Under the pieces are notes generated by a model that worked only from the letters and a program-made list of their open reading frames with translations, had not been told where the DNA came from and ran no database searches. Both the position numbers and the translations under genes were made by a program. Of a stretch of DNA of 64,000 nucleotides, positions 1 through 64,000 are shown in pieces. How positions within the stretch are numbered: the stretch's first letter is position 1; each line of letters opens with the position of its first letter. The DNA comes from Affinibrenneria salicis (lineage in GTDB: Bacteria; Pseudomonadota; Gammaproteobacteria; Enterobacterales; Enterobacteriaceae): NCBI RefSeq assembly GCF_008710095.1, contig NZ_VYKJ01000001.1, positions 682,001 to 746,000 of the forward strand, written 5' to 3'.

Positions 1-770
1 AACAGGAAGTGATTCTGGCGCGTATGGAGCAGATTCTTGCGAGTCGGGCTTTAACCGATGATGAACGAGCACAGCTATTATATGAGCGCGGAGTGCTGTA
101 TGATAGTCTGGGTCTGAGGGCGCTGGCGCGAAATGATTTTTCACAAGCGTTGGCTATCAGGCCTGATATTCCAGAAGTTTTTAACTATCTGGGGATATAT
201 TTAACGCAGGCAGGCAATTTTGATGCTGCCTATGAAGCGTTTGATTCTGTACTAGAGCTTGATCCAACTTACAATTACGCGCGTTTAAACCGGGGCATCG
301 CCTTGTACTATGGCGGTCGCTATCTGTTAGCGCAGGATGATCTGCTGGCGTTTTATCGAGACGATCCAAACGATCCTTTCCGTTCGTTGTGGCTGTTCCT
401 GGCGGAGCGAGAAATCAATCCACAGGATGCCGAAGTCGCGTTGAGAAAACGCTATGACGAAGCGAAAAGGGGACCGTGGGGATGGAATATAGTCGAATTC
501 TACCTGGGCGATATCAGCGAAAGAACGCTGATGCAGCGTCTGCAGGAAGAAGCAACGGATAACACTTCGCTCGCTGAGCATCTCAGTGAAACTGACTTCT
601 ATTTAGGTAAGCACTACCTAAGTCTGGGGGACAAGAACACCGCTTCGGCGCTGTTCAAGCTGACGGTTGCTAACAATGTTCATAATTTTGTTGAGCACCG
701 CTATGCATTGTTGGAACTGGCGCTATTGGGCCAGGAGCAAGACGACCTATCAGGATCGGACCAGCAATAG
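1..770 (+). CDS. nlpI: Lipoprotein NlpI, 5' end cut by the window edge
   Basis: NlpI is an outer-membrane lipoprotein with tetratricopeptide repeats. In E. coli it acts as an adaptor for peptidoglycan hydrolases and for the Prc protease. The visible frame enters at base 3 ([10 protein letters not shown]) and runs to the TAG at 768-770. About the first 40 residues, including the signal peptide and lipobox cysteine, lie outside the window. The TPR segments are clear ([20 protein letters not shown], then [20 protein letters not shown], then [13 protein letters not shown]) and the C-terminus [16 protein letters not shown] is nearly identical to E. coli. A variable patch sits around [20 protein letters not shown]. 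The gene lies directly upstream of yrbN-deaD, the standard enterobacterial order. The identification is secure; the first ATG inside the window is not the true start. Confidence 0.97.
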
Positions 771-806
771 CTGACGAACATTTTCAGCCTGAATAACTTT
801 TTTTCA

Positions 807-833
807 TCACCTTTGCGGGTGAGGGCTTTTTTG
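807..833 (+). terminator. Probable terminator between nlpI and yrbN-deaD
   Basis: TCACC (807-811) and GGTGA (818-822) form a short stem, followed by GGGC and six T residues (827-832). The stem is only 5 bp, so termination may be partial and nlpI transcripts may read into yrbN-deaD. Confidence 0.5.
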
Positions 834-873
834 TTCGCTTTTTAATCCAATTTGAGCCGGTTCACACTTTTCA

Positions 874-954
874 ATGAAAATGACTGAAAATTTTCTCGAC
901 GAGTTATGTAGACTGGCCGCCATCTCTTATGAGGCACGTGTACATGACTACTGA
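874..954 (+). CDS. yrbN: Small leader protein YrbN, overlapping the deaD start
   Basis: This 26-codon frame (ATG 874, TGA 952-954) begins [12 protein letters not shown] and ends YEARVHDY. As far as I recall it matches the small E. coli protein YrbN, which sits at the same place. Its last 11 bases overlap the deaD start codon at 944 in another frame, so translation of the two is likely coupled. The deaD Shine-Dalgarno-like GAGG (931-934) lies inside yrbN. No domain or function can be read from the sequence. Conservation of both sequence and overlap favours a real gene and a role in controlling deaD translation, which is inference. Confidence 0.85.
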
Positions 955-2860
955 GTTTGAAACCTCTTTTGCTGATTTGGGGCTGAGTGCTCCGATTATT
1001 AATGCCCTGACCGATCTGGGCTACGAAAAACCATCGCCGATTCAGGCGGAATGTATTCCTCACCTGCTGAACGGGCGTGATGTGCTGGGTATGGCGCAGA
1101 CCGGCAGCGGTAAAACGGCTGCCTTTGCGGTACCGTTACTGAACAATTTAAAACCTGAAATTAAAGCGCCGCAGGTGCTGGTGCTGGCGCCGACCCGTGA
1201 ACTGGCGGTTCAGGTTGCTGAAGCTTGTACTGATTTTGCTAAACATATGCACGGCACTAACGTTGTGGCGCTGTATGGCGGTCAACGTTATGACGTACAG
1301 CTGCGCGCTCTGCGTCAGGGCGCTCAGATCGTAGTGGGTACGCCGGGTCGTCTGTTGGATCACCTGAAGCGCGGTACGCTGGATCTGTCTAACCTGAGCG
1401 GTCTGGTTCTGGATGAAGCCGACGAAATGCTGCGTATGGGCTTTATTGATGATGTGGAAAACATCATGGCGCAGATCCCGGCTGAACATCAGACGGCGCT
1501 GTTCTCCGCCACCATGCCGGAAGCGATTCGCCGCATTACGCGCCGTTTCATGAAAGATCCGCAGGAAGTGCGTATTCAGTCCAGCGTGACTACCCGCCCG
1601 GATATCAGCCAGAGCTACTGGACGGTGTTCGGCATGCGTAAAAACGAAGCGCTGGTGCGTTTCCTGGAAGCGGAAGATTTTGACGCCGCGATTATTTTCG
1701 TACGCACCAAAAACGCTACGCTGGAAGTGGCCGAAGCGCTGGAACGCAGCGGCTACAACAGCGCCGCGCTGAACGGCGATATGAACCAGGCGCTGCGTGA
1801 ACAAACGCTGGAACGTCTGAAAGACGGCCGTCTGGATATTCTGATTGCAACCGACGTGGCCGCTCGTGGTCTGGACGTTGAGCGTATCAGCCTGGTGGTG
1901 AACTACGATATTCCGATGGACTCCGAGTCTTACGTGCACCGTATTGGCCGTACCGGCCGTGCCGGTCGCGCCGGCCGCGCGCTGCTGTTCGTGGAAAACC
2001 GTGAACGCCGCCTGCTGCGCAATATCGAACGCACCATGAAGCTGACGATCCCTGAAGTCGAACTGCCGAATGCCGAACTGCTGGGGCAACGTCGTCTGGC
2101 GAAGTTCGCCGCGAAAGTTCAGCTGCAGCTGGAAAGCAGCGATCTGGATATGTATCGCGCTCTGCTGAGCAAACTGCAGCCGGAAGAAGAGCTGGATATG
2201 GAAACGCTGGCCGCCGCGCTGCTGAAAATGGCGCAGGGCGAACGTCCGCTGATTCTGCCGCCGGATGCGGCAATGGAACGTCGTCCGCGTCGTGAGTTTC
2301 GCGATCGTGACGACCGTGGCGGCGATCGTCGTCGCGACAGCCGTGACGGCGGCGATCGTCCGCAGCGTCGTGAACGTCGTGACGCCGGCGAAATGGAACT
2401 GTACCGTATCGAAGTGGGTCGCGATGACGGCGTTGAAGTCCGTCATATCGTCGGCGCTATCGCCAACGAAGGGGATATCAGCAGCCGCTATATCGGCAAC
2501 ATTAAGCTGTTCGCTTCCCATTCTACGATTGAACTGCCGAAAGGCATGCCGGGCGACCTGTTATCGCACTTCACCCGTACGCGTATTCTGAACAAGCCGA
2601 TGAATATGCAGTTACTGGGCGAGGCTCAGCCTTATGAGCGTCGCGATGGCGAACGCCGCAGCGGCCGTCCTGCCGGTGGCGAGCGTCGTGAAGGCGGCCG
2701 TTCATTCGGCGGCGGCGAACGTCGCGAAGGCGGCAACGCTCGTCGTTCGTTCTCCGGCGATCGCCGTGAAGGCGCGCGCGGCGGCTACCGTGACGGTCAG
2801 CGTGCGCCGCGTCGCGAGGATGGTGCTGCGCCGCAGCGTCGTCGTCCGGTCGATGCCTGA
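944..2860 (+). CDS. deaD: ATP-dependent DEAD-box RNA helicase DeaD (CsdA)
   Basis: DeaD unwinds RNA duplexes in the cytoplasm and is needed for 50S ribosome assembly and mRNA turnover in the cold. All helicase motifs are present: Q motif [11 protein letters not shown], motif I AQTGSGKT (residues 51-58), [12 protein letters not shown] at 157-160, [13 protein letters not shown] and [12 protein letters not shown] DbpA-like RNA-binding domain follows ([20 protein letters not shown]), then a tail rich in Arg, Gly and Glu ([13 protein letters not shown] type). The start at 944 ([13 protein letters not shown]) fits the family and the yrbN overlap; an in-frame ATG at 929 is too far upstream and buries the Shine-Dalgarno. 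The product is 638 residues. A strong terminator follows at 2945. Confidence 0.97.
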
Positions 2861-2944
2861 TAACCCGATCGATAAAACCACGACGGGCGCGGACTAAACG
2901 AAATATCCACGGATAAACGTTAAACCGCCCCCTGTTGTTATAAA

Positions 2945-2977
2945 ACGGCTCCCGCCTGGCGGGGGCCGTTTTTTTTT
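2945..2977 (+). terminator. Rho-independent terminator of deaD
   Basis: ACGGCTCCCGCC and GGCGGGGGCCGT (one G-U pair) fold into a long GC-rich stem, followed directly by a run of nine T residues (2969-2977). It lies about 85 bases after the deaD stop. Confidence 0.9.
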
Positions 2978-3029
2978 GTCAGCCCTAAACCCCCGCCTCG
3001 GGAGGCGGCGATTGTTTTGCCCGCCCGGC

Positions 3030-4034
3030 TTAGGCCTGGCGCAGCGCCATGATCAGCTCGAACGAGCGGCGTCGGGCGGCATGATCGAAAATCTGTCCGT
3101 TGACCATGATCTCGCTGGCCTGGGTTTCACGCAGCAGGCTTTGCAGGCCGTGGCGCACTTTATTGCTGTCGCCGACGATGGATAAACGCAGGGCCTGGTC
3201 GACGCCGAACAGTTCCGCCGGCGCGGCCAGCGTTTCAATGTCCTCCACCGGCGCCGGCAGCGGGCCAGGCCGACCGCGCCGCAGGTTAATGAACTGCTGT
3301 TGCTGCGAGGTGAACAGGTAGCGCGCGTCTCTGTCGCTGTCCGCGGCGATGACATTGACGCACACCATGGCGTAGGGCGCCGCCAGCGCCTCGGACGGTT
3401 TAAAGTTTTGCCGGTACAGACTGAGCGCCTGCAGCAGCATGTCGGGCGCGAAATGCGACGCGAAGGCGAACGGCAGGCCCAGCGCGGCGGCCAACTGCGC
3501 GCTGTACAGGCTGGAGCCGAGCAGCCAGAGAGGAACCTGCAGACCCTGACCGGGCACCGCCTGAACCGCCTGATTGGCTTCGGCCGGCGCGAAATAGCGC
3601 TGTAGCTCTTCCACGTCGCGCGGGAAACCGTCCGCGTCGCCGTTAAGGTGGCGACGCAGCGCCTGCATGGTGCGCGGGTCGGTGCCGGGCGCGCGGCCCA
3701 GTCCCAGATCGATGCGGCCCGGATAGAGCGATTCCAGCGTGCCAAACTGCTCGGCGATCACCAGCGGCGCATGGTTGGGCAACATAACGCCGCCGGCGCC
3801 GAGGCGGATACGGTCAGTGCCGGCGGCCAGATAGCCGATCAGAACCGAGGTAGCGGCGCTGGCGATACCGGTCATATTGTGGTGTTCAGCCAGCCAGTAG
3901 CGGTGGTAGCCATGCTGTTCCGCGAGCTGCGCCAAATCCAGCGAGTGATGGAACGCATCCCGCGCCGTCCGTCCGTCCGGGATCGGCGCCAGGTCGAGAA
4001 TGGAAAAGGGAGTAGACTGAAGGTCGGCAGACAT
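3030..4034 (-). CDS. yhbW: Luciferase-like flavin monooxygenase family protein YhbW
   Basis: This 334-residue protein belongs to the bacterial luciferase-like monooxygenase superfamily, in the subgroup that uses reduced FMN on an unknown substrate. Family features are the N-terminal [12 protein letters not shown] strand, [14 protein letters not shown] near residue 45, [22 protein letters not shown] near 80, and [17 protein letters not shown] near 105. Length and gene position (downstream of deaD, convergent with it) match E. coli yhbW. The start ATG at 4034 has only a weak upstream GAGC as ribosome-binding site. The physiological reaction is unknown even in E. coli. The gene is divergent from the HlyD operon at 4295. 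Confidence 0.92.
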
Positions 4035-4156
4035 AGACGGTGCTCACTGTATGAGTTGCGGATACTCTGAGTATTGCGCCGTTTGACGAAATTTTATAGT
4101 TCCGGGCTGAATGACCGCTTTCCTGCCGCTGGAGATGGCGCGATGTTGTTTTATGC

Positions 4157-4193
4157 TTAAACATGGCGCAGCTATCGCGCTACAATGTAGCGC
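4157..4193 (+). promoter_or_regulatory. Predicted promoter with palindromic operator for the HlyD/ABC-2 operon
   Basis: TTAAAC (4157-4162) and TACAAT (4181-4186) sit 18 bases apart. The -10 box is embedded in the inverted repeat GCGCTAC-AAT-GTAGCGC (4177-4193), a layout typical of a repressor operator. No regulator gene is adjacent; E. coli relatives of this kind of operon are controlled by TetR-family proteins encoded elsewhere. Confidence 0.5.
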
Positions 4194-4294
4194 AATTGTT
4201 TTTATTGTTGTTGGGTTGTTTATTTCCACAGCGGTGAGGCGCGTCGCGCAGCGTAACGAAGCGATCTGCGTAAGGCAAGTCTGGAGCATTATAA

Positions 4295-5266
4295 ATGAAT
4301 AAAAAGACGCGGTTTACGATACTGCTGGTTGTGGTCGTTATAGCGCTGGCCGTTCTTTTTCGGGCCAATAATCAGGATGTTTTGTTGCAGGGCGAGGTCG
4401 ATGCCCAGGAAGTGATTGTGGCCTCCAAAGCCTCGGGACGGGTAATCGAGCGGCATGTGCAGCGCGGCGACGACGTGAAGGCCGGCCAGCTGTTGATTAC
4501 GCTGGATAATGCTGAATTAGTCGCGCAGCTGCGAGCGGCGGAGGCCGCCAGAGATCAGGCGAAAGCCCTGCTGGACCAGTCCGAACACGGCACGCGCGAA
4601 GAGAGCATTCGTAATCTGCGCGCCACGCTGGCGCAGTCGCAGGCGGAATATCAAAACGCGCTGCATGAATATAATCGTCAGAGCAACATCGCGGCCAGAG
4701 GCTATGCTTCGGCCTCGGCGCTGGACAGCGCGCGCGAGGCGCGCGACAGCGCCTGGCAGCAGGTTCAGGCGGCCCAGGCCAGTCTGGACGAGGGGCTGCA
4801 CGGCGACCGACCGGAACAGCGGGAAAACTACGCCGCCGCGCTGCGTCAGGCCGAACAGCAACTGCTGGAAATCAAAGCGCAGGCCGACGAACTGCAGGTC
4901 AGGGCGCCGGTCGACGGCGAAGTCGGGCCGATCCCGGCCGAGGTGGGGGTTTTGCTCAGCGCCTCCAGCCCGTTGATCACCCTGGTGCGGGTTCCTCAGG
5001 CCTGGTTCGTGTTCAATCTGCGAGAGGATATTCTGGCTAACGTGCGTAAAGGCGAGCGCATCGCGCTGCGCGTGCCGGCGCTGAATAACCGCATGATTGA
5101 CGCCGAGGTGCGCTATATCGCCCCGCTGGGCGACTACGCCACCAAACGCGCCACGCGGGCCACCGGCGATTTCGATCTGAAGACCTTCGAGGTCCGGCTG
5201 TATCCGCTGCAGCCGCAGGAAGGACTGAGGCCGGGAATGAGCGCGCTATGGCAGTGGAAAGAGTAA
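4295..5266 (+). CDS. HlyD-family periplasmic adaptor (membrane fusion protein)
   Basis: The 323-residue protein has one N-terminal membrane anchor (FTILLVVVVIALAVLF, residues 7-22), then a beta-barrel/lipoyl half (GEVDAQEVIVASKASGRVIERHVQRGDDVKAGQLL), a coiled-coil hairpin rich in Ala, Gln and Glu (about 75-195) and the second lipoyl half (LQVRAPVDGEVGPI). It would bridge inner-membrane permeases to an outer-membrane channel such as TolC, as YhiI and YbhG do. The ATG at 4295 has GGAG about 10 bases upstream. The stop lies 19 bases inside the next gene, so the three genes 4295-7535 form one operon. Substrate unknown. Confidence 0.88.
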   Translation: MNKKTRFTILLVVVVIALAVLFRANNQDVLLQGEVDAQEVIVASKASGRVIERHVQRGDDVKAGQLLITLDNAELVAQLRAAEAARDQAKALLDQSEHGTREESIRNLRATLAQSQAEYQNALHEYNRQSNIAARGYASASALDSAREARDSAWQQVQAAQASLDEGLHGDRPEQRENYAAALRQAEQQLLEIKAQADELQVRAPVDGEVGPIPAEVGVLLSASSPLITLVRVPQAWFVFNLREDILANVRKGERIALRVPALNNRMIDAEVRYIAPLGDYATKRATRATGDFDLKTFEVRLYPLQPQEGLRPGMSALWQWKE

Positions 5267-6402
5267 GCGCCGGCTGGCGTTGCTTCAGCGCGTCGTTTCG
5301 TCAGGAGGTAAACAGAGCGCTGCGCAGTCCGGTGCTGCACTGGCTGGGCTGGTGCTTCCCGCTGCTGCTGTTTATTCTGCTGGGCAGCATTTTTTCCGTC
5401 GGGACGATGCAGGATCTGCCGGTATCGGCGATCGATAACGATCACAGCCCGCTATCGCGCAATTTGATCCGCAAGCTGGACGCCGGATCTCATGCCCGCG
5501 TCGTGCCCTGGCCCGGCGGCATGGCCGAGTCGCTGCAGCGCCTGCGCAGCGCGCAGGATTACGGCATGCTCTACATCCCGGAGGATTTTGAGGCCGATGC
5601 GCTGGCCGGCCGGCAGCCGAGCGTCACCTTTTACTACAATGCGCTGTTTTACGGCGCCGGCTTCTACTCCACCCAGGATTTCAGCACGCTGATGACGGAG
5701 ATCAACAGCCAGTACCGCAGCGTTATCGCGGCGCAATCCGGCCAGACTCTGCCGGCGCTGGCGAATGTCAGTCTGTCGTATGGCAGTCTGTTCAACGCCA
5801 GCGGCAGCTATATCTACTACCAGCAGTTCGCCGCCACCATCCATTTGTTGCAGCTGTTCGCCGTCACCTGCATGATCTATGTGCTGGCTCGCAGCAAGGA
5901 TGTGGTTAACCGGCGTCCGTTTGTGCTGGCGGTGTTGGGCAGGCTGGCGCCCTATACTCTGTGCTATACCGTGCTGCTGATTGTCGAAATCGCCATTCTG
6001 GTCTGGGCGTCGGATGCCCATGTGAACGGTAACCCGCTGTATATGTTGCTGGTGGGTTTTTTCTATGTGATGGCGGCGCAGAGTATCGGGATGCTGCTGT
6101 TTACCTACACCCGCACGGCGCTGACCGCCTATACCATGATGGGCATCATTGTCAGTATCGCGCTGACGTTTTCCGGTCTGGCGGTGCCGGAACTGTCGAT
6201 GCCGCTGCCGGCGCAGATCGTGGCGCAGATCGAGCCGTTGACGCACGCGCTATACGCCATGTTTGATATTTTCCTGCGTCAGGTTTCGCTCTCCTCGGTG
6301 CTGAGCGTTTGCGCGCTGCTGCTGGCCTACCCGCTGGTGACGGGGTTGCTGGTGCGTAACCGGCTTTATCAGCGTCTGAGCCAGCAGGAGGAGATACAGT
6401 GA
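5248..6402 (+). CDS. ABC-2 type exporter permease (YhhJ/YbhS-like), first of a pair
   Basis: A 384-residue inner-membrane protein with the ABC-2 plan: one N-terminal helix (WLGWCFPLLLFILLGSIFSV, about 29-48), a large periplasmic region beginning LPVSAIDNDHSPLSRNLIRKL, then five helices in the C-terminal half (from about residue 195). The LPVAxxDxDxS signature shared by YhhJ, YbhR and YbhS is visible. It starts inside the adaptor gene (19-base overlap) and ends in a GTGA overlap with the next permease, so translation is probably coupled. No ATPase domain is present in this protein or in the operon, which is odd for an ABC exporter. Confidence 0.87.
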   Translation: MAVERVSAGWRCFSASFRQEVNRALRSPVLHWLGWCFPLLLFILLGSIFSVGTMQDLPVSAIDNDHSPLSRNLIRKLDAGSHARVVPWPGGMAESLQRLRSAQDYGMLYIPEDFEADALAGRQPSVTFYYNALFYGAGFYSTQDFSTLMTEINSQYRSVIAAQSGQTLPALANVSLSYGSLFNASGSYIYYQQFAATIHLLQLFAVTCMIYVLARSKDVVNRRPFVLAVLGRLAPYTLCYTVLLIVEIAILVWASDAHVNGNPLYMLLVGFFYVMAAQSIGMLLFTYTRTALTAYTMMGIIVSIALTFSGLAVPELSMPLPAQIVAQIEPLTHALYAMFDIFLRQVSLSSVLSVCALLLAYPLVTGLLVRNRLYQRLSQQEEIQ

Positions 6403-7535
6403 GCAGCTACTGGAAGACGTTCAGCCGGGTGCTGATCGGGATGCTGGAGCGCCCGATGTGGATGATGCTGCTGGTGTCGCTGTGCGTGATGAGCATGGTG
6501 TACGCCAATCGCTCGGTGTGGGATCTCCCGGTGGCGGTGATCGATCAGGATCACAGCAACGCCAGTCGCCAGTTGATGCGCGATCTGGACGCCACGTCGA
6601 AAATCGCGGTCAGAACCTACGATAATCTGCCGGACGCGCAACGCGATCTGGTGCTGCGTAAATTGTTTGCCGTGATTATCCTGCCCCTGGATCTGGAGAA
6701 AAAGATCCTCGCCGGCGAGACTATCGTGGTTCCGGCCTACGGCGATGCGACCAACCGTCTGGCGAACGGACAGATTCAGCAGGACGTGATGGCGGCCTGG
6801 CAACAACTGCTGAGCGATTACAACAGCAATTTGCTGCAGCGCAGCGGTTTCAGCGAGGCGCAGGCGCGGGTGATTTTGACGCCGGTGGTGGGGCAAACGC
6901 AGGGGCTATTTAATCCCGGCGTCAGCTTCGCGGCGATTATTTTTCCCGGCCTGCTGGTAATGCTGCTGCAGCATTCTCTGTTGATTGCCTGCGTGCGGGT
7001 GAGTATTGCGCTGAAGAGTTCGCCGCAGGGCAAGCCGACCATACCAATCTATCTCGGCGGTTTGTCGGCGCTGCTGCCGATCTGGCTGTTTCTGTCGATT
7101 GTGCTGTTCGTGCTGTGGCCCTGGGTGTTGGGCTACCGGCAGACGGCGAATATTGCCGAGATTCTGCTGCTGACCTTCCCGTTCCTGCTGGCGGTGCTTG
7201 GTCTGGGCAAGCTGCTGACCGAGTGCCTGCGCCGCGTGGAGATGATTTATCTGACGCTGTCGTTCGTCACCATGCCGGTCTTCTATCTTTCCGGCACTCT
7301 CTGGCCGGTGCAGTCAATGCCCGGCTGGGTGCAGGCGATTTCATCGGCGTTGCCCTCCACCTGGGCCACGCGGGCGATCGCCGGCGTCAACCAGATGAAC
7401 CTGCCGCTGAGCGAGGTCGGGCGCGACGTGATGATGCTGCTGATTCTGGGGCTGGTCTATACTCTGCTCGGCGTGGGCGTGGGGCTGCTGCATAACACCG
7501 GCCGTCTGCGCCAGCTATTGCGCCGGCGCGGTTGA
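6399..7535 (+). CDS. ABC-2 type exporter permease, second of a pair
   Basis: This 378-residue paralogue of the preceding gene has the same plan: N-terminal helix MWMMLLVSLCVMSMVYAN, periplasmic signature LPVAVIDQDHSNASRQLMRDL, and a C-terminal block of about five helices (FAAIIFPGLLVMLLQ onwards, ending YTLLGVGVGLLHN). The start is GTG at 6399, giving a 4-base overlap with the previous stop. With the HlyD adaptor it should form an inner-membrane export complex. The nucleotide-binding subunit must be encoded elsewhere, or the pair works without one. The last codons face ubiV, which is on the opposite strand 64 bases further on. Confidence 0.87.
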   Translation: MSSYWKTFSRVLIGMLERPMWMMLLVSLCVMSMVYANRSVWDLPVAVIDQDHSNASRQLMRDLDATSKIAVRTYDNLPDAQRDLVLRKLFAVIILPLDLEKKILAGETIVVPAYGDATNRLANGQIQQDVMAAWQQLLSDYNSNLLQRSGFSEAQARVILTPVVGQTQGLFNPGVSFAAIIFPGLLVMLLQHSLLIACVRVSIALKSSPQGKPTIPIYLGGLSALLPIWLFLSIVLFVLWPWVLGYRQTANIAEILLLTFPFLLAVLGLGKLLTECLRRVEMIYLTLSFVTMPVFYLSGTLWPVQSMPGWVQAISSALPSTWATRAIAGVNQMNLPLSEVGRDVMMLLILGLVYTLLGVGVGLLHNTGRLRQLLRRRG

Positions 7536-7599
7536 CGATCTCAGCGGCGGACCGCTGCTCGCCGGTCTGGCCGGCGAGCGCGGCGCACGTCACACGGCG

Positions 7600-8478
7600 T
7601 CAGGATACCAGTTCCAGACCGGGCACCCGGCGCCAGTATCCGTTGCAGTCGGCGCGATCCTGCAGATCGAGCGGCGCCTGCCCCTGCTCGTTGGCGCGAA
7701 ACCGGTCCAGCATGGTTAGCGTATCGAGCCCCATCGGCGACAGCCGGACAATATCCACCAGACCGCGCATCGAAGGCAGTTCGTTGCCGAGGTTGTAGCA
7801 GTAGCCGCTTTGCGTCTGAATGCCGTTCAGCACAAACACCTGCTGGTTTTCCTGGGTATAGACCTGGCGCCCCTGCGGGTAGTTGATGCAGCAGGTTTCG
7901 CATTCGTCCTTGGCGCGGTTTTCCGAACGCGCGGTGAAGCAGCGGGCCGAATAGGCCAGCGGCAAATGGCCGTAGCTAAGCACTTCCACCTCGAAACCGT
8001 GGCGGAACCCCAGCTCTTCGCACTGATTGAGCAGGTTTTGCAGCCAGTCGCGCGACAGCTCCACCGGCATACACCAGCGCACCATGCCCTGTTTGTGCAG
8101 CAGCCGCAGGGTGTAGGCGTTATAGCAGTTCAGCGCGTGCCCGGCGACGAACGGCAGGCCGCGCTCGGCCGCCATATTCACGGTGCCCAGGTCGTTGGCT
8201 TCCAGCAGAAAGTCGCCGTTTTCCACGTAGCGTTTTAGCTCGGTCAGTTCCGAAGGCGACTGGAGCAGCGCAAGGGTGGAGATGACCACCTGTTTGCCGG
8301 ATGCGGCGATTTGCTGCGCCAGTTCGAGCCAGTCGCCGGCCTTCAGCTGGCGTCGTTTGCTGCATACGCTCTCGCCCAGGTAGATAATGTCGGCGCTGCT
8401 GTCGGCCGCCGCCTGATAAAAGGCTTCGACCCCGGCCTTCGGCCAGTAATAGAGGATCGATCCGAGTGCATATTTCAT
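7600..8478 (-). CDS. ubiV: UbiV, O2-independent ubiquinone hydroxylation protein
   Basis: UbiV forms a heterodimer with UbiU that hydroxylates the ubiquinone ring without oxygen in the cytoplasm. It belongs to the U32 peptidase-like family but is not a protease. The four iron-sulphur cysteines known for E. coli UbiV are all present at the same numbers: Cys39 (GESVC), Cys180 (YSARC), Cys193 and Cys197 (DECETCC). Length 292 matches the family. The gene starts 12 bases after the ubiU stop, so ubiUV is one operon read leftwards from the promoter near 9640. Confidence 0.95.
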   Translation of the reverse strand: MKYALGSILYYWPKAGVEAFYQAAADSSADIIYLGESVCSKRRQLKAGDWLELAQQIAASGKQVVISTLALLQSPSELTELKRYVENGDFLLEANDLGTVNMAAERGLPFVAGHALNCYNAYTLRLLHKQGMVRWCMPVELSRDWLQNLLNQCEELGFRHGFEVEVLSYGHLPLAYSARCFTARSENRAKDECETCCINYPQGRQVYTQENQQVFVLNGIQTQSGYCYNLGNELPSMRGLVDIVRLSPMGLDTLTMLDRFRANEQGQAPLDLQDRADCNGYWRRVPGLELVS

Positions 8479-8490
8479 TCTGTTCTCCGG

Positions 8491-9486
8491 TTACTGCCAC
8501 TTACGGTGATAAGCGCCCAGCGTGGTTTGCGTGCCTTCCGCCACGGCGCCCAGCGCGTCCATCCACGCCTGGCTGGGCTGAAAGCCGGCCGGGTCGGCCT
8601 TGCAGCGATCAATCGCCTGACGCCAGACGCGGGTGATCTGACTGACGTAGGCCGGGCTGCGCTGGCGCCCTTCAATTTTCACCGAGGCGATATTGGCGCC
8701 GATCAATTCCGGCAGCAGTTCCAGCGTGTTCAGGCTGGTCGGCTCTTCCAGCGCGTGATAGCGCTGGCCGCCCACCAGATAGCGGCCTTTGCACAGCGTG
8801 GGGTAGCCGGCATTCTCATCGTCCTGATAGCGATCGATCAGGACATCGTTCAGGCGCGACTCCATGCCGTGCGCCGTCTGCTGCCAGCGGACAAAGCGCG
8901 CGGGCGAACAGGCGCCCACCGTGTTGGGGGATTCGCCCGTCAGGTACGACGACAGGTAGCAGCGTCCTTCGGCCATGATGCACAGGCTGCCGAAGGCGAA
9001 GACCTCCAGCGGCACCGGCGTGGCGCGCGCCAGCTGTTTAACCTGATGAATGGACAGCACGCGCGGCAGCACCACGCGCGCGACGTCGAAATGACGCTGA
9101 TAAAAGCGGATGGCCTGTTCGTTGGTGGCCGAAGCCTGCACCGATACATGGCGTTCAATCGAGGGATAGCGTTCGGCGGCATATTCCAGCATCGCCAGAT
9201 CGGCCAGAATCAGCACGTCGGCGCCGGACTGGGCGGCCATGTCGACCGCCCGTTGCCAGCGCTGATAGCCATCCGGGTGGGCGAAAGTATTGATCGCGAT
9301 ATGCAGTTTGCGCCGGTGCCGGTGTACGTACTCGCGCGCTTCATGCAGTTTTTTATCGGTGAAATTGAGTCCGGCGAAATGGCGTGCGTTGGTATCGTCT
9401 TTCAGGCCGATGTAGACCGCATCGGCGCCATTATCTATCGCCGCTTTCAGGGCCGGCAGATTCCCGGCGGGGCAGAGCAGTTCCAT
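8491..9486 (-). CDS. ubiU: UbiU, O2-independent ubiquinone hydroxylation protein
   Basis: UbiU is the partner of UbiV in anaerobic ubiquinone synthesis. With the start MELLCPAGNLPALKAAI the protein is 331 residues, the family length. The cluster cysteines fall at 169 (GSLC), 176 (EGRC), 193 (GACSPAR) and 232 (YPTLC), exactly as in E. coli. Upstream in-frame codons exist to 9549, but the ATG at 9486 has AGGAA seven bases before it and begins at the conserved N-terminus. The divergent gene is ubiT, with the shared control region 9487-9897 between them. Confidence 0.95.
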   Translation of the reverse strand: MELLCPAGNLPALKAAIDNGADAVYIGLKDDTNARHFAGLNFTDKKLHEAREYVHRHRRKLHIAINTFAHPDGYQRWQRAVDMAAQSGADVLILADLAMLEYAAERYPSIERHVSVQASATNEQAIRFYQRHFDVARVVLPRVLSIHQVKQLARATPVPLEVFAFGSLCIMAEGRCYLSSYLTGESPNTVGACSPARFVRWQQTAHGMESRLNDVLIDRYQDDENAGYPTLCKGRYLVGGQRYHALEEPTSLNTLELLPELIGANIASVKIEGRQRSPAYVSQITRVWRQAIDRCKADPAGFQPSQAWMDALGAVAEGTQTTLGAYHRKWQ

Positions 9487-9897
9487 ACACATTCCTGCGT
9501 TAACCAAAAGGCGCTGATGATCAGACCACCCGAGGTGAAAAGAGGGCAATGTTGGCCGGCTGATGCAATTTTTTATCAGTCGATGAACATTTTTAACGAT
9601 GGGGAATAGTAATTAACCTGGCCGGCGCTGACTTTGATTTAAACCAGTTTCTGGTGTATTCGATGGCGGATGCGACGAAAGTTATCAGCGACATTCCTTG
9701 CGCTACGGGCTAAATTATTGACCCGGGCCGCGGTCAGCGTCCGCGAATGTGGCAGAATGGCTTAACGCCGGGTCGCTATCGCCAGATTACAGCATGCGGG
9801 CGGAAGTCTGGCTTCGCCGGCGGCAATCAGCCGGCAAGCGAAAGCCGCCGCGATCGTGTACCCTGAAAGATGAAGGGACAGATAGAGGAGCAGGTCA
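9487..9897. promoter_or_regulatory. Divergent ubiUV/ubiT control region with an FNR-like box
   Basis: These 411 bases separate ubiU (leftward) from ubiT (rightward). TTGATTTAAACCAG (9634-9647) matches the FNR consensus TTGAT-N4-ATCAA at 8 of 10 positions. The E. coli ubiUV/ubiT genes are under FNR control, so a site here is expected. The rest shows no gene; -10 and -35 boxes cannot be assigned with confidence. Confidence 0.55.
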
Positions 9898-10422
9898 GTG
9901 TTGGAAAAATTACGGGCGCACATCGTGCGTCAGGCGCCGGGGCTGCTAAGCAAGCCGTTACGGTTTACTCCTTTTGCCATTCAGCGTCAGTTGCTGGAGC
10001 AACTGCTGGGCTGGCAGTTTCGTCAGGCGCTGGAAGAGGGCGAACTGGAGTTTCTGACCGATCGCTGGTTGAAAGTCGAAGTCAGGGATCTGGGTCTGCA
10101 ATGGTTTATCACCGTTCAGGACGAGCGGCTGGTGGTCAGCCGCCAGCAGGAGGCCGACGTGAGTTTCAGCGCCAATACCAACGATCTGATTTTGATCGCG
10201 GCGCGGCGCGAGGATCCGGACACGCTGTTCTTCCAGCGTCGTTTGCGCATTGAAGGCGATACGGAACTGGGCCTGTACGTCAAAAACCTGATGGATGCGA
10301 TAGAACTCGAATCGATGCCCGCGCCGCTGCGCATGGGGTTGCTTCAGTTGGCCGCCTTTATTGACGCGGGTTTGCATGAGGACGCGGCGCATTCCGGCGA
10401 TCGCGTGCCGGCATCATGTTAG
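9898..10422 (+). CDS. ubiT: UbiT, SCP2-domain lipid-carrier accessory protein
   Basis: UbiT is an SCP2 (sterol carrier-like) protein that binds isoprenoid quinone intermediates and is the anaerobic counterpart of UbiJ. The 174-residue frame has the family landmarks LLEQLLGWQFRQALEEGELEFL, the SCP2 core DVSFSANTNDLILIAARREDPDTLFFQRRLRIEG and the amphipathic tail LGLYVKNLMDAIELE. The start is a GTG at 9898, followed by TTG; either could serve, and both follow GAGGAGCAGG. The 3' end overlaps yhbS by 7 bases. Confidence 0.94.
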   Translation: MLEKLRAHIVRQAPGLLSKPLRFTPFAIQRQLLEQLLGWQFRQALEEGELEFLTDRWLKVEVRDLGLQWFITVQDERLVVSRQQEADVSFSANTNDLILIAARREDPDTLFFQRRLRIEGDTELGLYVKNLMDAIELESMPAPLRMGLLQLAAFIDAGLHEDAAHSGDRVPASC

Positions 10423-10919
10423 TTCGGGTGGAGATCCCGGTCGACGCCGCGGGCATTGACCGTCTGCTGCGCCGCTCGTTTTCCACCGGCGCCGAAGCCG
10501 ATTTGGTGCACCATCTGCGCGAAGACGGCCTGCTGACGCTGGGGATCGTCGCTACCGACGACGAAGGCGGGGTGGTCGGCTACGCGGCGTTTAGCCCGGT
10601 GCTGCTGGCCGGCGACGATTTACAGTGGGTCGCGCTGGCGCCGCTGGCGGTGGAGTCTTCGCTGCGCGGTCAGGGACTGGGCCGGCAACTGGTGTATGAA
10701 GGGCTGGATGCGCTAAACGAATTCGGCTATGCCGCGGTGGTGGTGCTGGGTTCGCCGGCTTACTACGCCGCGCTGGGCTTTACTCCGGCCGCCGACCATC
10801 GGCTGCATTGCCGCTGGCCGGAAAGCGAGGCGGCCTTTCAGGTTTACGGCCTGTCGCCGGACGCCTTTAGCGGCGTAGAAGGGCTGGTGAGCTACGCCGA
10901 GCCGTTTAGTCACCTTTAG
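10416..10919 (+). CDS. yhbS: GNAT-family N-acetyltransferase YhbS
   Basis: A 167-residue GCN5-related acetyltransferase. The acetyl-CoA binding motif reads [20 protein letters not shown] (about residues 70-89, with the RGQGLG loop), and the C-terminal part [12 protein letters not shown] is the usual motif B. The ATG at 10416 overlaps the end of ubiT, so the two are co-transcribed, as in E. coli. The 3' end overlaps convergent yhbQ by 14 bases. The acetylated substrate is unknown. Confidence 0.9.
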
Positions 10920-11217
10920 TCGTTCCCTGCCGCAGCGTCGATAAGCGCGCCGGCGGGTCCTGCAGCAGGTCTAATTTTTGCTGGCGGTTTAGCTGTTTGA
11001 CGCGATATTCCAGCCGCAGCGCCTGCGAGCGGTTACCCGCCAGGCAGTGGAACACCAGCTTCAGTTCGCCTTTCCCCCGCAGCGCTTTGGCGCCTTTACC
11101 GTTTTGATGCTGCGCCACCCGGCGCCGCACATCGGTGGTAATGCCGGTGTACAGCGCGCCGCGCGCGGTCTGCACCATATAAAGATACCAGCGATCGCCA
11201 TCGTTACCGTCCGTCAT
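10906..11217 (-). CDS. yhbQ: GIY-YIG domain protein YhbQ
   Basis: This 103-residue protein is a single GIY-YIG nuclease domain of the UPF0213 family. The diagnostic strands are [18 protein letters not shown] (the GIY-YIG equivalent), followed by [22 protein letters not shown], the catalytic Arg region, and [19 protein letters not shown]. coli YhbQ has weak DNA-damage-related nuclease activity. It reads leftwards into the end of yhbS (14-base overlap), matching E. coli order. Confidence 0.93.
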
Positions 11218-11730
11218 GATTTTCCCGCGCCTGCCTGATGAGCCGTTATTTTACGGCGCAGGCCGCATGGAAGACAGCGGCCTGCGGCTAATTTCTCCGG
11301 TCCGAGCCGGCAAGCCGGGCGAGCTCTGCGTATCCCTCCGCGCGATGCGCCACATTTGCGCCTTGCTTAATCCTGCAATCTATGGCGTGTAGACTCAGGA
11401 TCTGACGCGCTGTTTTGGGGTTTTTTGTGATATAAATCACATATAATTACATCGTGTTGCATTTTGTTTTCATTACATGTGAAGAAAACCACAAAATGAC
11501 GCGCTACGACATGCTGAAATAATCGGGTCGCCGCGCGACGGTTTGCCCCGGATGAAGCCTCTGCGGCGAAACTAATGTTGATGGCCGCGTCAGGGGGATT
11601 TATCGCCCGGGGATTGGCTCGTTTGCCGTCTTCCGGCATTGTGAAGACGGGCGGCTATAATCAGCGAGCGGTCGGCGCATTTCGGTCGCTCAGTGCTATC
11701 CTGTTAACCGGTTGACGAGTTGGAGCTTAT
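11218..11730 (+). promoter_or_regulatory. deoCABD promoter region with tandem CRP sites and a CytR octamer
   Basis: TGTGATATAAATCACA (11426-11441) matches the CRP consensus at all ten fixed positions. TGTGAAGAAAACCACA (11478-11493) matches at nine. Their centres are 52 bases apart, close to the spacing of the two CRP sites of E. coli deoP2. Between them lies GTTGCATT (11456-11463), the CytR recognition octamer. This is the classical CRP-CytR nucleoprotein arrangement, so the operon should respond to cAMP and cytidine. If the second CRP site is centred near -41, transcription starts near 11526. A DeoR operator was not recognised. The first 200 bases of the interval hold nothing identifiable. 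Confidence 0.85.
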
Positions 11731-12513
11731 ATGACGGATTTAACTGCCGTTGCGCAGCGTGCATTACAACTGATGGATTTGACCACGCTGAACGATGACG
11801 ATACCGATGAGAAGGTGATTGCGCTGTGCCGTCAGGCCAGCAGCCCGGCAGGACAAACGGCGGCCGTTTGTATTTACCCGCGCTTTATTCCCGTCGCCCG
11901 CCGGGCGTTGACCGAACAGGGCACGCCGGCGTTGCGTATCGCCACCGTGACCAATTTCCCGCACGGCAATGCCGATATCGCGCAGGCGGTGGCGGAAACG
12001 CGCGCCGCGGTTGAACTCGGCGCGGACGAAGTGGACGTGGTGTTCCCTTACCGCGCGTTGATGGCCGGCGATACGCAAACGGGATTTGCGCTGGTCAGCG
12101 CCTGTAAACAGGTGTGCGCCGGGGCGCAGGTGTTGCTCAAGGTGATTATAGAAAGCGGCGAACTGGCGCAGGATGCGCTAATCCGTCAGGCCAGCGAGAT
12201 CGCGATCGATGCCGGCGCCGATTTTATTAAAACCTCGACCGGCAAAGTGCCGGTTAACGCCACGCTGCATAGCGCCGGACTGATGTTGCAGACCATTCGC
12301 GACAAAAACGCCGCGCAGCGCGTAGGTTTTAAAGCCGCCGGCGGCGTACGTACGACGCAGGAAGCCGCCGATTATCTGCAACTGGCGGATCGCATCATGG
12401 GGTCGGCGTGGGTGGACGCGCGTCACTTCCGTTTCGGCGCATCCAGTTTGCTCGGCAGCCTGTTGACCACGCTGGGGCAGGCGCCGGACGCCGCCCCGCG
12501 CGGCGGTTACTGA
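11731..12513 (+). CDS. deoC: Deoxyribose-phosphate aldolase
   Basis: DeoC splits 2-deoxyribose 5-phosphate into acetaldehyde and glyceraldehyde 3-phosphate in the cytoplasm, the last step of deoxynucleoside catabolism. The TIM-barrel protein is 260 residues. The Schiff-base lysine is Lys167 in FIKTSTGKV and the proton-relay lysine is Lys201 in [11 protein letters not shown], both at E. coli numbers. It is the first gene of deoCABD; deoA follows after 46 bases. The ATG at 11731 has a GGAG at about 11721. Confidence 0.97.
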
Positions 12514-12559
12514 TAGTCCGGCGCGGCCGACTCCCGGTCCGCCGGCCTGGAGAGATCGT

Positions 12560-13891
12560 ATGCTACTGATTCAGGAGATTATTCGTAAGAAACGCGACGG
12601 CCATTCGCTGAGCGAAGAAGAGATTCGCTTCTTCGTTAACGGGATCCGCGACAACAGCGTGTCGGAAGGACAAATCGCCGCGCTGGCCATGACCATCTAT
12701 TTCCACGATATGTCGCTGGAGGAACGGGTGGCGCTCACGCTGGCGATGCGGGATTCCGGTACGGTGCTGAACTGGCAGGGGCTGAATTTAAACGGCCCGC
12801 TGGTGGATAAGCACTCCACTGGCGGCGTCGGGGACGTCACCTCGCTGATGCTCGGGCCGATGGTCGCCGCCTGCGGCGGCTATGTGCCGATGATTTCGGG
12901 TCGCGGGCTGGGCCATACCGGCGGCACGCTGGATAAGCTGGAATCGATTCCGGGTCTGAATATTTATCCCGACGATCAGGCGTTTCGGCAAATTATCCGC
13001 CAGGTCGGCGTGGCGATTATCGGGCAGACTCAGTCGCTGGCGCCTGCCGACCGGCGTTTTTACGCCACGCGCGATATTACCGCCACTGTCGATTCGATCC
13101 CGCTGATTACCGCCTCGATCCTGGCGAAAAAGCTGGCTGAGGGACTGGATGCGCTGGTGATGGATGTTAAAGTGGGCTCCGGGGCGTTTATGCCGACGCA
13201 GGCGATGTCGGAGCAGCTGGCGCAGGCGATCGTCGGGGTGGCCAATCACGCCGGCTGTCAGACTACCGCGCTGTTGACGGATATGAATCAGGTGCTGGCT
13301 TCCAGCGCCGGCAACGCGCTGGAAGTGGCCGAGGCGGTGCAGTTCCTCACCGGAGAGCATCGTAACCCTCGTTTGTATGCGGTGACGATGGCGCTATGCG
13401 AAGAGATGCTGCTGGCCGGGCGGCTGGCGCACAGCGCATCGGAAGCGCGGCGTCAGTTGGAAACGGTGCTGGCCAACGGTCGGGCGGCGGAAGTGTTCGG
13501 CCGGATGGTGGCGGCCCAGCGCGGTCCGACCGACTTTGTCGAGAACTACCGGCGCCACCTGCCGCAGGCGATGCTGAGCAAGCCGGTATTCGCCGGGCGC
13601 GAGGGCGTGGTGACGGCGATGGATACCCGCGCGCTCGGAATGGCGGTGGTGTCGCTCGGCGGAGGACGGCGCCAGGCCAGCGATGCCATCGACCATAGCG
13701 TCGGGTTGAATCATGTCGCCAGCATTGGCGAACGGGTCGACGACCAGCGTCCGCTGGCGGTGATCCACGCCGGTAGCGAGGCCGACTGGAAGCGGACGGC
13801 CGAGGCGGTGCGCGCTGCGATCGCGGTCGGCGACGACGCGCCGCAATCAACGCCTGCGGTGTATTGCCGCATCGGCGCGGAGCACGGTTAA
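12560..13891 (+). CDS. deoA: Thymidine phosphorylase
   Basis: DeoA converts thymidine or deoxyuridine and phosphate to the free base and 2-deoxyribose 1-phosphate. The 443-residue protein starts [18 protein letters not shown] and carries the pyrimidine phosphorylase signature [17 protein letters not shown] (around residues 113-129), the phosphate-binding KHSTGGVGD and the Lys/Ser loop [10 protein letters not shown]. It is about 3 residues longer than the E. coli enzyme. It is the second gene of the deo operon, with deoB 64 bases downstream. GGAGAG precedes the ATG. Confidence 0.97.
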
Positions 13892-13955
13892 TCTGAATTT
13901 ATTGCGGCGCGCTATTGCGCCGAAGCCAGCGTGTCATCACGCAGGGAGAACATGA

Positions 13956-15179
13956 ATGAAACGTGTATTTATTATGGTGATGGATTCTTTCGGCATTGGC
14001 TATAGCGCCGATGCCGATCGTTTCGGCGATCGCGGCGCGGATACGCTCGGCCATATCGCGCAGGCCTGCGCCGCCGGCAAGGCCGATACGGGACGCAGCG
14101 GTCCGCTGCGTTTGCCTAATCTGAGCCGTCTGGGGTTGGGCAAGGCGGCGGAGGCTTCTGCCGGATCGTTCCCGCCGGGGCTCGATCCGCAGGCCGAGAT
14201 CATCGGCGCCTGGAGCTACGCCAGCGAGATCTCTTCCGGCAAAGATACGCCGTCCGGCCACTGGGAGATCGCCGGCGTGCCGGTGCTGTTTGACTGGGGC
14301 TATTTTAAAGACGAAGAGAACAGCTTCCCGCAGGCGCTGCTGGATACGCTGGTCGAGCGCGCCGGGCTGCCCGGCTACCTCGGCAACTGCCACTCGTCCG
14401 GCACCGTTATCCTAGATCAACTGGGCGAAGAGCACATGAAAACCGGTAAGCCGATTTTCTATACCTCGGCGGATTCGGTGTTCCAGATCGCCTGCCATGA
14501 GCAGACGTTCGGACTGGATAAGCTGTATGAGCTGTGCGAGATCGCGCGCGAAGAGCTTACCAACGGCGGCTACAATATCGGCCGCGTGATCGCCCGGCCG
14601 TTTATCGGCGATAAGGCGGGTCACTTCGAACGCACCGGCAACCGTCACGATCTGGCGGTTGAACCGCCGTCGCCGACCATCCTGAAAAAACTGGTGGAAG
14701 AGAAAGAGGGCCAGGTGATTTCGGTCGGTAAAATCGCCGACATCTACGCCCAGGTCGGCATTACCAAAAAAGTGAAAGCGACCGGCATAGACGCACTGTA
14801 TGACGCCACGCTGCAGGAAATGAAGCAGGCCGGCGATAACAGCATCGTTTTCACTAACTTCGTCGACTTCGACTCTTCGTATGGCCATCGCCGCGACGTA
14901 GCGGGCTATGCGGCCGCGCTGGAGTTGTTCGATCGCCGTCTGCCGGAAATGCTGGCGTTGGTGAGCGGCGACGATATTCTGATCCTGACCGCCGATCACG
15001 GCTGCGATCCGACATGGGCCGGCACCGACCACACGCGTGAGAACGTGCCGGTGCTGATCTACGGACCGAAAGTGACGCCGGGCGGCCGCGGCCATCGCAC
15101 GACCTTTGCCGATATCGGCCAGACGGTGGCCCGCTACTTCGGGCTGTCGGCGATGGATTACGGCAAATCTATCCTGTAA
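13956..15179 (+). CDS. deoB: Phosphopentomutase
   Basis: DeoB interconverts (deoxy)ribose 1-phosphate and 5-phosphate, linking phosphorylases to DeoC. It belongs to the alkaline phosphatase-like metalloenzyme superfamily and binds two Mn ions. Visible ligand motifs are [15 protein letters not shown] at the N-terminus and [21 protein letters not shown] near the C-terminus; KDTPSGHWE carries the phosphorylatable threonine. Length 407 is that of the family. It is the third gene of deoCABD. Confidence 0.97.
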
Positions 15180-15244
15180 TACCTATTTGCCTGCGCCGCG
15201 CGGCGCAGGCTGTCCTGATTGTTGACTGATAAAGGAAAACTGAC

Positions 15245-15976
15245 ATGGCTACGCCACATATTAATGCCGAAATGGGTGATTTCGCGGACGTAGTACTGAT
15301 GCCGGGCGATCCGTTGCGCGCCAAATATATTGCGGACACCTACCTGCAGGATGTCCGTCAGGTGAATGACGTGCGCGGCATGCTGGGCTTTACCGGCACC
15401 TGGCAGGGGCGCAAGCTGTCCGTGATGGGGCACGGCATGGGTATCCCTTCCTGCTCGATCTATGCCAAAGAGCTGATTACCGAGTTCGGCGTGAAAAAAA
15501 TCATTCGCGTCGGTTCCTGCGGCGCGGTGCGCAGCGACGTTAAATTACGCGATGTGGTGATTGGCATGGGCGCCTGCACCGACTCGAAAGTGAACCGCCT
15601 GCGTTTTAAAGATCATGATTTTGCTGCGATCGCCGATTTCGATATGGTGCGTCATGCGGCGGCGGCGGCGAAAGCGCGCGGCATCGCGGCGCGCGTCGGC
15701 AATCTGTTCTCGGCCGATCTGTTCTATACGCCGGATCCGCAAATGTTCGACGTGATGGAAAAGTACGGCATCCTCGGCGTGGAAATGGAAGCCGCCGGTA
15801 TTTATGGCGTGGCCGCCGAGTTCGGCGCGAAGGCGCTGGCCATTTGCACTGTTTCCGATCACATCCGCACCAATGAGCAAACCACCTCGCAGGAGCGCCA
15901 GACCACCTTTAACGAGATGATCGAAATCGCGCTGGATTCGATCCTGCTGGCTGATAAAGAGTCGGGCGAAGTCTGA
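15245..15976 (+). CDS. deoD: Purine nucleoside phosphorylase DeoD
   Basis: DeoD phosphorolyses purine (deoxy)nucleosides to the free base and (deoxy)ribose 1-phosphate. The 243-residue protein shows the hexameric PNP signatures [14 protein letters not shown], the family motif [29 protein letters not shown] (purine and ribose site) and TVSDHIRT, whose Asp is the catalytic acid. A strong AAGGAAAAC lies before the ATG. It is the last gene of the operon and is followed by the hairpin at 16001. Confidence 0.97.
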
Positions 15977-15994
15977 ATTTAATGTCCCACGTGG

Positions 15995-16771
15995 TTATTT
16001 GGTCGGGGAATTCCCCGACCTTTCCTCCCAGAACACTATTTTGCGTTGTAACCAGCGCACGGTCTGAGCGCCGCACAGCCCGATGAACGCCAGCAACAGT
16101 ACTCCGGCGAACATGGTGGAGAGGCTCATATTCACGGAGCTTGATGCAATCAGATACCCCAGACCGCGCTGCGCAGATAAAAATTCCGCCACCACCGCAC
16201 CGATTAATGCAAGCGCCACCCCAATCTGCAGTCCGGCAAAAATATCGCCGGCGGCGGAAGGGAGCTTGACGTGAAATAACAAATAATAGCGGGATGCCGA
16301 AAATGCACGGCAGGTATCCAGCAGTTCGGCATCGGTGCGGCGGATGCCGTTAACGGTATTGACGAACAAAGGAAAAAAACAAACCAGCGTAACCAGCACA
16401 ATTTTCGAGGCTATGCCGAAACCAAACCAGACGAGGATAATCGGGCCCAGCGCCACTTTGGGCGTGGCCTGCAGTGCAATCAGCAACGGATAGACAAACC
16501 GCTCGAAAGTCCGGGATTCCGCCAGCGCCAACCCCAAAAAGATCGCCAGCCCACTGCCGATGGCATACCCGGCCAGGGTTTCGCCCAAAGTGGCGGCGAT
16601 ATGGGGCCACAGACTATGGTCAGCAAAACCCGTTCTTAGCGCCCCAAACACCGCTGCGGGCGGCGGCAGCAGATAATCAGGTACGGAAAATACCCGAACA
16701 GACAGATCCCAGATAAGCACCAGTACGGCCAGGCTTATCAGCGGATACAATAAGGGCAACAATCTACGCAT
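15995..16771 (-). CDS. ABC importer permease, SsuC/TauC type (importer 2)
   Basis: This 258-residue inner-membrane protein has about six helices and a cytoplasmic EAA-type loop (DTCRAFSASRYYLLFHVKLPSA, about residues 148-169) that docks the ATPase. It belongs to the nitrate/sulphonate/taurine importer permease family. It is the distal gene of the leftward operon SBP-hydrolase-ATPase-permease and overlaps the ATPase gene by 8 bases. Its 3' end carries the palindrome at 16001. Substrate unknown: the family also transports pyrimidines, nitrate and aromatic acids. Confidence 0.88.
   Translation of the reverse strand: MRRLLPLLYPLISLAVLVLIWDLSVRVFSVPDYLLPPPAAVFGALRTGFADHSLWPHIAATLGETLAGYAIGSGLAIFLGLALAESRTFERFVYPLLIALQATPKVALGPIILVWFGFGIASKIVLVTLVCFFPLFVNTVNGIRRTDAELLDTCRAFSASRYYLLFHVKLPSAAGDIFAGLQIGVALALIGAVVAEFLSAQRGLGYLIASSSVNMSLSTMFAGVLLLAFIGLCGAQTVRWLQRKIVFWEERSGNSPTK
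16001..16020. terminator. Perfect palindrome between deoD and the convergent permease gene
   Basis: GGTCGGGGAATTCCCCGACC is a perfect 20-base palindrome starting 24 bases after the deoD stop, followed by TTTCC on the plus strand. It could stop the deo transcript. It also encodes part of the last residues (RSGNSPTK) of the permease gene on the minus strand. The T run is short, so strength is uncertain. Confidence 0.6.
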
Positions 16772-17522
16772 GGGTGAAATGTCTCCGTAAGTGCTGGCAC
16801 AGCGTCATAAATGACGCGTCAGCCAGCGTCTCCAGGGTCCGCGGCCGGGGAAGCGCAATGGCCAGATCTTCAATAATGCGGCCAGGGCGCGGCGACATGA
16901 CCAACACTCGATCCGCCAGAAACACCGCTTCCTGAATGCTGTGGGTAATAAACAACACCGATTTGCGTTGTTGATCCCAGATACGCTGAAGTTCGAGCAT
17001 CAGGTTTTCCCGTGACAGGGCATCCAGCGCGGCGAAGGGTTCATCCATCAGCAGCAGTTCGGGATCGTGCAACAGCATCCGCGCGATACCCACGCGCTGC
17101 TGCATTCCGCCGGACAGCTCAAAGGGATAATCCCCGGCAAAATCCGCCAGCCCGACCAGTTCGAGCAACTGTCGCGCCCGCGCCCGGGCGGCGGCGTCCG
17201 GCAGCCCCAGCGTGCGGGCGGGCAGCAACACATTTTCCAGCACCGTTTTCCAGGGAAGCAGATTCGGTTTCTGAAACACCACGCCAGTCTGCCGCCCCGG
17301 CCCGGTGACGATCTGAGAAGCCACCTGTACCTGTCCGGCAGTGGCGGCCATCAACCCGGCGGCCAGTTTGAGAATGGTGGATTTGCCGCAGCCGGATGGC
17401 CCCAGCAAAGCGACAAACTCGCCATTCGCCACCTGTAAATCAACGTCGGCCAGCGCGTGGATTGCCCCTCTGCGTGTCGAATAGGTCAGGCCGACGCCAC
17501 GCAGTTCCAGCGCGGCGCTCAT
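16764..17522 (-). CDS. ABC importer ATPase, SsuB/TauB type (importer 2)
   Basis: A 252-residue nucleotide-binding subunit with Walker A GPSGCGKST (residues 41-49), Q-loop VFQKPNLLPWKTVLENV, signature LSGGMQQRVGIARML, Walker B LLLMDEPFAALD and switch histidine ITHSIQEAVFLAD. The LLPW motif after the Q-loop is typical of the NitT/TauT family. It overlaps the hydrolase gene by 4 bases and the permease gene by 8, so all are one transcript. It would power the permease at 15995 with the binding protein at 18823. Confidence 0.92.
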   Translation of the reverse strand: MSAALELRGVGLTYSTRRGAIHALADVDLQVANGEFVALLGPSGCGKSTILKLAAGLMAATAGQVQVASQIVTGPGRQTGVVFQKPNLLPWKTVLENVLLPARTLGLPDAAARARARQLLELVGLADFAGDYPFELSGGMQQRVGIARMLLHDPELLLMDEPFAALDALSRENLMLELQRIWDQQRKSVLFITHSIQEAVFLADRVLVMSPRPGRIIEDLAIALPRPRTLETLADASFMTLCQHLRRHFTHA

Positions 17523-18826
17523 GCCGGTTCTCCACGCGTTGCCGTTGCTGTCGCCAGGAATGCCAGTACGCGCCGCCAGCTCAGTCGGTTTGCGCGGGCG
17601 TTGGCGGCCGGCGTTCCGCCCCCATCAATCACCACCCCGGCTACCGGATGCACTCGGGCAATTTCCGTGGTCGGGATATACGGAAAGGCGATCGCATGGC
17701 CGGCGTCGTCGTTACGCACATGCTCCACCGACCAGCGATGTTGATGCGCACCCAGTGCGGCAGCAATACGTTCACAGTAGTCCACCGACGGCCAGAATCC
17801 GTCATCGGCGCCAGAAATCAGCAGCACCGGGCCGCTAATCCGCTCCACCGGGATCCGCGCCGCCGTCAGGTTTTTCTGATCGCGTTCCACCGCAATAAAT
17901 GCCGGAGCCTGACGAATATGCGCACCGGGTTGTGGCGGACGATCAAAGGCGCGCCAGTCAGCCGCCGGATTGTCCTGCCAGATATTCCGCAGTGGCTGAC
18001 CGCGCAAGGTCCAGGCGGCGGCATCCCGTGGCTCATCCGGGCGGCCGGCACGCAGCGTGCCGTGTATCACCGCGCTGGGAACATAGCCAATTACCGCAGA
18101 AATCCGCTCCGGGAAGGTTGCGCCCAGCAACAAGGCCAGTTCGCCGCCGCGGGAATGCCCCGCAACGGCAATAAAGTCATTTTTCGGATGCAGGGTTTCC
18201 GTTGCCCAGCCCAGTGCCTGCTGGAAATATTCCAGTGGCGTTTCCGAAATATAATCCGGCCGGCCTGGCGCTTTAAAATACGCCAGCGCCAGCCCCTGGT
18301 AGCCATGAGCGGCAAACAGGGCCGCACGCTGCTCCGGGGTGCCGCCGCCTGAGCCGTTCAGTACAATCACCAGCGGATAAGAACCATGATCTGCTGGCGT
18401 AAACAGCGTGCCAGACAGCCCATTTTCACGAATTTCCCGCCGTGTGACGCCGGGGGCCAACAGGCGTTGAACCAGCGTGGCTCCGGCAACCGCGCCGCCG
18501 GCGTCCTGAATACGCAAGGTGATATGGCGCGCGTCAAGGCTGTCGCTTAACGCCGGATCCAGCGCCGGCGATACCAGACGTAGCGCCCATACCGGCGCCA
18601 TCGGCTCCGCTTCACGCCAGTCGCCGGCAACGGGCGTAGCGGCGTCGGGGTCCAGCACGCCCTCCGCCGTAATGAGAAACGTAGCCTGGCTGTGCCAGAC
18701 ACTGCCATCGGCGTGGGTAAAGTCTGCCGTCAGCGTGGCCTCGCCGGCAACCAGTCCGCGGGCATGAATACGGCGCGGCTGATCAATCAGACCATCAGGA
18801 ATATCAACCATCAGCGTTGCGCTCAT
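17519..18826 (-). CDS. Acyl-CoA thioester hydrolase / BAAT-like alpha/beta hydrolase
   Basis: This 435-residue protein has the two-part plan of the acyl-CoA thioesterase/bile-acid-CoA:amino-acid N-acyltransferase family: an N-terminal beta-sandwich (about 1-125) and a C-terminal alpha/beta hydrolase domain. The nucleophile elbow is GHSRGG with Ser225; BAAT N-acyltransferases have Cys there, so hydrolysis is more likely than amino-acid transfer. The other likely triad residues are Asp in SGADDGFW and His in DDAGHAIAF. No signal peptide is seen, so it should act in the cytoplasm on a CoA thioester. It sits between the binding-protein and ATPase genes of importer 2 with 4-base overlaps on both sides, which ties the transported compound to CoA metabolism. 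Confidence 0.8.
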   Translation of the reverse strand: MSATLMVDIPDGLIDQPRRIHARGLVAGEATLTADFTHADGSVWHSQATFLITAEGVLDPDAATPVAGDWREAEPMAPVWALRLVSPALDPALSDSLDARHITLRIQDAGGAVAGATLVQRLLAPGVTRREIRENGLSGTLFTPADHGSYPLVIVLNGSGGGTPEQRAALFAAHGYQGLALAYFKAPGRPDYISETPLEYFQQALGWATETLHPKNDFIAVAGHSRGGELALLLGATFPERISAVIGYVPSAVIHGTLRAGRPDEPRDAAAWTLRGQPLRNIWQDNPAADWRAFDRPPQPGAHIRQAPAFIAVERDQKNLTAARIPVERISGPVLLISGADDGFWPSVDYCERIAAALGAHQHRWSVEHVRNDDAGHAIAFPYIPTTEIARVHPVAGVVIDGGGTPAANARANRLSWRRVLAFLATATATRGEPA

Positions 18827-19887
18827 TTTGCCGCCTCCGCCCGAGCTTTCAGCGCATTTTTATCAAAGTCATCAAAAGCAGCGACAAATTCGTTAGAGAA
18901 AATACGTTCCACCGGCACCGCGGCAGAAGGGAATTCACCGGTTTTCGCCATTGCGGCAATGGCCGCCCGAATCACCGGTAAATCATATTCGCCCGGATTG
19001 CGGCGGCTGCCGTTTTCCCGGTACAGAGTGCGTTGCAGGCGGCGGGTCAGCAGCGTTTTGGCATCGTTCAGCCCTTTACCGTCCGCATTCGCGGGTTTAC
19101 TTTCCGGGTACTGACGCCAGAAGGCTTGCACGCAAAATTCGGGGTTCACTTCACAAACGTATTGCGCTTCAGTATACGCACGGCCAAAACGGCGGATCAG
19201 ATCCGGGTTGTCTTTGAACGTATCCTCATGGGCGATAAACCCGTTGCCCGGGGTTTCCTGAAATACGTCCGGGTAAGCGATGCGGCGAATTTTGGTGCCG
19301 GTGAGCTCAAAAATATCGCCCCAGCTACTGTTATAGTTCAGGGCATCGATCTGTTTACTGCGCAGCGCCTGGAAGCCCGATCCCAGCACGCCCACCGCGA
19401 CAAATTCCACGTTCTTACCCGGTTCCAGACCGGCAACACGCAGCGCGGCGCGACTGTTCGGGATGGTTCCCCATGTCAGGGCGCCGACCCCGATTTTTTT
19501 ATCTTTCAGATCTGCCAGCGTTTTGATCGGAGAATCCGCCAGTACGGTGTATTCCATGGTCTGGGCCGGCGTGCCATTGTAAAAATAGCGCAGCGGCAGG
19601 GGATCTTTACCGCTAAAGTAGCTGGAAATAACCGGTTCCGATACCGGGTAGCCAAAGGTGACTCGTTTACTGGCGACCTGAGGCAGCAGCGCCCCGGCCC
19701 CCTGAAACACCACCAGTTTGACGGACAGGTTCTGTTGTTTAAATAACCCCAGTTCCTGCGCCGCCGCATAAGGCGCGCCATCGTGCACGGCCGGGGGAAT
19801 CGCCAGCGCAACCGTCACGTCATCCAGCGCCTGAGCCTGGGAAACTCCGGCCAACATGAGGGACAATAACAACAACTTCAGACGCAT
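18823..19887 (-). CDS. Periplasmic substrate-binding protein, SsuA/NMT1-like (importer 2)
   Basis: A 354-residue secreted protein with a clear signal peptide (MRLKLLLLSLMLAGVSQAQA, cleavage likely before LDD). The body follows the NMT1/SsuA plan: AAQELGLFKQQNLSVKLVVFQGAGALLPQVASKRVTFG, then SPIKTLADLKDKKIGV and AALRVAGLEPGKNVEFV. Two cysteines in YVCEVNPEFC may form a disulphide. It is the first gene of the leftward operon, divergent from the GntR regulator at 20524. The ligand cannot be read from the sequence. Confidence 0.87.
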   Translation of the reverse strand: MRLKLLLLSLMLAGVSQAQALDDVTVALAIPPAVHDGAPYAAAQELGLFKQQNLSVKLVVFQGAGALLPQVASKRVTFGYPVSEPVISSYFSGKDPLPLRYFYNGTPAQTMEYTVLADSPIKTLADLKDKKIGVGALTWGTIPNSRAALRVAGLEPGKNVEFVAVGVLGSGFQALRSKQIDALNYNSSWGDIFELTGTKIRRIAYPDVFQETPGNGFIAHEDTFKDNPDLIRRFGRAYTEAQYVCEVNPEFCVQAFWRQYPESKPANADGKGLNDAKTLLTRRLQRTLYRENGSRRNPGEYDLPVIRAAIAAMAKTGEFPSAAVPVERIFSNEFVAAFDDFDKNALKARAEAAK

Positions 19888-20523
19888 ACATACTCCCAGG
19901 TCGATAAAGAAAATTTTCCGCTAGGGTAAAGCAGGCGTGATGAAACCAGAACGAATAACTTTATCTAATAATGTGCATATCCTGGATGAAGTGGGATGCT
20001 CAGACTTATTATGTCGTCTATGCCTTACCGTCAGCCGAAAACAGATGGCTAATATCGACCTCTAAAGCCCGGTTGTACCCTGATGCCGGTTTAACGTTGC
20101 CGTTCTCCGTCTATTTGCTGCGTCGGCGTTTCCTTATATGCCTGTATAGTAAACCCGCGTCAGACACATCCAAAGGCAGCATATTGATACCGCGCTTTCT
20201 CGCTGGTTATCTACTTGTCATACTTCCGGTTGCGGGTGCGTTGGCTACGCTCGCTCACCCGAATCACTGACTTGAGCCAGTGATTCGGGATTCTCTCTCT
20301 TGCCGTCTCCTGCAACTCGAATGATTTAGCGCATAAGTATTTCGGCTATTTAAATGCGCAAATATTCCCATTCTTTTCTGGGCAGCTCAGTACATGCGAA
20401 TAATCGCATTGCATTGCTGATTTTATTATTAGATCGCTTTCCGGCACTGTTTCAGAATGACCTTATTGGGATATTCAATGTGACGCAGTGAGCTGCTCAC
20501 AGAAATAAACTGAGAGGGCTGGC
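19888..20523. promoter_or_regulatory. Divergent control region of the two importer operons, carrying a repeat element
   Basis: The 636 bases between the two operons hold no convincing gene. They contain the repeat element at 20219-20330 and two palindromes near the GntR start: TGCGA-ATAA-TCGCA (20395-20408) and GTGAGC-T-GCTCAC (20488-20500). The second lies 23 bases before the start codon and is the better candidate operator for the adjacent FadR-type regulator. AT-rich stretches around 19955-19975 and 20430-20450 could hold the two promoters, but boxes cannot be assigned safely. Confidence 0.5.
20219..20330. repeat. MITE-like repeat element with internal stem-loop
   Basis: The element begins CATACTTCCGGTTGCGGG and ends CCTGCAACTCGAATGATT, imperfect inverted termini. 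Its middle is the perfect 12-base inverted repeat CCCGAATCACTG (20258-20269) / CAGTGATTCGGG (20278-20289) around an 8-base loop. The right end TCCTGCAACTCGAAT (20308-20322) recurs exactly at 32019-32033. From memory, elements with these termini are common between genes in Pectobacteriaceae and relatives. No coding capacity. Confidence 0.65.
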
Positions 20524-21222
20524 GTGAGCGATTCTTTATCTTTAAGCAACCAGGCTTACTACACCATTCGCCGCGATATTCTGACCTGCCGCCTGCTGCC
20601 GGGATCGCTGGTGACGGAATCTGAACTGATGGATCGCTACCAGTCCGGGAAAAGCACCATCCGGCTGGCGCTGACGCGCCTGAGTCATGACAAACTGGTG
20701 ATTTCACGCCCACGCAAGGGCTATCGCATCGCGCCGGTGACGGTGCAGGACGTGGAGGAAATCTTTACCCTGCGCGCCGCACTGGAGCCGCTGGCGGCGC
20801 GCCTGGCGGTCGGCAAAGTGGATATTGAACTGTTGAAAGATTTAGAAGCCCAGTGCCGGGTGGAAGTCGCGGCCCCGCTGTCTACGCGCATTGATGTGTT
20901 TATGAATGCCAATAAACGTTTCCATTTAACCATTGCCGAAGCCACCGGTAACGGCCATTTAATTCGCACGCTGTCCGGATTAATGGATGAAATGGCGCGA
21001 CTGGTGGCGCTGGGATTTAACGTGCAACGTATTAAACCTGAAATTAAACACGATCATAACGCCATGATTGACGCATTTATTGAAGGGGATGCGAAACGGG
21101 TGGAGTTTATTGCCCGCCGCCATATTGAAACGTTTCAGACAATGACGCTGGAAAAAATCTACGCCACCCTGAGTAAAGAAGGCACGTTATTACCGGTATT
21201 GCCACGGGAGATATTTGAATGA
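20524..21222 (+). CDS. GntR-family transcriptional regulator (FadR/FCD type)
   Basis: A 232-residue regulator: winged helix-turn-helix at about 10-75 (AYYTIRRDILTCRLLPGSLVTESELMDRY, then STIRLALTRLSHDKLV) and an all-helical FCD ligand domain with the metal-binding pattern (ALEPLAARLAV, RFHLTIAEATGN, HDHNAMIDAF, RRHIETF). The GTG start at 20524 follows GAGAGGG. It is the first gene of the rightward operon and overlaps the ATPase gene by ATGA, so it probably regulates this operon and perhaps the divergent one. FCD regulators usually bind an organic acid intermediate of the pathway. Confidence 0.9.
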   Translation: MSDSLSLSNQAYYTIRRDILTCRLLPGSLVTESELMDRYQSGKSTIRLALTRLSHDKLVISRPRKGYRIAPVTVQDVEEIFTLRAALEPLAARLAVGKVDIELLKDLEAQCRVEVAAPLSTRIDVFMNANKRFHLTIAEATGNGHLIRTLSGLMDEMARLVALGFNVQRIKPEIKHDHNAMIDAFIEGDAKRVEFIARRHIETFQTMTLEKIYATLSKEGTLLPVLPREIFE

Positions 21223-21953
21223 GCGTGGCCATTGAATTGCGTGACGTCAGTAAATCCTTTGCCAACCAAAACGTGCTGACAAATATTTCTCTGACCATTC
21301 AGCAAGGGGAAATCGTGGCGCTGCTGGGCGCATCCGGGGGCGGTAAAAGCACGTTGTTAAATCTGATTTCCGGCCTGTTACCGGCAGACAACGGCGACAT
21401 TGCCATTCAGGGAACGCCGGCAAAACACTTTCAGCACTGGCAGCGTATCGCCTACCTGTTTCAGGAAGATCGCCTGCTGCCGTGGCGTACCGTTGGGCAA
21501 AACGTACACTTTGGCCTGGAAAACAGCGCCCTCGCTAAACGGGAGCGTCGCCAGCGCGTGGACGACGCTCTGGCGCTGGTCGGCCTGTCCGACTTCGTCC
21601 GGCACTGGCCGCATCAGTTATCCGGCGGGATGCGCAGTCGCGTGGCGCTGGCTCGCAGCCTGGTGGTGCAGCCACAAATCCTGTTGATGGATGAACCCTT
21701 CTCACGCCTCGATCCGCAAACCCGCAGCGCCATGCACGACGAGTTGCTGCGTATTCAGCAGCTGACGGGGATGACCGTATTGCTGGTGACGCACGATGTG
21801 GAAGAGGCGGTGGTGCTGGCGGATCGGGTCGTGGTGCTGAAACCCCATCCGGGACGCATCCACCGGCAAACCGCGCTGAACCTGCCGCGCCCACGCATCG
21901 CCACGGCTCCTGAGGTGAATGAACAGATTCGCCTGTTACGTCTTGAGGTATGA
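21219..21953 (+). CDS. ABC importer ATPase, SsuB/TauB type (importer 1)
   Basis: A 244-residue ATPase with Walker A GASGGGKST, Q-loop LFQEDRLLPWRTVGQNV, signature LSGGMRSRVALARSL, Walker B LLMDEPFSRLD and VTHDVEEAVVLAD. The LLPW motif again marks the NitT/TauT importer family. It is clearly diverged from the ATPase of importer 2 (for example GGMRSR against GGMQQR), so the two transporters are not a recent duplication. It overlaps the regulator by 4 bases, and the permease start codon begins one base after its stop. Confidence 0.92.
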   Translation: MSVAIELRDVSKSFANQNVLTNISLTIQQGEIVALLGASGGGKSTLLNLISGLLPADNGDIAIQGTPAKHFQHWQRIAYLFQEDRLLPWRTVGQNVHFGLENSALAKRERRQRVDDALALVGLSDFVRHWPHQLSGGMRSRVALARSLVVQPQILLMDEPFSRLDPQTRSAMHDELLRIQQLTGMTVLLVTHDVEEAVVLADRVVVLKPHPGRIHRQTALNLPRPRIATAPEVNEQIRLLRLEV

Positions 21954-21954
21954 G

Positions 21955-22722
21955 ATGAAACACCTTTCACGCACCTTTAACCTGTTATTACAACGGCTGA
22001 TCCTGCTGGCCGTGTTTCTGATTGCCTGGTGGCAGGGTTCACAACATCTTCCGGCATTTGTCTTGCCCGGCCCGGCCGCCACCTGGCAGGCGCTGCTGGT
22101 GCTGTGGCAGAGTGAATCGCTGCTGCACGACATCGGCGCCACGTTCAGCCGCGTGGTATCGGGCTTCGTGCTGGCGGCGTTGGTCGGCACCCTGTTCGGT
22201 CTGGCGCTGGGCGCCAGCCAGCGGGTGGCGCTTTTTTTTGAACCGCTGCTGGCGGTGTTTAACACCGTATCGTCGGCAATCTGGGCCATCTTCGCCATTA
22301 TCTGGTTCGGCATTTCTGATGCCACCACCATCTTCGTCGTGTTTATGACGGCGATGCCGCTGATCCTCACCAATGTCTGGCAGGGCGCGCAAAACGTGGA
22401 CGCGCAGTATGTCGAACTGGCACGCAGCTTCCGTATGAACCGCTGGCAGACGCTGCGCAAAATCTATTTACCCACCATTCTGCCGTACTTCTTTTCTGGT
22501 GCTCGCCTGGCCTTTGGCTTCGGCTGGCGAGTGTCGCTGGTGGCGGAAACGCTGGGATCATCCGATGGCATTGGCTATCGCCTGCGCCAGGCGGGTGATC
22601 TGGTGCAGACCAGTCAGGTATTTGCCTGGACCTTGTTGCTCGTCTCACTGATGTTGCTGCTGGAAGGCGGTCTGCTCAAACCGCTGGAACGTCGCCTGTT
22701 TCGCTGGAAAAAACGTGCATAA
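21955..22722 (+). CDS. ABC importer permease, SsuC/TauC type (importer 1)
   Basis: A 255-residue inner-membrane protein, about six helices, with the EAA-type docking loop ELARSFRMNRWQTLRKIYLP followed by GWRVSLVAETLGSSDGIGY. The start at ATG 21955 (MKHLSRTF) is preferred over an earlier in-frame ATG at 21919, because it follows the ATPase stop directly with GAGG upstream. Together with the ATPase at 21219 and the binding protein at 22747 it forms a complete importer. Confidence 0.89.
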   Translation: MKHLSRTFNLLLQRLILLAVFLIAWWQGSQHLPAFVLPGPAATWQALLVLWQSESLLHDIGATFSRVVSGFVLAALVGTLFGLALGASQRVALFFEPLLAVFNTVSSAIWAIFAIIWFGISDATTIFVVFMTAMPLILTNVWQGAQNVDAQYVELARSFRMNRWQTLRKIYLPTILPYFFSGARLAFGFGWRVSLVAETLGSSDGIGYRLRQAGDLVQTSQVFAWTLLLVSLMLLLEGGLLKPLERRLFRWKKRA

Positions 22723-22746
22723 CGCTTATTCATTCAGGGGTAATAC

Positions 22747-23724
22747 ATGAAAAAACTGCTTGTTCTTTTCACCTTGCTGGCGGGGCTGCTGCCGCCATTC
22801 AGCTTTGCCGACGGCAAAGTGCGTATCGGTTACTGGACGTCCGGCGTCAGCCTGGGATACGGCGCGGTGCTGGAAAGTCAGGATTTCCTGAAAAAACGCG
22901 GCGTCGATGCCGAGTTCGTCCACTTCCCGGATGTGAATGCACCGCTGAAAGCGCTGGCATCCGGCTCCATTGATCTGGCCTTTGGCGCACCGGTGGCGGG
23001 TGTGTTCAGTGTAGCTGCCGAAGGGGTGCCGGTAAAAATCTTCGCCGCCACCCAGCCCGCCGATGTGGCGTTCGTCGTGCCGGAAGGTTCTCCCATTACT
23101 GAACTGTCACAACTGAAAGGTAAAAAAGTGGGCATGTCGCCGGCGGGCTCTTCCGTAGCGGTAATTGGTAGCACGCTGTTGCAGGAAAACGCCGGCATTG
23201 CCGCGAATGAATTTTCTCTGATCGGCGGGAACGAATCGCGCCTGGCGCAGTTCCTCGCGCAGAATCAGATTGATGCCGCCGCCCTGCGTACTCTGACGGT
23301 CAGACAGTTGCCGGAGCTGAAATTGCGCGTTATCAGCACCTTTGCCGATGAGTGGAAAAAACTGACGCACAGTGACGCTCTGCCTTATATCGGTGTCGGC
23401 ACCGTGCGCAATGAACTGATCACCCAACAGCCGGAAACCGTCGCTAAAGTCATCGCCGCCCTGCGCGATACCCTCGACTGGGGCCGGGCCAACCCGGATG
23501 AAGTGGTAAAGATCCTCCAGACGAAGGCCAGCCTGCCGGAAGACCAGGCGCGAGCCTACGTCAGCCTGTGGGATCGCATGAACCAGATGTCCTTTGAAAA
23601 AGCCGATATCGACACCCTAAAACGTGAACACGCAGTGCTGTTAAGCAGCGGTTCCATCAAAGGCGGGCTGAATGATGACCTGTTCGACCCGCGCCCTTAT
23701 CTTGCCGCGAAAGAACTGAAATAA
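22747..23724 (+). CDS. Periplasmic substrate-binding protein, SsuA/NMT1-like (importer 1)
   Basis: A 325-residue secreted protein with signal peptide MKKLLVLFTLLAGLLPPFSFA, cleaved before DGKVRIG. The family pattern follows: KVRIGYWTSGVSLGYGAVL, LKALASGSIDLAFGAPVAGV, SPITELSQLKGKKVGM and GGNESRLAQFLAQNQIDAAAL. It starts 24 bases after the permease. Similarity to the binding protein of importer 2 is limited, and the length differs by about 30 residues, so the two systems may take different ligands. Confidence 0.87.
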   Translation: MKKLLVLFTLLAGLLPPFSFADGKVRIGYWTSGVSLGYGAVLESQDFLKKRGVDAEFVHFPDVNAPLKALASGSIDLAFGAPVAGVFSVAAEGVPVKIFAATQPADVAFVVPEGSPITELSQLKGKKVGMSPAGSSVAVIGSTLLQENAGIAANEFSLIGGNESRLAQFLAQNQIDAAALRTLTVRQLPELKLRVISTFADEWKKLTHSDALPYIGVGTVRNELITQQPETVAKVIAALRDTLDWGRANPDEVVKILQTKASLPEDQARAYVSLWDRMNQMSFEKADIDTLKREHAVLLSSGSIKGGLNDDLFDPRPYLAAKELK

Positions 23725-23740
23725 CCCGGAGAGCAACACG

Positions 23741-24745
23741 ATGAAAGCGCTGGTATTACTACAACATGGTGACCTTGAGCAGTTACAGATTGATGAAAAC
23801 AAAGCCATGCCTCAGACGCAGGCCGGGCATGTGGTGGTGCGCGTCCGGGCATCCTCGTTTAACTATCACGATGTCTTCACCGTACAGGGAATGCCGGGCA
23901 TCAAAGTTCCTCTGCCGGTAGTGCCGGGGCTGGATCTGGCTGGTACCATCGACAGAATTGGCGAAGGCGTGACGGGCTGGAATATCGGCGACCGGGTGCT
24001 GGTTAACCCACTGAAACCGGGTGTCGGTCTGATGGGGGAAATGACCGACGGCGGCATGGCGGAATATGCGCTGGCGGACGCGCGCCAGCTTATTGCTGTG
24101 CCGGATGGCGTGACGTTTGAGCAGGCTGCCGCGCTGCCGGTGGCTTACGGCACCGCTCACCGCATGTTAATCACCCATAACACCATTAAGGCTGGCGACA
24201 AGGTGCTGATCCTCGGCGCCAGTGGGGGCGTCGGCACCGCATGCGTGGTGCTGGCGAAGCACCTCGGCGCGGAAGTGGTTGCCTGCGCAGGCAGTGACGA
24301 AAAAGCGGCGGCGCTCCAGGCGATAGGGGCCGACCACGTGGTCAATTACCGCCGGCAGGACTTCTCTCGCTGGGCGATTGACAAATACGGCAAACCCCAG
24401 CGCCGGACCTATGACGGCGGTGTGGATGTCGTGATCAACTTTACGGGCGGAGACACGTGGCGCCCGTCGCTGAAATGTCTGAAGCGTGGCGGCACTCTGC
24501 TAGTGTGCGGCGCCACCGCCGGTTATGACCCGCAGGAAGATTTGCGTTACGTCTGGAGTTTTGAGCTGAACATCAAAGGATCCAACAGTTTTTACCAGGA
24601 TAACCTGGCGGTACTGCTGGATATGGTCGCCGCAGGACAAATCACGCCGCTGATCGACCGGGTGCTGCCGCTGGAACAGGCGGCAGAAGGGTTACGGCTG
24701 ATTCGTGACCGTGAAGTGCTGGGCAAAGTGATCGTCACCCCCTGA
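23741..24745 (+). CDS. Zinc-independent MDR oxidoreductase (quinone/enoyl reductase-like)
   Basis: This 334-residue medium-chain dehydrogenase/reductase has the N-terminal GroES-like fold and the nucleotide-binding GASGGVGTACVVLAKHLGAEVVA (around residue 160). The usual catalytic zinc ligands are absent (SFNYHDVF where a Cys ligand would stand, PGLDLAG in place of GHE) and the structural zinc cysteines are missing. It should therefore be a reductase of the quinone oxidoreductase or enoyl-thioester reductase type. An unusual insertion around DFSRWAIDKYGKPQRRTYDG precedes the GVDVVINFTGG strand. It lies 16 bases after the binding-protein gene. The substrate is unknown. Confidence 0.85.
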   Translation: MKALVLLQHGDLEQLQIDENKAMPQTQAGHVVVRVRASSFNYHDVFTVQGMPGIKVPLPVVPGLDLAGTIDRIGEGVTGWNIGDRVLVNPLKPGVGLMGEMTDGGMAEYALADARQLIAVPDGVTFEQAAALPVAYGTAHRMLITHNTIKAGDKVLILGASGGVGTACVVLAKHLGAEVVACAGSDEKAAALQAIGADHVVNYRRQDFSRWAIDKYGKPQRRTYDGGVDVVINFTGGDTWRPSLKCLKRGGTLLVCGATAGYDPQEDLRYVWSFELNIKGSNSFYQDNLAVLLDMVAAGQITPLIDRVLPLEQAAEGLRLIRDREVLGKVIVTP

Positions 24746-24759
24746 TTCAGGAGCAAGAA

Positions 24760-25170
24760 ATGAACGCACAGGACATCGAACAAAAACTGCTTAAAGGCCC
24801 CTATCACCAGTGGCTGGGGCTGAAAGTCGGGCAGGCCGGCGAAGGCGAAATTACCCTGCAGGTGCCCTTTCGGGATGAATTCGTGGTTAACCCGGCAGGC
24901 GGCTATATCCACGGCGGTATTCTCGCTACGCTGATTGATCTGGCCGCAGACTGGGCGCTGGTCGCCTGGACCGGCAGGGGGGTGCCCACCCTGAACCTGC
25001 ATGTGGATTACCACCGCCCGGCGCGCGGCGATCTGACGGTTAAAGCGAAAGTGATTAAACGCGGCAAACTGGCCTCCAGCGCCGAGGCCTGGATCTATGA
25101 CGCCGAAGGGCGTCTGGTGGCCAGCGGACGTGGCCTGTACGCGACTCCGGCGGAACAGGGGGCGGCATGA
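24760..25170 (+). CDS. PaaI-family hotdog thioesterase
   Basis: A 136-residue single hotdog-fold domain with the signature NPAGGYIHGGILATLIDLAADWAL (about 45-68), where His and Asp are the expected catalytic positions, and the partner strand PTLNLHVDYHRPARGDLTVKAKV. Members hydrolyse short-chain or aromatic acyl-CoAs in the cytoplasm. It overlaps the next gene by 4 bases. Its place beside an acyl-CoA ligase suggests release of a product acid or recycling of CoA. Confidence 0.88.
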   Translation: MNAQDIEQKLLKGPYHQWLGLKVGQAGEGEITLQVPFRDEFVVNPAGGYIHGGILATLIDLAADWALVAWTGRGVPTLNLHVDYHRPARGDLTVKAKVIKRGKLASSAEAWIYDAEGRLVASGRGLYATPAEQGAA

Positions 25171-25937
25171 TCCTGAAACTGGATCATCTGGTGATCAACA
25201 GCCACTTTGAACTGGATAACAGCGCGCAACTGTTTCGGGCGCTGGGGTTCGTGTTAACGCCCAGGGGTTATCACAGCCTCGGCTCGATCAACCATTTGAT
25301 CATGTTCGCTGACCACTACCTGGAGCTGATTGGCCTGCCAGAACGGGGCGAGCCTTTACGTCGGGAACTGTTGGCTAACCCGCCGGGTATTGACGGACTG
25401 GTGTTTGCCAGCGACAACGCGGAATCTACGGCAACCACCCTGCGTACCGCGGGGTTTAGCGTACAGCCGGTGCAGCGCTTCTCTCGCGAGGTGAACAGCG
25501 GCGGAGAAAAAGGCGAAGCCCGTTTCAGTACCGTGCGCCTGGCGCCGGGCAGCTTCAGCGCCGGCCGGGTGTACTTCTGTCAGCATCATACGCCGCAATG
25601 GGTGTGGCGTGACGAGTGGCTGCAGCCTGGCTGTATTCAGGCGTTAACCGTGGTGGCGCGTGATGCGGATGAAACCGGTAAACAGTATGCGCGACTGGGC
25701 GACACGGCGTTGCTACAGGTGGTTAGCCTTGCGCAATGGCAGGCGCAATACGGCGATTTATTGCCACTTGCAGATGATCGCGAAAGTCGGTTTGCCTGTA
25801 TCCGTATTGGCGGCGGCGACACCGTCTCTGTCGTCGCCGCGGCAGAGCGGTTTCATTTACCGCTGAAACAACAAGACGGATACCTGCGCGTGGCTATCCC
25901 CGCATTGGCGCTGGTGCTGGAGTTTAACGATGCCTGA
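25167..25937 (+). CDS. Glyoxalase-like (VOC superfamily) protein
   Basis: The 256-residue protein starts LKLDHLVINSHFELDNSAQLFRALGF and continues INHLIMFADHYLELIGLPERG, the paired beta-alpha-beta strands of a vicinal-oxygen-chelate fold. His in LDHLVI and Glu in YLELIG are the likely metal ligands. Length and pattern fit the glyoxalase-like PF13468 type, whose reactions are unknown. It overlaps the thioesterase by 4 bases and the ligase by 8 bases, so it is part of the same pathway; it could be an isomerase, lyase or dioxygenase. Confidence 0.75.
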   Translation: MILKLDHLVINSHFELDNSAQLFRALGFVLTPRGYHSLGSINHLIMFADHYLELIGLPERGEPLRRELLANPPGIDGLVFASDNAESTATTLRTAGFSVQPVQRFSREVNSGGEKGEARFSTVRLAPGSFSAGRVYFCQHHTPQWVWRDEWLQPGCIQALTVVARDADETGKQYARLGDTALLQVVSLAQWQAQYGDLLPLADDRESRFACIRIGGGDTVSVVAAAERFHLPLKQQDGYLRVAIPALALVLEFNDA

Positions 25938-27453
25938 TACCCGGTCATTAACTTTACCTGACAACCTCGGCGCCTTCAGCGCCGCCCTGCGTCACAGTGA
26001 CCAGACGGCCTTTATCACCCCGCTGGCCGATGGCGCACAGAAGGAAATCACCTTTCGGCAATTAAATCACCAGGCTGACGCCATTTGCCTCGGCCTGCGG
26101 CAATTCGGCTGGTCTGGCGGGACGCGCGTGGCGATCTTAGCGCGTAACTCGATTGACTATATTGCCAGCCTGCTGGGCATTATGCGTGCCGGTCTGGTGG
26201 CGGTGCCGATCAACTTTCGTTTCCCGACGCACACGATTGAACGCATTCTGGCGGACAGCGGCAGCCGACTGCTGCTGGGCGATGAGGATCAGCTTACCCG
26301 TATCAGCGGTGACCTTCCCCGGCTAAGTTTTGGCGCGGAGCTGGACGCGCTGCAGCGGCAAGGGGAAGCGATCTGTTTTGCTCCGGGGGCCGATGACCTG
26401 GCGCTGATGCTCTACACCTCTGGTTCCACCGGGATGCCCAAAGGCGTGCGTCTGACCCATGCCAGCCACCGCTGGGTGGTGGCGACTCGCCTGTCCACCC
26501 GGGAACTGACGGGCGAACGGGTGCTCATCGCCGCGCCTTTCTACCATATGAACGCGCTGGCGCTGGCGCTGTTGACGCTGGCAAGTCAGGTGACCACCGT
26601 ATTGCTGCCGCAATTCGCCGCACGCGCTTATCTCCAGGCGGTGAACCACTACCGCTGTAGCTGGCTCACCGCCGTGCCGCCGATGCTGGCCATGATGCTG
26701 CAGGAAAAAGATCTGCTGGCGGAAAGCGATCTCTCCTGCGTGCGGGTGATTCGTATGGGATCAGCGCCGGTGAGTGACAGCCTGTATCGGTCATTACGCC
26801 GCTGGCTGCCGCAGGCGCGCATCATTAACGCCTATGGCACCACAGAAGCCGGGCCGGTGGTCTTTGCGCCGCACCCGCAAGGGCTGACCACGCCGGCCGG
26901 TTCGCCCGGCTATCCCCATCCCGCCGTCAGCGTGCGGCTGCGCGGCGCTGACGGTGCGCTGGCGGATGAAGGCGTGCTGGAGATGAAAAGTCCGGCGTTA
27001 ATGCATGGCTATCACCAGCGACCGGATGTTCCCGCGCCCTTTACTGATGACGGTTACTACATTACCGGCGACGTGTTTCGCCGCGACGAACAAGGGTTCT
27101 TCTGGTTCATCGGCCGCCATGACGATATGTTCGTCTGCGGCGGAGAAAATATCTGGCCGGGTGAGGTCGAAAAGCTGCTGGAAAGCCACCCGCAGGTTCA
27201 GCAGGCCTGTGTCGTGCCGGTCGCGGATGACATCAAAGGCCAGAAACCCGTCGCCTGGGTGATCCCCCGCGCCGGAGAGTCCCTCGACCCACAGGCGCTG
27301 AAAAACTGGGCGCTGCAACAGGGGCCGGCTTATTTACATCCACGCCATATCTGGCTTACCGACCACTTCCCGCTGGCGGGCACCAATAAAGTGGATCGCC
27401 GGGCCTTACAGATATCGGCAGAACAACGTGTACAACAAGGGGAAAGACCATGA
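25930..27453 (+). CDS. AMP-forming acyl-CoA ligase (class I adenylating enzyme)
   Basis: A 507-residue adenylate-forming enzyme that should activate a carboxylic acid to its CoA thioester through an acyl-AMP. Core motifs are intact: P-loop YTSGSTGMPKG (162-172), A5 YGTTEAGP, A7 YYITGDVF, hinge DDMFVCGGENIWPGEVE and the C-terminal catalytic Lys in GTNKVDRRAL. The overall look is of short-chain or aromatic acid ligases rather than long-chain FadD. No signal or membrane segment. It overlaps both neighbours, which places CoA activation at the centre of the island's pathway. Confidence 0.92.
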   Translation: MPDTRSLTLPDNLGAFSAALRHSDQTAFITPLADGAQKEITFRQLNHQADAICLGLRQFGWSGGTRVAILARNSIDYIASLLGIMRAGLVAVPINFRFPTHTIERILADSGSRLLLGDEDQLTRISGDLPRLSFGAELDALQRQGEAICFAPGADDLALMLYTSGSTGMPKGVRLTHASHRWVVATRLSTRELTGERVLIAAPFYHMNALALALLTLASQVTTVLLPQFAARAYLQAVNHYRCSWLTAVPPMLAMMLQEKDLLAESDLSCVRVIRMGSAPVSDSLYRSLRRWLPQARIINAYGTTEAGPVVFAPHPQGLTTPAGSPGYPHPAVSVRLRGADGALADEGVLEMKSPALMHGYHQRPDVPAPFTDDGYYITGDVFRRDEQGFFWFIGRHDDMFVCGGENIWPGEVEKLLESHPQVQQACVVPVADDIKGQKPVAWVIPRAGESLDPQALKNWALQQGPAYLHPRHIWLTDHFPLAGTNKVDRRALQISAEQRVQQGERP

Positions 27454-29072
27454 GCTTTAACTGGCATAACCCGTATCTTACGCCGCGCACGCCGGTGTTC
27501 GCCCATAACATCGTCTCCACTTCGCATCCGCTGGCGGCTCAGGCGGGCAACCGCATCTTACTGGAAGGCGGCAACGCGGTGGATGCCGCTATCGCCGCCG
27601 CCGCCACGCTGACGGTGGTGGAGCCGGTATCAAACGGACTGGGAAGCGATGCCTTTGCGCTGGTCTGGGCCGGTGGACAACTGCACGGGCTGAATGCGTC
27701 CGGCCCTGCGCCGGGCGCCTGGGATGTGAATTATTTTCGTCGTCGCTACGGCAACGATGCGCAGGGACTGGCGAAACGCCCGGAACGCGGCTGGGATGCC
27801 GTTACCGTGCCTGGCGCGGTGGCCGGTTGGGAAGCGCTGCATCGCCGTTTTGGTAAACTGCCCTTTTCCCGTCTGATGCACAGCGCCATCGGGATCGCAG
27901 AGCGCGGCGTCGCACTGGCGCCGATGGTGGCGCGGAAATGGCAGGCCGCCGTACCGATTCTTGCGCAACAACCCGGCTTTGCCGATGCCTTTATGCCTGG
28001 CGGACGGGCGCCGCAAACCGGCGAGTTATTTCGTTTCCCGGCCGCCGCGAAAACCCTGCGTCTGTTGGCCGACCAGGGCGCGCGCGCGTTTTATGAAGGC
28101 GAGATTGCCGAATCCATCGTGAACTGGTCGCAGCAGACCGGCGGCAGCCTGACCTTACAGGATTTACAGGCATATCAGCCTGAATGGGTAACGCCGATAA
28201 GCCAGCGCTATCGCGGTTATGAGGTCCATGAAATTCCCCCTAACGGGCAGGGCATTGCGGCGCTGATTGCCCTGGGGATTCTGGAGCGGTTTGACCTCGC
28301 CGGCCTGGCGCTGGATGGCGTGGATGTCCAGCATCTGCAAATCGAAGCGATGAAACTGGCCTTCGCCGATGTGTACCGCTACGTGGCTGATCCGGCGTCG
28401 ATGGAAATCACGCCGCAGCAGATGCTGGACAATAACTACCTGCAGCAGCGCGCCGCGCAAATCGACCTGACGCGCGCCAGCCTGCCGGCGGCGGGAATAC
28501 CTCGCAGCGGCGGCACCGTTTATCTGACCACCGCCGATGAAAATGGCATGATGGTGTCATTTATTCAGTCCAACTATATGGGCTTTGGTTCGGGCGTGGT
28601 GGTGCCGGAGTATGGCATCAGCCTGCAAAACCGGGGAGCGGGATTTTCCAGTGATCCAAAATCCGCCAATGTGGTAGCGCCGGGCAAACGTCCCTTCCAC
28701 ACCATTATTCCGGCTTTCCTTACCAGAAATGGACAGCCGCAGATGAGCTTTGGCGTCATGGGGGGCGATATGCAACCCCAGGGGCATGTGCAAACCCTCG
28801 TCAGAATGCTGGATTTTCATCAGCAGCCGCAGGCTGCCTGCGACGCCCCTCGCTGGAAAGTTAACCGGGATTTTACCCTTGATCTGGAAAGCCGTTTTGA
28901 CCCGGCGGTCGTGCAGCAACTGCAATCCCGCGGCCATCAACTAAAAAGCGTTGACGACCCTTACATGGACTTTGGTGCAGGGCAATTTATCTGGCGACTG
29001 TCAGACGACCTCAATCACGGCTATGTCGCCGCCAGTGACAGCCGACGGGACGGGCAGGCCGTGGGGTTTTGA
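27450..29072 (+). CDS. Leaderless gamma-glutamyltransferase family protein (YwrD-like)
   Basis: A 540-residue Ntn-hydrolase of the GGT family. The N-terminal half shows STSHPLAAQAGNRILLEGGNAVDAAIAAA, the family signature. The autoprocessing site aligns at Thr356 in SGGTVYLTTADENG, with VY where E. coli GGT has TH, as in cephalosporin-acylase/YwrD-type members. The small subunit then shows IQSNYMGFGSGVV and GVMGGDMQPQGHVQ. There is no signal peptide (MSFNWHNPYLTPRTPVF), so it should act in the cytoplasm, unlike classical periplasmic GGT. It overlaps the ligase by 4 bases and is the last gene of the operon. It may cleave a gamma-glutamyl or other amide bond of the imported compound. Confidence 0.88.
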   Translation: MSFNWHNPYLTPRTPVFAHNIVSTSHPLAAQAGNRILLEGGNAVDAAIAAAATLTVVEPVSNGLGSDAFALVWAGGQLHGLNASGPAPGAWDVNYFRRRYGNDAQGLAKRPERGWDAVTVPGAVAGWEALHRRFGKLPFSRLMHSAIGIAERGVALAPMVARKWQAAVPILAQQPGFADAFMPGGRAPQTGELFRFPAAAKTLRLLADQGARAFYEGEIAESIVNWSQQTGGSLTLQDLQAYQPEWVTPISQRYRGYEVHEIPPNGQGIAALIALGILERFDLAGLALDGVDVQHLQIEAMKLAFADVYRYVADPASMEITPQQMLDNNYLQQRAAQIDLTRASLPAAGIPRSGGTVYLTTADENGMMVSFIQSNYMGFGSGVVVPEYGISLQNRGAGFSSDPKSANVVAPGKRPFHTIIPAFLTRNGQPQMSFGVMGGDMQPQGHVQTLVRMLDFHQQPQAACDAPRWKVNRDFTLDLESRFDPAVVQQLQSRGHQLKSVDDPYMDFGAGQFIWRLSDDLNHGYVAASDSRRDGQAVGF

Positions 29073-29188
29073 TGTTAACGACATGCCTTTATCCTTTCGC
29101 TAAGGGCCTGTTTTTCTCGTAAGCCTGTGGATAACGGAACGTGGTTCGATAGCGCCGCGGGCGCGGCGCATCGGTTGACGAAGGGAGG

Positions 29189-30595
29189 TTAGCGGGCGCC
29201 GATGTTGCGCAGCGCCTTGCCAGACATCAGATTCCGTTCGATGTGCTCCAGCGAGACGTTTTTGGTTTCCGGGATCAGCGCCAGCGTGATAAAGACGAAC
29301 AGCAGGTTCAGCGCCGCATAGACCCAGAAGGTGTGGGCGCTGCCGAGCGAATTCAGCATGGTGAGAAAGGTGGCGCCGACGATCATGTTGGCGATCCAGT
29401 TGGTGGCGGTGGAGCAGGTGATGCCGAAATCGCGCCCTTTCAGCGGCTGGATCTCCGAGCACAGCACCCAAATCAGCGGGCCGGCGCTCATGGCGAAACC
29501 GATGATGAACAGCATCAGCATAATGATCGCCATGTACTGCCCGGCCTCCGTGCTGATGCCGCTATTCAGCATGGTGCCCAGGATACCCATGCCGGCCGCC
29601 ATCACCACGAAGCCGAGAATCAGCGTCGGTTTACGGCCCCAGCGGTCGACCAGACCGATGGCGATAAAGGTGGCCATCACGTTGACCAGCCCGACGATTA
29701 CGGTGCCCCACATCTGTTGTTCGGTGCTGGCGAAGCCCGCCAGGCCGAAGATTTTCGGCGCGTAGTACATGATGACGTTCATGCCGGTGAACTGCTGCAT
29801 CACCTGCAGCAGAATGCCGAGGAACACCGCGCGGCGGAAGTTGCCGTTATTTTTGAACAGCGCCCAGCCGCTCTGCTTCAGTTTCAGACTTTCCCGGATT
29901 TCATCAAGCTCGCGGTGCGCCTGTTCGCTGGTGTCGCGCAGTTTTTCCAGTACCTGACGCGCCTGTTCATGACGGTTGCGCGACGCCAGCCAGCGCGGGC
30001 TGTCCGGCAGGAAGAATACGCCGATCAGCAACAGCGCGGCCGGCAGAGTGATGACGCCCAGCATCCAGCGCCACGCGCCGCTGTAGCTGAGCGCGGTATC
30101 GGACAGATAGGCGGCCAGAATGCCGATGGTAATCATCAGCTGATACATCGAGATCATGCTGCCTCGAATGTTTTCCGGCGCAATTTCAGACAGATAGATC
30201 GGCGCGGTGTAGGAGGCGATCCCGACGGCCAGACCGAGAATGACGCGGGAGGCAATCAGCATCTCCACATTGGCGGAACACGCCGAAAGCAGAGAGCCGG
30301 CCACGAATAAAATCGCGCCGACCATCAGGCTGTATTTCCGGCCCAGACGGAAATTCATCCAGCCGCTGCCGACGGCGCCCACCGCCGCGCCGAACATCAT
30401 GGCGCTGACGACCCACTCCTGCTGCGAAGTGGTGATGTTAAAGGACGCGGTAATAAACGGCAGCGCGCCGGCGATCACCCCGATATCCAGACCAAACAGC
30501 AGGCCGGCTAACGCGGCGAGAAAACAGACGAAAAAGGTGAGCCTGACGTTGGACGTGCGCGGCTGAGCTGACGGCGCGCTAGCGGTAATATTCAT
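29189..30595 (-). CDS. galP: Galactose-proton symporter GalP
   Basis: A 12-helix sugar porter of the major facilitator superfamily, 468 residues, that brings galactose and glucose into the cell with protons. It is nearly identical to E. coli GalP in diagnostic stretches: [62 protein letters not shown] and [16 protein letters not shown]. The PESPR-type loop reads LPDSPRW. The upstream operators at 30681 and 30864 are the GalR/GalS type, which supports the assignment over AraE or XylE. In E. coli galP lies elsewhere, next to metK, so its position here is a local rearrangement. Confidence 0.94.
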
Positions 30596-31009
30596 ACAGT
30601 CTCCGGACTACTGACTTCACGAAGAAAAATTCAGGGTAGGAGTCCGTAATCGTATTGACCGTGCGCCAGATCACATTAAATGTAATCGATTACAATCGAT
30701 ATTAATGAGGTTACATTTTGTTTTGTTGTCTGGTTTGCGCTTAGAGCATTGTGTTTTTATTTTAATGTGCTGTTTTATATTGATAATAATTTTTTCTGAA
30801 TCAGATGGAGGTGAGTATCTTCTTGTGGTGCTTATTGTCAGCTTTATATTTGATTACAAATTTTGTAATCGATTACAGTCACATTACAAACGACAAGCGG
30901 AGAACGTTTGTCTAGTGGCGCCTGGGTTATCGGCCGGCGTATAGGGGCGCCTTGCGTCAGTCGGCCTGTCGCGGCGGCTGAGCGGCGCGAGAATACCGCC
31001 GCCTGCGGC
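30596..31009 (-). promoter_or_regulatory. galP control region with CRP site and two GalR/GalS operators
   Basis: TGTAATCGATTACA occurs twice exactly, at 30681-30694 and 30864-30877, centres 183 bases apart. It fits the GalR/GalS half-sites (GTGTAAnCGnTTACAC). On the minus strand TGTGATCTGGCGCACG (30660-30675) is a CRP-like site with 8 of 10 matches, next to the proximal operator. The arrangement suggests loop-forming repression relieved by galactose plus cAMP-CRP activation. The rest of this 414-base interval is AT-rich and holds no supported gene. Confidence 0.8.
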
Positions 31010-31453
31010 TTAGCCCAGCGGCAGCGCCATAATTACCGCATCTTCCCGGCCCTGTTCCGCCGGGTAATAGTTGCGCCGCAGCGACACTTCGTTGAAGCCC
31101 AGTTGCTGATACAGAGCCAGCGCCGGTTGATTCGAGGCGCGCACTTCCAGCCACAGCGTCAGGATGTCGCGCTGTTCCAGTTCGGCGATCAGGTGTTCGA
31201 GCAACTGGCGTCCGTAACCCTTGCGCTGATGCGATGGATGGACGGCCAGATTAAACAGCGTGGCCTCGTCCAGCACCCGTTGAGTGATGGCAAACGCCGC
31301 CAGTTCATCCCGCACCGCCAGCTTCAGGTTGAAGTAGCGTTCGCCCTGATTGCTGTACAGCGTTTTTTCCGTCCACGGAAAGCGGTGACTGGCTTGCTCA
31401 ATACGCAGCGCCTGGGGCAGGTCGTCGGGCGTCAGGATAGAAATCGTTTTCAT
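31010..31453 (-). CDS. rimI: Ribosomal protein S18-alanine N-acetyltransferase
   Basis: RimI acetylates the N-terminal alanine of ribosomal protein S18. The GNAT fold is clear: LAVHPSHQRKGYGRQLLEHLI binds acetyl-CoA, and SNQGERYFNLKLAV, WLEVRASNQPALALYQQLGFNE and RRNYYP are conserved with E. coli. Starting at MKTISIL (31453) it has 147 residues, one fewer than E. coli; an in-frame extension to 31495 is unlikely. It overlaps the end of holD by 56 bases, as in other enterobacteria. Confidence 0.94.
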   Translation of the reverse strand: MKTISILTPDDLPQALRIEQASHRFPWTEKTLYSNQGERYFNLKLAVRDELAAFAITQRVLDEATLFNLAVHPSHQRKGYGRQLLEHLIAELEQRDILTLWLEVRASNQPALALYQQLGFNEVSLRRNYYPAEQGREDAVIMALPLG

Positions 31454-31838
31454 GTTCACATATCTGCTGCCAGAGCGCGCGTCGGGCGCCGGCATTGTTA
31501 TAGAGTTCGGCCAGCGCCGGGCTGGTAAGCCGGCCGCCGTTCAGCCTAATGGGGTCATCGACGCCCATCAGCCAGCAATGGCAGCGGGTGTTCTCCGGCA
31601 GCATCACCGCCTGCTGAGGCGTCAGACTGTATACCTGCCGCGGCGTCAGCGCCAGGCTGCGCAGTACATCGCCCAGCAGAGGATCGTCGTCGGCCGGCGG
31701 CGCGTTGGCGATAATCACCAGCCGCACCTGGTCGGGCAAACTGATCGCCACTTCCCCTTGCAGCACCGCCGGGCGGCGCAACGTCCACTGCGTGATGCCC
31801 AGCTGTTGTAACAGCCAGTCGCGTCTTGATGATGCCAT
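31398..31838 (-). CDS. holD: DNA polymerase III psi subunit
   Basis: HolD links the clamp loader to SSB through the chi subunit. The 146-residue frame starts MASSRRDWLLQQLGITQW, the conserved N-terminus that binds HolC, and continues LRRPAVLQGEVAISLPDQVRLVIIAN. The end RRALWQQICEHENDFYPDARR matches E. coli up to the last few residues, then extends by about nine more (PAPGAAY tail) while overlapping rimI. Divergent from rsmC. Confidence 0.92.
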   Translation of the reverse strand: MASSRRDWLLQQLGITQWTLRRPAVLQGEVAISLPDQVRLVIIANAPPADDDPLLGDVLRSLALTPRQVYSLTPQQAVMLPENTRCHCWLMGVDDPIRLNGGRLTSPALAELYNNAGARRALWQQICEHENDFYPDARRPAPGAAY

Positions 31839-32018
31839 GCCTAATCCTGTCAGGAGATTCTCCGGTGCCGCGCTATGCTAGCAAACCCATCGTATATGCG
31901 CCAACAAAGCGCGATTCCGCTCCCGGCGAATTTACCGCTCTATGTGCCGCGCGGCGAGGCGTACTCATACGCTTCGCCCGTCAGGGGCCAACACGTTGTT
32001 CAAAACGATAACGTTTTG

Positions 32019-32050
32019 TCCTGCAACTCGAATTACTTAGAGTATATAAT
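32019..32050 (+). promoter_or_regulatory. rsmC promoter built on a repeat-element end
   Basis: TCCTGCAACTCGAAT (32019-32033) is the same sequence as the right end of the repeat at 20308-20322. It leads into a perfect -10 box TATAAT (32045-32050), 33 bases before the rsmC ATG. No consensus -35 is seen 17 bases upstream (TGCAAC). An inverted repeat CAAAACG-ATAA-CGTTTTG lies just upstream (32001-32018). Confidence 0.55.
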
Positions 32051-32082
32051 CGCCGCTCAGATAACGAGGGAGCTTTAGTCAG

Positions 32083-33117
32083 ATGTCCGCATTTACCCCC
32101 GCCAGTGAAGTTATACTGCGCCATAGCGATGAATTTTCCGCCCGCCGGGTCCTGTTCGCCGGCGATTTGCAGGATACCCTGCCCGCCAGTTTCGAGGCGG
32201 CGGAGGTCCGGGCGCACACTATGCAATACCACCACTGGCAGCAACTGCAGCGCGCGATGGGCGACAGGGCGCAGTTCGCCCTGCTGGCGGACGCCGATAC
32301 GGTGGCCGGCTGCGATACCCTGATTTATTACTGGCCGAAGAGCAAGCAGGAGGCGCAGTTCCAGCTGTTCAACCTGCTATCGCTGCTGCCGGTGGGCTGC
32401 GAGATCTTCGTGATCGGCGAAAATCGCAGCGGCGTGCGCAGCGCGGAAACACTGCTGGCGGAGTTCGCCAGCCTGAATAAGATCGACAGCGCGCGGCGTT
32501 GCGGTCTGTATCACGGCCGGCTGGATAAGTCGTCGGGCTTTACGCTCGATGACTGGTGGCAGGAATACGATGTGGACGGGGTGCCGGTTCTTACGCTGCC
32601 GGGCGTTTTCAGCCGCGACGGGCTGGATAACGGCAGCCAGTTGCTGCTGTCTACGCTGGAAGCGCACAGTAAGGGCAAGGTACTGGATATCGCCTGCGGC
32701 GCCGGCGTGCTGGCCGCGGCCTTCGCCCACCGTTCGCCGAAGATCCGTCTGACGCTCAGCGACGTCAACGCGGCGGCGCTGGAAGCCAGTCGGGCGACGC
32801 TGGCGCTGAATCAGCTGGAGGGCGAGGTGATCGCCAGCAATGTCTATTCCGATATCGGCGGTCGCTTCGATCTTATTATTTCCAATCCGCCGTTCCATGA
32901 CGGCCTGCAGACCAGCCTGCAGGCGGCCGAGATGTTGATTCGCGGCGCGGCGGCGCACCTGAATATCGGCGGTCAGTTGCGCATCGTAGCCAATGCCTTC
33001 CTGCCTTATCCAGCGTTGCTGGACGATACGTTCGGCAGCCACGAGGTGCTGGCGCAAACCGGCCGCTTCCGGGTGTATAAGGCGGTGCTGGCGCGCGCCG
33101 CGAAAAAACGCGCGTAG
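32083..33117 (+). CDS. rsmC: 16S rRNA (guanine1207-N2)-methyltransferase
   Basis: RsmC methylates G1207 of 16S rRNA in the assembled 30S subunit using S-adenosylmethionine. The 344-residue protein has a degenerate N-terminal methyltransferase-like half ([21 protein letters not shown]) and an active C-terminal half with the SAM-binding [18 protein letters not shown] and the catalytic NPPF motif at 268-271 ([11 protein letters not shown]). Length and order opposite holD-rimI match E. coli. Confidence 0.95.
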
Positions 33118-33215
33118 GGTAGCGGGCGAGGGCGGCGGCTCGCCGCCGCTCCGGGGGCATCCCAAACGGCGCCGTGCCGCCGCAGGCGCCCCTTTGCCGC
33201 CCGGAGCCTCTATCG

Positions 33216-34211
33216 TCAGTCGTTATTGATGATCGCCATGCCTTCCTGACCGTAGCGGTCGCCGGCGGCGGCCTGCGGCGGAAACAGCGCATCCAGTTCA
33301 GCCAGTTCGGCCGCCGACAGGCTTACGTCTGGCGCCGCCACATTTTCCTCCAGGTAGCGACGCCGCTTAGTGCCGGGGATCGGCACGACATGCTCGCCCT
33401 GCGCCAGCACCCAGGCCAGCGCAAGCTGGGACGGCGTGATGTGTTTTTTCTGCGCCATTCGCTCTATGCTGTCGAGCAGCGTCAGGTTTTTGGCGAAGTT
33501 CTCGTCGCTGAAGCGCGGGTTGTTGCGGCGGAAATCATCGGCGGACAGCGACTGCAACTGGCGGATGGCCCCGGTTAAAAAGCCGCGCCCCAGCGGGCTG
33601 TAGGGCACGAACGCGATGCCCAGCCGTTTACAGGCCGGCAGAATGTGCGCTTCCACGTCCCGCGTCCACAGCGAGTATTCGCTTTGCAGGGCGGTTATCG
33701 GATGCACGCGATGCGCTCGTTCCAGCGTGCCGGCGGACACTTCGCTCAGGCCCAGATAGCGGACCTTTCCCTCCTTGACCAGCTCGGCCATCGCGCCGAC
33801 GGTATCCTCGATCGGCACCGTGGGATCGAGACGGTGCTGATAGTACAGATCGATGGTTTCCACCCCGAGCCGCTGCAGACTGCCTTCCACCGCGCGACGC
33901 ACATATTCCGGTTTGCCGCATACGCCGCGTTCCTGAGCGTTGTGCGGATCGCGCACAATGCCGAATTTTGTGGCCAGAAAGACCCGATCGCGTTTGCCGC
34001 GGAGCGCGCTGCCCAGCAGTTGTTCATTGGTATAGGGGCCGTACATATCGGCGGTGTCCAGCAGGGTAATGCCCAGCTCCAGCGCCCGATGCAGGGTGGC
34101 GACGGCTTCCTGTTCATCCATTGCGGTGGAATAGAAGTCGCTCATTCCCATGCAGCCCAGCCCGAGGGCGGAAACCCGGGGCCCCTGCGGCCCTAGCGTA
34201 CGTTGTTTCAT
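33216..34211 (-). CDS. Aldo/keto reductase (YakC/AKR13 type)
   Basis: A 331-residue NADPH-dependent TIM-barrel reductase. Catalytic tetrad pieces are Asp in [14 protein letters not shown], Tyr in the same motif, Lys in LATKFGI and His in YYQHRLDP. The cofactor part is [15 protein letters not shown]. The start at 34211 ([10 protein letters not shown]) has GGAG nine bases upstream; an in-frame ATG at 34226 overlaps that site. It is divergent from the LysR gene at 34327, which probably regulates it. The substrate is unknown; methylglyoxal or other small aldehydes are typical for relatives. Confidence 0.9.
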
Positions 34212-34326
34212 CTGAGTGATCTCCAAAATGGATGGAAGAGCATAGAGTCTGGTTGTTTATTGGATAAAGATAAATCACGCATTTTGTGCAACACTGTTTG
34301 TAAAAAATAAACAATGGGCCGACGTT
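34212..34326. promoter_or_regulatory. Divergent aldo/keto reductase-LysR control region
   Basis: The inverted pair TTGTTTAT (34253-34260) and ATAAACAA (34307-34314) brackets the interval; TGTTTGT next to the second copy forms a local imperfect dyad. These are plausible binding sites for the adjacent LysR-type regulator. Confidence 0.4.
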
Positions 34327-35229
34327 ATGGATCAGATACAGGCGATGCGGGTTTTTGTCCGCATGGCGGAGAGCGAAAGTTTTAGCCGTGCGGCTGAAAG
34401 TCTGGCGATCCCGCGCGCCACGGTAAGCCAGACGCTGAAGCGACTCGAACTGCGTCTGGGCGTGCGCCTGTTCGAGCGCACCACGCGTCAGGTGCGCATC
34501 ACCGACGAGGGACGGCTGTACCACCAGCGCTGCGTGCAGTTGCTGGCCGAAATGGATGAGACGGACAGCATGTTCTCGCGCCAGCGTCAGCAGCCGAGCG
34601 GCCGGGTGCGCATCGATATGCCGCATTCGCTGGCGCGCGAGGTGGTGATCCCGGCTCTGCCGGCGTTCTATCGGCGCTATCCGCAGATGACGCTGGTGCT
34701 GAGCGCCAACGATTCGACAATCAATATGCAGCGTGAAGGGGTGGACTGCGTGTTGCGCGCCTGGCGAATGGACGACGATTCGCTGGTCGCCAGGCCGCTG
34801 GCGTCGCTGCCGCAGGTGACCTGCGCCGCGCCGGACTATTGCGCCGCCTTTGGCCGGCCGGCGTCGCTGGCGGAACTGAACGGGCACCAGATGGTGGGGT
34901 ATTTTTCTCTGCGCAGCCTGCGGCTGTATCCGCTGGAGTTTATGCAGCAAGAACAGGTGGTTTTCCGTATGCTGCCCGCGCGGGTCGAAGTCAACGGGGC
35001 GGACGCCTATATCGCCGCCGCCCGGGCCGGGCTGGGGCTGATCCAGGCGCCCTGTTACACGTTGCGTTCATTACTGGCGCGCGGAGAGCTGGTGGAAATG
35101 CTGCCGCAAACGCCGCCGCCGCCGATGCCCCTCTATATTATGTATCCGCCGGGCCGCTTCCTGGCGCCGCGTATTCGGCTGGTGATTGACTGGCTGCAGA
35201 CCTGCCTTGACCAGTCGCCGATACGCTAA
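34327..35229 (+). CDS. LysR-family transcriptional regulator
   Basis: The 300-residue protein has the LysR N-terminal helix-turn-helix (MRVFVRMAESESFSRAAESLAIPRATVSQTLKRLE, residues 7-41) and a periplasmic-binding-protein-like effector domain from about residue 90 (SGRVRIDMPHSLAREVVIPALPAFYRRYP). The second subdomain contains DCVLRAW in place of the common DVAIR pattern. It is divergent from the aldo/keto reductase gene, the usual layout for a LysR regulator and its target. Confidence 0.9.
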   Translation: MDQIQAMRVFVRMAESESFSRAAESLAIPRATVSQTLKRLELRLGVRLFERTTRQVRITDEGRLYHQRCVQLLAEMDETDSMFSRQRQQPSGRVRIDMPHSLAREVVIPALPAFYRRYPQMTLVLSANDSTINMQREGVDCVLRAWRMDDDSLVARPLASLPQVTCAAPDYCAAFGRPASLAELNGHQMVGYFSLRSLRLYPLEFMQQEQVVFRMLPARVEVNGADAYIAAARAGLGLIQAPCYTLRSLLARGELVEMLPQTPPPPMPLYIMYPPGRFLAPRIRLVIDWLQTCLDQSPIR

Positions 35230-35274
35230 CTGACGATTTTTACAGCAAACCCCCACGCAGAAAGGAAATAATCA

Positions 35275-35302
35275 TTGACCTTAGCGGGAAAATCTCTAGA
35301 AT
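35275..35302 (+). promoter_or_regulatory. Promoter of the tRNA-Leu cluster
   Basis: TTGACC (35275-35280) and TAGAAT (35297-35302) are separated by 16 bases. A GC-rich discriminator (TCGCCTCCG) follows, typical of stable-RNA promoters under stringent control. The first tRNA begins about 35 bases after the expected start. Confidence 0.75.
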
Positions 35303-35343
35303 TCGCCTCCGTGGTTACATTACATCGCTAATGTTACTGGTAA

Positions 35344-35430
35344 GCGAAGGTGGCGGAATTGGTAGACGCGCTAGCTTCAGGTGTTAGTGCCTTAACGGGC
35401 GTGAGGGTTCAAGTCCCTCTCTTCGCACCA
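35344..35430 (+). tRNA. tRNA-Leu (anticodon CAG), copy 1
   Basis: An 87-base gene beginning GCGAAGGTGG and ending CTTCGCACCA with CCA encoded. The acceptor stem GCGAAGG pairs with CCTTCGC-like CTCTTCGC, the T loop is GGTTCAAGTCC, and the long variable arm reads TGCCTTAACGGGC, as in class II leucine tRNAs. The anticodon CAG is at 35378-35380 and reads CUG codons. It matches the leuQPV cluster type near rsmC and fhuF in E. coli. Confidence 0.98.
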
Positions 35431-35462
35431 ACAACCACATTATTTGTATCGCACGGCATACT

Positions 35463-35549
35463 GCGAAGGTGGCGGAATTGGTAGACGCGCTAGCTTCAGG
35501 TGTTAGTGTCTTAACGGACGTGAGGGTTCAAGTCCCTCTCTTCGCACCA
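35463..35549 (+). tRNA. tRNA-Leu (anticodon CAG), copy 2, with a variant variable arm
   Basis: Same 87-base structure with CCA encoded; anticodon CAG at 35497-35499. It differs from copies 1 and 3 only in the variable arm, where GCC/GGC becomes GTC/GAC, a compensatory change that keeps the stem paired. Confidence 0.98.
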
Positions 35550-35579
35550 CGCTGGTGATACAAATTATTCATACCCTGT

Positions 35580-35666
35580 GCGAAGGTGGCGGAATTGGTA
35601 GACGCGCTAGCTTCAGGTGTTAGTGCCTTAACGGGCGTGAGGGTTCAAGTCCCTCTCTTCGCACCA
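35580..35666 (+). tRNA. tRNA-Leu (anticodon CAG), copy 3
   Basis: Identical in sequence to copy 1, 87 bases with CCA encoded; anticodon CAG at 35614-35616. The three genes are spaced by 32 and 30 bases and are probably one transcript. No clear terminator hairpin follows, only a T-rich stretch at 35671-35675. Confidence 0.98.
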
Positions 35667-35773
35667 CATCGTTTTTCCTCTTGTTCTCTTCCTTATACTT
35701 ATACCCTGTTTTAATGCCGATTTTTCTTTTTGATTAGTATTGTTAATGTTTCTGCTCGCCGAATATGCGTTTT

Positions 35774-36061
35774 TCAGCCGGCGCCGAGAGTGGCGACAAC
35801 CGCCGCCAGCCCGCAGACCAGCGCGATGCAGGACGGCAGCAGTAAATAAGGACGTAATCGGCGGCGACACAGCATAAACAGCGTGCTCAGCATGGCCAGC
35901 AGGATAATCCCCTTCAGTTGCGTCAGACTGGGCTCAAACAGCAGCAGCAGCGGCAGAGCGGCGCAGGGCAGCAATAGCCCGCTCCAGGCGCTGGAAAGAC
36001 GTTTTCTCAGCCGCCAGCCCCGTTCCGTCCGACCACAGGCGGCAATAATGGCAGCAAACAT
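35774..36061 (-). CDS. Small inner-membrane protein, DUF1435-like
   Basis: A 95-residue protein with three likely helices (GLLLPCAALPLLLLF, LKGIILLAMLSTLFMLC and LLPSCIALVCGLAAVVATL) separated by a basic segment RRRLRPYL. The pattern recalls the DUF1435 family of small enterobacterial membrane proteins, whose function is unknown; this match is from memory. The start codon is uncertain, as ATG 36061 has a poor Shine-Dalgarno. A good Fur-box-like sequence lies at 36078-36096, suggesting iron-dependent repression. Confidence 0.55.
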   Translation of the reverse strand: MFAAIIAACGRTERGWRLRKRLSSAWSGLLLPCAALPLLLLFEPSLTQLKGIILLAMLSTLFMLCRRRLRPYLLLPSCIALVCGLAAVVATLGAG

Positions 36062-36077
36062 CGTTGTTCGTCCGTAT

Positions 36078-36096
36078 GATAATGATAACCAATATC
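36078..36096 (-). promoter_or_regulatory. Fur box upstream of the small membrane protein gene
   Basis: GATAATGATAACCAATATC matches the 19-base Fur consensus GATAATGATAATCATTATC at 17 positions. The only gene it can control is the leftward small membrane protein starting near 36061, since the neighbour on the other side (budR) ends here. Confidence 0.7.
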
Positions 36097-36153
36097 ATAT
36101 AAGAAACTGGCGCAATTGCCACCTTATCGCCGCGCGGTGTTGTTGCGGAGGGA

Positions 36154-37050
36154 TTACTCTTCTGATTTCAGCATATTACGCATCATATGGATCATGTTCA
36201 TGATCACAGCCGAGTGCTCATGCTTGCGCCAGATCAGCGCGATTTGCGTCGTCAGCTGATTGTTTTCGATATCGTGGTAGGTCAGGTTGCCCGGCTGAAT
36301 GAAATGCAGCGAGCGCGGGATGATGGTAATGCCAAAGCCGGCTGAAACCATACCGATGGCCGAGGTCATCTGCGGTGCCTGCTGACTCATGATCGGTTCA
36401 TAACCGGCTTCATAGCAGGAAAGCATGATCATGTCATACAGACCGGGGCTGACTTCCCGCGGGAAAATGATCAGCGGCTCTTGCTGCAGTTCGCTCAGAT
36501 GAATGCTTTGTTTCCGTTGTAAAGGGTGGCCGGCGGGAATAACCAGCTGCATCGATTCCTCGACCAGTATCTCACTGTTGAACTCACGGCTGGCGCTGCA
36601 CGGCAGCCGGACGAACGCCACATCCAGACTCTGGTTGTGCAGGCCGGACATCAGCACGGGCATATTCTCCTCCTGCGGCCGTAAAGTAACATGAGGATAA
36701 CGCTGCCGGTAGGCGTGCAGCAGTTTCAATACCGCGGGATGAAAGGACGCCGAGCAGGAGAAACCGACGTTAAGATTGCCGCTCTCGCCGCGCGCGATGC
36801 TGCGCGCTCTGTCGACCGCCGTGTCGATAAGTTGCAGGATCTGGCTGGCATCCTGATACAAAACCTCGCCAGCCGCCGTCATTTCCACGCCGCGCGTGAG
36901 CCGTCTGAACAGCGGCGTGCCGATCTCCCGCTCCAGCTTCTGAATTTGCTGGCTGAGCGGCGGCTGAGATATACCCAGGTTTTCCGCCGCTCGCGTGAAG
37001 TGCCGGGCCGAAGCTACCGCAATGAAGTAGCGCAGATAACGTAGTTCCAT
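36154..37050 (-). CDS. budR: LysR-type regulator of acetoin synthesis BudR/AlsR
   Basis: A 298-residue LysR protein: helix-turn-helix MELRYLRYFIAVASARHFTRAAENLGISQPPLSQQIQKLE, then an effector domain from about residue 90 (GNLNVGFSCSASFHPAVLKLLHAYRQRYP). It is divergent from budA, the standard location of the activator of the acetoin operon, which responds to acetate in Klebsiella and Serratia. The 117-base interval to budA should hold its binding sites. The assignment rests on context plus family resemblance. Confidence 0.88.
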   Translation of the reverse strand: MELRYLRYFIAVASARHFTRAAENLGISQPPLSQQIQKLEREIGTPLFRRLTRGVEMTAAGEVLYQDASQILQLIDTAVDRARSIARGESGNLNVGFSCSASFHPAVLKLLHAYRQRYPHVTLRPQEENMPVLMSGLHNQSLDVAFVRLPCSASREFNSEILVEESMQLVIPAGHPLQRKQSIHLSELQQEPLIIFPREVSPGLYDMIMLSCYEAGYEPIMSQQAPQMTSAIGMVSAGFGITIIPRSLHFIQPGNLTYHDIENNQLTTQIALIWRKHEHSAVIMNMIHMMRNMLKSEE

Positions 37051-37167
37051 ATTTTTTTGATCTCAAAGTCGCGACCTTTCTATATTGGAACTTCACTGCT
37101 TCTGGCGTCAATCTAATAGCTACATATTAATAAACTTTATGTTTGAGATGTCCCGGAGGTAGTCAGT

Positions 37168-37950
37168 ATGTGTGAACATCTTCATACGAACTCATGCGTC
37201 GATGAAATCATAAAACTGGTCAAAGATCAGCAGGAACAGGATGCGGAAAGTGTCATTTATCAAACCTCGCTGATGAGCGGGTTGATCAGCGGCGTTTATG
37301 AAGGTCCAACAACCATGGCCGACTTGCTGAAACACGGCGATTTCGGGATCGGGACTTTTAATGATTTAGATGGCGAACTGGTCGCCATGAACAGCAAAAT
37401 TTTCCAGCTGCGCGGCGACGGCAGCGCCCGGGCCGCTCATCCCGAGCAAAAGACGCCGTTTGCGGTGATGACGTTCTTCCGTCCCACGGAGGAAATTTTG
37501 TTTGAGCGCCAGACCGATCGCGCCAGTATTCACAAGAAGATTGATGAAATCGTCGGCACCGACAACTTGTTTTGCGCGTTGCGTATTGACGGCAAGTTCG
37601 GCTATGTGGAAACCCGCACGGTTCCTCGTCAGGAACGCCCGTATAAACCCATGCTGGAAGCGATAGCCGAGCAGCCCACGTTCCATTTTGAACATCGCGA
37701 CGGCGCCATTATCGGCTTCCGCAGCCCGGCTTATACCCAGGGTATTAATGTTGCTGGTTACCACGAACATTTTATCACCGACGATCGCACCGGCGGTGGA
37801 CACGTTCTGGATTACCAGCTTGAAGAAGGCAAGGTGACCTTTGGCGTTATCGCCAAACTGATTATCGATTTGCCGCAGGACAGTGATTTTCTCAGCGCCA
37901 ATCTGTCTCCCGACAACCTCAGCAGCATCATCCGTTCGGCTGAAAGTTAA
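37168..37950 (+). CDS. budA: Alpha-acetolactate decarboxylase
   Basis: BudA converts acetolactate to acetoin in the cytoplasm, diverting pyruvate from acid formation. The 260-residue protein has the zinc-ligand pattern His199-x-His201 with His212 (YHEHFITDDRTGGGH), the 2/11 spacing known for this enzyme. Other conserved segments are DFGIGTFNDLDGEL near residue 70 and the Glu/Arg segment VETRTVPRQ. GGAGG precedes the ATG. budB follows after 45 bases; budR is divergent. Confidence 0.95.
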   Translation: MCEHLHTNSCVDEIIKLVKDQQEQDAESVIYQTSLMSGLISGVYEGPTTMADLLKHGDFGIGTFNDLDGELVAMNSKIFQLRGDGSARAAHPEQKTPFAVMTFFRPTEEILFERQTDRASIHKKIDEIVGTDNLFCALRIDGKFGYVETRTVPRQERPYKPMLEAIAEQPTFHFEHRDGAIIGFRSPAYTQGINVAGYHEHFITDDRTGGGHVLDYQLEEGKVTFGVIAKLIIDLPQDSDFLSANLSPDNLSSIIRSAES

Positions 37951-37995
37951 TAGCCAGAGATCACCGACAGCCATTAAATGTAAGGGGGATATATT

Positions 37996-39675
37996 ATGGA
38001 AAATGAATCAGGTAAACAAAACTGGAATAGTGGTGCGGAGCTGATTGTAAAGCATCTGGAACAGCAGGGCGTGAAGTATGTTTTTGGTATCCCGGGGGCG
38101 AAAGTCGACCGCGTATTCGATGCGCTGGTTGATTCGTCGATCGAGACCGTTCCGGTGCGCCATGAGGCGAACGGCGCCTTTATGGCGGCGGCGATAGGGC
38201 GTATTACCGGTAAGGCCGGCGTAACGCTGGTGACCTCGGGACCGGGTTGTTCCAATCTGGTCACCGGTCTGGCGACGGCGACCTATGAAGGTGACCCGGT
38301 TGTGGCGCTGGGCGGCGCGGTTAAACGCGCGGACAGACTGAAATTGACTCACCAGAGCCTGGATACGGTCAGTCTGTTTCAGCCTGTGACTAAATACAGC
38401 GCGGAAATCGGCGCGTCTTCCGCCATTTCGGAAGTGATGGCGAACGCGTTCCGCGCCGCGGAATTCGGCCGTCCGGGCGCTTCGTTTATCAGTTTGCCGC
38501 AGGATATCGTCAATGATCCGGTCACCAGCCAGATTCTGGCGACGCCGTACCTGCCGTCGGTCAACGGCGCGCCGCATGCCGATATCGTGTCGCTCGGTCA
38601 GATGATTGAACGCGCTAAAAATCCGATTCTGCTGCTGGGCCTGATGGCCAGCCAGCCGAAGAGTGCCGAGGCGATACGCCGTTTACTGCGCCGCAGCCAG
38701 TTACCGGTAACCAGCACCTATCAGGCGGCGGGCGTGGTCGATCAGCAGCATTTCGATCACTTTGCCGGCCGAGTCGGGTTGTTTAACAACCAGGCTGGCG
38801 ATAAGCTGTTACAGCAGGCGGACCTGATTATTACCGTGGGATACAGCCCGGTCGAATATGATCCCGCTTTGTGGAACAACGGTAAAGCCACGCTGGTGCA
38901 CATCGATATCGTGCCGGCGGAGATTGATAGCGCCTACCGCCCGGCTCGCGAACTGATTGGCGATATCGAAACAACCATCAACCAGCTGACCGACTGTATC
39001 AGCCATCCGGTGACGCTGTCCGACAAGGCACAGCAGGTACTGGAAGATCGCACCAAACAGCGCCACGATCTGGCGACGCGCGCGGTGAATATGCGTGGTT
39101 TCGCGATTCACCCGTTGCGCCTGGTGCGCGCCATGCAGGATATCGTCAACAGCGATGTGACGCTGTGCGTCGATATGGGCAGTTTCCATATCTGGCTGGC
39201 GCGTTATCTGTACAGCTTCCGCGCGCGGCAGATTCTGATGACCAACGGTCAGCAGACCATGGGCGTGGCGTTGCCGTGGGCCATTGGCGCGGCGCTGGTT
39301 CATCCTAACCAGAAAGTGGTTTCGGTTTCCGGCGACGGCGGCTTTATGCAGTCCAGCATGGAGCTGGAAACGGCGATTCGCCTGAAGTGCAACCTGCTGC
39401 ATATCATCTGGGTGGATAACGCCTATAACATGGTTGAAATTCAGGAAGAGAAAAAATATCACCGTTCCTCCGGGGTGAAATTCGGTCCGATCGACTTTAA
39501 GGCGTATGCCGAAGCCTTCGGCGCGAAGGGATTCGCGGTAACCAATGCCGAAGAACTGGAAAGCAAACTCCGTGCGGCCATGGACGTGCAGGGGCCGGCC
39601 GTTATCGCTATTCCTGTTGATTATTCGGATAATTATCGCCTGATGGAAGAACTGAATATCAGCCAGCTGTTCTGA
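37996..39675 (+). CDS. budB: Catabolic acetolactate synthase
   Basis: BudB condenses two pyruvates to acetolactate with thiamine diphosphate, without FAD and without a regulatory subunit. The 559-residue protein has catalytic Glu57 ([13 protein letters not shown]), the thiamine diphosphate/Mg motif beginning GDG at 446-448 ([16 protein letters not shown]) and ending with [10 protein letters not shown]. No ilvN-like gene follows, and the context with budA marks it as the catabolic enzyme. No budC (butanediol dehydrogenase) is present in the window; the next gene is fhuF. Confidence 0.95.
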
Positions 39676-39753
39676 TCCTGCCCGTCTCCGGCAGTGAGGG
39701 GGGCGGCAACGCCGGCGCGGAGTTTGTCTCCGCCGCCAAACATCGATAATATT

Positions 39754-39772
39754 GACAATAATTATCATTGTC
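39754..39772 (+). promoter_or_regulatory. Fur box of fhuF
   Basis: GACAATAATTATCATTGTC matches the Fur consensus at 15 of 19 positions and is itself nearly palindromic. It lies 37 bases before the fhuF ATG, consistent with the known iron repression of fhuF in E. coli. Confidence 0.75.
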
Positions 39773-39809
39773 ATTCTTATCAGGGCGCGGCGCTTGCCGG
39801 AACCTCTCA

Positions 39810-40598
39810 ATGCCGACAGTTAATACGATTATCACGCCAGGCGAACAAGATGCGCATAGCGACGTCGGGTCGCTGGCGCAGGCGTTGCATGATGTGCTGG
39901 CCCGATATCGGCCGCACTGCCTGGAGACGGTTCGTTTTGGCTCTGCGCCTCCCGCAGGGAGTATGACGCTCGCCGAGTGGTCATCCCCTGCGTTTTTTTC
40001 CGATTTGATCCGGCGCTACGGCGACGATATCTACCGTCTGCAGCCGCAGGCTGCGCGCGAGGAAAAACCATTACAGGCGCTGTGGGCGCAGTGGTATTTT
40101 GGTTTGCTGGTGCCGCCGCTGATGCTGACCGCCTTGCTGTATCCGCTGATGGCGGATTATTCATCTGAACGTATTCACGTTGCTTTTCATCAAACCGGCC
40201 GGCCGGCGCACTTCTTTATCGAGACGCAGGCGCAGACGGCCGAAGATGACGCCGTATGGCGTCTGGTCAGGCTGCTGCGCCAGCATCTTATCCCGGTGGT
40301 CAATACTCTCGACGGTTTTGGCGTGCTGAACGCAAAGCTGGCGTGGAATAACAACGGCTATTTGATGCACTGGCTGCTGGACGATATCGCCGCGTTGCTG
40401 CCGCCGGGCGCGCCGACCGCCATCGGCCGGGCGCTGTTTCTGACGCCGACGCTGCCGGACGGCGCGGATAATCCCTTGTTTCGCACCGTCATTCCGCGTA
40501 ATGATAAGCTGGAGCGTCGCAGTTGCTGTCAGCGTTATCGTCTGCCTGACGTGGCGCGCTGCCGCGACTGTACGCTTAACCGGGGAGAGGGGGGATAG
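39810..40598 (+). CDS. fhuF: Siderophore-iron reductase FhuF
   Basis: FhuF is a cytoplasmic [2Fe-2S] protein that reduces iron in hydroxamate siderophores to release it. The C-terminal cluster ligands are intact: Cys239, Cys240, Cys251 and Cys254 in CC-x10-C-x2-C (RSCCQRYRLPDVARCRDC). Also conserved are MTLAEWSSP, LQALWAQWYFGLLVPPLML and DNPLFRTV. With the ATG at 39810 the protein is 262 residues, the E. coli length; an earlier TTG would begin inside the Fur box. It lies near the leucine tRNAs and rsmC, as in E. coli. Confidence 0.95.
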   Translation: MPTVNTIITPGEQDAHSDVGSLAQALHDVLARYRPHCLETVRFGSAPPAGSMTLAEWSSPAFFSDLIRRYGDDIYRLQPQAAREEKPLQALWAQWYFGLLVPPLMLTALLYPLMADYSSERIHVAFHQTGRPAHFFIETQAQTAEDDAVWRLVRLLRQHLIPVVNTLDGFGVLNAKLAWNNNGYLMHWLLDDIAALLPPGAPTAIGRALFLTPTLPDGADNPLFRTVIPRNDKLERRSCCQRYRLPDVARCRDCTLNRGEGG

Positions 40599-40671
40599 AC
40601 GGCGTCTGGCGCCGCGCGGATGAAGCGCGCCTTCTTCTTCTCTTGTGATCGCCGCAATACAGGTAACAACC

Positions 40672-42129
40672 ATGTTGACCCGGACCGTCAAACGCACCAT
40701 TAAACGCGTCATCGCGCTGACCGCCGTCGCGGCGCTGACGCTGCTGGTTATTCGTGTTTATGACAGCGGACGCGGCCCGGCGCTCTCTCCATGGCATACC
40801 TGGGTGCCGGAGGAAATGTCGGACGCGCGTCTGGATAAGGCCGACTGGCCGACGTGGCTCGCCGCGGAGGCGCAGCTCTTTCGCGAAACGGACCGCCATG
40901 TCACCCAGCTGCTGGATGAGGAAGACCGCCAGCCGGCCAACCGTTATTTCGCCGACAGCCCGCTGTATCCAGGCAAATTCCAGCATGACTGGAACCGCTC
41001 ATATGAGTTGCTGCCGGACGGTAAGGTGAAAGGCGCGGTAGTGCTGCTGCATGGCCTGACCGATTCGCCTTATAGCCTGCGCCATCTCGCCGAGAGCTAT
41101 CGTCGGCGCGGTTTCGTGGCGGTGGGCATTCGTTTGCCGGCGCACGGCACGGTGCCGGGCGCGCTGACCGATGTGCGCTGGCAGACATGGATGGCGGCGA
41201 CCCGACTGGCGGTACGCGAAGCCCGGCGCCATCTGACCGATTCGGCGCAGCCGCTGCATTTGGTGGGGTTCTCCAACGGCGGCGCGCTGGCGCTGAAATA
41301 TGCGCTGGATGCGCAGGACGATCCCTCGCTGGCGCGGCCGGACCAACTGGTCCTGATTTCTCCGATGATCGGCGTGACCAGCTACGCCCGTTTTGCCGGT
41401 CTGGCCGGGCTGCCGGCCGTTTTCCCTGCGTTTGCCAAATCGGCCTGGCTTAGTATCCTGCCGGAGTTCAACCCGTTCAAATATAACTCTTTTCCGGTTA
41501 ACGGCGCGCGTCAGTCGTGGCTGTTGACCCATGAACTGCAGCAGCAGCTCAGCCGCAAAGCGCAGGCGAATGGTCTGGCGACGCTGGCGCCGGTGCTCAC
41601 CTTCCAGTCGGTGATGGATTACACGGTCAGTACCCGGGCGGTGATCGCCTCGTTCTATAATCTGTTGCCGAAGAACGGCAGCCAAATTGTTCTGTTCGAC
41701 ATTAACCGCACCGTCAACTTTGGCCCGCTGCTGCGGCCAGCCGCCCTGGCGGCCATCGGTCAGTTATTGCCGCCGCCGCCGCGTAATTATGAGACGACGG
41801 TAATCACCAACGAATCACCATCCAGCGCCCGCGCGCTGGCTTACGATGTGCCGGCCGGGTCAAGCCAGCAAACGTCGCGCCTGCTGGGTATGGATTATCC
41901 GCCCGATGTCTACTCTCTGTCGCACGTCGCGCTGCCTTTTCCGGATTCGGATTCGCTCTACGGTCGTTTTGCGCAAAATCCGCGCGAGTTCGGCTTCCCG
42001 CTCGGACAGATAGCCGCCAGGGGAGAACGCTCGGTGCTGGTGGTCGATCTGGATACCTTACTGCGCCTGTCGTCCAATCCGTTCTTTCCCTATCTGCGGC
42101 AGCGCATTGAGGAAAAAATACCGCAGTGA
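40672..42129 (+). CDS. Membrane-anchored alpha/beta hydrolase (lipase/esterase-like)
   Basis: The 485-residue protein has an N-terminal membrane anchor (VIALTAVAALTLLVIRV, about 13-29) and an alpha/beta hydrolase domain: oxyanion region VVLLHGLTDSPYSLRHLAE, nucleophile elbow GFSNGGALAL and a probable catalytic His in SLSHVALPFP. The catalytic part should face the periplasm. It starts 73 bases after fhuF with no terminator between, so it may share the Fur-controlled transcript. The start ATG 40672 is chosen over GTG 40645 because it gives a normal anchor. Function unknown; it could be a lysophospholipase or a siderophore esterase. Confidence 0.8.
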   Translation: MLTRTVKRTIKRVIALTAVAALTLLVIRVYDSGRGPALSPWHTWVPEEMSDARLDKADWPTWLAAEAQLFRETDRHVTQLLDEEDRQPANRYFADSPLYPGKFQHDWNRSYELLPDGKVKGAVVLLHGLTDSPYSLRHLAESYRRRGFVAVGIRLPAHGTVPGALTDVRWQTWMAATRLAVREARRHLTDSAQPLHLVGFSNGGALALKYALDAQDDPSLARPDQLVLISPMIGVTSYARFAGLAGLPAVFPAFAKSAWLSILPEFNPFKYNSFPVNGARQSWLLTHELQQQLSRKAQANGLATLAPVLTFQSVMDYTVSTRAVIASFYNLLPKNGSQIVLFDINRTVNFGPLLRPAALAAIGQLLPPPPRNYETTVITNESPSSARALAYDVPAGSSQQTSRLLGMDYPPDVYSLSHVALPFPDSDSLYGRFAQNPREFGFPLGQIAARGERSVLVVDLDTLLRLSSNPFFPYLRQRIEEKIPQ

Positions 42130-42435
42130 GCGGATGAAAATGGCGTGCGATCAGACGCAGCCATAGCAGACCGCTCTAAACCTTCCGCATCGCCGCGTGG
42201 CGTAAAACACGATCGCCAGGCATGGCCGACAGCGCGATCTCAGTCGTGAAGGCCGCAGCGTTAGCGCTGGGCATTCTTTCTTCGCCGTGGCCGCCGGGCC
42301 GCAGCAGACGTCTCCGGCGGACGGTTTCCCGATCAGCATAAAGGCCACTGACATTTTTTGTCAGTGGCCTTTGTTACGATCCGAATTTACACGCCAACGC
42401 GATCCGCGCGATCGCATATTGAAAAGGACACGCCA
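42130..42435. other. Intergenic stretch with a strong hairpin
   Basis: These 306 bases hold no supported gene. The main feature is AAAGGCCACTGACA / TGTCAGTGGCCTTT (42340-42353 and 42359-42372), a perfect 14-bp stem with a five-T loop. It looks like a terminator for the hydrolase transcript, or for antisense transcription, but a U run after the stem is short (TTTG). Confidence 0.6.
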
Positions 42436-43008
42436 GTGATACGCGCCATTACTATTCTTAGCGAAAATTTTTCCGATTGGGAAACCGCCCTGATCAATTC
42501 GGCCGGCCGCGGCTATTATGGTTTCGAGACTCGTTTCGCCGCCCCTGACGGTCGCCCGGTCCTATCCTCCGGCGGCATGATGGTTACTCCACAACTGGCG
42601 ATTGAGGATATTCAACTTGATGATCTCGACCTGCTGATGGTATGCGGCGGCACCGTCTGGCGTACCGACCAGGCGCCGGATATTACCGGACTGGTGAGTT
42701 CGGCTCATCACAGGAACATCATCGTCGCGGGTATTTGCGACGGTACGCGGGTGCTGGCGCAGGCGGGCGTGCTCGACAACGTCCGCCACACCTCTAATTC
42801 GGCGGAAAACCTGGCGGAACTGCATTATCGGGGCGCCGCTTACTATCAGGATGTTCCCTGGGCGGTGGCCGATCGGCGTGTCATCACCGCGCCCGGCAGC
42901 GCGCCGGTCAGCTTCATGGCCGAAATCTTGCGCGAGCTGGGAAGCCGCGACGAAAACCTCAAAACCTGGCTGGCGATGCACGCCGCCGAACATAGCAGGA
43001 CGGCCTGA
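42436..43008 (+). CDS. DJ-1/PfpI-family class I amidotransferase-like protein
   Basis: A 190-residue protein with the DJ-1/PfpI fold: AITILSENFSDWETALI at the N-terminus, DLDLLMVCGGTVWR, and the elbow AGICDGTRVLAQAGVL where Cys is the expected nucleophile in the AxCxG motif. Members include deglycase-like, chaperone-like and isonitrile hydratase enzymes. The GTG start at 42436 has AAGGA eight bases upstream and begins at the conserved first strand; the upstream in-frame ATG at 42358 lies inside the hairpin. Function unknown, and it is a single-gene unit. Confidence 0.85.
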   Translation: MIRAITILSENFSDWETALINSAGRGYYGFETRFAAPDGRPVLSSGGMMVTPQLAIEDIQLDDLDLLMVCGGTVWRTDQAPDITGLVSSAHHRNIIVAGICDGTRVLAQAGVLDNVRHTSNSAENLAELHYRGAAYYQDVPWAVADRRVITAPGSAPVSFMAEILRELGSRDENLKTWLAMHAAEHSRTA

Positions 43009-43483
43009 AGCGCCGGCCGACTCGTTTCCCTGACTGAGCGCGCGGTTGCTGCGCGCGCCTGCCCGCCGCTTGCATCTTTTGCCTCTCGCGCTAAACCTTA
43101 TCAGAGCGGGCCGCTTATTCCGGCGCAGCCGTGCGTCCATCGCGGTCTGATAATTGAAAAAAACTAATTTCGCTCGGCTATTCGCATTACTTTAACTAAT
43201 GATTTGTGTTTTTTATTAGGAGGGTAACTTCTGGTTTTTATCAACCAATCTGGATTAAAAGTCTTCTATATTTATTTGTTGTGAATTTTATTCTGATATA
43301 TGTGTTTTTAATGAATTTAATGACTATGGCGTTAATTGGTCTATTAATTTAACTATATATTTTATCTTATGACTAAGGTTGTGGTTAGCGGCTAATTTCG
43401 GTGGTAAGTTCAGTTTATGGGCAACCTCTGTGTCTCTGGTTTTATCTCAGGTTCTTAGCGAATAACAAAGAGGGAACGGAACA
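43009..43483 (+). promoter_or_regulatory. gcvTHP control region
   Basis: The interval is GC-rich for its first 130 bases and strongly AT-rich from about 43150 to 43380. CTAAT, the core recognised by GcvA, occurs at 43164-43168, 43196-43200 and 43392-43396. The AT-rich segment suits Lrp binding and DNA bending, as at the E. coli gcv promoter. No glycine riboswitch structure was recognised. A clear Shine-Dalgarno (AGAGGGA) precedes gcvT. Confidence 0.55.
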
Positions 43484-44581
43484 ATGGCAAAGCAAACCCC
43501 GCTGTATCAGCAGCATCTGGCCGATGGCGCCAGAATGGTGGATTTCCATGGCTGGATGATGCCGCTGCACTATGGATCGCAACTGGATGAGCATCACGCG
43601 GTGCGGCGGAACGCCGGGATGTTTGACGTTTCCCATATGACGATTGTCGATCTGCACGGCGTGCGCACGCGTGAATTTCTGCGCTATCTGCTGGCGAACG
43701 ACGTCGCCCGTCTGACCCAGCCGGGTAAAGCGCTTTACACCGGTATGTTGAACGCCTCCGGTGGCGTAATCGACGATCTTATCGTTTACTTTCTGACGGA
43801 GGATCATTTCCGTCTGGTAGTGAACTCCGCGACGCGAGAAAAAGATCTGGCCTGGATCGTGGAACATGCGCAGCCGTTTCTGGTGGAGGTGCGTGAACGT
43901 GACGATTTGGCGCTGATCGCGGTGCAGGGGCCGCAGGCGCAGGCAAAGGTGCGGCGGGTGTTGAGCGAAGCGCAGCGGCAACTGGTCGAGGGGATGAAGC
44001 CGTTCTTTGGCGTGCAGGCCGGCGAGTGGTTTATCGCGACCACCGGCTATACCGGCGAGGCCGGTTATGAGATCGCGCTGCCGCAGGAGCAGGCGGCGGA
44101 CCTATGGCGGCGTCTGCGGGCCGAAGGCGTACAGCCCTGTGGGCTCGGCGCGCGCGATACGCTGCGCCTGGAGGCCGGCATGAATCTCTATGGTCAGGAT
44201 ATGGATGAGATGACGTCGCCGCTGGCGGCCAATATGGGCTGGACCATCGCCTGGCAGCCGGAAGAGCGCGACTTTATCGGCCGGGAGGCGCTGACGGTGC
44301 AGCGCGACAAGGGCACGCAACAGCTGGTGGGGCTGGTGATGACGGGAAAGGGCGTGCTGCGCAACGGTCAGCCGGTGCGTTTTACCGACGACGCCGGCGA
44401 GCTGCAGCAGGGAGTGATCACCAGCGGATCCTTTTCGCCGGTACTGGGCGTGAGCATCGCGCTGGCGCGCGTACCGGCGGGGATAGGCGATCGCGCCATG
44501 GTGCAGATCCGTAACCGCGAGATCCCGGTTAAGGTGACCCGGCCGGGATTTGTCCGCGCGGGTAAACCCGTCTTTGAGTAA
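43484..44581 (+). CDS. gcvT: Glycine cleavage system T protein (aminomethyltransferase)
   Basis: GcvT takes the aminomethyl group from lipoylated GcvH and transfers the methylene to tetrahydrofolate, releasing ammonia. The 365-residue protein shows [39 protein letters not shown], the folate-site Asp region [13 protein letters not shown] and [14 protein letters not shown]. It is the first gene of gcvTHP; gcvH starts 28 bases after its stop. In E. coli ubiI and ubiH lie upstream, but here the neighbour is the DJ-1-like gene. Confidence 0.97.
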
Positions 44582-44609
44582 CAATCTTTGGTGAATGGAG
44601 AGGTCAGCG

Positions 44610-45011
44610 ATGAGCAATGTTCCGGCAGAACTAAAATATACGGCATCACATGAATGGGTGCAGGATGAAGGCGACGGCATATACAGCATTGGGATCACCG
44701 AACATGCGCAGGAGCTTCTCGGCGATATGGTGTTTATCGATCTGCCGGAAGTGGGCGCCTTGTTCAACGCCGGCGATGAATGCGCGGTGGCCGAGTCGGT
44801 GAAAGCCGCATCGGATATCTATGCGCCGATCGGCGGAGAGGTGGTGGAAATTAACGAGGAACTGGAGAACGCGCCCGAACTGGTTAACAGCGCGCCCTAT
44901 GCGGAAGGATGGCTGTTTCGCATCAGAGCGGCCGATGAAACCGAACTCAATGATTTGCTGGACGCCGAAAGCTATCAGGCCTCGCTGGAAGATGACGACG
45001 CCGAAGAATAG
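44610..45011 (+). CDS. gcvH: Glycine cleavage system H protein (lipoyl carrier)
   Basis: GcvH carries the aminomethyl intermediate on a lipoyl lysine between GcvP, GcvT and Lpd. The lipoylated residue is Lys65 in [15 protein letters not shown], the E. coli number. With the ATG at 44610 ([17 protein letters not shown]) the protein is 133 residues, four longer than E. coli at an acidic C-terminus ([10 protein letters not shown]). AGAGG precedes the start. The gap to gcvP is unusually long. Confidence 0.97.
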
Positions 45012-45368
45012 ACGGGCCGCGGGCGGCGAGCGCTTGTCTCTGCCGTGTTAATGCCATATCGAGGTTGCCGACCGCTGCGCCCGGCACGGGCGCAGCGAGG
45101 AGCTGTCCCGCTTTGCGAACCTGCGCGCGCGTTATTCAAATTTTCGCCCGGCAAATTTGTCGACGGTTGATGCCGCTGCGACCCCGCACTGCGCTGTCCC
45201 TGATAACAAGCCTGGTCGGCGGCCTGATATCGTGCGTGTTTCGATCGGCCTGACCGCGATCTGACGCCCGCGTCAATCACGTTAAGCGACCCGCATCGGC
45301 CTGTGCTCAGGCAGAGCGCCGTATCCGGGTTCCCCGTAGTTTCGCTTTAAATGCAGGAAATAGCCGTA
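45012..45368 (+). other. Long gcvH-gcvP intergenic spacer with hairpin
   Basis: A 357-base spacer inside the gcv operon, about three times the E. coli spacing as I remember it. It contains CGCTGCGCCCG / CGGGCGCAGCG (45073-45083 and 45087-45097), an 11-bp stem with a three-base loop and no U run. No gene is supported; short open frames lack coding character. It could be an mRNA-processing or attenuation site, or hold a secondary promoter for gcvP. Confidence 0.5.
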
Positions 45369-48245
45369 ATGACTCAGACACTCAGCCAGCTTGAGCACGA
45401 CAGCGCGTTCACGGAACGACATATTGGTCCTTCTCCTCTCCAGCAGCAGGCGATGTTGGCGCAGATACAGGCGGATTCGCTGGAGGCGCTGACCCGGCAG
45501 ATTTTACCGGCCGACATCCAACTGCCCGGCCCGCCGGCCATCGGCGACGGGGTAAGCGAGTCACAGGCGCTGGCGGAGCTGAAAGCTATCGCCAGCCGCA
45601 ACCAACGCTATAAAAACTATATCGGCATGGGCTATTGCGCGGTGCTGATGCCGGCCGTTATCCAGCGCAATATGCTGGAAAACCCCGGCTGGTATACCGC
45701 CTATACGCCGTACCAGCCGGAAGTGTCGCAGGGGCGGCTGGAGGCGCTGCTGAATTTCCAGCAACTGAGTCAGGATTTAACCGGGCTGGCGCTGGCTTCC
45801 GCCTCGTTGCTGGATGAAGCGACCGCGGCGGCGGAAGCCATGGCGCTGGCCCGGCGCGCCAGCAAGCTGAAGCAGGCTAACCTTTTTCTGGTGGCGGAGG
45901 ACGTACATCCGCAAACGCTGGACGTGGTGCGCACGCGGGCGCGGGCGTTCGGTTTCGAGCTGGTGGTCGCGCCGGCCGACCGCTTCGCCGATTACGACGG
46001 AGTCTTCGGCGTGCTGCTGCAGCAGGTCGGCAGCGACGGTCAGCTGCACGATTATCGCCCGCTGCTGGCGCAATTGAAGCAGCGAAAAATCATCAGTTGC
46101 GTCGCCGCCGATATGATGGCGCTGGTGCTGCTGGAAGCGCCCGGCCATCAGGGCGCCGACGTAGTGTTCGGTTCCGCGCAGCGCTTTGGCGTTCCGATGG
46201 GATACGGCGGGCCGCACGCCGCGTTTTTCGCCTGTCGGGACGAATTCAAACGGGCGATGCCGGGCCGCATCATCGGCGTTTCGCGTGATGCGGCCGGCAA
46301 CACGGCGCTGCGCATGGCGATGCAAACGCGCGAACAGCATATCCGGCGTGAAAAGGCCAACTCCAATATCTGTACCTCGCAGGTGCTGCTGGCGAATATC
46401 GCCGGAATGTACGCGGTGTTTCACGGACCGGACGGACTGCGGCGCATCGCCGAACGTATCCACCGGCTGACCGATATCCTTGCCGCCGGTCTGCGTCAGG
46501 GCGGGATGACGCTGCGTCACCCTGGCTGGTTCGATACGCTGACGGTCGAGGTGGCGGATAAGGCGGCGGTGCTGAACCGGGCGCTGAGCTTCGGCCTCAA
46601 CCTGCGCGGCGATCTGCCGGGCGCGGTGGGCATTACGCTGGATGAAACCACCTGCCGGCAAGACGTGCTGACGCTGTTTGACGTGCTGCTCGGCGATGGT
46701 CACGGCTTGGATCCGGCGGCGCTGGATAAACAGGTGATCGCGCAGCCGCCCTCGATTCCGCCGGCATTGTCGCGTCAGAGTCCGATCCTGACTCATCCGG
46801 TGTTTAATCGCTACCACAGCGAAACGGAAATGATGCGCTATCTGCACCACCTGGCGGCGAAAGATCTGGCTCTTGATCAGGCGATGATCCCGCTGGGGTC
46901 CTGCACGATGAAACTGAATGCGGCCGCCGAAATGCTGCCGATCAGCTGGCCGGAATTTAGCGAACTGCATCCGTTCTGTCCGCCGGAGCAGGCGCAAGGG
47001 TATCGTCAGATGATCGAACAGCTGTCCGACTGGCTGGTGCAGCTGACCGGCTATGACGCGGTGTGCATGCAGCCGAACTCGGGCGCTCAGGGGGAATACG
47101 CCGGCATGCTGGCCATTCGGCGCTATTACGACAGCCGGGACGAAACGGCGCGCCGAATCTGTCTGATCCCCGCCTCGGCTCACGGCACCAATCCGGCCTC
47201 GGCGCATATGGCCGGCATGGAGGTGTTGGTGGTCGACTGCGATCGCCAGGGCAATATCGATTTGCTCGATCTGCGCGCCAAAGCGCAGCAGGCGGCAGAG
47301 CGGCTGGCCTGTATTATGGTGACCTATCCCTCGACGCACGGCGTGTACGAAGAAGGGATCCGCGAGGTGTGCCAGATCATCCATCAGCACGGCGGCCAGG
47401 TATACCTGGACGGCGCCAATATGAACGCGCAGGTCGGCATTACCTCGCCGGGCTATATCGGCGCCGACGTGTCGCACCTTAATCTGCATAAAACCTTTTG
47501 TATTCCGCACGGCGGCGGCGGGCCGGGCATGGGGCCGATTGGCGTGAAAGCGCACCTGGCGCCGTTCGTGCCGGGGCATCAGGTGGTGCGCATCGACGGG
47601 TTGCTGACGCAGCAGGGCGCGGTGTCCGCCGCACCGTTCGGCAGCGCCTCCATTCTGCCGATCAGCTGGATGTATATCCGTATGATGGGCGCCGACGGGT
47701 TGAAAAAGGCCAGTCAGGTCGCGTTGCTGAACGCCAACTACATCGCCGACCGTTTGCAGTCCGCGTGGCCGGTACTGTACCGCGGCCGCAACGGACGGGT
47801 GGCGCATGAGTGCATTCTTGATATTCGGCCGCTGAAGGAGCGTACCGGCATCAGCGAAATGGATATCGCCAAGCGGCTGATCGACTACGGTTTTCATGCG
47901 CCGACCATGTCTTTCCCGGTGGCGGGCACGCTGATGGTGGAGCCGACGGAGTCGGAAAGCCAGACCGAGCTGGATCGTTTTATCGACGCGATGTTGGCTA
48001 TTCGCCAGGAGGCGGAGCGGGTGGCGAACGGCGAATGGCCGCTGCAGGATAATCCGCTGGTCAATGCGCCGCACACTCAGGATGACGTCGTCGACGACTG
48101 GCCGCACCCTTATAGCCGCGAACTGGCGGTCTTTCCGGCCGGCCGGCGCGATAAGTACTGGCCGACGGTGAAACGACTGGACGACGTCTACGGCGATCGC
48201 AATCTGTTCTGCGCCTGCGTGCCGGTCGGCGATTATGTCGAATAG
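45369..48245 (+). CDS. gcvP: Glycine dehydrogenase (decarboxylating), P protein
   Basis: GcvP decarboxylates glycine with pyridoxal phosphate and loads the aminomethyl group on GcvH. The 958-residue protein is the fused single-chain form. The PLP lysine is Lys708 in [18 protein letters not shown]. Flanking signatures are [37 protein letters not shown] and [17 protein letters not shown]. The start [10 protein letters not shown] (45369) matches E. coli and has AGGAA eight bases upstream; an ATG at 45351 is in frame but unlikely. A terminator follows at 48369. Confidence 0.97.
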
Positions 48246-48593
48246 CGCGCGGCCGGCAGGGCGCGGGGCTTAGCGCTACCGGGGCAATACGGCCTGCTGA
48301 CGGAGGAAACCGCTCGCCCGCCCAACGAGCGGGCGAGCGGCAAGTCGGGCAGAGCTCTGGTATACGAGCCGGCGTATCGGGTAATATCCCGTTGCGTCGG
48401 TTTTTTATTTTCGTTGTGAGCGGGATACGCTTTTCCGCCGTCTCCGGCTTTATCCGGCGGCTTTTCATGCTACCGTCGATTGCGCGCTGGTTTAACGCGC
48501 GCTTGCCCCGGAAGAAAAACAGGACGCGCCAGTTCCTCTAGTCGGGCCGACCCGCAGCGGGGCGGTCTTCTGATTTTGCGAGTAACACAGCTT
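48246..48593 (+). other. gcvP downstream region with two hairpins
   Basis: This 348-base interval holds a perfect 12-bp inverted repeat, CCGCTCGCCCGC / GCGGGCGAGCGG (48310-48321 and 48329-48340), then the terminator at 48369. The part after 48450 leads to the MFS gene and shows no recognisable promoter. Confidence 0.55.
48369..48406 (+). terminator. Rho-independent terminator of gcvTHP
   Basis: CCGGCGTATCGGG and CCCGTTGCGTCGG pair imperfectly (two mismatches, one G-U) around TAATAT, followed at once by six T residues and ATTTT. Confidence 0.75.
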
Positions 48594-50009
48594 ATGGCTT
48601 TACGCATCGACCGGCGCACCGCGACCGCGCTTCTGGTGGCGACGGTATTTTTCATGGAAAATCTGGACGCCACCGTAATTACCACGGCGCTCCCGATGAT
48701 GACCCGCGATTTCGGCACCCAGGTTTCGCATATGTCGGTGGGCGTTTCTGCCTATCTGGTGGCTCTTGCCGTGTTTATCCCGGTCAGCAGTTGGGCGGCG
48801 GACCGCTTCGGCGCCCGCCGTATTTTCTGCTGGGCGATCCTCATCTTCACCGGCGCATCCGCGCTGTGCGCGGCGGCCGGCGACCTGCTCAGCTTTACCG
48901 CCGCGCGTATTCTGCAGGGCATCGGCGGCGCCATGATGGTGCCGGTCGGCCGGCTGGTGGTGCTGCGCGATACGCCGCGCGCCGATCTGGTGCGCGCCAT
49001 CGCCATTCTTACCTGGCCCGGTCTGGTCGCGCCCGTACTCGGGCCGCCGCTGGGCGGCTGGATCAGCACCCACTGGAGCTGGCACTGGATTTTTTTGCTT
49101 AATCTGCCGCTCGGCGCGCTGGTTTTTGTCGCCGCGCTGCGGCTGATCCGCGACGAGGACGCGCGGCGTTTGCCCTTCGATGGCGCCGGTTTTATCCTCA
49201 CCGGGCTGGGGTTCGGCCTGTTTATGGGCGGATTAGAGCTGGCCAGCCGGGCCGATATCTCCCGGTTAACGGCGCTGTTCACCCTGCTGGCCGGCCTGCT
49301 TTTGCTGCTGCTTTCGGCCCGCTATCTGCGGCGCGCAAAAGCGCCGCTGTTCAACCTGACGCCGTTAGCCATTCGGACGTTTCGGGTTACGTCGGTAGGC
49401 GGTTCGTTGTTCCGCACCGCGATTGGCTCCGCCCCTTTTCTGCTGCCGCTGATGTTTCAACTGGGGTTCGGCTACAGCGCAGTGGACGCGGGGCTGATGC
49501 TGCTCTGGCTGTTCGCCGGCAATCTTTGTATGAAACCCGGCACCACATGGATGATGAATACGCTGGGTCTGCGCACGGTGCTGGTCGGCAATGGCCTGCT
49601 GGTGGCGCTTGGTTTCGCCGCCTGCGCGCTGCTCAGCGCCGATACGCCGCGCTGGCTGATCTGCCTCCTGCTGTTTTTTACCGGCATGACCCGTTCCATG
49701 CAGTTTACCGCACTCAATACCATCGGCTTCGCCGATGTGCCGCCATCGCAAATGCGCGATGCCAACACGCTATTCTCGGTGCTGCAGCAGATGAACGCCG
49801 GAATGGGGATTGCGGTTGGCGCGCTGGCGCTTTCCTGTGCGGAAATCTTACACGGGAGCCTGGCCGGCAGCGCCGGCGCGCAGGATTTCCAGCTGGCGTT
49901 CTGGATTATCGCGCTGGTCGCTCTGCTGGCGCTGGTGGATGTCGTGCGTCTGCCCGCCGACGCCGGCGAGCAGGTTTTGCACCGGAAAAAGCGTCAGTCG
50001 CGAGGGTAG
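48594..50009 (+). CDS. DHA2-type major facilitator superfamily transporter
   Basis: A 471-residue polytopic protein with about 14 helices, the drug:H+ antiporter-2 plan. The start MALRIDRRTATALLVATVFFMENLDATVITTALP shows the family's first helix with the Asp-Ala-Thr motif. Loop 2-3 reads AADRFGARRIF (motif A), and helix 5 contains WPGLVAPVLGPPLGGWIS (motif C, antiporter type). The ATG at 48594 is used; the in-frame extension to 48480 has no coding character. Probably an exporter of unknown substrate. It is convergent with the GntR gene that follows. Confidence 0.88.
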   Translation: MALRIDRRTATALLVATVFFMENLDATVITTALPMMTRDFGTQVSHMSVGVSAYLVALAVFIPVSSWAADRFGARRIFCWAILIFTGASALCAAAGDLLSFTAARILQGIGGAMMVPVGRLVVLRDTPRADLVRAIAILTWPGLVAPVLGPPLGGWISTHWSWHWIFLLNLPLGALVFVAALRLIRDEDARRLPFDGAGFILTGLGFGLFMGGLELASRADISRLTALFTLLAGLLLLLLSARYLRRAKAPLFNLTPLAIRTFRVTSVGGSLFRTAIGSAPFLLPLMFQLGFGYSAVDAGLMLLWLFAGNLCMKPGTTWMMNTLGLRTVLVGNGLLVALGFAACALLSADTPRWLICLLLFFTGMTRSMQFTALNTIGFADVPPSQMRDANTLFSVLQQMNAGMGIAVGALALSCAEILHGSLAGSAGAQDFQLAFWIIALVALLALVDVVRLPADAGEQVLHRKKRQSRG

Positions 50010-50083
50010 CGGGCGGATAACGCGCGCTGTCGGAGAGGTCGCCGCGCTTTACCGACCCGCTCCTGTTGCGCGCGAAACCCAGG

Positions 50084-50779
50084 TTAGTAGTCGTGCAGCA
50101 ATGCGTGACGAAACGACAGGACGTGCGTCTCCATCGCGCTTTGCGCGGCGGCGGCGTCCTGGCTCGCCAGCGCGTCAATCACCGCCTGGTGCTCCGTGAT
50201 CACCTCCAGCATATGCTCTTCCCGGGACAGCGAACTGGCCCAGAAACGCTGCGATCGGGCATGCAGTACGCTGAGGATGTCGGTCAGCGTGCTGTTGCCG
50301 GCGATCTGCGCCAGCAACTGATGAAATTCATGGTCCAGCGTCATCATTAGCACCCGGTCGCGCGCGTGGCCGGCCGCCGCGATGCGCCGATTGAGCGCGT
50401 TCAGTTCGTCAACCTGCGGCGGCGTGGCGCGCTGGCTGGCCAGACGGATGCACAACAGTTCATTGGCGAGCCGCACTTCGATCAGCTCGAGGGCGTCGTT
50501 GATGGACAGCGGGGATACCATCACGCCTTTGCGCGGGATCACCTGCAATAGCCCTTCGTTCGCCAGACGATGGATAGCCTGATTAATCGGCGTTCTGCCC
50601 ATTCGGAGTTCACTCATCACCTGAGCGGTATTCAAATATTCTCCTGGCTTGTAACTTAACGTCACCAGCGCCTGTTTGAAACGCCGGTAGGCCAGTTCAT
50701 TCTGTGACAGGCCGGTTTCCTCTACCGTCAGGAATTCCCGGCTCTCTGCATCAGCGCTTTTCACGTGTAGCTCCTGCAA
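50084..50779 (-). CDS. GntR-family transcriptional regulator (FCD type)
   Basis: The 231-residue regulator has a winged helix-turn-helix (AYRRFKQALVTLSYKPGEYLNTAQVMSELRMGRTPINQAIHRLANEGLL, about 30-78) and a helical FCD domain (DHEFHQLLAQIAGNSTL, TEHQAVIDALASQDA, METHVLSFRHALL). It is divergent from the DUF2848-amidase-transporter operon and should be its local regulator. Candidate operator: the palindrome at 50909-50924. Confidence 0.9.
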   Translation of the reverse strand: MQELHVKSADAESREFLTVEETGLSQNELAYRRFKQALVTLSYKPGEYLNTAQVMSELRMGRTPINQAIHRLANEGLLQVIPRKGVMVSPLSINDALELIEVRLANELLCIRLASQRATPPQVDELNALNRRIAAAGHARDRVLMMTLDHEFHQLLAQIAGNSTLTDILSVLHARSQRFWASSLSREEHMLEVITEHQAVIDALASQDAAAAQSAMETHVLSFRHALLHDY

Positions 50780-50908
50780 CTGGAAAATCTTTTACGCTCT
50801 TTATTTTTTCCGGCGGCGTTCGCCCGCCGTTTTCCCGCATTCTGAATCCTATTGGTTATAGTACACAAAAACATGGCACGAAAATCGCTTATTTCCATCC
50901 TGAAGATT

Positions 50909-50924
50909 CTGTGAAATTTCACAG
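50909..50924. promoter_or_regulatory. Perfect palindrome, candidate GntR operator
   Basis: CTGTGAAATTTCACAG is a perfect 16-base palindrome, 28 bases before the DUF2848 start and inside the divergent interval. The half-sites resemble CRP (TGTGA/TCACA) but the spacer is 4 rather than 6 bases, so the local GntR protein is the better candidate. Confidence 0.5.
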
Positions 50925-50952
50925 TTATTTGAGTGACAGGGGGAGCGATTTC

Positions 50953-51651
50953 ATGACATTGACCTTTAATTTACCGGCCAACGCAGCAACGACGCCGCTG
51001 AGCGTCGCGATCGATCGTCTGGTGATCGCCGGCTGGACCGGGCGCGATCGCGAGGCGGTTCTGCACCATATTCGGGAGCTGGCGGATCTGGGCGTGCCTC
51101 CGCCTGGTGCAATCCCGCTATTTTATCGCGTGGCGGTTAACCAACTCAGCCAGTCCGTTCGCGTTGAAGTTATCGGCGGCGCCAGTTCCGGCGAAGCCGA
51201 ACCGCTGCTTTTCACGCACGGCGGCGAACTGTACGTGTCGCTGGCGTCGGATCATACCGACCGACAGCTGGAAGCGCACAGCGTCGCGCTGTCGAAGCAA
51301 CTGTGCGTCAAACCGGTTGCGCGCGACGCCTGGCCGCTGCGGGAGGTGCTCGATCACTGGGACGATCTCATCCTGCGTTCGTGGATCAAGGAAGATGGGG
51401 AGTATCGCCTGTATCAGGAGGGAACGCTGGCCAGCCTGCAGCCGCCGCTGGCGCTGCTCGGGCGTTACCTGGGCGAGCCCTGTTCGCTGGACACGCCGAT
51501 GCCGGACGGGCTGGCGATGACCTGCGGCACGATGGCCGCGATTGGCGGCATTCGCCCGGCGACCGAATTTCGCATGGCGCTGGTGGATGAGCGTCTGGGA
51601 CGCGCGATCGAACACCGCTATTGCAGCATTGAGCTGCCGGTGGTGGCCTGA
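50953..51651 (+). CDS. DUF2848 family protein
   Basis: A 232-residue protein with the family's opening ATTPLSVAIDRLVIAGWTGRDREAVLHHI, then LADLGVPPPGAIPLFYRV, GELYVSLASDHTDRQLEAHSVALSKQLCVKPVA and AMTCGTMAAIGGIRP. The SDHTDR and EAHSVALSKQ pieces recall the metal site of the fumarylacetoacetate hydrolase-like fold, but no function is established. ATG 50953 has a good GGGGAG upstream and begins the conserved region. Its stop shares one base with the amidase start, so the two proteins are translated together and probably act in one pathway. Confidence 0.8.
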   Translation: MTLTFNLPANAATTPLSVAIDRLVIAGWTGRDREAVLHHIRELADLGVPPPGAIPLFYRVAVNQLSQSVRVEVIGGASSGEAEPLLFTHGGELYVSLASDHTDRQLEAHSVALSKQLCVKPVARDAWPLREVLDHWDDLILRSWIKEDGEYRLYQEGTLASLQPPLALLGRYLGEPCSLDTPMPDGLAMTCGTMAAIGGIRPATEFRMALVDERLGRAIEHRYCSIELPVVA

Positions 51652-53000
51652 TGACGACATTAACCTTACAGCAGGTCGCCGCCGGGTTGGCAAATGGCGA
51701 GCTGACGTCCGTGGCGCTGACCGAGTGCGCGCTGGCGCGGATTGACGATCGGGCGGGCGAGGGCGCGCGCGTTTTTACCCGGGTCTATCGCGATGAGGCC
51801 CGGCGTCAGGCGCGGGATGCCGACCAACGGCGCGCGGCGGGTCAGCCGCGTTCGGCGCTGGACGGGGTGCCTCTGTCCGTGAAGGATCTGTTCGATGTGG
51901 CGGGCGAAGCCACGACGGCCGGCTCCCGCGTTCTGGCCGACGCGCCCGCCGCGCCGCGCCATGCGGCCGTGGTGGCGCGCTTGCTGCAGGCCGGCGTCGT
52001 GCTGATCGGCAAAACCAACATGACCGAATTCGCCTATTCAGGCCTGGGGATCAATCCGCATTACGGTACGCCGGCCAATCCGTGGGATCGCGCCGCGCGC
52101 CGTATCCCGGGCGGTTCCTCCTCCGGCGCGGCGGTGTCTGTTTCCGACGGAATGTGCTTCGGCGCGCTCGGCAGCGACACCGGCGGATCGGTACGCATTC
52201 CCGCCGCGTTCTGCGGACTGACCGGCTATAAACCCACCGCCCGACGCATCGATGACGCCGGGCTGCTGCCGCTTTCGACCTCGCTGGATTCCATCGGCGC
52301 CATCGGGCGCGACGTCGCCGACTGCATCGCGTTGGATGCGCTGGTCGCCCATCATGCGCTGGCGCCGGAGGAGAAAGCGCTGTCGCGGGCGCGTTTTGCC
52401 GTGCCGCAAACGCTGGTGCTGGAGGGGCTGGATCCGGACGTGTCCGCCGCGTTCGAGCGGAGCCTGCAGCGGCTGGCGCGGGCGGGCGCGCGTATCGAAC
52501 CCGTCGCCTGTACGGCGTTTGCCGAACTGGCCGCGATTAACGCCGGCGGCGGTTTCAGCGCGCTGGAATCATGGCGCCGGCATCGGACGTTGATCGCCGA
52601 ACGCGCCGCCGAATACGACCCGCGGGTTCTGTCGCGCATTCGACGCGGCGCGGCGCTGGACGAGAACGATCGGCTGCAGCTGGAAACGCGGCGCGCCGAC
52701 TGGCAGCGGCGGGTGACGGCGGAGGTGCGCGATTTCGACGCGCTGCTGATGCCGACCGTGCCCGTTATCGCGCCGACCATTGCCGAACTGGAGGCGGATG
52801 AGGAGCGCTATTTCCGCATCAACGGCGCCGCGCTGCGCAATCCGTCAGTGATCAACTTTCTGGACGGCTGCGCGCTTTCCCTGCCGTGTCAGCGGCCGGG
52901 CGACGCGCCGGTCGGACTGATGGTGGCCGGGTTGCCGCTCAGCGACGACGCGCTGCTGGGGTGGGCGCTGGCGATCGAACGCTGCCTTGCCGACGCATAA
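51651..53000 (+). CDS. Amidase signature family hydrolase
   Basis: A 449-residue amidase. The Ser-cisSer-Lys triad is visible as Lys78 (LSVKDLFDVAG), Ser156 in GGSSSG (154-159) and nucleophile Ser180 in GSDTGGSVRIPAAFCG. The enzyme should hydrolyse an amide or carbamate in the cytoplasm; relatives include AtzF, GatA and many aryl or aliphatic amidases, so the substrate cannot be set. It begins at the last base of the DUF2848 stop (ATGA-type junction). The MHS transporter follows after 236 bases. Confidence 0.9.
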   Translation: MTTLTLQQVAAGLANGELTSVALTECALARIDDRAGEGARVFTRVYRDEARRQARDADQRRAAGQPRSALDGVPLSVKDLFDVAGEATTAGSRVLADAPAAPRHAAVVARLLQAGVVLIGKTNMTEFAYSGLGINPHYGTPANPWDRAARRIPGGSSSGAAVSVSDGMCFGALGSDTGGSVRIPAAFCGLTGYKPTARRIDDAGLLPLSTSLDSIGAIGRDVADCIALDALVAHHALAPEEKALSRARFAVPQTLVLEGLDPDVSAAFERSLQRLARAGARIEPVACTAFAELAAINAGGGFSALESWRRHRTLIAERAAEYDPRVLSRIRRGAALDENDRLQLETRRADWQRRVTAEVRDFDALLMPTVPVIAPTIAELEADEERYFRINGAALRNPSVINFLDGCALSLPCQRPGDAPVGLMVAGLPLSDDALLGWALAIERCLADA

Positions 53001-53236
53001 CGTTTACGGCGCGCTCGTCGCCTGATGTCAAGTAACCCGGAGAGTCCGTATGGCCGGTTTTCCCCATCGAAGGTCGCTGATTGCAACGCCAGGCGACGCG
53101 CAGGCGGACGCGGTGTTTCACACCAGGGCAACCGCGTCGTATGACGCCGGACGGAGCCGTGGGGGGCTGAACGGCCATACCTTTAATGATCACCATATTC
53201 CCGTAACTGGCTACGCATCGCACAGGAGATAAAAGA

Positions 53237-54562
53237 ATGAATACATCCACCACTAAGGCGGCGATCGACCGCCTGCCTCCGCAGGAACAGGCCGCCGGCG
53301 CGCCCAACACCGGTAAACTGGCGGCGGCCAGTTCGATCGGCACCGCGCTGGAATGGTATGACTTTACCGTTTACAACATTATGGCGGCGCTGATTTTCAA
53401 TCATGTGTTTTTTCCCTCATTCGATCCGCTGGTGGGCACCATTCTGGCGTTTTCCACCTATGCCGTCGGTTATATCTCGCGCCCGATTGGCGGCATCGTC
53501 TTCGGTCATTTAGGCGATGTGCTGGGGCGACGCTTCGTGCTGGTCGCCACGCTGGTGATCATGGGCGTGACGACGGCGCTGATGGGCGTGCTGCCCGGCT
53601 ATGAGATGTGGGGCATCTGGAGCCCGCTGCTGCTGGTCTCGCTGCGTTTTGTCCAGGGCATCGCGCTGGGCGGCGAATGGGCCGGCGCGGTGCTGCTGTC
53701 GATGGAGCACGGCAAACCGCATCAGCGCGGGCGTAACGCCTCGTTCGCTCAGGTCGGGCCTTCCTGCGGCACGCTGATCGGCACCGGTTTTATCACCCTG
53801 GTGACGATGTCGATGTCGGCGGACAGCTTCCAGCAGTGGGGCTGGCGCATTCCCTTCCTGCTGAGCCTGCTGTTGGTGATCTTCGGCCTGTGGCTGCGGC
53901 GCGGAGTGGGCGAGACGCCGGCGTTCCTCCGGCTGGAAAAAAGCAAAGACATTACTCAGGCGCCGATTCGCGAAGTGTTCGGCCAGCATCTGAAACCGCT
54001 GCTGATCGCCGGCGGCGCGCGCATCGGTTCCGACGTGCTGTACGCGCTGGTGGTGGTGTTTACCCTGACTTACGTGACAACCGTGCTGCATCTGCCGCGT
54101 CCGCTGGCGCTGATGGCGACGATGCTGGGGGCGTTTGGCAACGCCGTCGCGGTGCCGCTGTTCGGCATGCTTTCCGATCGCTTCGGCCGTCGTCCGGTCT
54201 ACATGGGCGGCGCGCTGGCGGCAATGGTCTGGGCGTTCGTCTTCTTTGTGCTGCTGGATCGCGCGCAGCCGCTGTCGATCTGTATCGCGGTGGTGGTTGG
54301 TCTGCTGATTCACGCCGCGATGTACGGCCCGCAGGCGGCCTTCGTCACCGAGCAGTTCCCGACAAAGGTGCGCTATGCCGGATCGTCGCTGGCCTATACG
54401 CTGGCCGGGATCGTCGGCGGCGGCTTTGCGCCGCTGATCATCGCCTCGCTGTTCAAGTCCTACAGCAGTACGCTGGCGATCTCGATTTATGTGTCGCTGG
54501 CGTTGCTCGTCACGCTGCTGGCGGTTCTGGCCGCCAGAGAGACGGCGCATAAGCCGCTATAG
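53237..54562 (+). CDS. MHS-family MFS transporter (ShiA/ProP-like)
   Basis: A 441-residue symporter with 12 helices of the metabolite:H+ symporter family. The diagnostic start SSIGTALEWYDFTVYN and the loop FGHLGDVLGRRFVL (motif A) are present, followed by RFVQGIALGGEWAGAVLL and LSDRFGRRPVY. The strong AGGAGATAA lies before ATG 53237. Relatives carry shikimate, alpha-ketoglutarate, proline-betaine or aromatic acids. Placed after the amidase, it likely imports the amidase substrate or a related acid. Confidence 0.9.
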   Translation: MNTSTTKAAIDRLPPQEQAAGAPNTGKLAAASSIGTALEWYDFTVYNIMAALIFNHVFFPSFDPLVGTILAFSTYAVGYISRPIGGIVFGHLGDVLGRRFVLVATLVIMGVTTALMGVLPGYEMWGIWSPLLLVSLRFVQGIALGGEWAGAVLLSMEHGKPHQRGRNASFAQVGPSCGTLIGTGFITLVTMSMSADSFQQWGWRIPFLLSLLLVIFGLWLRRGVGETPAFLRLEKSKDITQAPIREVFGQHLKPLLIAGGARIGSDVLYALVVVFTLTYVTTVLHLPRPLALMATMLGAFGNAVAVPLFGMLSDRFGRRPVYMGGALAAMVWAFVFFVLLDRAQPLSICIAVVVGLLIHAAMYGPQAAFVTEQFPTKVRYAGSSLAYTLAGIVGGGFAPLIIASLFKSYSSTLAISIYVSLALLVTLLAVLAARETAHKPL

Positions 54563-54607
54563 GCGCGCATGGCAGGCCGGACGCCTGCGTCCGGCCTGCG
54601 TCGGGGG

Positions 54608-55213
54608 TTACTTCAACCAGCCTTTTGTTTGCGCATCCGCCAGATGGCGTTGCAGATGGCGCCAGAGTTCCTGGTTGATGTCGGCGATAAAGGCGACGCG
54701 CGCCAGCACCTGCTCCAGGCGAATGCCGTTCTCCAGCCAGCTCTGCCCCTGATTATGCAGATTCATCAGTATGGGCATGATGCGGTCAAGCATGAGCGCA
54801 AAGCGCGCTTCCGCCGTTTCGCCGCCTTCATATTCCAGCCACAGCTGGTGAAAATGCTGGCTCTGCGGCTGCGGCAGCAGGCCGAACAGACGGGCGGCGG
54901 CGGCCACTTCCTGCTCGTGCACCGCGGCGCGCGCGCTCAGATCGTAAACCAGCACGTCGCCGGCATCGATTTCCACGATGTCGTGGATTAGCGCCATCTG
55001 GATCACCCGCTGAATATCCACTTCGCCGGCGTACGGCGCCAGGCTCATGGCGGCGACGGCGAAATGCCAGCTGTGCTCGGCCGAGTCTTCGTGACGTTCG
55101 CTGCCGATGATTTTGGAGCGGCGCTGCACGCTTTTCAATTTATCGATTTCCATTAAAAAACCGACTACGCGGGTCAGGGAACCGAAATCCAGCTCCGGTG
55201 AGACAAAAGACAT
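54608..55213 (-). CDS. HD-domain hydrolase, HDDC2/5'-deoxynucleotidase-like
   Basis: The 201-residue protein contains the HD metal-binding pattern: SAEHSWHFAVAAMSL, then LIHDIVEIDAGDVLVYD (His-Asp pair), and a later Asp in MLDRIMPILMNL. The pattern fits the HD_3/HDDC2 group of nucleotide phosphatases rather than YfbR, from which it is clearly different. It is probably a 5'-nucleotidase in the cytoplasm. A single-gene unit, divergent from trhA. Confidence 0.82.
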   Translation of the reverse strand: MSFVSPELDFGSLTRVVGFLMEIDKLKSVQRRSKIIGSERHEDSAEHSWHFAVAAMSLAPYAGEVDIQRVIQMALIHDIVEIDAGDVLVYDLSARAAVHEQEVAAAARLFGLLPQPQSQHFHQLWLEYEGGETAEARFALMLDRIMPILMNLHNQGQSWLENGIRLEQVLARVAFIADINQELWRHLQRHLADAQTKGWLK

Positions 55214-55414
55214 CAGAAAACCTCAGATTGTAAAATACGCGGGCTATTGTAGGGGAAGCGCGCAGCATTGCCATCACCTATTCGTGCCGCACCGCGGCCG
55301 GATATTTATTTAGCTTACACGTGTACACTGAAATAATTCTCAGCTAAGCTGCTGACAGTTTATTGGTTGGCTGACGACGGATAAGCCATTGAGTATGCAG
55401 GTGAGGTGGAACGA

Positions 55415-56062
55415 ATGGCGAAAAATTTAATGGAACAGGGATATACGCTGGCGGAAGAGGTCGCCAATAGCATCAGCCACGGCATTGGCCTGGTGCTGGG
55501 GATTGTGGGGCTGGTGTTGTTGCTGACGCAGGCGCACCGCACCGGGGCCGATGCGGTCGCCATCGCCAGCTACAGTCTGTACGGCGGCAGCATTATTCTG
55601 TTGTTTCTGGCCTCCACGCTTTACCACGCGATTCCTTCGCCGCGGGCTAAACCCTGGCTGAAACGGTTTGATCACTGCGCGATTTATATTCTGATTGCCG
55701 GCACCTATACGCCTTTTCTGCTGGTGGGGCTCGGTACGCCGCTGGCGCTGGGGCTAATGGTGGTGATCTGGGCGATCGCTTTACTGGGGGTGATATTTAA
55801 ACTGGCGTTCGTGCATCGTTTCGAGGCGATGTCGTTAATTACCTATCTGGTGATGGGCTGGTTGTCGCTGATCGTGGTGTATGAGCTGGCGCAGAAGCTG
55901 TCGATATGGGGCGTGGCGCTGCTGGCGCTGGGCGGGGCGATTTATACGCTGGGGGTAATCTTTTATGCCTGCAAGCGTATTCCCTACAACCACGCTATCT
56001 GGCACGCTTTCGTGCTGGGCGGCAGCCTGTGCCATTTTCTGGCGATTTACCTGTACGTATAA
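55415..56062 (+). CDS. trhA: TrhA/YqfA, hemolysin III-family membrane protein
   Basis: A 215-residue seven-helix inner-membrane protein of the PAQR/hemolysin III family, which in E. coli controls membrane energetics. Family metal ligands are present: His in ANSISHGIG, Ser/His in [13 protein letters not shown], Asp in [19 protein letters not shown] and the C-terminal His residues in [20 protein letters not shown] 55415 has GAGG eight bases upstream. In E. coli this gene is near gcvTHP, so the linkage survives here, with about 6 kb of other genes in between. Confidence 0.92.
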
Positions 56063-56071
56063 CGCATGAGC

Positions 56072-56100
56072 TAAAAAACAGGCCCGCGGTGCGGGCCTGT
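56072..56100 (-). terminator. Terminator of ettA between convergent trhA and ettA
   Basis: ACAGGCCCGC-GGT-GCGGGCCTGT (56078-56100) is a perfect 10-bp hairpin. On the minus strand it is followed by a T6 run (complement of 56072-56077), which fits termination of ettA. A second copy of its core, AGGCCCGC-GGT-GCGGGCCT, lies at 56230-56248 beside the ettA stop. Confidence 0.75.
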
Positions 56101-56257
56101 GGTTGCTGGTAACCCCGGCGATAAGCCCGGGATAGCCGGGCCTGCCGCACCGGGGGGGCGCTCCGGCGGTTAATGCAGCCAGGGCCCCTCGCCGCGTTTC
56201 CCCTGGCAACGAACGTTGTCATCAGTCTGAGGCCCGCGGTGCGGGCCTGCGGCAATA

Positions 56258-57925
56258 CTAGCGGGTCATCTTCTTATATTTGATGCGGTGCGGTTCCAGC
56301 GCATCGGCGCCCAGGGTGCGCTTCTTGTATTCCTCGTATTCGGTGAAGTTGCCTTCAAAGAATTCCACCTTACCCTCATCCTGATAGTCGATGATATGGG
56401 TGGCGATACGGTCGAGGAACCAGCGGTCATGGGAAATGACCAGCGCGCAGCCCGGGAACTCCAGCAGGGCGTTTTCCAGCGCGCGCAGGGTTTCGATGTC
56501 CAGGTCGTTGGTCGGTTCATCGAGCAGCAGCATGTTGCCGCCCACCTGCAGCAGCTTGGCCAGATGAACGCGGCCGCGTTCGCCGCCCGACAGCTCGCCG
56601 ATGCGTTTGCCCTGATCGACGCCTTTAAAGTTGAAGCGGCCGACGTAGGCGCGGCTTGGGATTTCAAAGTTGCCTATGCGCATAATGTCCTGCCCGCCGG
56701 AAACCTCTTCCCACACCGTTTTGCCGTTGTCCATGTTGTCGCGGAACTGATCGACCGAGGCCAACTGTACGGTTTCGCCCAGCGTAATGCTGCCGGCGTC
56801 CGGCGACTCTTTGCCGGACAGCATACGGAATAGGGTGGATTTACCCGCGCCGTTCGGCCCGATAATCCCGACGATGGCGCCCTTCGGCAGCGTGAACGAC
56901 AGATTATCGATCAGCTGGCGGTCGCCGTAGGATTTGCTCAGGCCGTCGACTTCAAGCACTTTATCCCCCAGACGCGCGCCGGGTGGAATAAACAGTTCGC
57001 TGGTTTCGTTGCGCTTCTGATATTCGGTGCTGTTGAGCTCTTCGAAGCGAGCCAGACGGGCCTTGCCCTTCGCCTGGCGGCCTTTCGGATTCTGACGCAC
57101 CCACTCCAGCTCTTTCTCGATCGACTTGCGGCGGGCGGCTTCGGACGAAGCTTCCTGCGCCAGACGCTGATCTTTCTGTTCCAGCCAGGAGGAGTAATTG
57201 CCTTCCCACGGGATGCCTTCGCCGCGGTCCAGCTCCAGAATCCAGCCGGCGACGTTATCGAGGAAGTAGCGGTCATGGGTGATGGCGACCACGGTGCCTT
57301 CATAGTCGTGCAGGAAGCGTTCCAGCCAGGCGACGGATTCGGCGTCGAGGTGGTTGGTTGGTTCGTCCAGCAGCAGCATATCCGGTTTTTCTAGCAGCAG
57401 GCGGCAAATCGCCACGCGGCGCCGTTCACCGCCGGACAGATTGGCGATGATAGCATCCCACGGCGGCAGGCGCAGCGCGTCGGCGGCGCGTTCCAGCTGG
57501 TTATCCAGGTTATGGCCGTCGTGCGCCTGAATGATCGCTTCCAGCTCGCCCTGTTCTTTAGCCAGCTTGTCGAAATCGGCGTCGGGATCGGCATAAGCCG
57601 CGTAAACTTCGTCCAGGCGGGTCAGCGCCTGTTTGACGTCGGCCACCGCCTCTTCCACCGCTTCGCGCACCGTCTGCTCCAGATTGAGCTGCGGCTCCTG
57701 CGGCAGATAGCCGATTTTGATGCCGGGCTGCGGACGGGCCTCGCCCTCAATATCCTTATCAATGCCGGCCATAATGCGCAGCAGGGTCGATTTACCGGCT
57801 CCGTTCAGCCCCAGCACGCCAATCTTGGCGCCGGGGAAAAAACTGAGGGAGATGTTTTTCAGAATATGACGCTTCGGCGGAACCACTTTTCCGACGCGGT
57901 GCATAGTGTAAACGTATTGAGCCAC
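56258..57925 (-). CDS. ettA: Energy-dependent translational throttle protein EttA
   Basis: EttA is an ABC-F ATPase that binds the ribosomal E site and gates the first peptide bond according to the ATP/ADP ratio. Two ABC domains are present: Walker A GLNGAGKST with LSGGERRRVAICRLL, and GPNGAGKST with LSGGERGRVHLAKLL. The arm and linker (RRKSIEKELEWVRQNPKGRQAKGKARLARFEELN) and the acidic end ADALEPHRIKYK match E. coli. The start is a GTG at 57925 (MAQYVYTMHRVGKVVPPKRH), giving 555 residues; the open frame extends upstream to 58180 but lacks similarity. Confidence 0.96.
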   Translation of the reverse strand: MAQYVYTMHRVGKVVPPKRHILKNISLSFFPGAKIGVLGLNGAGKSTLLRIMAGIDKDIEGEARPQPGIKIGYLPQEPQLNLEQTVREAVEEAVADVKQALTRLDEVYAAYADPDADFDKLAKEQGELEAIIQAHDGHNLDNQLERAADALRLPPWDAIIANLSGGERRRVAICRLLLEKPDMLLLDEPTNHLDAESVAWLERFLHDYEGTVVAITHDRYFLDNVAGWILELDRGEGIPWEGNYSSWLEQKDQRLAQEASSEAARRKSIEKELEWVRQNPKGRQAKGKARLARFEELNSTEYQKRNETSELFIPPGARLGDKVLEVDGLSKSYGDRQLIDNLSFTLPKGAIVGIIGPNGAGKSTLFRMLSGKESPDAGSITLGETVQLASVDQFRDNMDNGKTVWEEVSGGQDIMRIGNFEIPSRAYVGRFNFKGVDQGKRIGELSGGERGRVHLAKLLQVGGNMLLLDEPTNDLDIETLRALENALLEFPGCALVISHDRWFLDRIATHIIDYQDEGKVEFFEGNFTEYEEYKKRTLGADALEPHRIKYKKMTR

Positions 57926-58414
57926 GTTGCTCTGAGCCTCTCTCTGATGGTTGTTATCCTGCCCCGCGTCAGGCGCCGGGCAGGCATCGTTGTGCCGGCC
58001 CGCCCGCGGGCAGCCCGGTAAATTCGTCTTCGCCTGTGGAGTGTAACGGGTTTCGTGATCCGATCCCAGCCATCCCTGTGTTTGCCGGGCGCCGGTCAGT
58101 ACGCATTTCTGCTTCGTGACGCGCGTCGCGCAGCGCACATCCGCGGCTAACGTATCGCTATACAGCATGATGTGCCACACTTAAACGCTGATTTATCGCG
58201 GGCCGGATGTGACGATTGCGGCAAGATGAGGTCAAAGGGTCAGAACTGCGCCGCGCCCGTCGCGTTGCGGCAGGCGCGGGTTTCCGGCGTTATTTGCGTC
58301 GGCGGCCGGGAATTCTCTCGCTTACCGTCTGCCCGCAACCTAAAATCGATTGAATCTCCGTCTGGCGCGGTTTCGGCGGTAAAACGTCACATCATGATGA
58401 GGATAGTGCAGGTT
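57926..58414. other. Divergent ettA/slt intergenic region
   Basis: These 489 bases separate ettA from slt. Both flanking frames stay open through much of it, but no similarity to known proteins supports coding. No confident promoter boxes, operators or hairpins were recognised. Confidence 0.4.
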
Positions 58415-60343
58415 ATGGTTAAAGTGGGTTCCTGGCGCGTCGTGGTCGCGGCGCTCTGTCTGACGGGGTTGTCGATGGCGGCGCAGGCTGATTCGCTGAA
58501 TGAACAGCGCCAGCGTTATCAACAGGTAAAGCAAGCATGGGACAATAATCAACAGGACGTGGTGGCGCAACTGATGCCGACGCTGCGTGATTACCCGCTG
58601 TATCCCTATCTGGAGTACCGCGCTCTGACGCAGAACCTGTCTCAGGTCGACGCTGAGCAAATCGGCGCGTTTATCGCCGCGCATCCGACGCTGCCCGTAG
58701 CGCAGAATCTTCACGCCACTTTCGTCAACGAACTGGCGCGCCGCCAGGACTGGGCGGGGATACTGCGCTTCAGCCCGCAGGCGCCGAAGCCGGTGGCCGC
58801 GCGCTGCAACTACTATTATGCCCAGTGGGCGGACGGGCAGCGTCAGTCGGTCTGGCCGGCCGCGCGCGAGATCTGGCTGACCGGCCGTTCGTTGCCGTCG
58901 GCCTGCGATCGTTTATTCAGCGTCTGGCAGCAGGCCGGCGAGCAAACGCCGCTGGTCACGCTGGAGCGTATGCGTCTGGCGCTGAATGAAGGCAGCAGCG
59001 GGCTGGTGACGTATCTGGCGAAGCAGTTGCCGGCCGACTATCGGACGATGGGCGAGGCGCTGGTCAGGCTGCAGCAGGATCCGACCAGCGTCGAGGGCTT
59101 TGCCCGGTCGGTCGGTCCGACCGATTTCACCCGCCAGGCGACGCTGGTCGCTTTCAGCCGCGTCGCGCGCCAGTCGGCGGATGAGGCCCGCTCAATGCTG
59201 CCGGTGGTGGCGCGTCTGCAAAAAATGAGTGACGCGCAGCGCCAGGCGATGACGGAGGCGATAGCCTGGCGTCTGATGGGGACGGACGTTACCGCGGAAC
59301 AGGCCGGCTGGCGCGACGACGTGGTGCGTCGCAGCCAGTCCGTCGCCCTGCTGGAGCGGCGGGTGCGTATGGCGTTGGGCAGCGGCGATCGCAAGGATCT
59401 GGCGGACTGGCTGACGCGTTTGCCGGCCGAGGCGCTGCAGAAGGATGAATGGCGCTACTGGCGCGCGGTTCTGTTGCTGGAACAGGGGAAACTGCAGGAA
59501 GGGGAGACGATGCTGCGCGAGCTGACCAATGCGCGCGGGTTCTACCCGATGGCGGCGGCGCAGAAACTGAATATCAACTGGCCGGTGAGTATTGCGCAGG
59601 CCGCCCGGCCCGACAGCGCCCTGACGCAGCTGGCGGAGATCGCGCGGGTGCGCGAGCTGATGTACTGGCAGATGGATAATCTGGCGCGCCGTGAATGGAG
59701 CGGCCTGGTGGCCAGCCGCAGTAAGCCGCAGCAGGAGGCGCTGGCGCGCTATGCGTTCGATCAGGGCTGGGCCGATCTCAGCGTACAGACGACCATCGTC
59801 GGTAAACTCTGGGATCACCTGGAGGAGCGCTTCCCGCTGGCGTGGCGGGATGAATTCCGGCGCGCCACCGAGGATAAAGGCATCAACCAAAGCTATGCGA
59901 TGGCGATCGCCCGTCAGGAGAGCGCGTGGAATCCGCAGGCGCGCTCGCCGGTCGGCGCCAGCGGGCTGATGCAGCTGATGCCGCGCACCGCTCAGCATAC
60001 GGCGGAGATGAACAACATCGGCGGCTACCTCAACAGCAGCCAGCTTTTCGATCCGCAGACCAACATCACGCTGGGCACCGCCTACCTGGACTATGTTTAT
60101 CAGATGTTCGGGCGCAACCGCATACTGGCTTCCGCAGCTTACAACGCCGGGCCGTCGCGCGTTAATCGCTGGCTGGAAAGCAGCGCCGGACGCATTGACG
60201 CCGTCGCCTTTATCGAAAGCATTCCGTTTTCGGAAACCCGCGGCTATGTGAAAAACGTGCTGGCTTACGATGTGTTTTACCGGCATTTCCTGCATCAGCC
60301 GGCCAGCGTGCTAACCGATGCGGAATGGCAGCGCCGCTATTAA
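58415..60343 (+). CDS. slt: Soluble lytic murein transglycosylase Slt70
   Basis: Slt cleaves peptidoglycan between MurNAc and GlcNAc in the periplasm, forming 1,6-anhydro ends. The 642-residue precursor has a signal peptide (MVKVGSWRVVVAALCLTGLSMAAQA, cleaved before DSLNEQ), a long alpha-superhelical ring (about 30-450) and the C-terminal lysozyme-like domain. The catalytic Glu502 is in AIARQESAWNP, followed by SPVGASGLMQLMPRTA and ASAAYNAGPSRVNRWL. ATG 58415 has GAGGA about ten bases upstream; the frame is open earlier but gives a poor signal peptide. trpR follows, as in E. coli. Confidence 0.96.
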   Translation: MVKVGSWRVVVAALCLTGLSMAAQADSLNEQRQRYQQVKQAWDNNQQDVVAQLMPTLRDYPLYPYLEYRALTQNLSQVDAEQIGAFIAAHPTLPVAQNLHATFVNELARRQDWAGILRFSPQAPKPVAARCNYYYAQWADGQRQSVWPAAREIWLTGRSLPSACDRLFSVWQQAGEQTPLVTLERMRLALNEGSSGLVTYLAKQLPADYRTMGEALVRLQQDPTSVEGFARSVGPTDFTRQATLVAFSRVARQSADEARSMLPVVARLQKMSDAQRQAMTEAIAWRLMGTDVTAEQAGWRDDVVRRSQSVALLERRVRMALGSGDRKDLADWLTRLPAEALQKDEWRYWRAVLLLEQGKLQEGETMLRELTNARGFYPMAAAQKLNINWPVSIAQAARPDSALTQLAEIARVRELMYWQMDNLARREWSGLVASRSKPQQEALARYAFDQGWADLSVQTTIVGKLWDHLEERFPLAWRDEFRRATEDKGINQSYAMAIARQESAWNPQARSPVGASGLMQLMPRTAQHTAEMNNIGGYLNSSQLFDPQTNITLGTAYLDYVYQMFGRNRILASAAYNAGPSRVNRWLESSAGRIDAVAFIESIPFSETRGYVKNVLAYDVFYRHFLHQPASVLTDAEWQRRY

Positions 60344-60370
60344 TTTCACCCGGCGGCCGGGCGGGTCATC

Positions 60371-60419
60371 GTGACGCGCCGGCGATCTGTGTTATGCTGC
60401 CGTACTAGTTAAAGAGTAT
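60371..60419 (+). promoter_or_regulatory. trpR promoter with Trp operator
   Basis: GTGACG (60371-60376) and TATGCT (60393-60398), 16 bases apart, form a plausible promoter. Directly after it GTACTAGTTAAAGAGTAT (60402-60419) matches the Trp operator GTACTAGTTAACTAGTAC with a perfect left half and three mismatches in the right. This fits TrpR autorepression. Confidence 0.75.
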
Positions 60420-60430
60420 GGCAGCCTGTT

Positions 60431-60799
60431 ATGACACCGTTATCACTTTTCGATCCCGCGCTTTCGGACCAGGCGAATGAAGACTGGCAGCATTTTATGA
60501 CGCTGCTGCGTCAGTCAGTTGCTGACGATCTGAACTATCCGCTGCTGCAGCTGTTGCTGACGGCGGATGAGCGCGCCGCGCTGGGCACCCGGGTGCGGAT
60601 TATTCAGGAATTGATGCGTGGGGAAATGAGCCAGCGCGAACTGAAGAATTACCTGGGCGCGGGGATCGCCACCATTACCCGCGGCTCAAATAGCCTGAAA
60701 TCGGCGCCGCCAGAGTTGAAAAACTGGCTGGAGACGCACCTGTTGACGCAAGAGCCTGTGGATTTGGATCCGGGCCCAGATTCGGACTCGTCGCGTTAG
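60431..60799 (+). CDS. trpR: Trp operon repressor
   Basis: TrpR binds tryptophan and represses trp, aroH, mtr and its own gene. The 122-residue protein keeps the helix-turn-helix ([25 protein letters not shown]) and the tryptophan pocket ([21 protein letters not shown]). It is longer than E. coli TrpR by about 14 residues, mostly a hydrophilic C-terminal tail ([15 protein letters not shown]). The tail overlaps the end of convergent yjjX by 4 bases. Confidence 0.95.
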
Positions 60800-61332
60800 C
60801 TGATTTTGACCGGCGCCGGCTGATAAACCGCATTATGGAACGGCACCAGCGCCAGCAGCAGCGCCTGATGATACACGCTGGTGCGCGACAGGCGTCCGTT
60901 GGTAAACACGCCGATTGCGCCGCCGCGCCGGCTGATATCGCTGAGGCCGGTCAACTGCGCCATTTCATCGCCTAATTCGCGCCCCTGCTGGATCCCCTGT
61001 AAGATAATTTCTGGCAGAATAAGGCTGGCGGAGCGAGACTCGCCGCGTTGGTGGGCATTTTCGATCACCATCCAGGCGAACGTCATTCCTTCTTCAATGC
61101 CGGCTTCGACGCCGACCCAAAAATGGGCCTCCGGCCGTACCTGTCGAGCCATCATGACCCGGTTGCGGGCGCCGGTGCGGGTTTCGACGGAGCCCAGTGG
61201 CTGATTAGGCACGCCGCTGTCGACATCCACACTTTCGATGCGGCAGTTGTCCGCGCCGTAGACGTCGGAGAATGCTAAGGTAATCGCCTTAATTTTTGCC
61301 GGATTGGTAGTTGTAGCGACGACGTGATACAT
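60796..61332 (-). CDS. yjjX: Inosine/xanthosine triphosphatase YjjX
   Basis: YjjX hydrolyses non-canonical ITP and XTP to the diphosphates, cleaning the nucleotide pool. The 178-residue protein starts [21 protein letters not shown] and carries the family's [20 protein letters not shown] and [11 protein letters not shown]. It is convergent with trpR and divergent from gpmB, the same order as in E. coli. Confidence 0.94.
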
Positions 61333-61384
61333 AACAGGTTCGCACTCTATTAGTTAATTTGACGCAGTATAACGGAAAATCACC

Positions 61385-62032
61385 ATGTTACAGGTCTATC
61401 TTGTTCGCCACGGCGAAACGGAATGGAATGCGGCTCGACGTATTCAGGGGCAGTCGGACAGTTTATTGACGGCGAACGGCGAGCATCAGGCCGCTCTGGT
61501 CGGCCAGCGAGCAAAATCCCTCGGCATTACGCACATTATCACCAGCGATCTGGGGCGGACGCGTCAGACCGCCGCCATTATCGCTCAAGCCTGTTCGTGT
61601 CCGGTGACCGTCGATGCCCGCCTGCGCGAACTGGATATGGGCGTGCTGGAGACGCGCTATATCGATTCGCTGAACGGCGAAGAAGAGGCGTGGCGCAAGC
61701 AACTGGTTGACGGTACGCCCGACGGACGAATCCCGCAAGGGGAATCGCTGAGCGAGCTGGCGCAGCGTATGCGCGCGGCGCTGGATAGCTGCCTTGAACT
61801 GCCGGCGGACAGCCGCCCGCTGCTGGTCAGCCATGGTATCGCGCTGGGCTGTCTGGTCGGCACCGTCCTCGGTTTGCCGGCCTGGGCCGAGCGGCGGCTG
61901 CGGCTGCGCAACTGCTCGCTGTCGCGGCTGGATCACCAGCAGAGTCCCTGGCTGGCCTCAGGCTGGGTGGTGGAAACGGCCGGAGATGTTTCCCATCTGG
62001 ACGCTCCGGCGCTGGACGAATTGCAGCGTTAA
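61385..62032 (+). CDS. gpmB: Phosphoglycerate mutase-family phosphatase GpmB (YtjC)
   Basis: A 215-residue histidine phosphatase superfamily member. The phosphoacceptor is His9 in LVRHGETEWNAARRIQG; the partner residues appear in LRELDMGVLE and the second His in PLLVSHGIALGC. E. coli GpmB is better described as a sugar-phosphate phosphatase than as a true mutase. It ends one base before the rob stop codon of the opposite strand. Confidence 0.94.
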   Translation: MLQVYLVRHGETEWNAARRIQGQSDSLLTANGEHQAALVGQRAKSLGITHIITSDLGRTRQTAAIIAQACSCPVTVDARLRELDMGVLETRYIDSLNGEEEAWRKQLVDGTPDGRIPQGESLSELAQRMRAALDSCLELPADSRPLLVSHGIALGCLVGTVLGLPAWAERRLRLRNCSLSRLDHQQSPWLASGWVVETAGDVSHLDAPALDELQR

Positions 62033-62896
62033 TCAGCGGCGGACCGGGATGAGGTATTCGCAGCGGATACGCTCGGGCGGGCTGCCGTCCGGGGTGTGCT
62101 GCGGATGGAAGCGTTCGGCGTCATAGCCTTTGCGGCGCGTAAGCTGAAACGTGGGCAGGCAGGTATCGTACAGCGAAATAATGAAGTCCTGCAGGCCGTC
62201 GGTTTCCCCTTCGTAGACAAAGAGCGCGTAATCGCCGCCGGGCAGGACGACATCGTGGCCGGGCAGTATATCGTCCGACAGGTATTCAGGCTCTACCGCC
62301 GTGGTGTACAGCACCTCATGCTCATCCTGTTCTTTGCCCGGGCGCGAATGATGCAGGCCGTACAGCGTGGGCGGCAACGTTTTAGGATTGCCGAGATACT
62401 GCTTCCAGTACTGAATGCGGATATCGGTACGGAAATTACAGATCTGTTCCAGCGTGCAGTTGTAGGTCTGCGTCACGCCCACCAGCCGGATATCCGGCAG
62501 CGTGATAAACTCCGGCTGGGGCAGGGTAAACTCTCCAAGGCGAATCGGCGGATGAATCCCGGCGGTGTTCCAGTCATCGGCGCGGCGATAGGACGCCGGC
62601 GTCTGAGCGAACTGCTTTTTGAAGGCGCGAGTGAAGGTTTGCTGCGAGTCGAAACGATACTGCAGGGCGATATCCAGAATCGGGCGGCTGGTCAGACATA
62701 GGGCGACGGCGGCCTTGGTCAGGCGGCGTGCGCGAATATAGGAGCCGATGGAATGGTTAGTGACATCCTTAAACATTCTTTGCAAATGCCACTTGGAATA
62801 TCCTGCTTTTGCGGCCACATTGTCCAGAGATAAAGGTTGGTTCAGATGGCTTTCCAGCCAGTTAAGTAAATCTCGTATAATACTGGCTTGATCCAT
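62033..62896 (-). CDS. rob: Right origin-binding protein Rob (AraC/XylS family)
   Basis: Rob is a global activator of the marA/soxS/rob regulon (antibiotic, superoxide, solvent tolerance) and binds the right side of oriC. The 287-residue protein has the N-terminal double helix-turn-helix (RDLLNWLESHLNQPLSLDNVAAKAGYSKWHLQRMFKDVT, then ILDIALQYRFDSQQTFTRAFKKQF) and a C-terminal GyrI-like ligand domain (IRLVGVTQTYNCTLEQI). Length matches E. coli (289). Confidence 0.95.
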   Translation of the reverse strand: MDQASIIRDLLNWLESHLNQPLSLDNVAAKAGYSKWHLQRMFKDVTNHSIGSYIRARRLTKAAVALCLTSRPILDIALQYRFDSQQTFTRAFKKQFAQTPASYRRADDWNTAGIHPPIRLGEFTLPQPEFITLPDIRLVGVTQTYNCTLEQICNFRTDIRIQYWKQYLGNPKTLPPTLYGLHHSRPGKEQDEHEVLYTTAVEPEYLSDDILPGHDVVLPGGDYALFVYEGETDGLQDFIISLYDTCLPTFQLTRRKGYDAERFHPQHTPDGSPPERIRCEYLIPVRR

Positions 62897-63100
62897 AGAT
62901 CTTCCTCAGCAGAACAAACGGTGCACCAAAAGTTTCTTTGCACATAATAGCAATTTTTTGACTGGGGTACTGCTTTAGATTGATTCAGTTTCACAAAGGT
63001 TAAGGTTTGTAACATTTTGTTCCGTTATTCTTTCTTTGTGAACCCGACGAGCCTGGCCGGCCTCCGCCGCCAGATGCGATTGATTAAGGATAAGGTATCA

Positions 63101-63577
63101 ATGATAAAGAAAACGTGGTTTATGGGGTTCTGCTTACTGGGGCTATCTGCCTCTTTCGCGCAGGCCGAAGAGATCGGCTCGGTGGATACCGTATTTAAAC
63201 TGCTTGGGCCGGACCACAAAATTGTGGTGGAGGCTTTTGACGATCCTGAAGTCAAAAACGTGACCTGCTACATCAGCCGGGCTAAAACCGGCGGCATCAA
63301 GGGCGGGCTGGGTCTGGCCGAGGACACGGCGGATGCGGCTATTTCCTGCCAGCAGGTCGGGCCGATCGAACTGAATGAACGCATCAAAGCCGGTAAGGAA
63401 GAGGGCAGCGTGGTGTTTCAGAAACGGACATCGCTGGTGTTTAAGAAACTGCAGGTGGTGCGTTTCTACGATGGGCAACGCAATGCGCTGGTCTATCTGA
63501 CTTATTCCGATCGTCTGGTGGACGGTTCGCCGAAAAACGCGTTGAGCGCGGTGCCGATCATGCCCTGGACTCGCTGA
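63101..63577 (+). CDS. creA: Periplasmic protein CreA
   Basis: A 158-residue exported protein of unknown function. The signal peptide [22 protein letters not shown] is followed by [39 protein letters not shown], the conserved family core; two cysteines (VTCYI, ISCQQ) probably form a disulphide. ATG 63101 with AAGGATAAGG upstream is the true start; the frame is open from 63017. In E. coli creBCD follow, but here arcA is next, so the Cre two-component genes are not at this locus. Confidence 0.94.
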
Positions 63578-63623
63578 TCGCGGGCGACATCATCGCGCCG
63601 ATCGCTATCGCGTTCGGCGCCGG

Positions 63624-63657
63624 CCGGCGTTCTGACGGTGAATAGACAGGACGCCGG
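63624..63657. terminator. Possible bidirectional terminator between creA and arcA
   Basis: CCGGCGTTCTG (63624-63634) and CAGGACGCCGG (63647-63657) form an 11-bp stem with one G-U pair and a 12-base loop between the convergent creA and arcA genes. A U run is missing, so its strength is doubtful. Confidence 0.4.
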
Positions 63658-63668
63658 CGGCGGGTGGT

Positions 63669-64000
63669 TTAGTCTTCCAGTTCGCCGCAGAAACGGTAGC
63701 CTTCGCCGTGAATGGTGGCGATGATTTCCGGCGTATCCGGCGTCGATTCGAAATGCTTACGAATACGTCGGATCGTGACGTCTACCGTACGGTCGTGCGG
63801 TTTCAGTTCTCGGCCGGTCATTTTCTTCAGCAGTTCGGCGCGTGTCTGGATTTTGCCCGGGTTCTCGCAGAAATGCAGCATGGCTCGGAACTCGCTGCGC
63901 GGCAGTTTATACTGCTCGCCGGTAGGGCCGACCAGCGAACGGCTGTTGATATCCAATTCCCAGCCGTTGAAGCGATAGCTTTCCACCAGGCGGCGCTCTT
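63669..64000 (-). CDS. arcA: Response regulator ArcA, C-terminal part, 5' end outside the window
   Basis: ArcA, phosphorylated by ArcB, represses aerobic respiratory genes at low oxygen. Only the C-terminal winged-helix DNA-binding domain is in the window: [61 protein letters not shown] and the end [18 protein letters not shown], almost identical to E. coli. The receiver domain lies beyond base 64000. The frame enters at the window edge with codons for ERRLVESY, so an internal ATG at 63986 is not the start. Confidence 0.97.

Follow-up and report, generated by a model that had tools for sequence, protein, structure and literature searches.

The 13 genes at positions 15995–29072 of the window (the whole 64-kb stretch of DNA analysed) probably constitute one substrate-induced catabolic regulon for import of an organic acid and its processing on CoA, a reading to which we assign a probability of about 0.7. 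It rests on the gene content, its conservation and modularity, and an operator sequence shared by the modules; the shared putative operator TGTGAGCnGCTCACA is the new result of this analysis. The chemical steps, the reading of the operator by the GntR protein and a substrate class are proposed in addition.

All 13 open reading frames were found and judged to be real genes, and matches to Pfam and NCBIfam profiles bore out the families named in a preliminary description of this DNA (Table 1). As claimed there, two complete NitT/TauT-type importers are present, each with an NMT1/THI5-like substrate-binding protein (SBP; PF09084), a permease (PF00528) and an ATPase (PF00005). The other families are GntR/FCD, MDR, hotdog thioesterase, Glyoxalase_3 (the VOC protein), AMP-binding ligase, BAAT and GGT. 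Judged by eye, sbpA and sbpB encode signal-peptide-like N-termini, unlike the GGT homologue, which is indeed leaderless as described. Overlaps of 4 bases, previously placed at most junctions, occur by coordinates at only five of the 11 within-operon junctions. The atpA/permA and VOC/ligase junctions overlap by 8 bases, three junctions have gaps of 14–24 bases, and, according to which start is taken for permB, this gene either overlaps atpB or directly follows it.

Table 1. Features of the island and its intergenic region (window coordinates).
Feature	Position	Strand	Basis
permA, ABC permease of importer A	15995..16771	-	PF00528 8.8e-25
atpA, ABC ATPase of importer A	16764..17522	-	PF00005 6.5e-34
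BAAT-type acyl-CoA thioesterase	17519..18826	-	PF08840/PF04775; PDB neighbours ACOT4, ACOT2
sbpA, periplasmic binding protein of importer A	18823..19887	-	PF09084 9e-21
Weak site resembling the operator, 103 bp before the sbpA start	19990..20004	.	4 mismatches; alone not significant
12-pair hairpin, intergenic	20258..20289	+	Sequence
Second weak site of this kind, 110 bp upstream of main site	20377..20391	.	4 mismatches; alone not significant
Main putative operator AGTGAGCTGCTCACA	20487..20501	.	1 mismatch to TGTGAGCnGCTCACA
gntR, GntR/FCD regulator, proposed operator reader	20524..21222	+	PF07729, PF00392
atpB, ABC ATPase of importer B	21219..21953	+	PF00005 4.4e-36
permB, ABC permease of importer B; true start perhaps further in	21919..22722	+	PF00528 2.9e-23
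sbpB, periplasmic binding protein of importer B	22747..23724	+	PF09084 5.7e-19
MDR, medium-chain reductase	23741..24745	+	PF00107/PF13602; TIGR02824 202 bits < cutoff 296.8
PaaI-like hotdog thioesterase, HGG...D motif	24760..25170	+	TIGR00369 78.6 vs cutoff 36.6; His51/Asp60
VOC protein, Glyoxalase_3	25167..25937	+	PF13468 2.5e-24; model pLDDT 94.7
ACL, acyl/aryl-CoA ligase (AMP-forming)	25930..27453	+	PF00501/PF13193
GGT-fold Ntn acylase, leaderless, nucleophile Thr356	27450..29072	+	PF01019

Of the flanking genes named earlier, deoD was confirmed (398.7 against an NCBIfam cutoff of 232.25), but 'galP' is recognisable only at the level of the sugar-porter MFS family (TIGR00879, 486.9; cutoff 237.8). 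The deoD-rimI interval varies in length: in the genome of locus L002 it spans ~0.94 kb without the island (L192), and the 13-gene set is located elsewhere in that genome. Megablast gave no match in E. coli genomes and only two partial matches, 1% each, on plasmids. Across the whole deoB-deoD stretch, identity to the closest genomes retrieved is 78%. Promoter and terminator consensus counts were no higher than chance, and the hairpin between the operons probably belongs to an inserted repeat element.

Conservation was assessed in 80 loci out of 218 VOC relatives, several of the loci ending at contig edges. With thresholds for gene presence chosen after a first look at the locus contents, all 13 genes were present in 15 loci and an 8-gene core (gntR-ATPase-permease-SBP-MDR-PaaI-VOC-ligase) in 51, counts that are not independent since the loci share descent. 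A complete second module (SBP-BAAT-ATPase-permease) was found in 21 of the 80, some being cut by contig ends. The island is modular, consisting of the 8-gene core, this 4-gene module and an optional GGT-fold acylase. The core and the module are divergent in Enterobacterales and collinear in Pseudomonas; elsewhere the module is unlinked or was not found. The conserved gene content supports the coherent importer-plus-CoA system proposed earlier, and recurrence of the 13-gene set is not due to chance, but the conserved unit is the core and not the 13-kb block; the gamma-glutamyl amides and sulphonates suggested as substrates fared poorly too (see below). The window-relative pN/pS of the island genes was 0.067–0.269 against L002 and L008, and 0.13–0.52 against the more distant L005 and L014, for which synonymous sites are near-saturated.

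An MDR-seeded search gave 15 high-identity genomes, of which 14 were read, and 13 low-identity ones, of which two were read. PaaI and the ligase were each present in all 14 high-identity regions, from Burkholderiaceae, and VOC in 11, so that VOC is not obligatory; six of these 14 genomes also belong to the VOC-seeded set. In Alphaproteobacteria, a ligase-seeded search gave a match in 13 of 385 genomes. Relatives of MDR, PaaI, VOC and the ligase were all present in six of the 12 regions read out of these 13, the PaaI and VOC relatives being only 32–39% identical (L100–L111). No recognisable description of the gene set was found in the titles and abstract openings of the literature searched, in agreement with the preliminary description, which knew of no pathway of this composition.

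The palindrome TGTGAGCnGCTCACA was derived by counting dyads in the window plus 21 loci. With ≤2 mismatches allowed, 45 of the 51 core loci have it at the start of gntR, including 25 of the 30 core loci outside the derivation set; 298 permuted palindromes gave a mean of 0.017 loci and a maximum of 2. The six core loci with more than two mismatches include L006, which has all 13 genes. The main site of the window is its sole match at the 1-mismatch level, as compared with 0.01 expected in 64 kb, and the weak site near sbpA occupies about the same place as 3-mismatch sites in L002 and L008. Across 48 genomes, 55 sites with ≤1 mismatch were found, 39 at cluster loci, four before unlinked 4-gene modules and 12 elsewhere, the last compared with 10 for a reversed control. 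All 17 exact copies in these genomes lie at these operons. The 12 off-cluster sites, at control level in number, revealed no third member of the regulon, and the neighbours they share are found mainly within L277/L278 and L279/L280, pairs that resemble close relatives. Five clusters without an adjacent gntR had no site better than 4 mismatches. The operator was also found on both of the Methylobacterium plasmids read out of four (1 and 2 mismatches); plasmid pMRAD01 of Methylobacterium radiotolerans JCM 2831 has the 8-gene core. Operator-like sites precede a porin-family gene and a second gntR in UbiD/UbiX-type loci.

Adjacency and co-occurrence suggest the GntR protein as the reader of the palindrome. 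An TNGTNNNACNA-type operator, a site type of FCD regulators, was not found consistently, matches being present in three of 48 upstream regions. The half-site TGTGAGC/GCTCACA is presumably identical to that of the lac operator. The CRP consensus is TGTGA-N6-TCACA; a CRP site was rejected as the identity of the palindrome because the gap of 5 and the one or few sites per genome are unlike those of a global regulator.

The chemistry suggested by the enzymes is CoA-based. The best PDB match of the ligase is feruloyl-CoA synthetase (8weu/8wev, 228 bits), a distant likeness at the whole-sequence level, and the ligase scored below the cutoff in all 25 NCBIfam families listed of 106. Judged by eye, the MDR protein lacks the zinc motif. 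Residues His7, Glu53, Asp76 and His140 of the VOC protein are invariant in 24 aligned relatives and are proposed to form a metal site. A sequence search at E 0.001 gave no solved relative of this protein; its fold is similar to those of S. aureus 3p8a (16% identity) and 4-hydroxyphenylpyruvate dioxygenase (about 11%), the metal residues of which we take to be placed otherwise, those proposed here all being in the first half. The PaaI-like protein is a hotdog thioesterase by score and motif, and falls below the cutoff of the PaaI hydroxyphenylacetyl-CoA thioesterase family (TIGR02286, 24.0 versus 118.9). The BAAT-type protein has a proposed catalytic triad Ser225-Asp341-His377. Bile acid-CoA:amino acid N-acyltransferase has a Cys nucleophile; with Ser225 in its place, the protein does not qualify as such an enzyme, and a pattern tolerating Ser or Cys matched 118 of 120 listed proteins, with Ser in all.

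Neighbouring genes in relatives give a hint of the substrate. Loci of Paraburkholderia include UbiD and UbiX together with a ring dioxygenase resembling AndAc (413 bits against a cutoff of 750), and Bradyrhizobium L057 has UbiD and a probable UbiX. Together with neighbouring amidohydrolases, these may point to an acid that is aromatic or unsaturated and perhaps bound as an amide. The feruloyl-CoA synthetase match of the ligase also speaks for an aromatic link. The furan-carboxylate (Hmf) and other pathways combine UbiD/UbiX with an aryl-CoA ligase, an adjacency shared by the Paraburkholderia and Bradyrhizobium variants; unlike Hmf-type pathways, the core has no CoA-ester dehydrogenase, and UbiD is absent from the 13 genes of the window. 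The most likely substrate is an aromatic or α,β-unsaturated carboxylate, perhaps plant-derived; many of the hosts are, by their names, plant- or insect-associated.

Two unrelated catabolic operons for separate substrates might simply lie side by side, since the 4-gene module can be unlinked and 25 of the 80 VOC-seeded loci, some cut by contig ends, have the core without it. Nevertheless, each of the nine Pseudomonas loci with all 13 genes is one collinear run, and the same palindrome precedes the core and, in five of six regions read, the unlinked module (L200 and L240–L244, the exception L240 having no site; these are six of nine BAAT matches, the others being a piece of 282 residues in G962 and a second copy each in G766 and G804). 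For this reason both importers seem to belong to a single regulon, the earlier worry about unrelated substrates is weakened, and we consider two separate operons improbable. Sulphonate or taurine assimilation would fit the importers, which are of the same type as those of Ssu/Tau operons. However, the SBPs score below the SsuA cutoff (TIGR01728, 58.7 and 114.3 versus 163.5), sbpB reaches 23.0 against 304.25 for TIGR01729, no desulphonating enzyme was recognised among the 13 proteins with Pfam and NCBIfam, and a CoA ligase and thioesterases would have no role, so that this alternative has very little to recommend it. A luciferase-like monooxygenase adjoins both L108 and L110; TauD is next to L110 alone.

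The GGT homologue has the fold and the nucleophile, Thr356, of its family (PF01019, 1.4e-158) and barely exceeds the family cutoff (362.0 versus 357.85), which is what favours salvage of glutathione or gamma-glutamyl compounds. The gamma-glutamyl-binding residues of E. coli GGT, which we take to be R114, N411, Q430, D433, S462 and S463, align with S84, Y376, R395, G398, H417 and T418, respectively, and thus appear to be missing. Their replacement makes the previously suggested gamma-glutamyl amides unlikely, and 59 of the 80 loci (some, as L004 and L007, cut by a contig end) gave no acylase match at threshold; such salvage is hardly credible. The best PDB match, 2nlz (495 bits), a GGT-related protein named 'cephalosporin acylase' by its depositor only, likewise has no Arg at the R114 place. 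HpxW (PDB 5hft), presumably an oxamate amidohydrolase, has the GGT fold in common and is likened by fold, not residue by residue. A GGT-fold acylase might rather free the acid from an imported N-acyl conjugate or small amide, only the acid part being processed on CoA. GGT in 21 of the 80 loci argues for this, as do a nitrilase family adjoining the enzymes in L057, a Zn-dependent hydrolase beside them on a Sodalis plasmid, DUF2817 in L156, hydantoinase B in L103, and peptide-type SBPs in L100, L103 and L156. Against it, the amidohydrolase neighbours were picked by eye in selected loci, and GGT orthologues of 68–71% identity are found elsewhere in Burkholderiaceae in different surroundings, where no operator adjoins them. 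An amide-bound substrate is a serious but somewhat doubtful possibility.

On the preferred reading of a single regulon, the GntR/FCD protein bound to TGTGAGCnGCTCACA beside its own start would repress both modules until released by the imported compound or its CoA ester. The two importers, judged by family, would take up this compound or two related forms of it. Inside the cell, de-amidation, activation on CoA and reduction are plausible steps: the optional acylase may free the acid from an amide, and the cytoplasmic ligase would convert it to a CoA thioester. MDR would then reduce either a conjugated double bond or a quinone-like carbonyl. A rearrangement, hydrolysis or oxygenation may be catalysed by the VOC metalloprotein, and the PaaI-like and BAAT-type thioesterases would set the acid free.

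More tentatively, and with confidence short of even, the ligase, MDR, hotdog thioesterase and usually VOC may represent an undescribed CoA pathway for a plant-derived, often amide-bound aromatic or unsaturated acid, common to Alpha-, Beta- and Gammaproteobacteria, with one dedicated 15-bp operator uniting its scattered parts. Recurrence in three proteobacterial groups suggests a regulon for a common compound, to which the titles and abstract openings searched provided no link. The putative operator would delimit this regulon, tie unlinked transporter genes to it, and offer a reporter for discovery of the inducer.

The 13 genes named in the preliminary description of the island were all found where it placed them and belong to the families it named (Pfam/NCBIfam), and its observation of the island is confirmed. 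They comprise an eight-gene core (gntR, atpB, permB, sbpB and the genes for the MDR reductase, PaaI thioesterase, VOC protein and acyl-CoA ligase), a four-gene module (sbpA, BAAT, atpA, permA) and an optional GGT-fold acylase gene. Overlaps of 4 bases, described as present at most junctions, occur at 5 of the 11 within-operon junctions; the others include two 8-base overlaps and three short gaps (24, 16 and 14 bases), and the permB junction depends on the start chosen.

Short dyads were counted in the sequence preceding gntR (the window plus 21 loci), and this gave the 15-bp palindrome TGTGAGCnGCTCACA, a candidate operator. Among the 51 core loci, the site is exact in 14 and has at most one mismatch in 36 and at most two in 45, the latter also being found in 25 of the 30 loci outside the derivation set. 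Core loci with more than two mismatches are L006, L031, L060, L063, L073 and L076. The 298 permuted palindromes used as a control matched a mean of 0.017 loci (maximum 2), and in the five clusters with no adjacent gntR the best site anywhere in the locus has at least four mismatches. In whole-genome scans with one mismatch allowed, 39 of 48 genomes (9 + 39) have a match. The 55 sites include 39 in cluster loci, located at the gntR start or, in Paraburkholderia-type loci, before a porin-family gene or second gntR, and 4 before unlinked four-gene modules; the 12 elsewhere compare with 10 for the reversed control pattern. All 17 exact sites in the 48 genomes lie at a core or an unlinked module. 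In the window, sbpA and gntR are separated by 636 bp, as against 157–342 bp in seven divergent relatives, and the extra stretch is similar to a dispersed Enterobacterales repeat.

Coordinates of features in the window and in one other locus
Feature	Position	Remark
Island	15995-29072	13 genes, two divergent operons
Extra stretch of sbpA-gntR gap	20220-20340	contains 12-pair hairpin
Operator at gntR	20487-20501	one mismatch; sole match at that stringency in 64 kb, 0.01 expected
tRNA-Leu(CAG) x3	35344-35666	in tandem
Adjacent GGT and BAAT relatives	L086:10380-13245	Ketogulonicigenium plasmid; system's other genes absent from stretch read

Acerihabitans arboris has the core and GGT genes with no four-gene module adjacent, and its unlinked atpA-permA-sbpA-BAAT operon is preceded by a second exact operator, 21 bp from the called start. 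A BAAT relative was found elsewhere in 7 of 18 genomes lacking an adjacent module. The four genes are together in all six unlinked regions read (as two divergent pairs in L241), and five of these (L200, L241, L242, L243 and L244) have an adjoining operator with at most two mismatches; none was found at that stringency beside the module of L240. L002 and L008, both divergent loci, have a three-mismatch site 96–102 bp before sbpA; its window counterpart has four mismatches and by itself proves nothing. The view that both importer modules would form one regulon is thus strengthened by the operator before core and unlinked modules. So is the earlier proposal of one catabolic system, the chemistry of which is still inferred.

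Conservation as a 13-gene block was upheld in part. In a genome scan seeded with a VOC protein alignment (80 of 218 relatives kept), with gene presence judged by per-gene identity thresholds chosen after a first look at the data, all 13 genes are present in 15 of the 80 loci and the eight-gene core, which is commoner, in 51; seven core genes are present in three, four in two, and VOC alone in 24. The full loci are from six Enterobacterales with the divergent layout and nine Pseudomonas with all genes in the same direction. Because VOC had been the first seed, a second search was seeded with MDR, and 28 of 200 Burkholderiaceae genomes matched at E <= 1e-110. In 14 of the 15 high-identity regions, which were read, PaaI and the ligase are present in all, VOC in 11 and a linked four-gene module in 5; the two samples overlap, 6 of these 14 genomes also being in the VOC set. 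A ligase-seeded search of Alphaproteobacteria matched 13 of 385 genomes, centre genome counted, and the 12 regions read include relatives of MDR in 9 (one at 32% identity), PaaI in 8, VOC in 7 and all four in 6. Of 369 genomes in the class of genome G001, G001 was the sole match in the ligase search at E <= 1e-115; therefore, the system is scattered. L142, L144 and L146 contain the core and four-gene module with no VOC match, and PaaI runs on to the ligase. In other proteobacteria (L030, L034, L044, L047 and L079), the VOC relative has a different, shared neighbourhood, with an alanine racemase and an endonuclease/phosphatase-family protein nearby in L044.

One flank of the island is deoB-deoD, and the other includes a sugar-porter MFS gene and putative rimI and holD. 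No homologues of these five genes were found beside the island in L001–L017, where the flanks are short, and the deoD-rimI interval varies in length among relatives; therefore, the genomic position of the 13-gene set varies from genome to genome. In L192, deoD and rimI are ~0.94 kb apart, and the same genome has the set at another place (L002). Both rimI and holD are visible in 5 of the 12 deoD regions read, at distances of 0.9 to 9 kb from deoD; a homologue of the window MFS gene was seen in none of the 12. Synonymous difference from Raoultella BIGb0138 (L001) is 0.39–0.56 for the nine genes present versus 0.59–0.63 for deoB and deoD, giving mild support to possible transfer of the island; L002 and L008 give no comparable contrast (0.49–0.74 versus 0.63–0.67).

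The GGT homologue, with 2nlz as closest solved relative, retains nucleophile Thr356 and the glycine pair. Its S84, Y376, R395, G398, H417 and T418 align with the E. coli residues binding the gamma-glutamyl group, and gamma-glutamyl amides, suggested earlier for growth tests, are disfavoured on this alignment. Of 18 genomes searched, 8 have orthologues (68–71%) outside the cluster; none of these has an adjoining operator, the one two-mismatch match lying ~5 kb downstream in L232. Acylase relatives in L246 (52%) and in L232 and L236–L239 (~70%) adjoin an apparent ABC importer, judged by size (an SBP-sized protein of ~500 residues and two permease-sized proteins). Ser225 is the proposed BAAT nucleophile, and feruloyl-CoA synthetase is the nearest PDB relative of the ligase. 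The VOC fold, predicted with high confidence (pLDDT 94.7), is nearest among solved folds to 3p8a and HPPD, and His7, Glu53, Asp76 and His140, invariant in all 24 aligned sequences, are proposed to form a metal site.

Among open-access papers, judged by titles and abstract beginnings, none was recognised as describing the gene set or operator. Sulphonates, also suggested earlier, are disfavoured. Neighbouring genes picked by eye provide leads rather than tests. In Paraburkholderia variants (tested: L060, L061), the extra genes encode a porin, UbiD, UbiX, an AndAc-like ring dioxygenase, and a further GntR and SBP; operator-like sites precede the porin-family gene and, in some of these variants, also the gene for the second GntR. 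Extra genes in Bradyrhizobium variant L057 are those for UbiD, a nitrilase-family protein and a flavoprotein (probably UbiX). Two Methylobacterium plasmids carry an intact core and operator adjoining molybdenum-hydroxylase and 5-oxoprolinase genes, perhaps unrelated. Genes for HpcH aldolase, luciferase-like monooxygenase, TauD, hydantoinase B or a family 1 glycosidase lie near alphaproteobacterial clusters. These hand-picked neighbours favour an aromatic or unsaturated acid as the substrate, and an amide-bound form of it is plausible.
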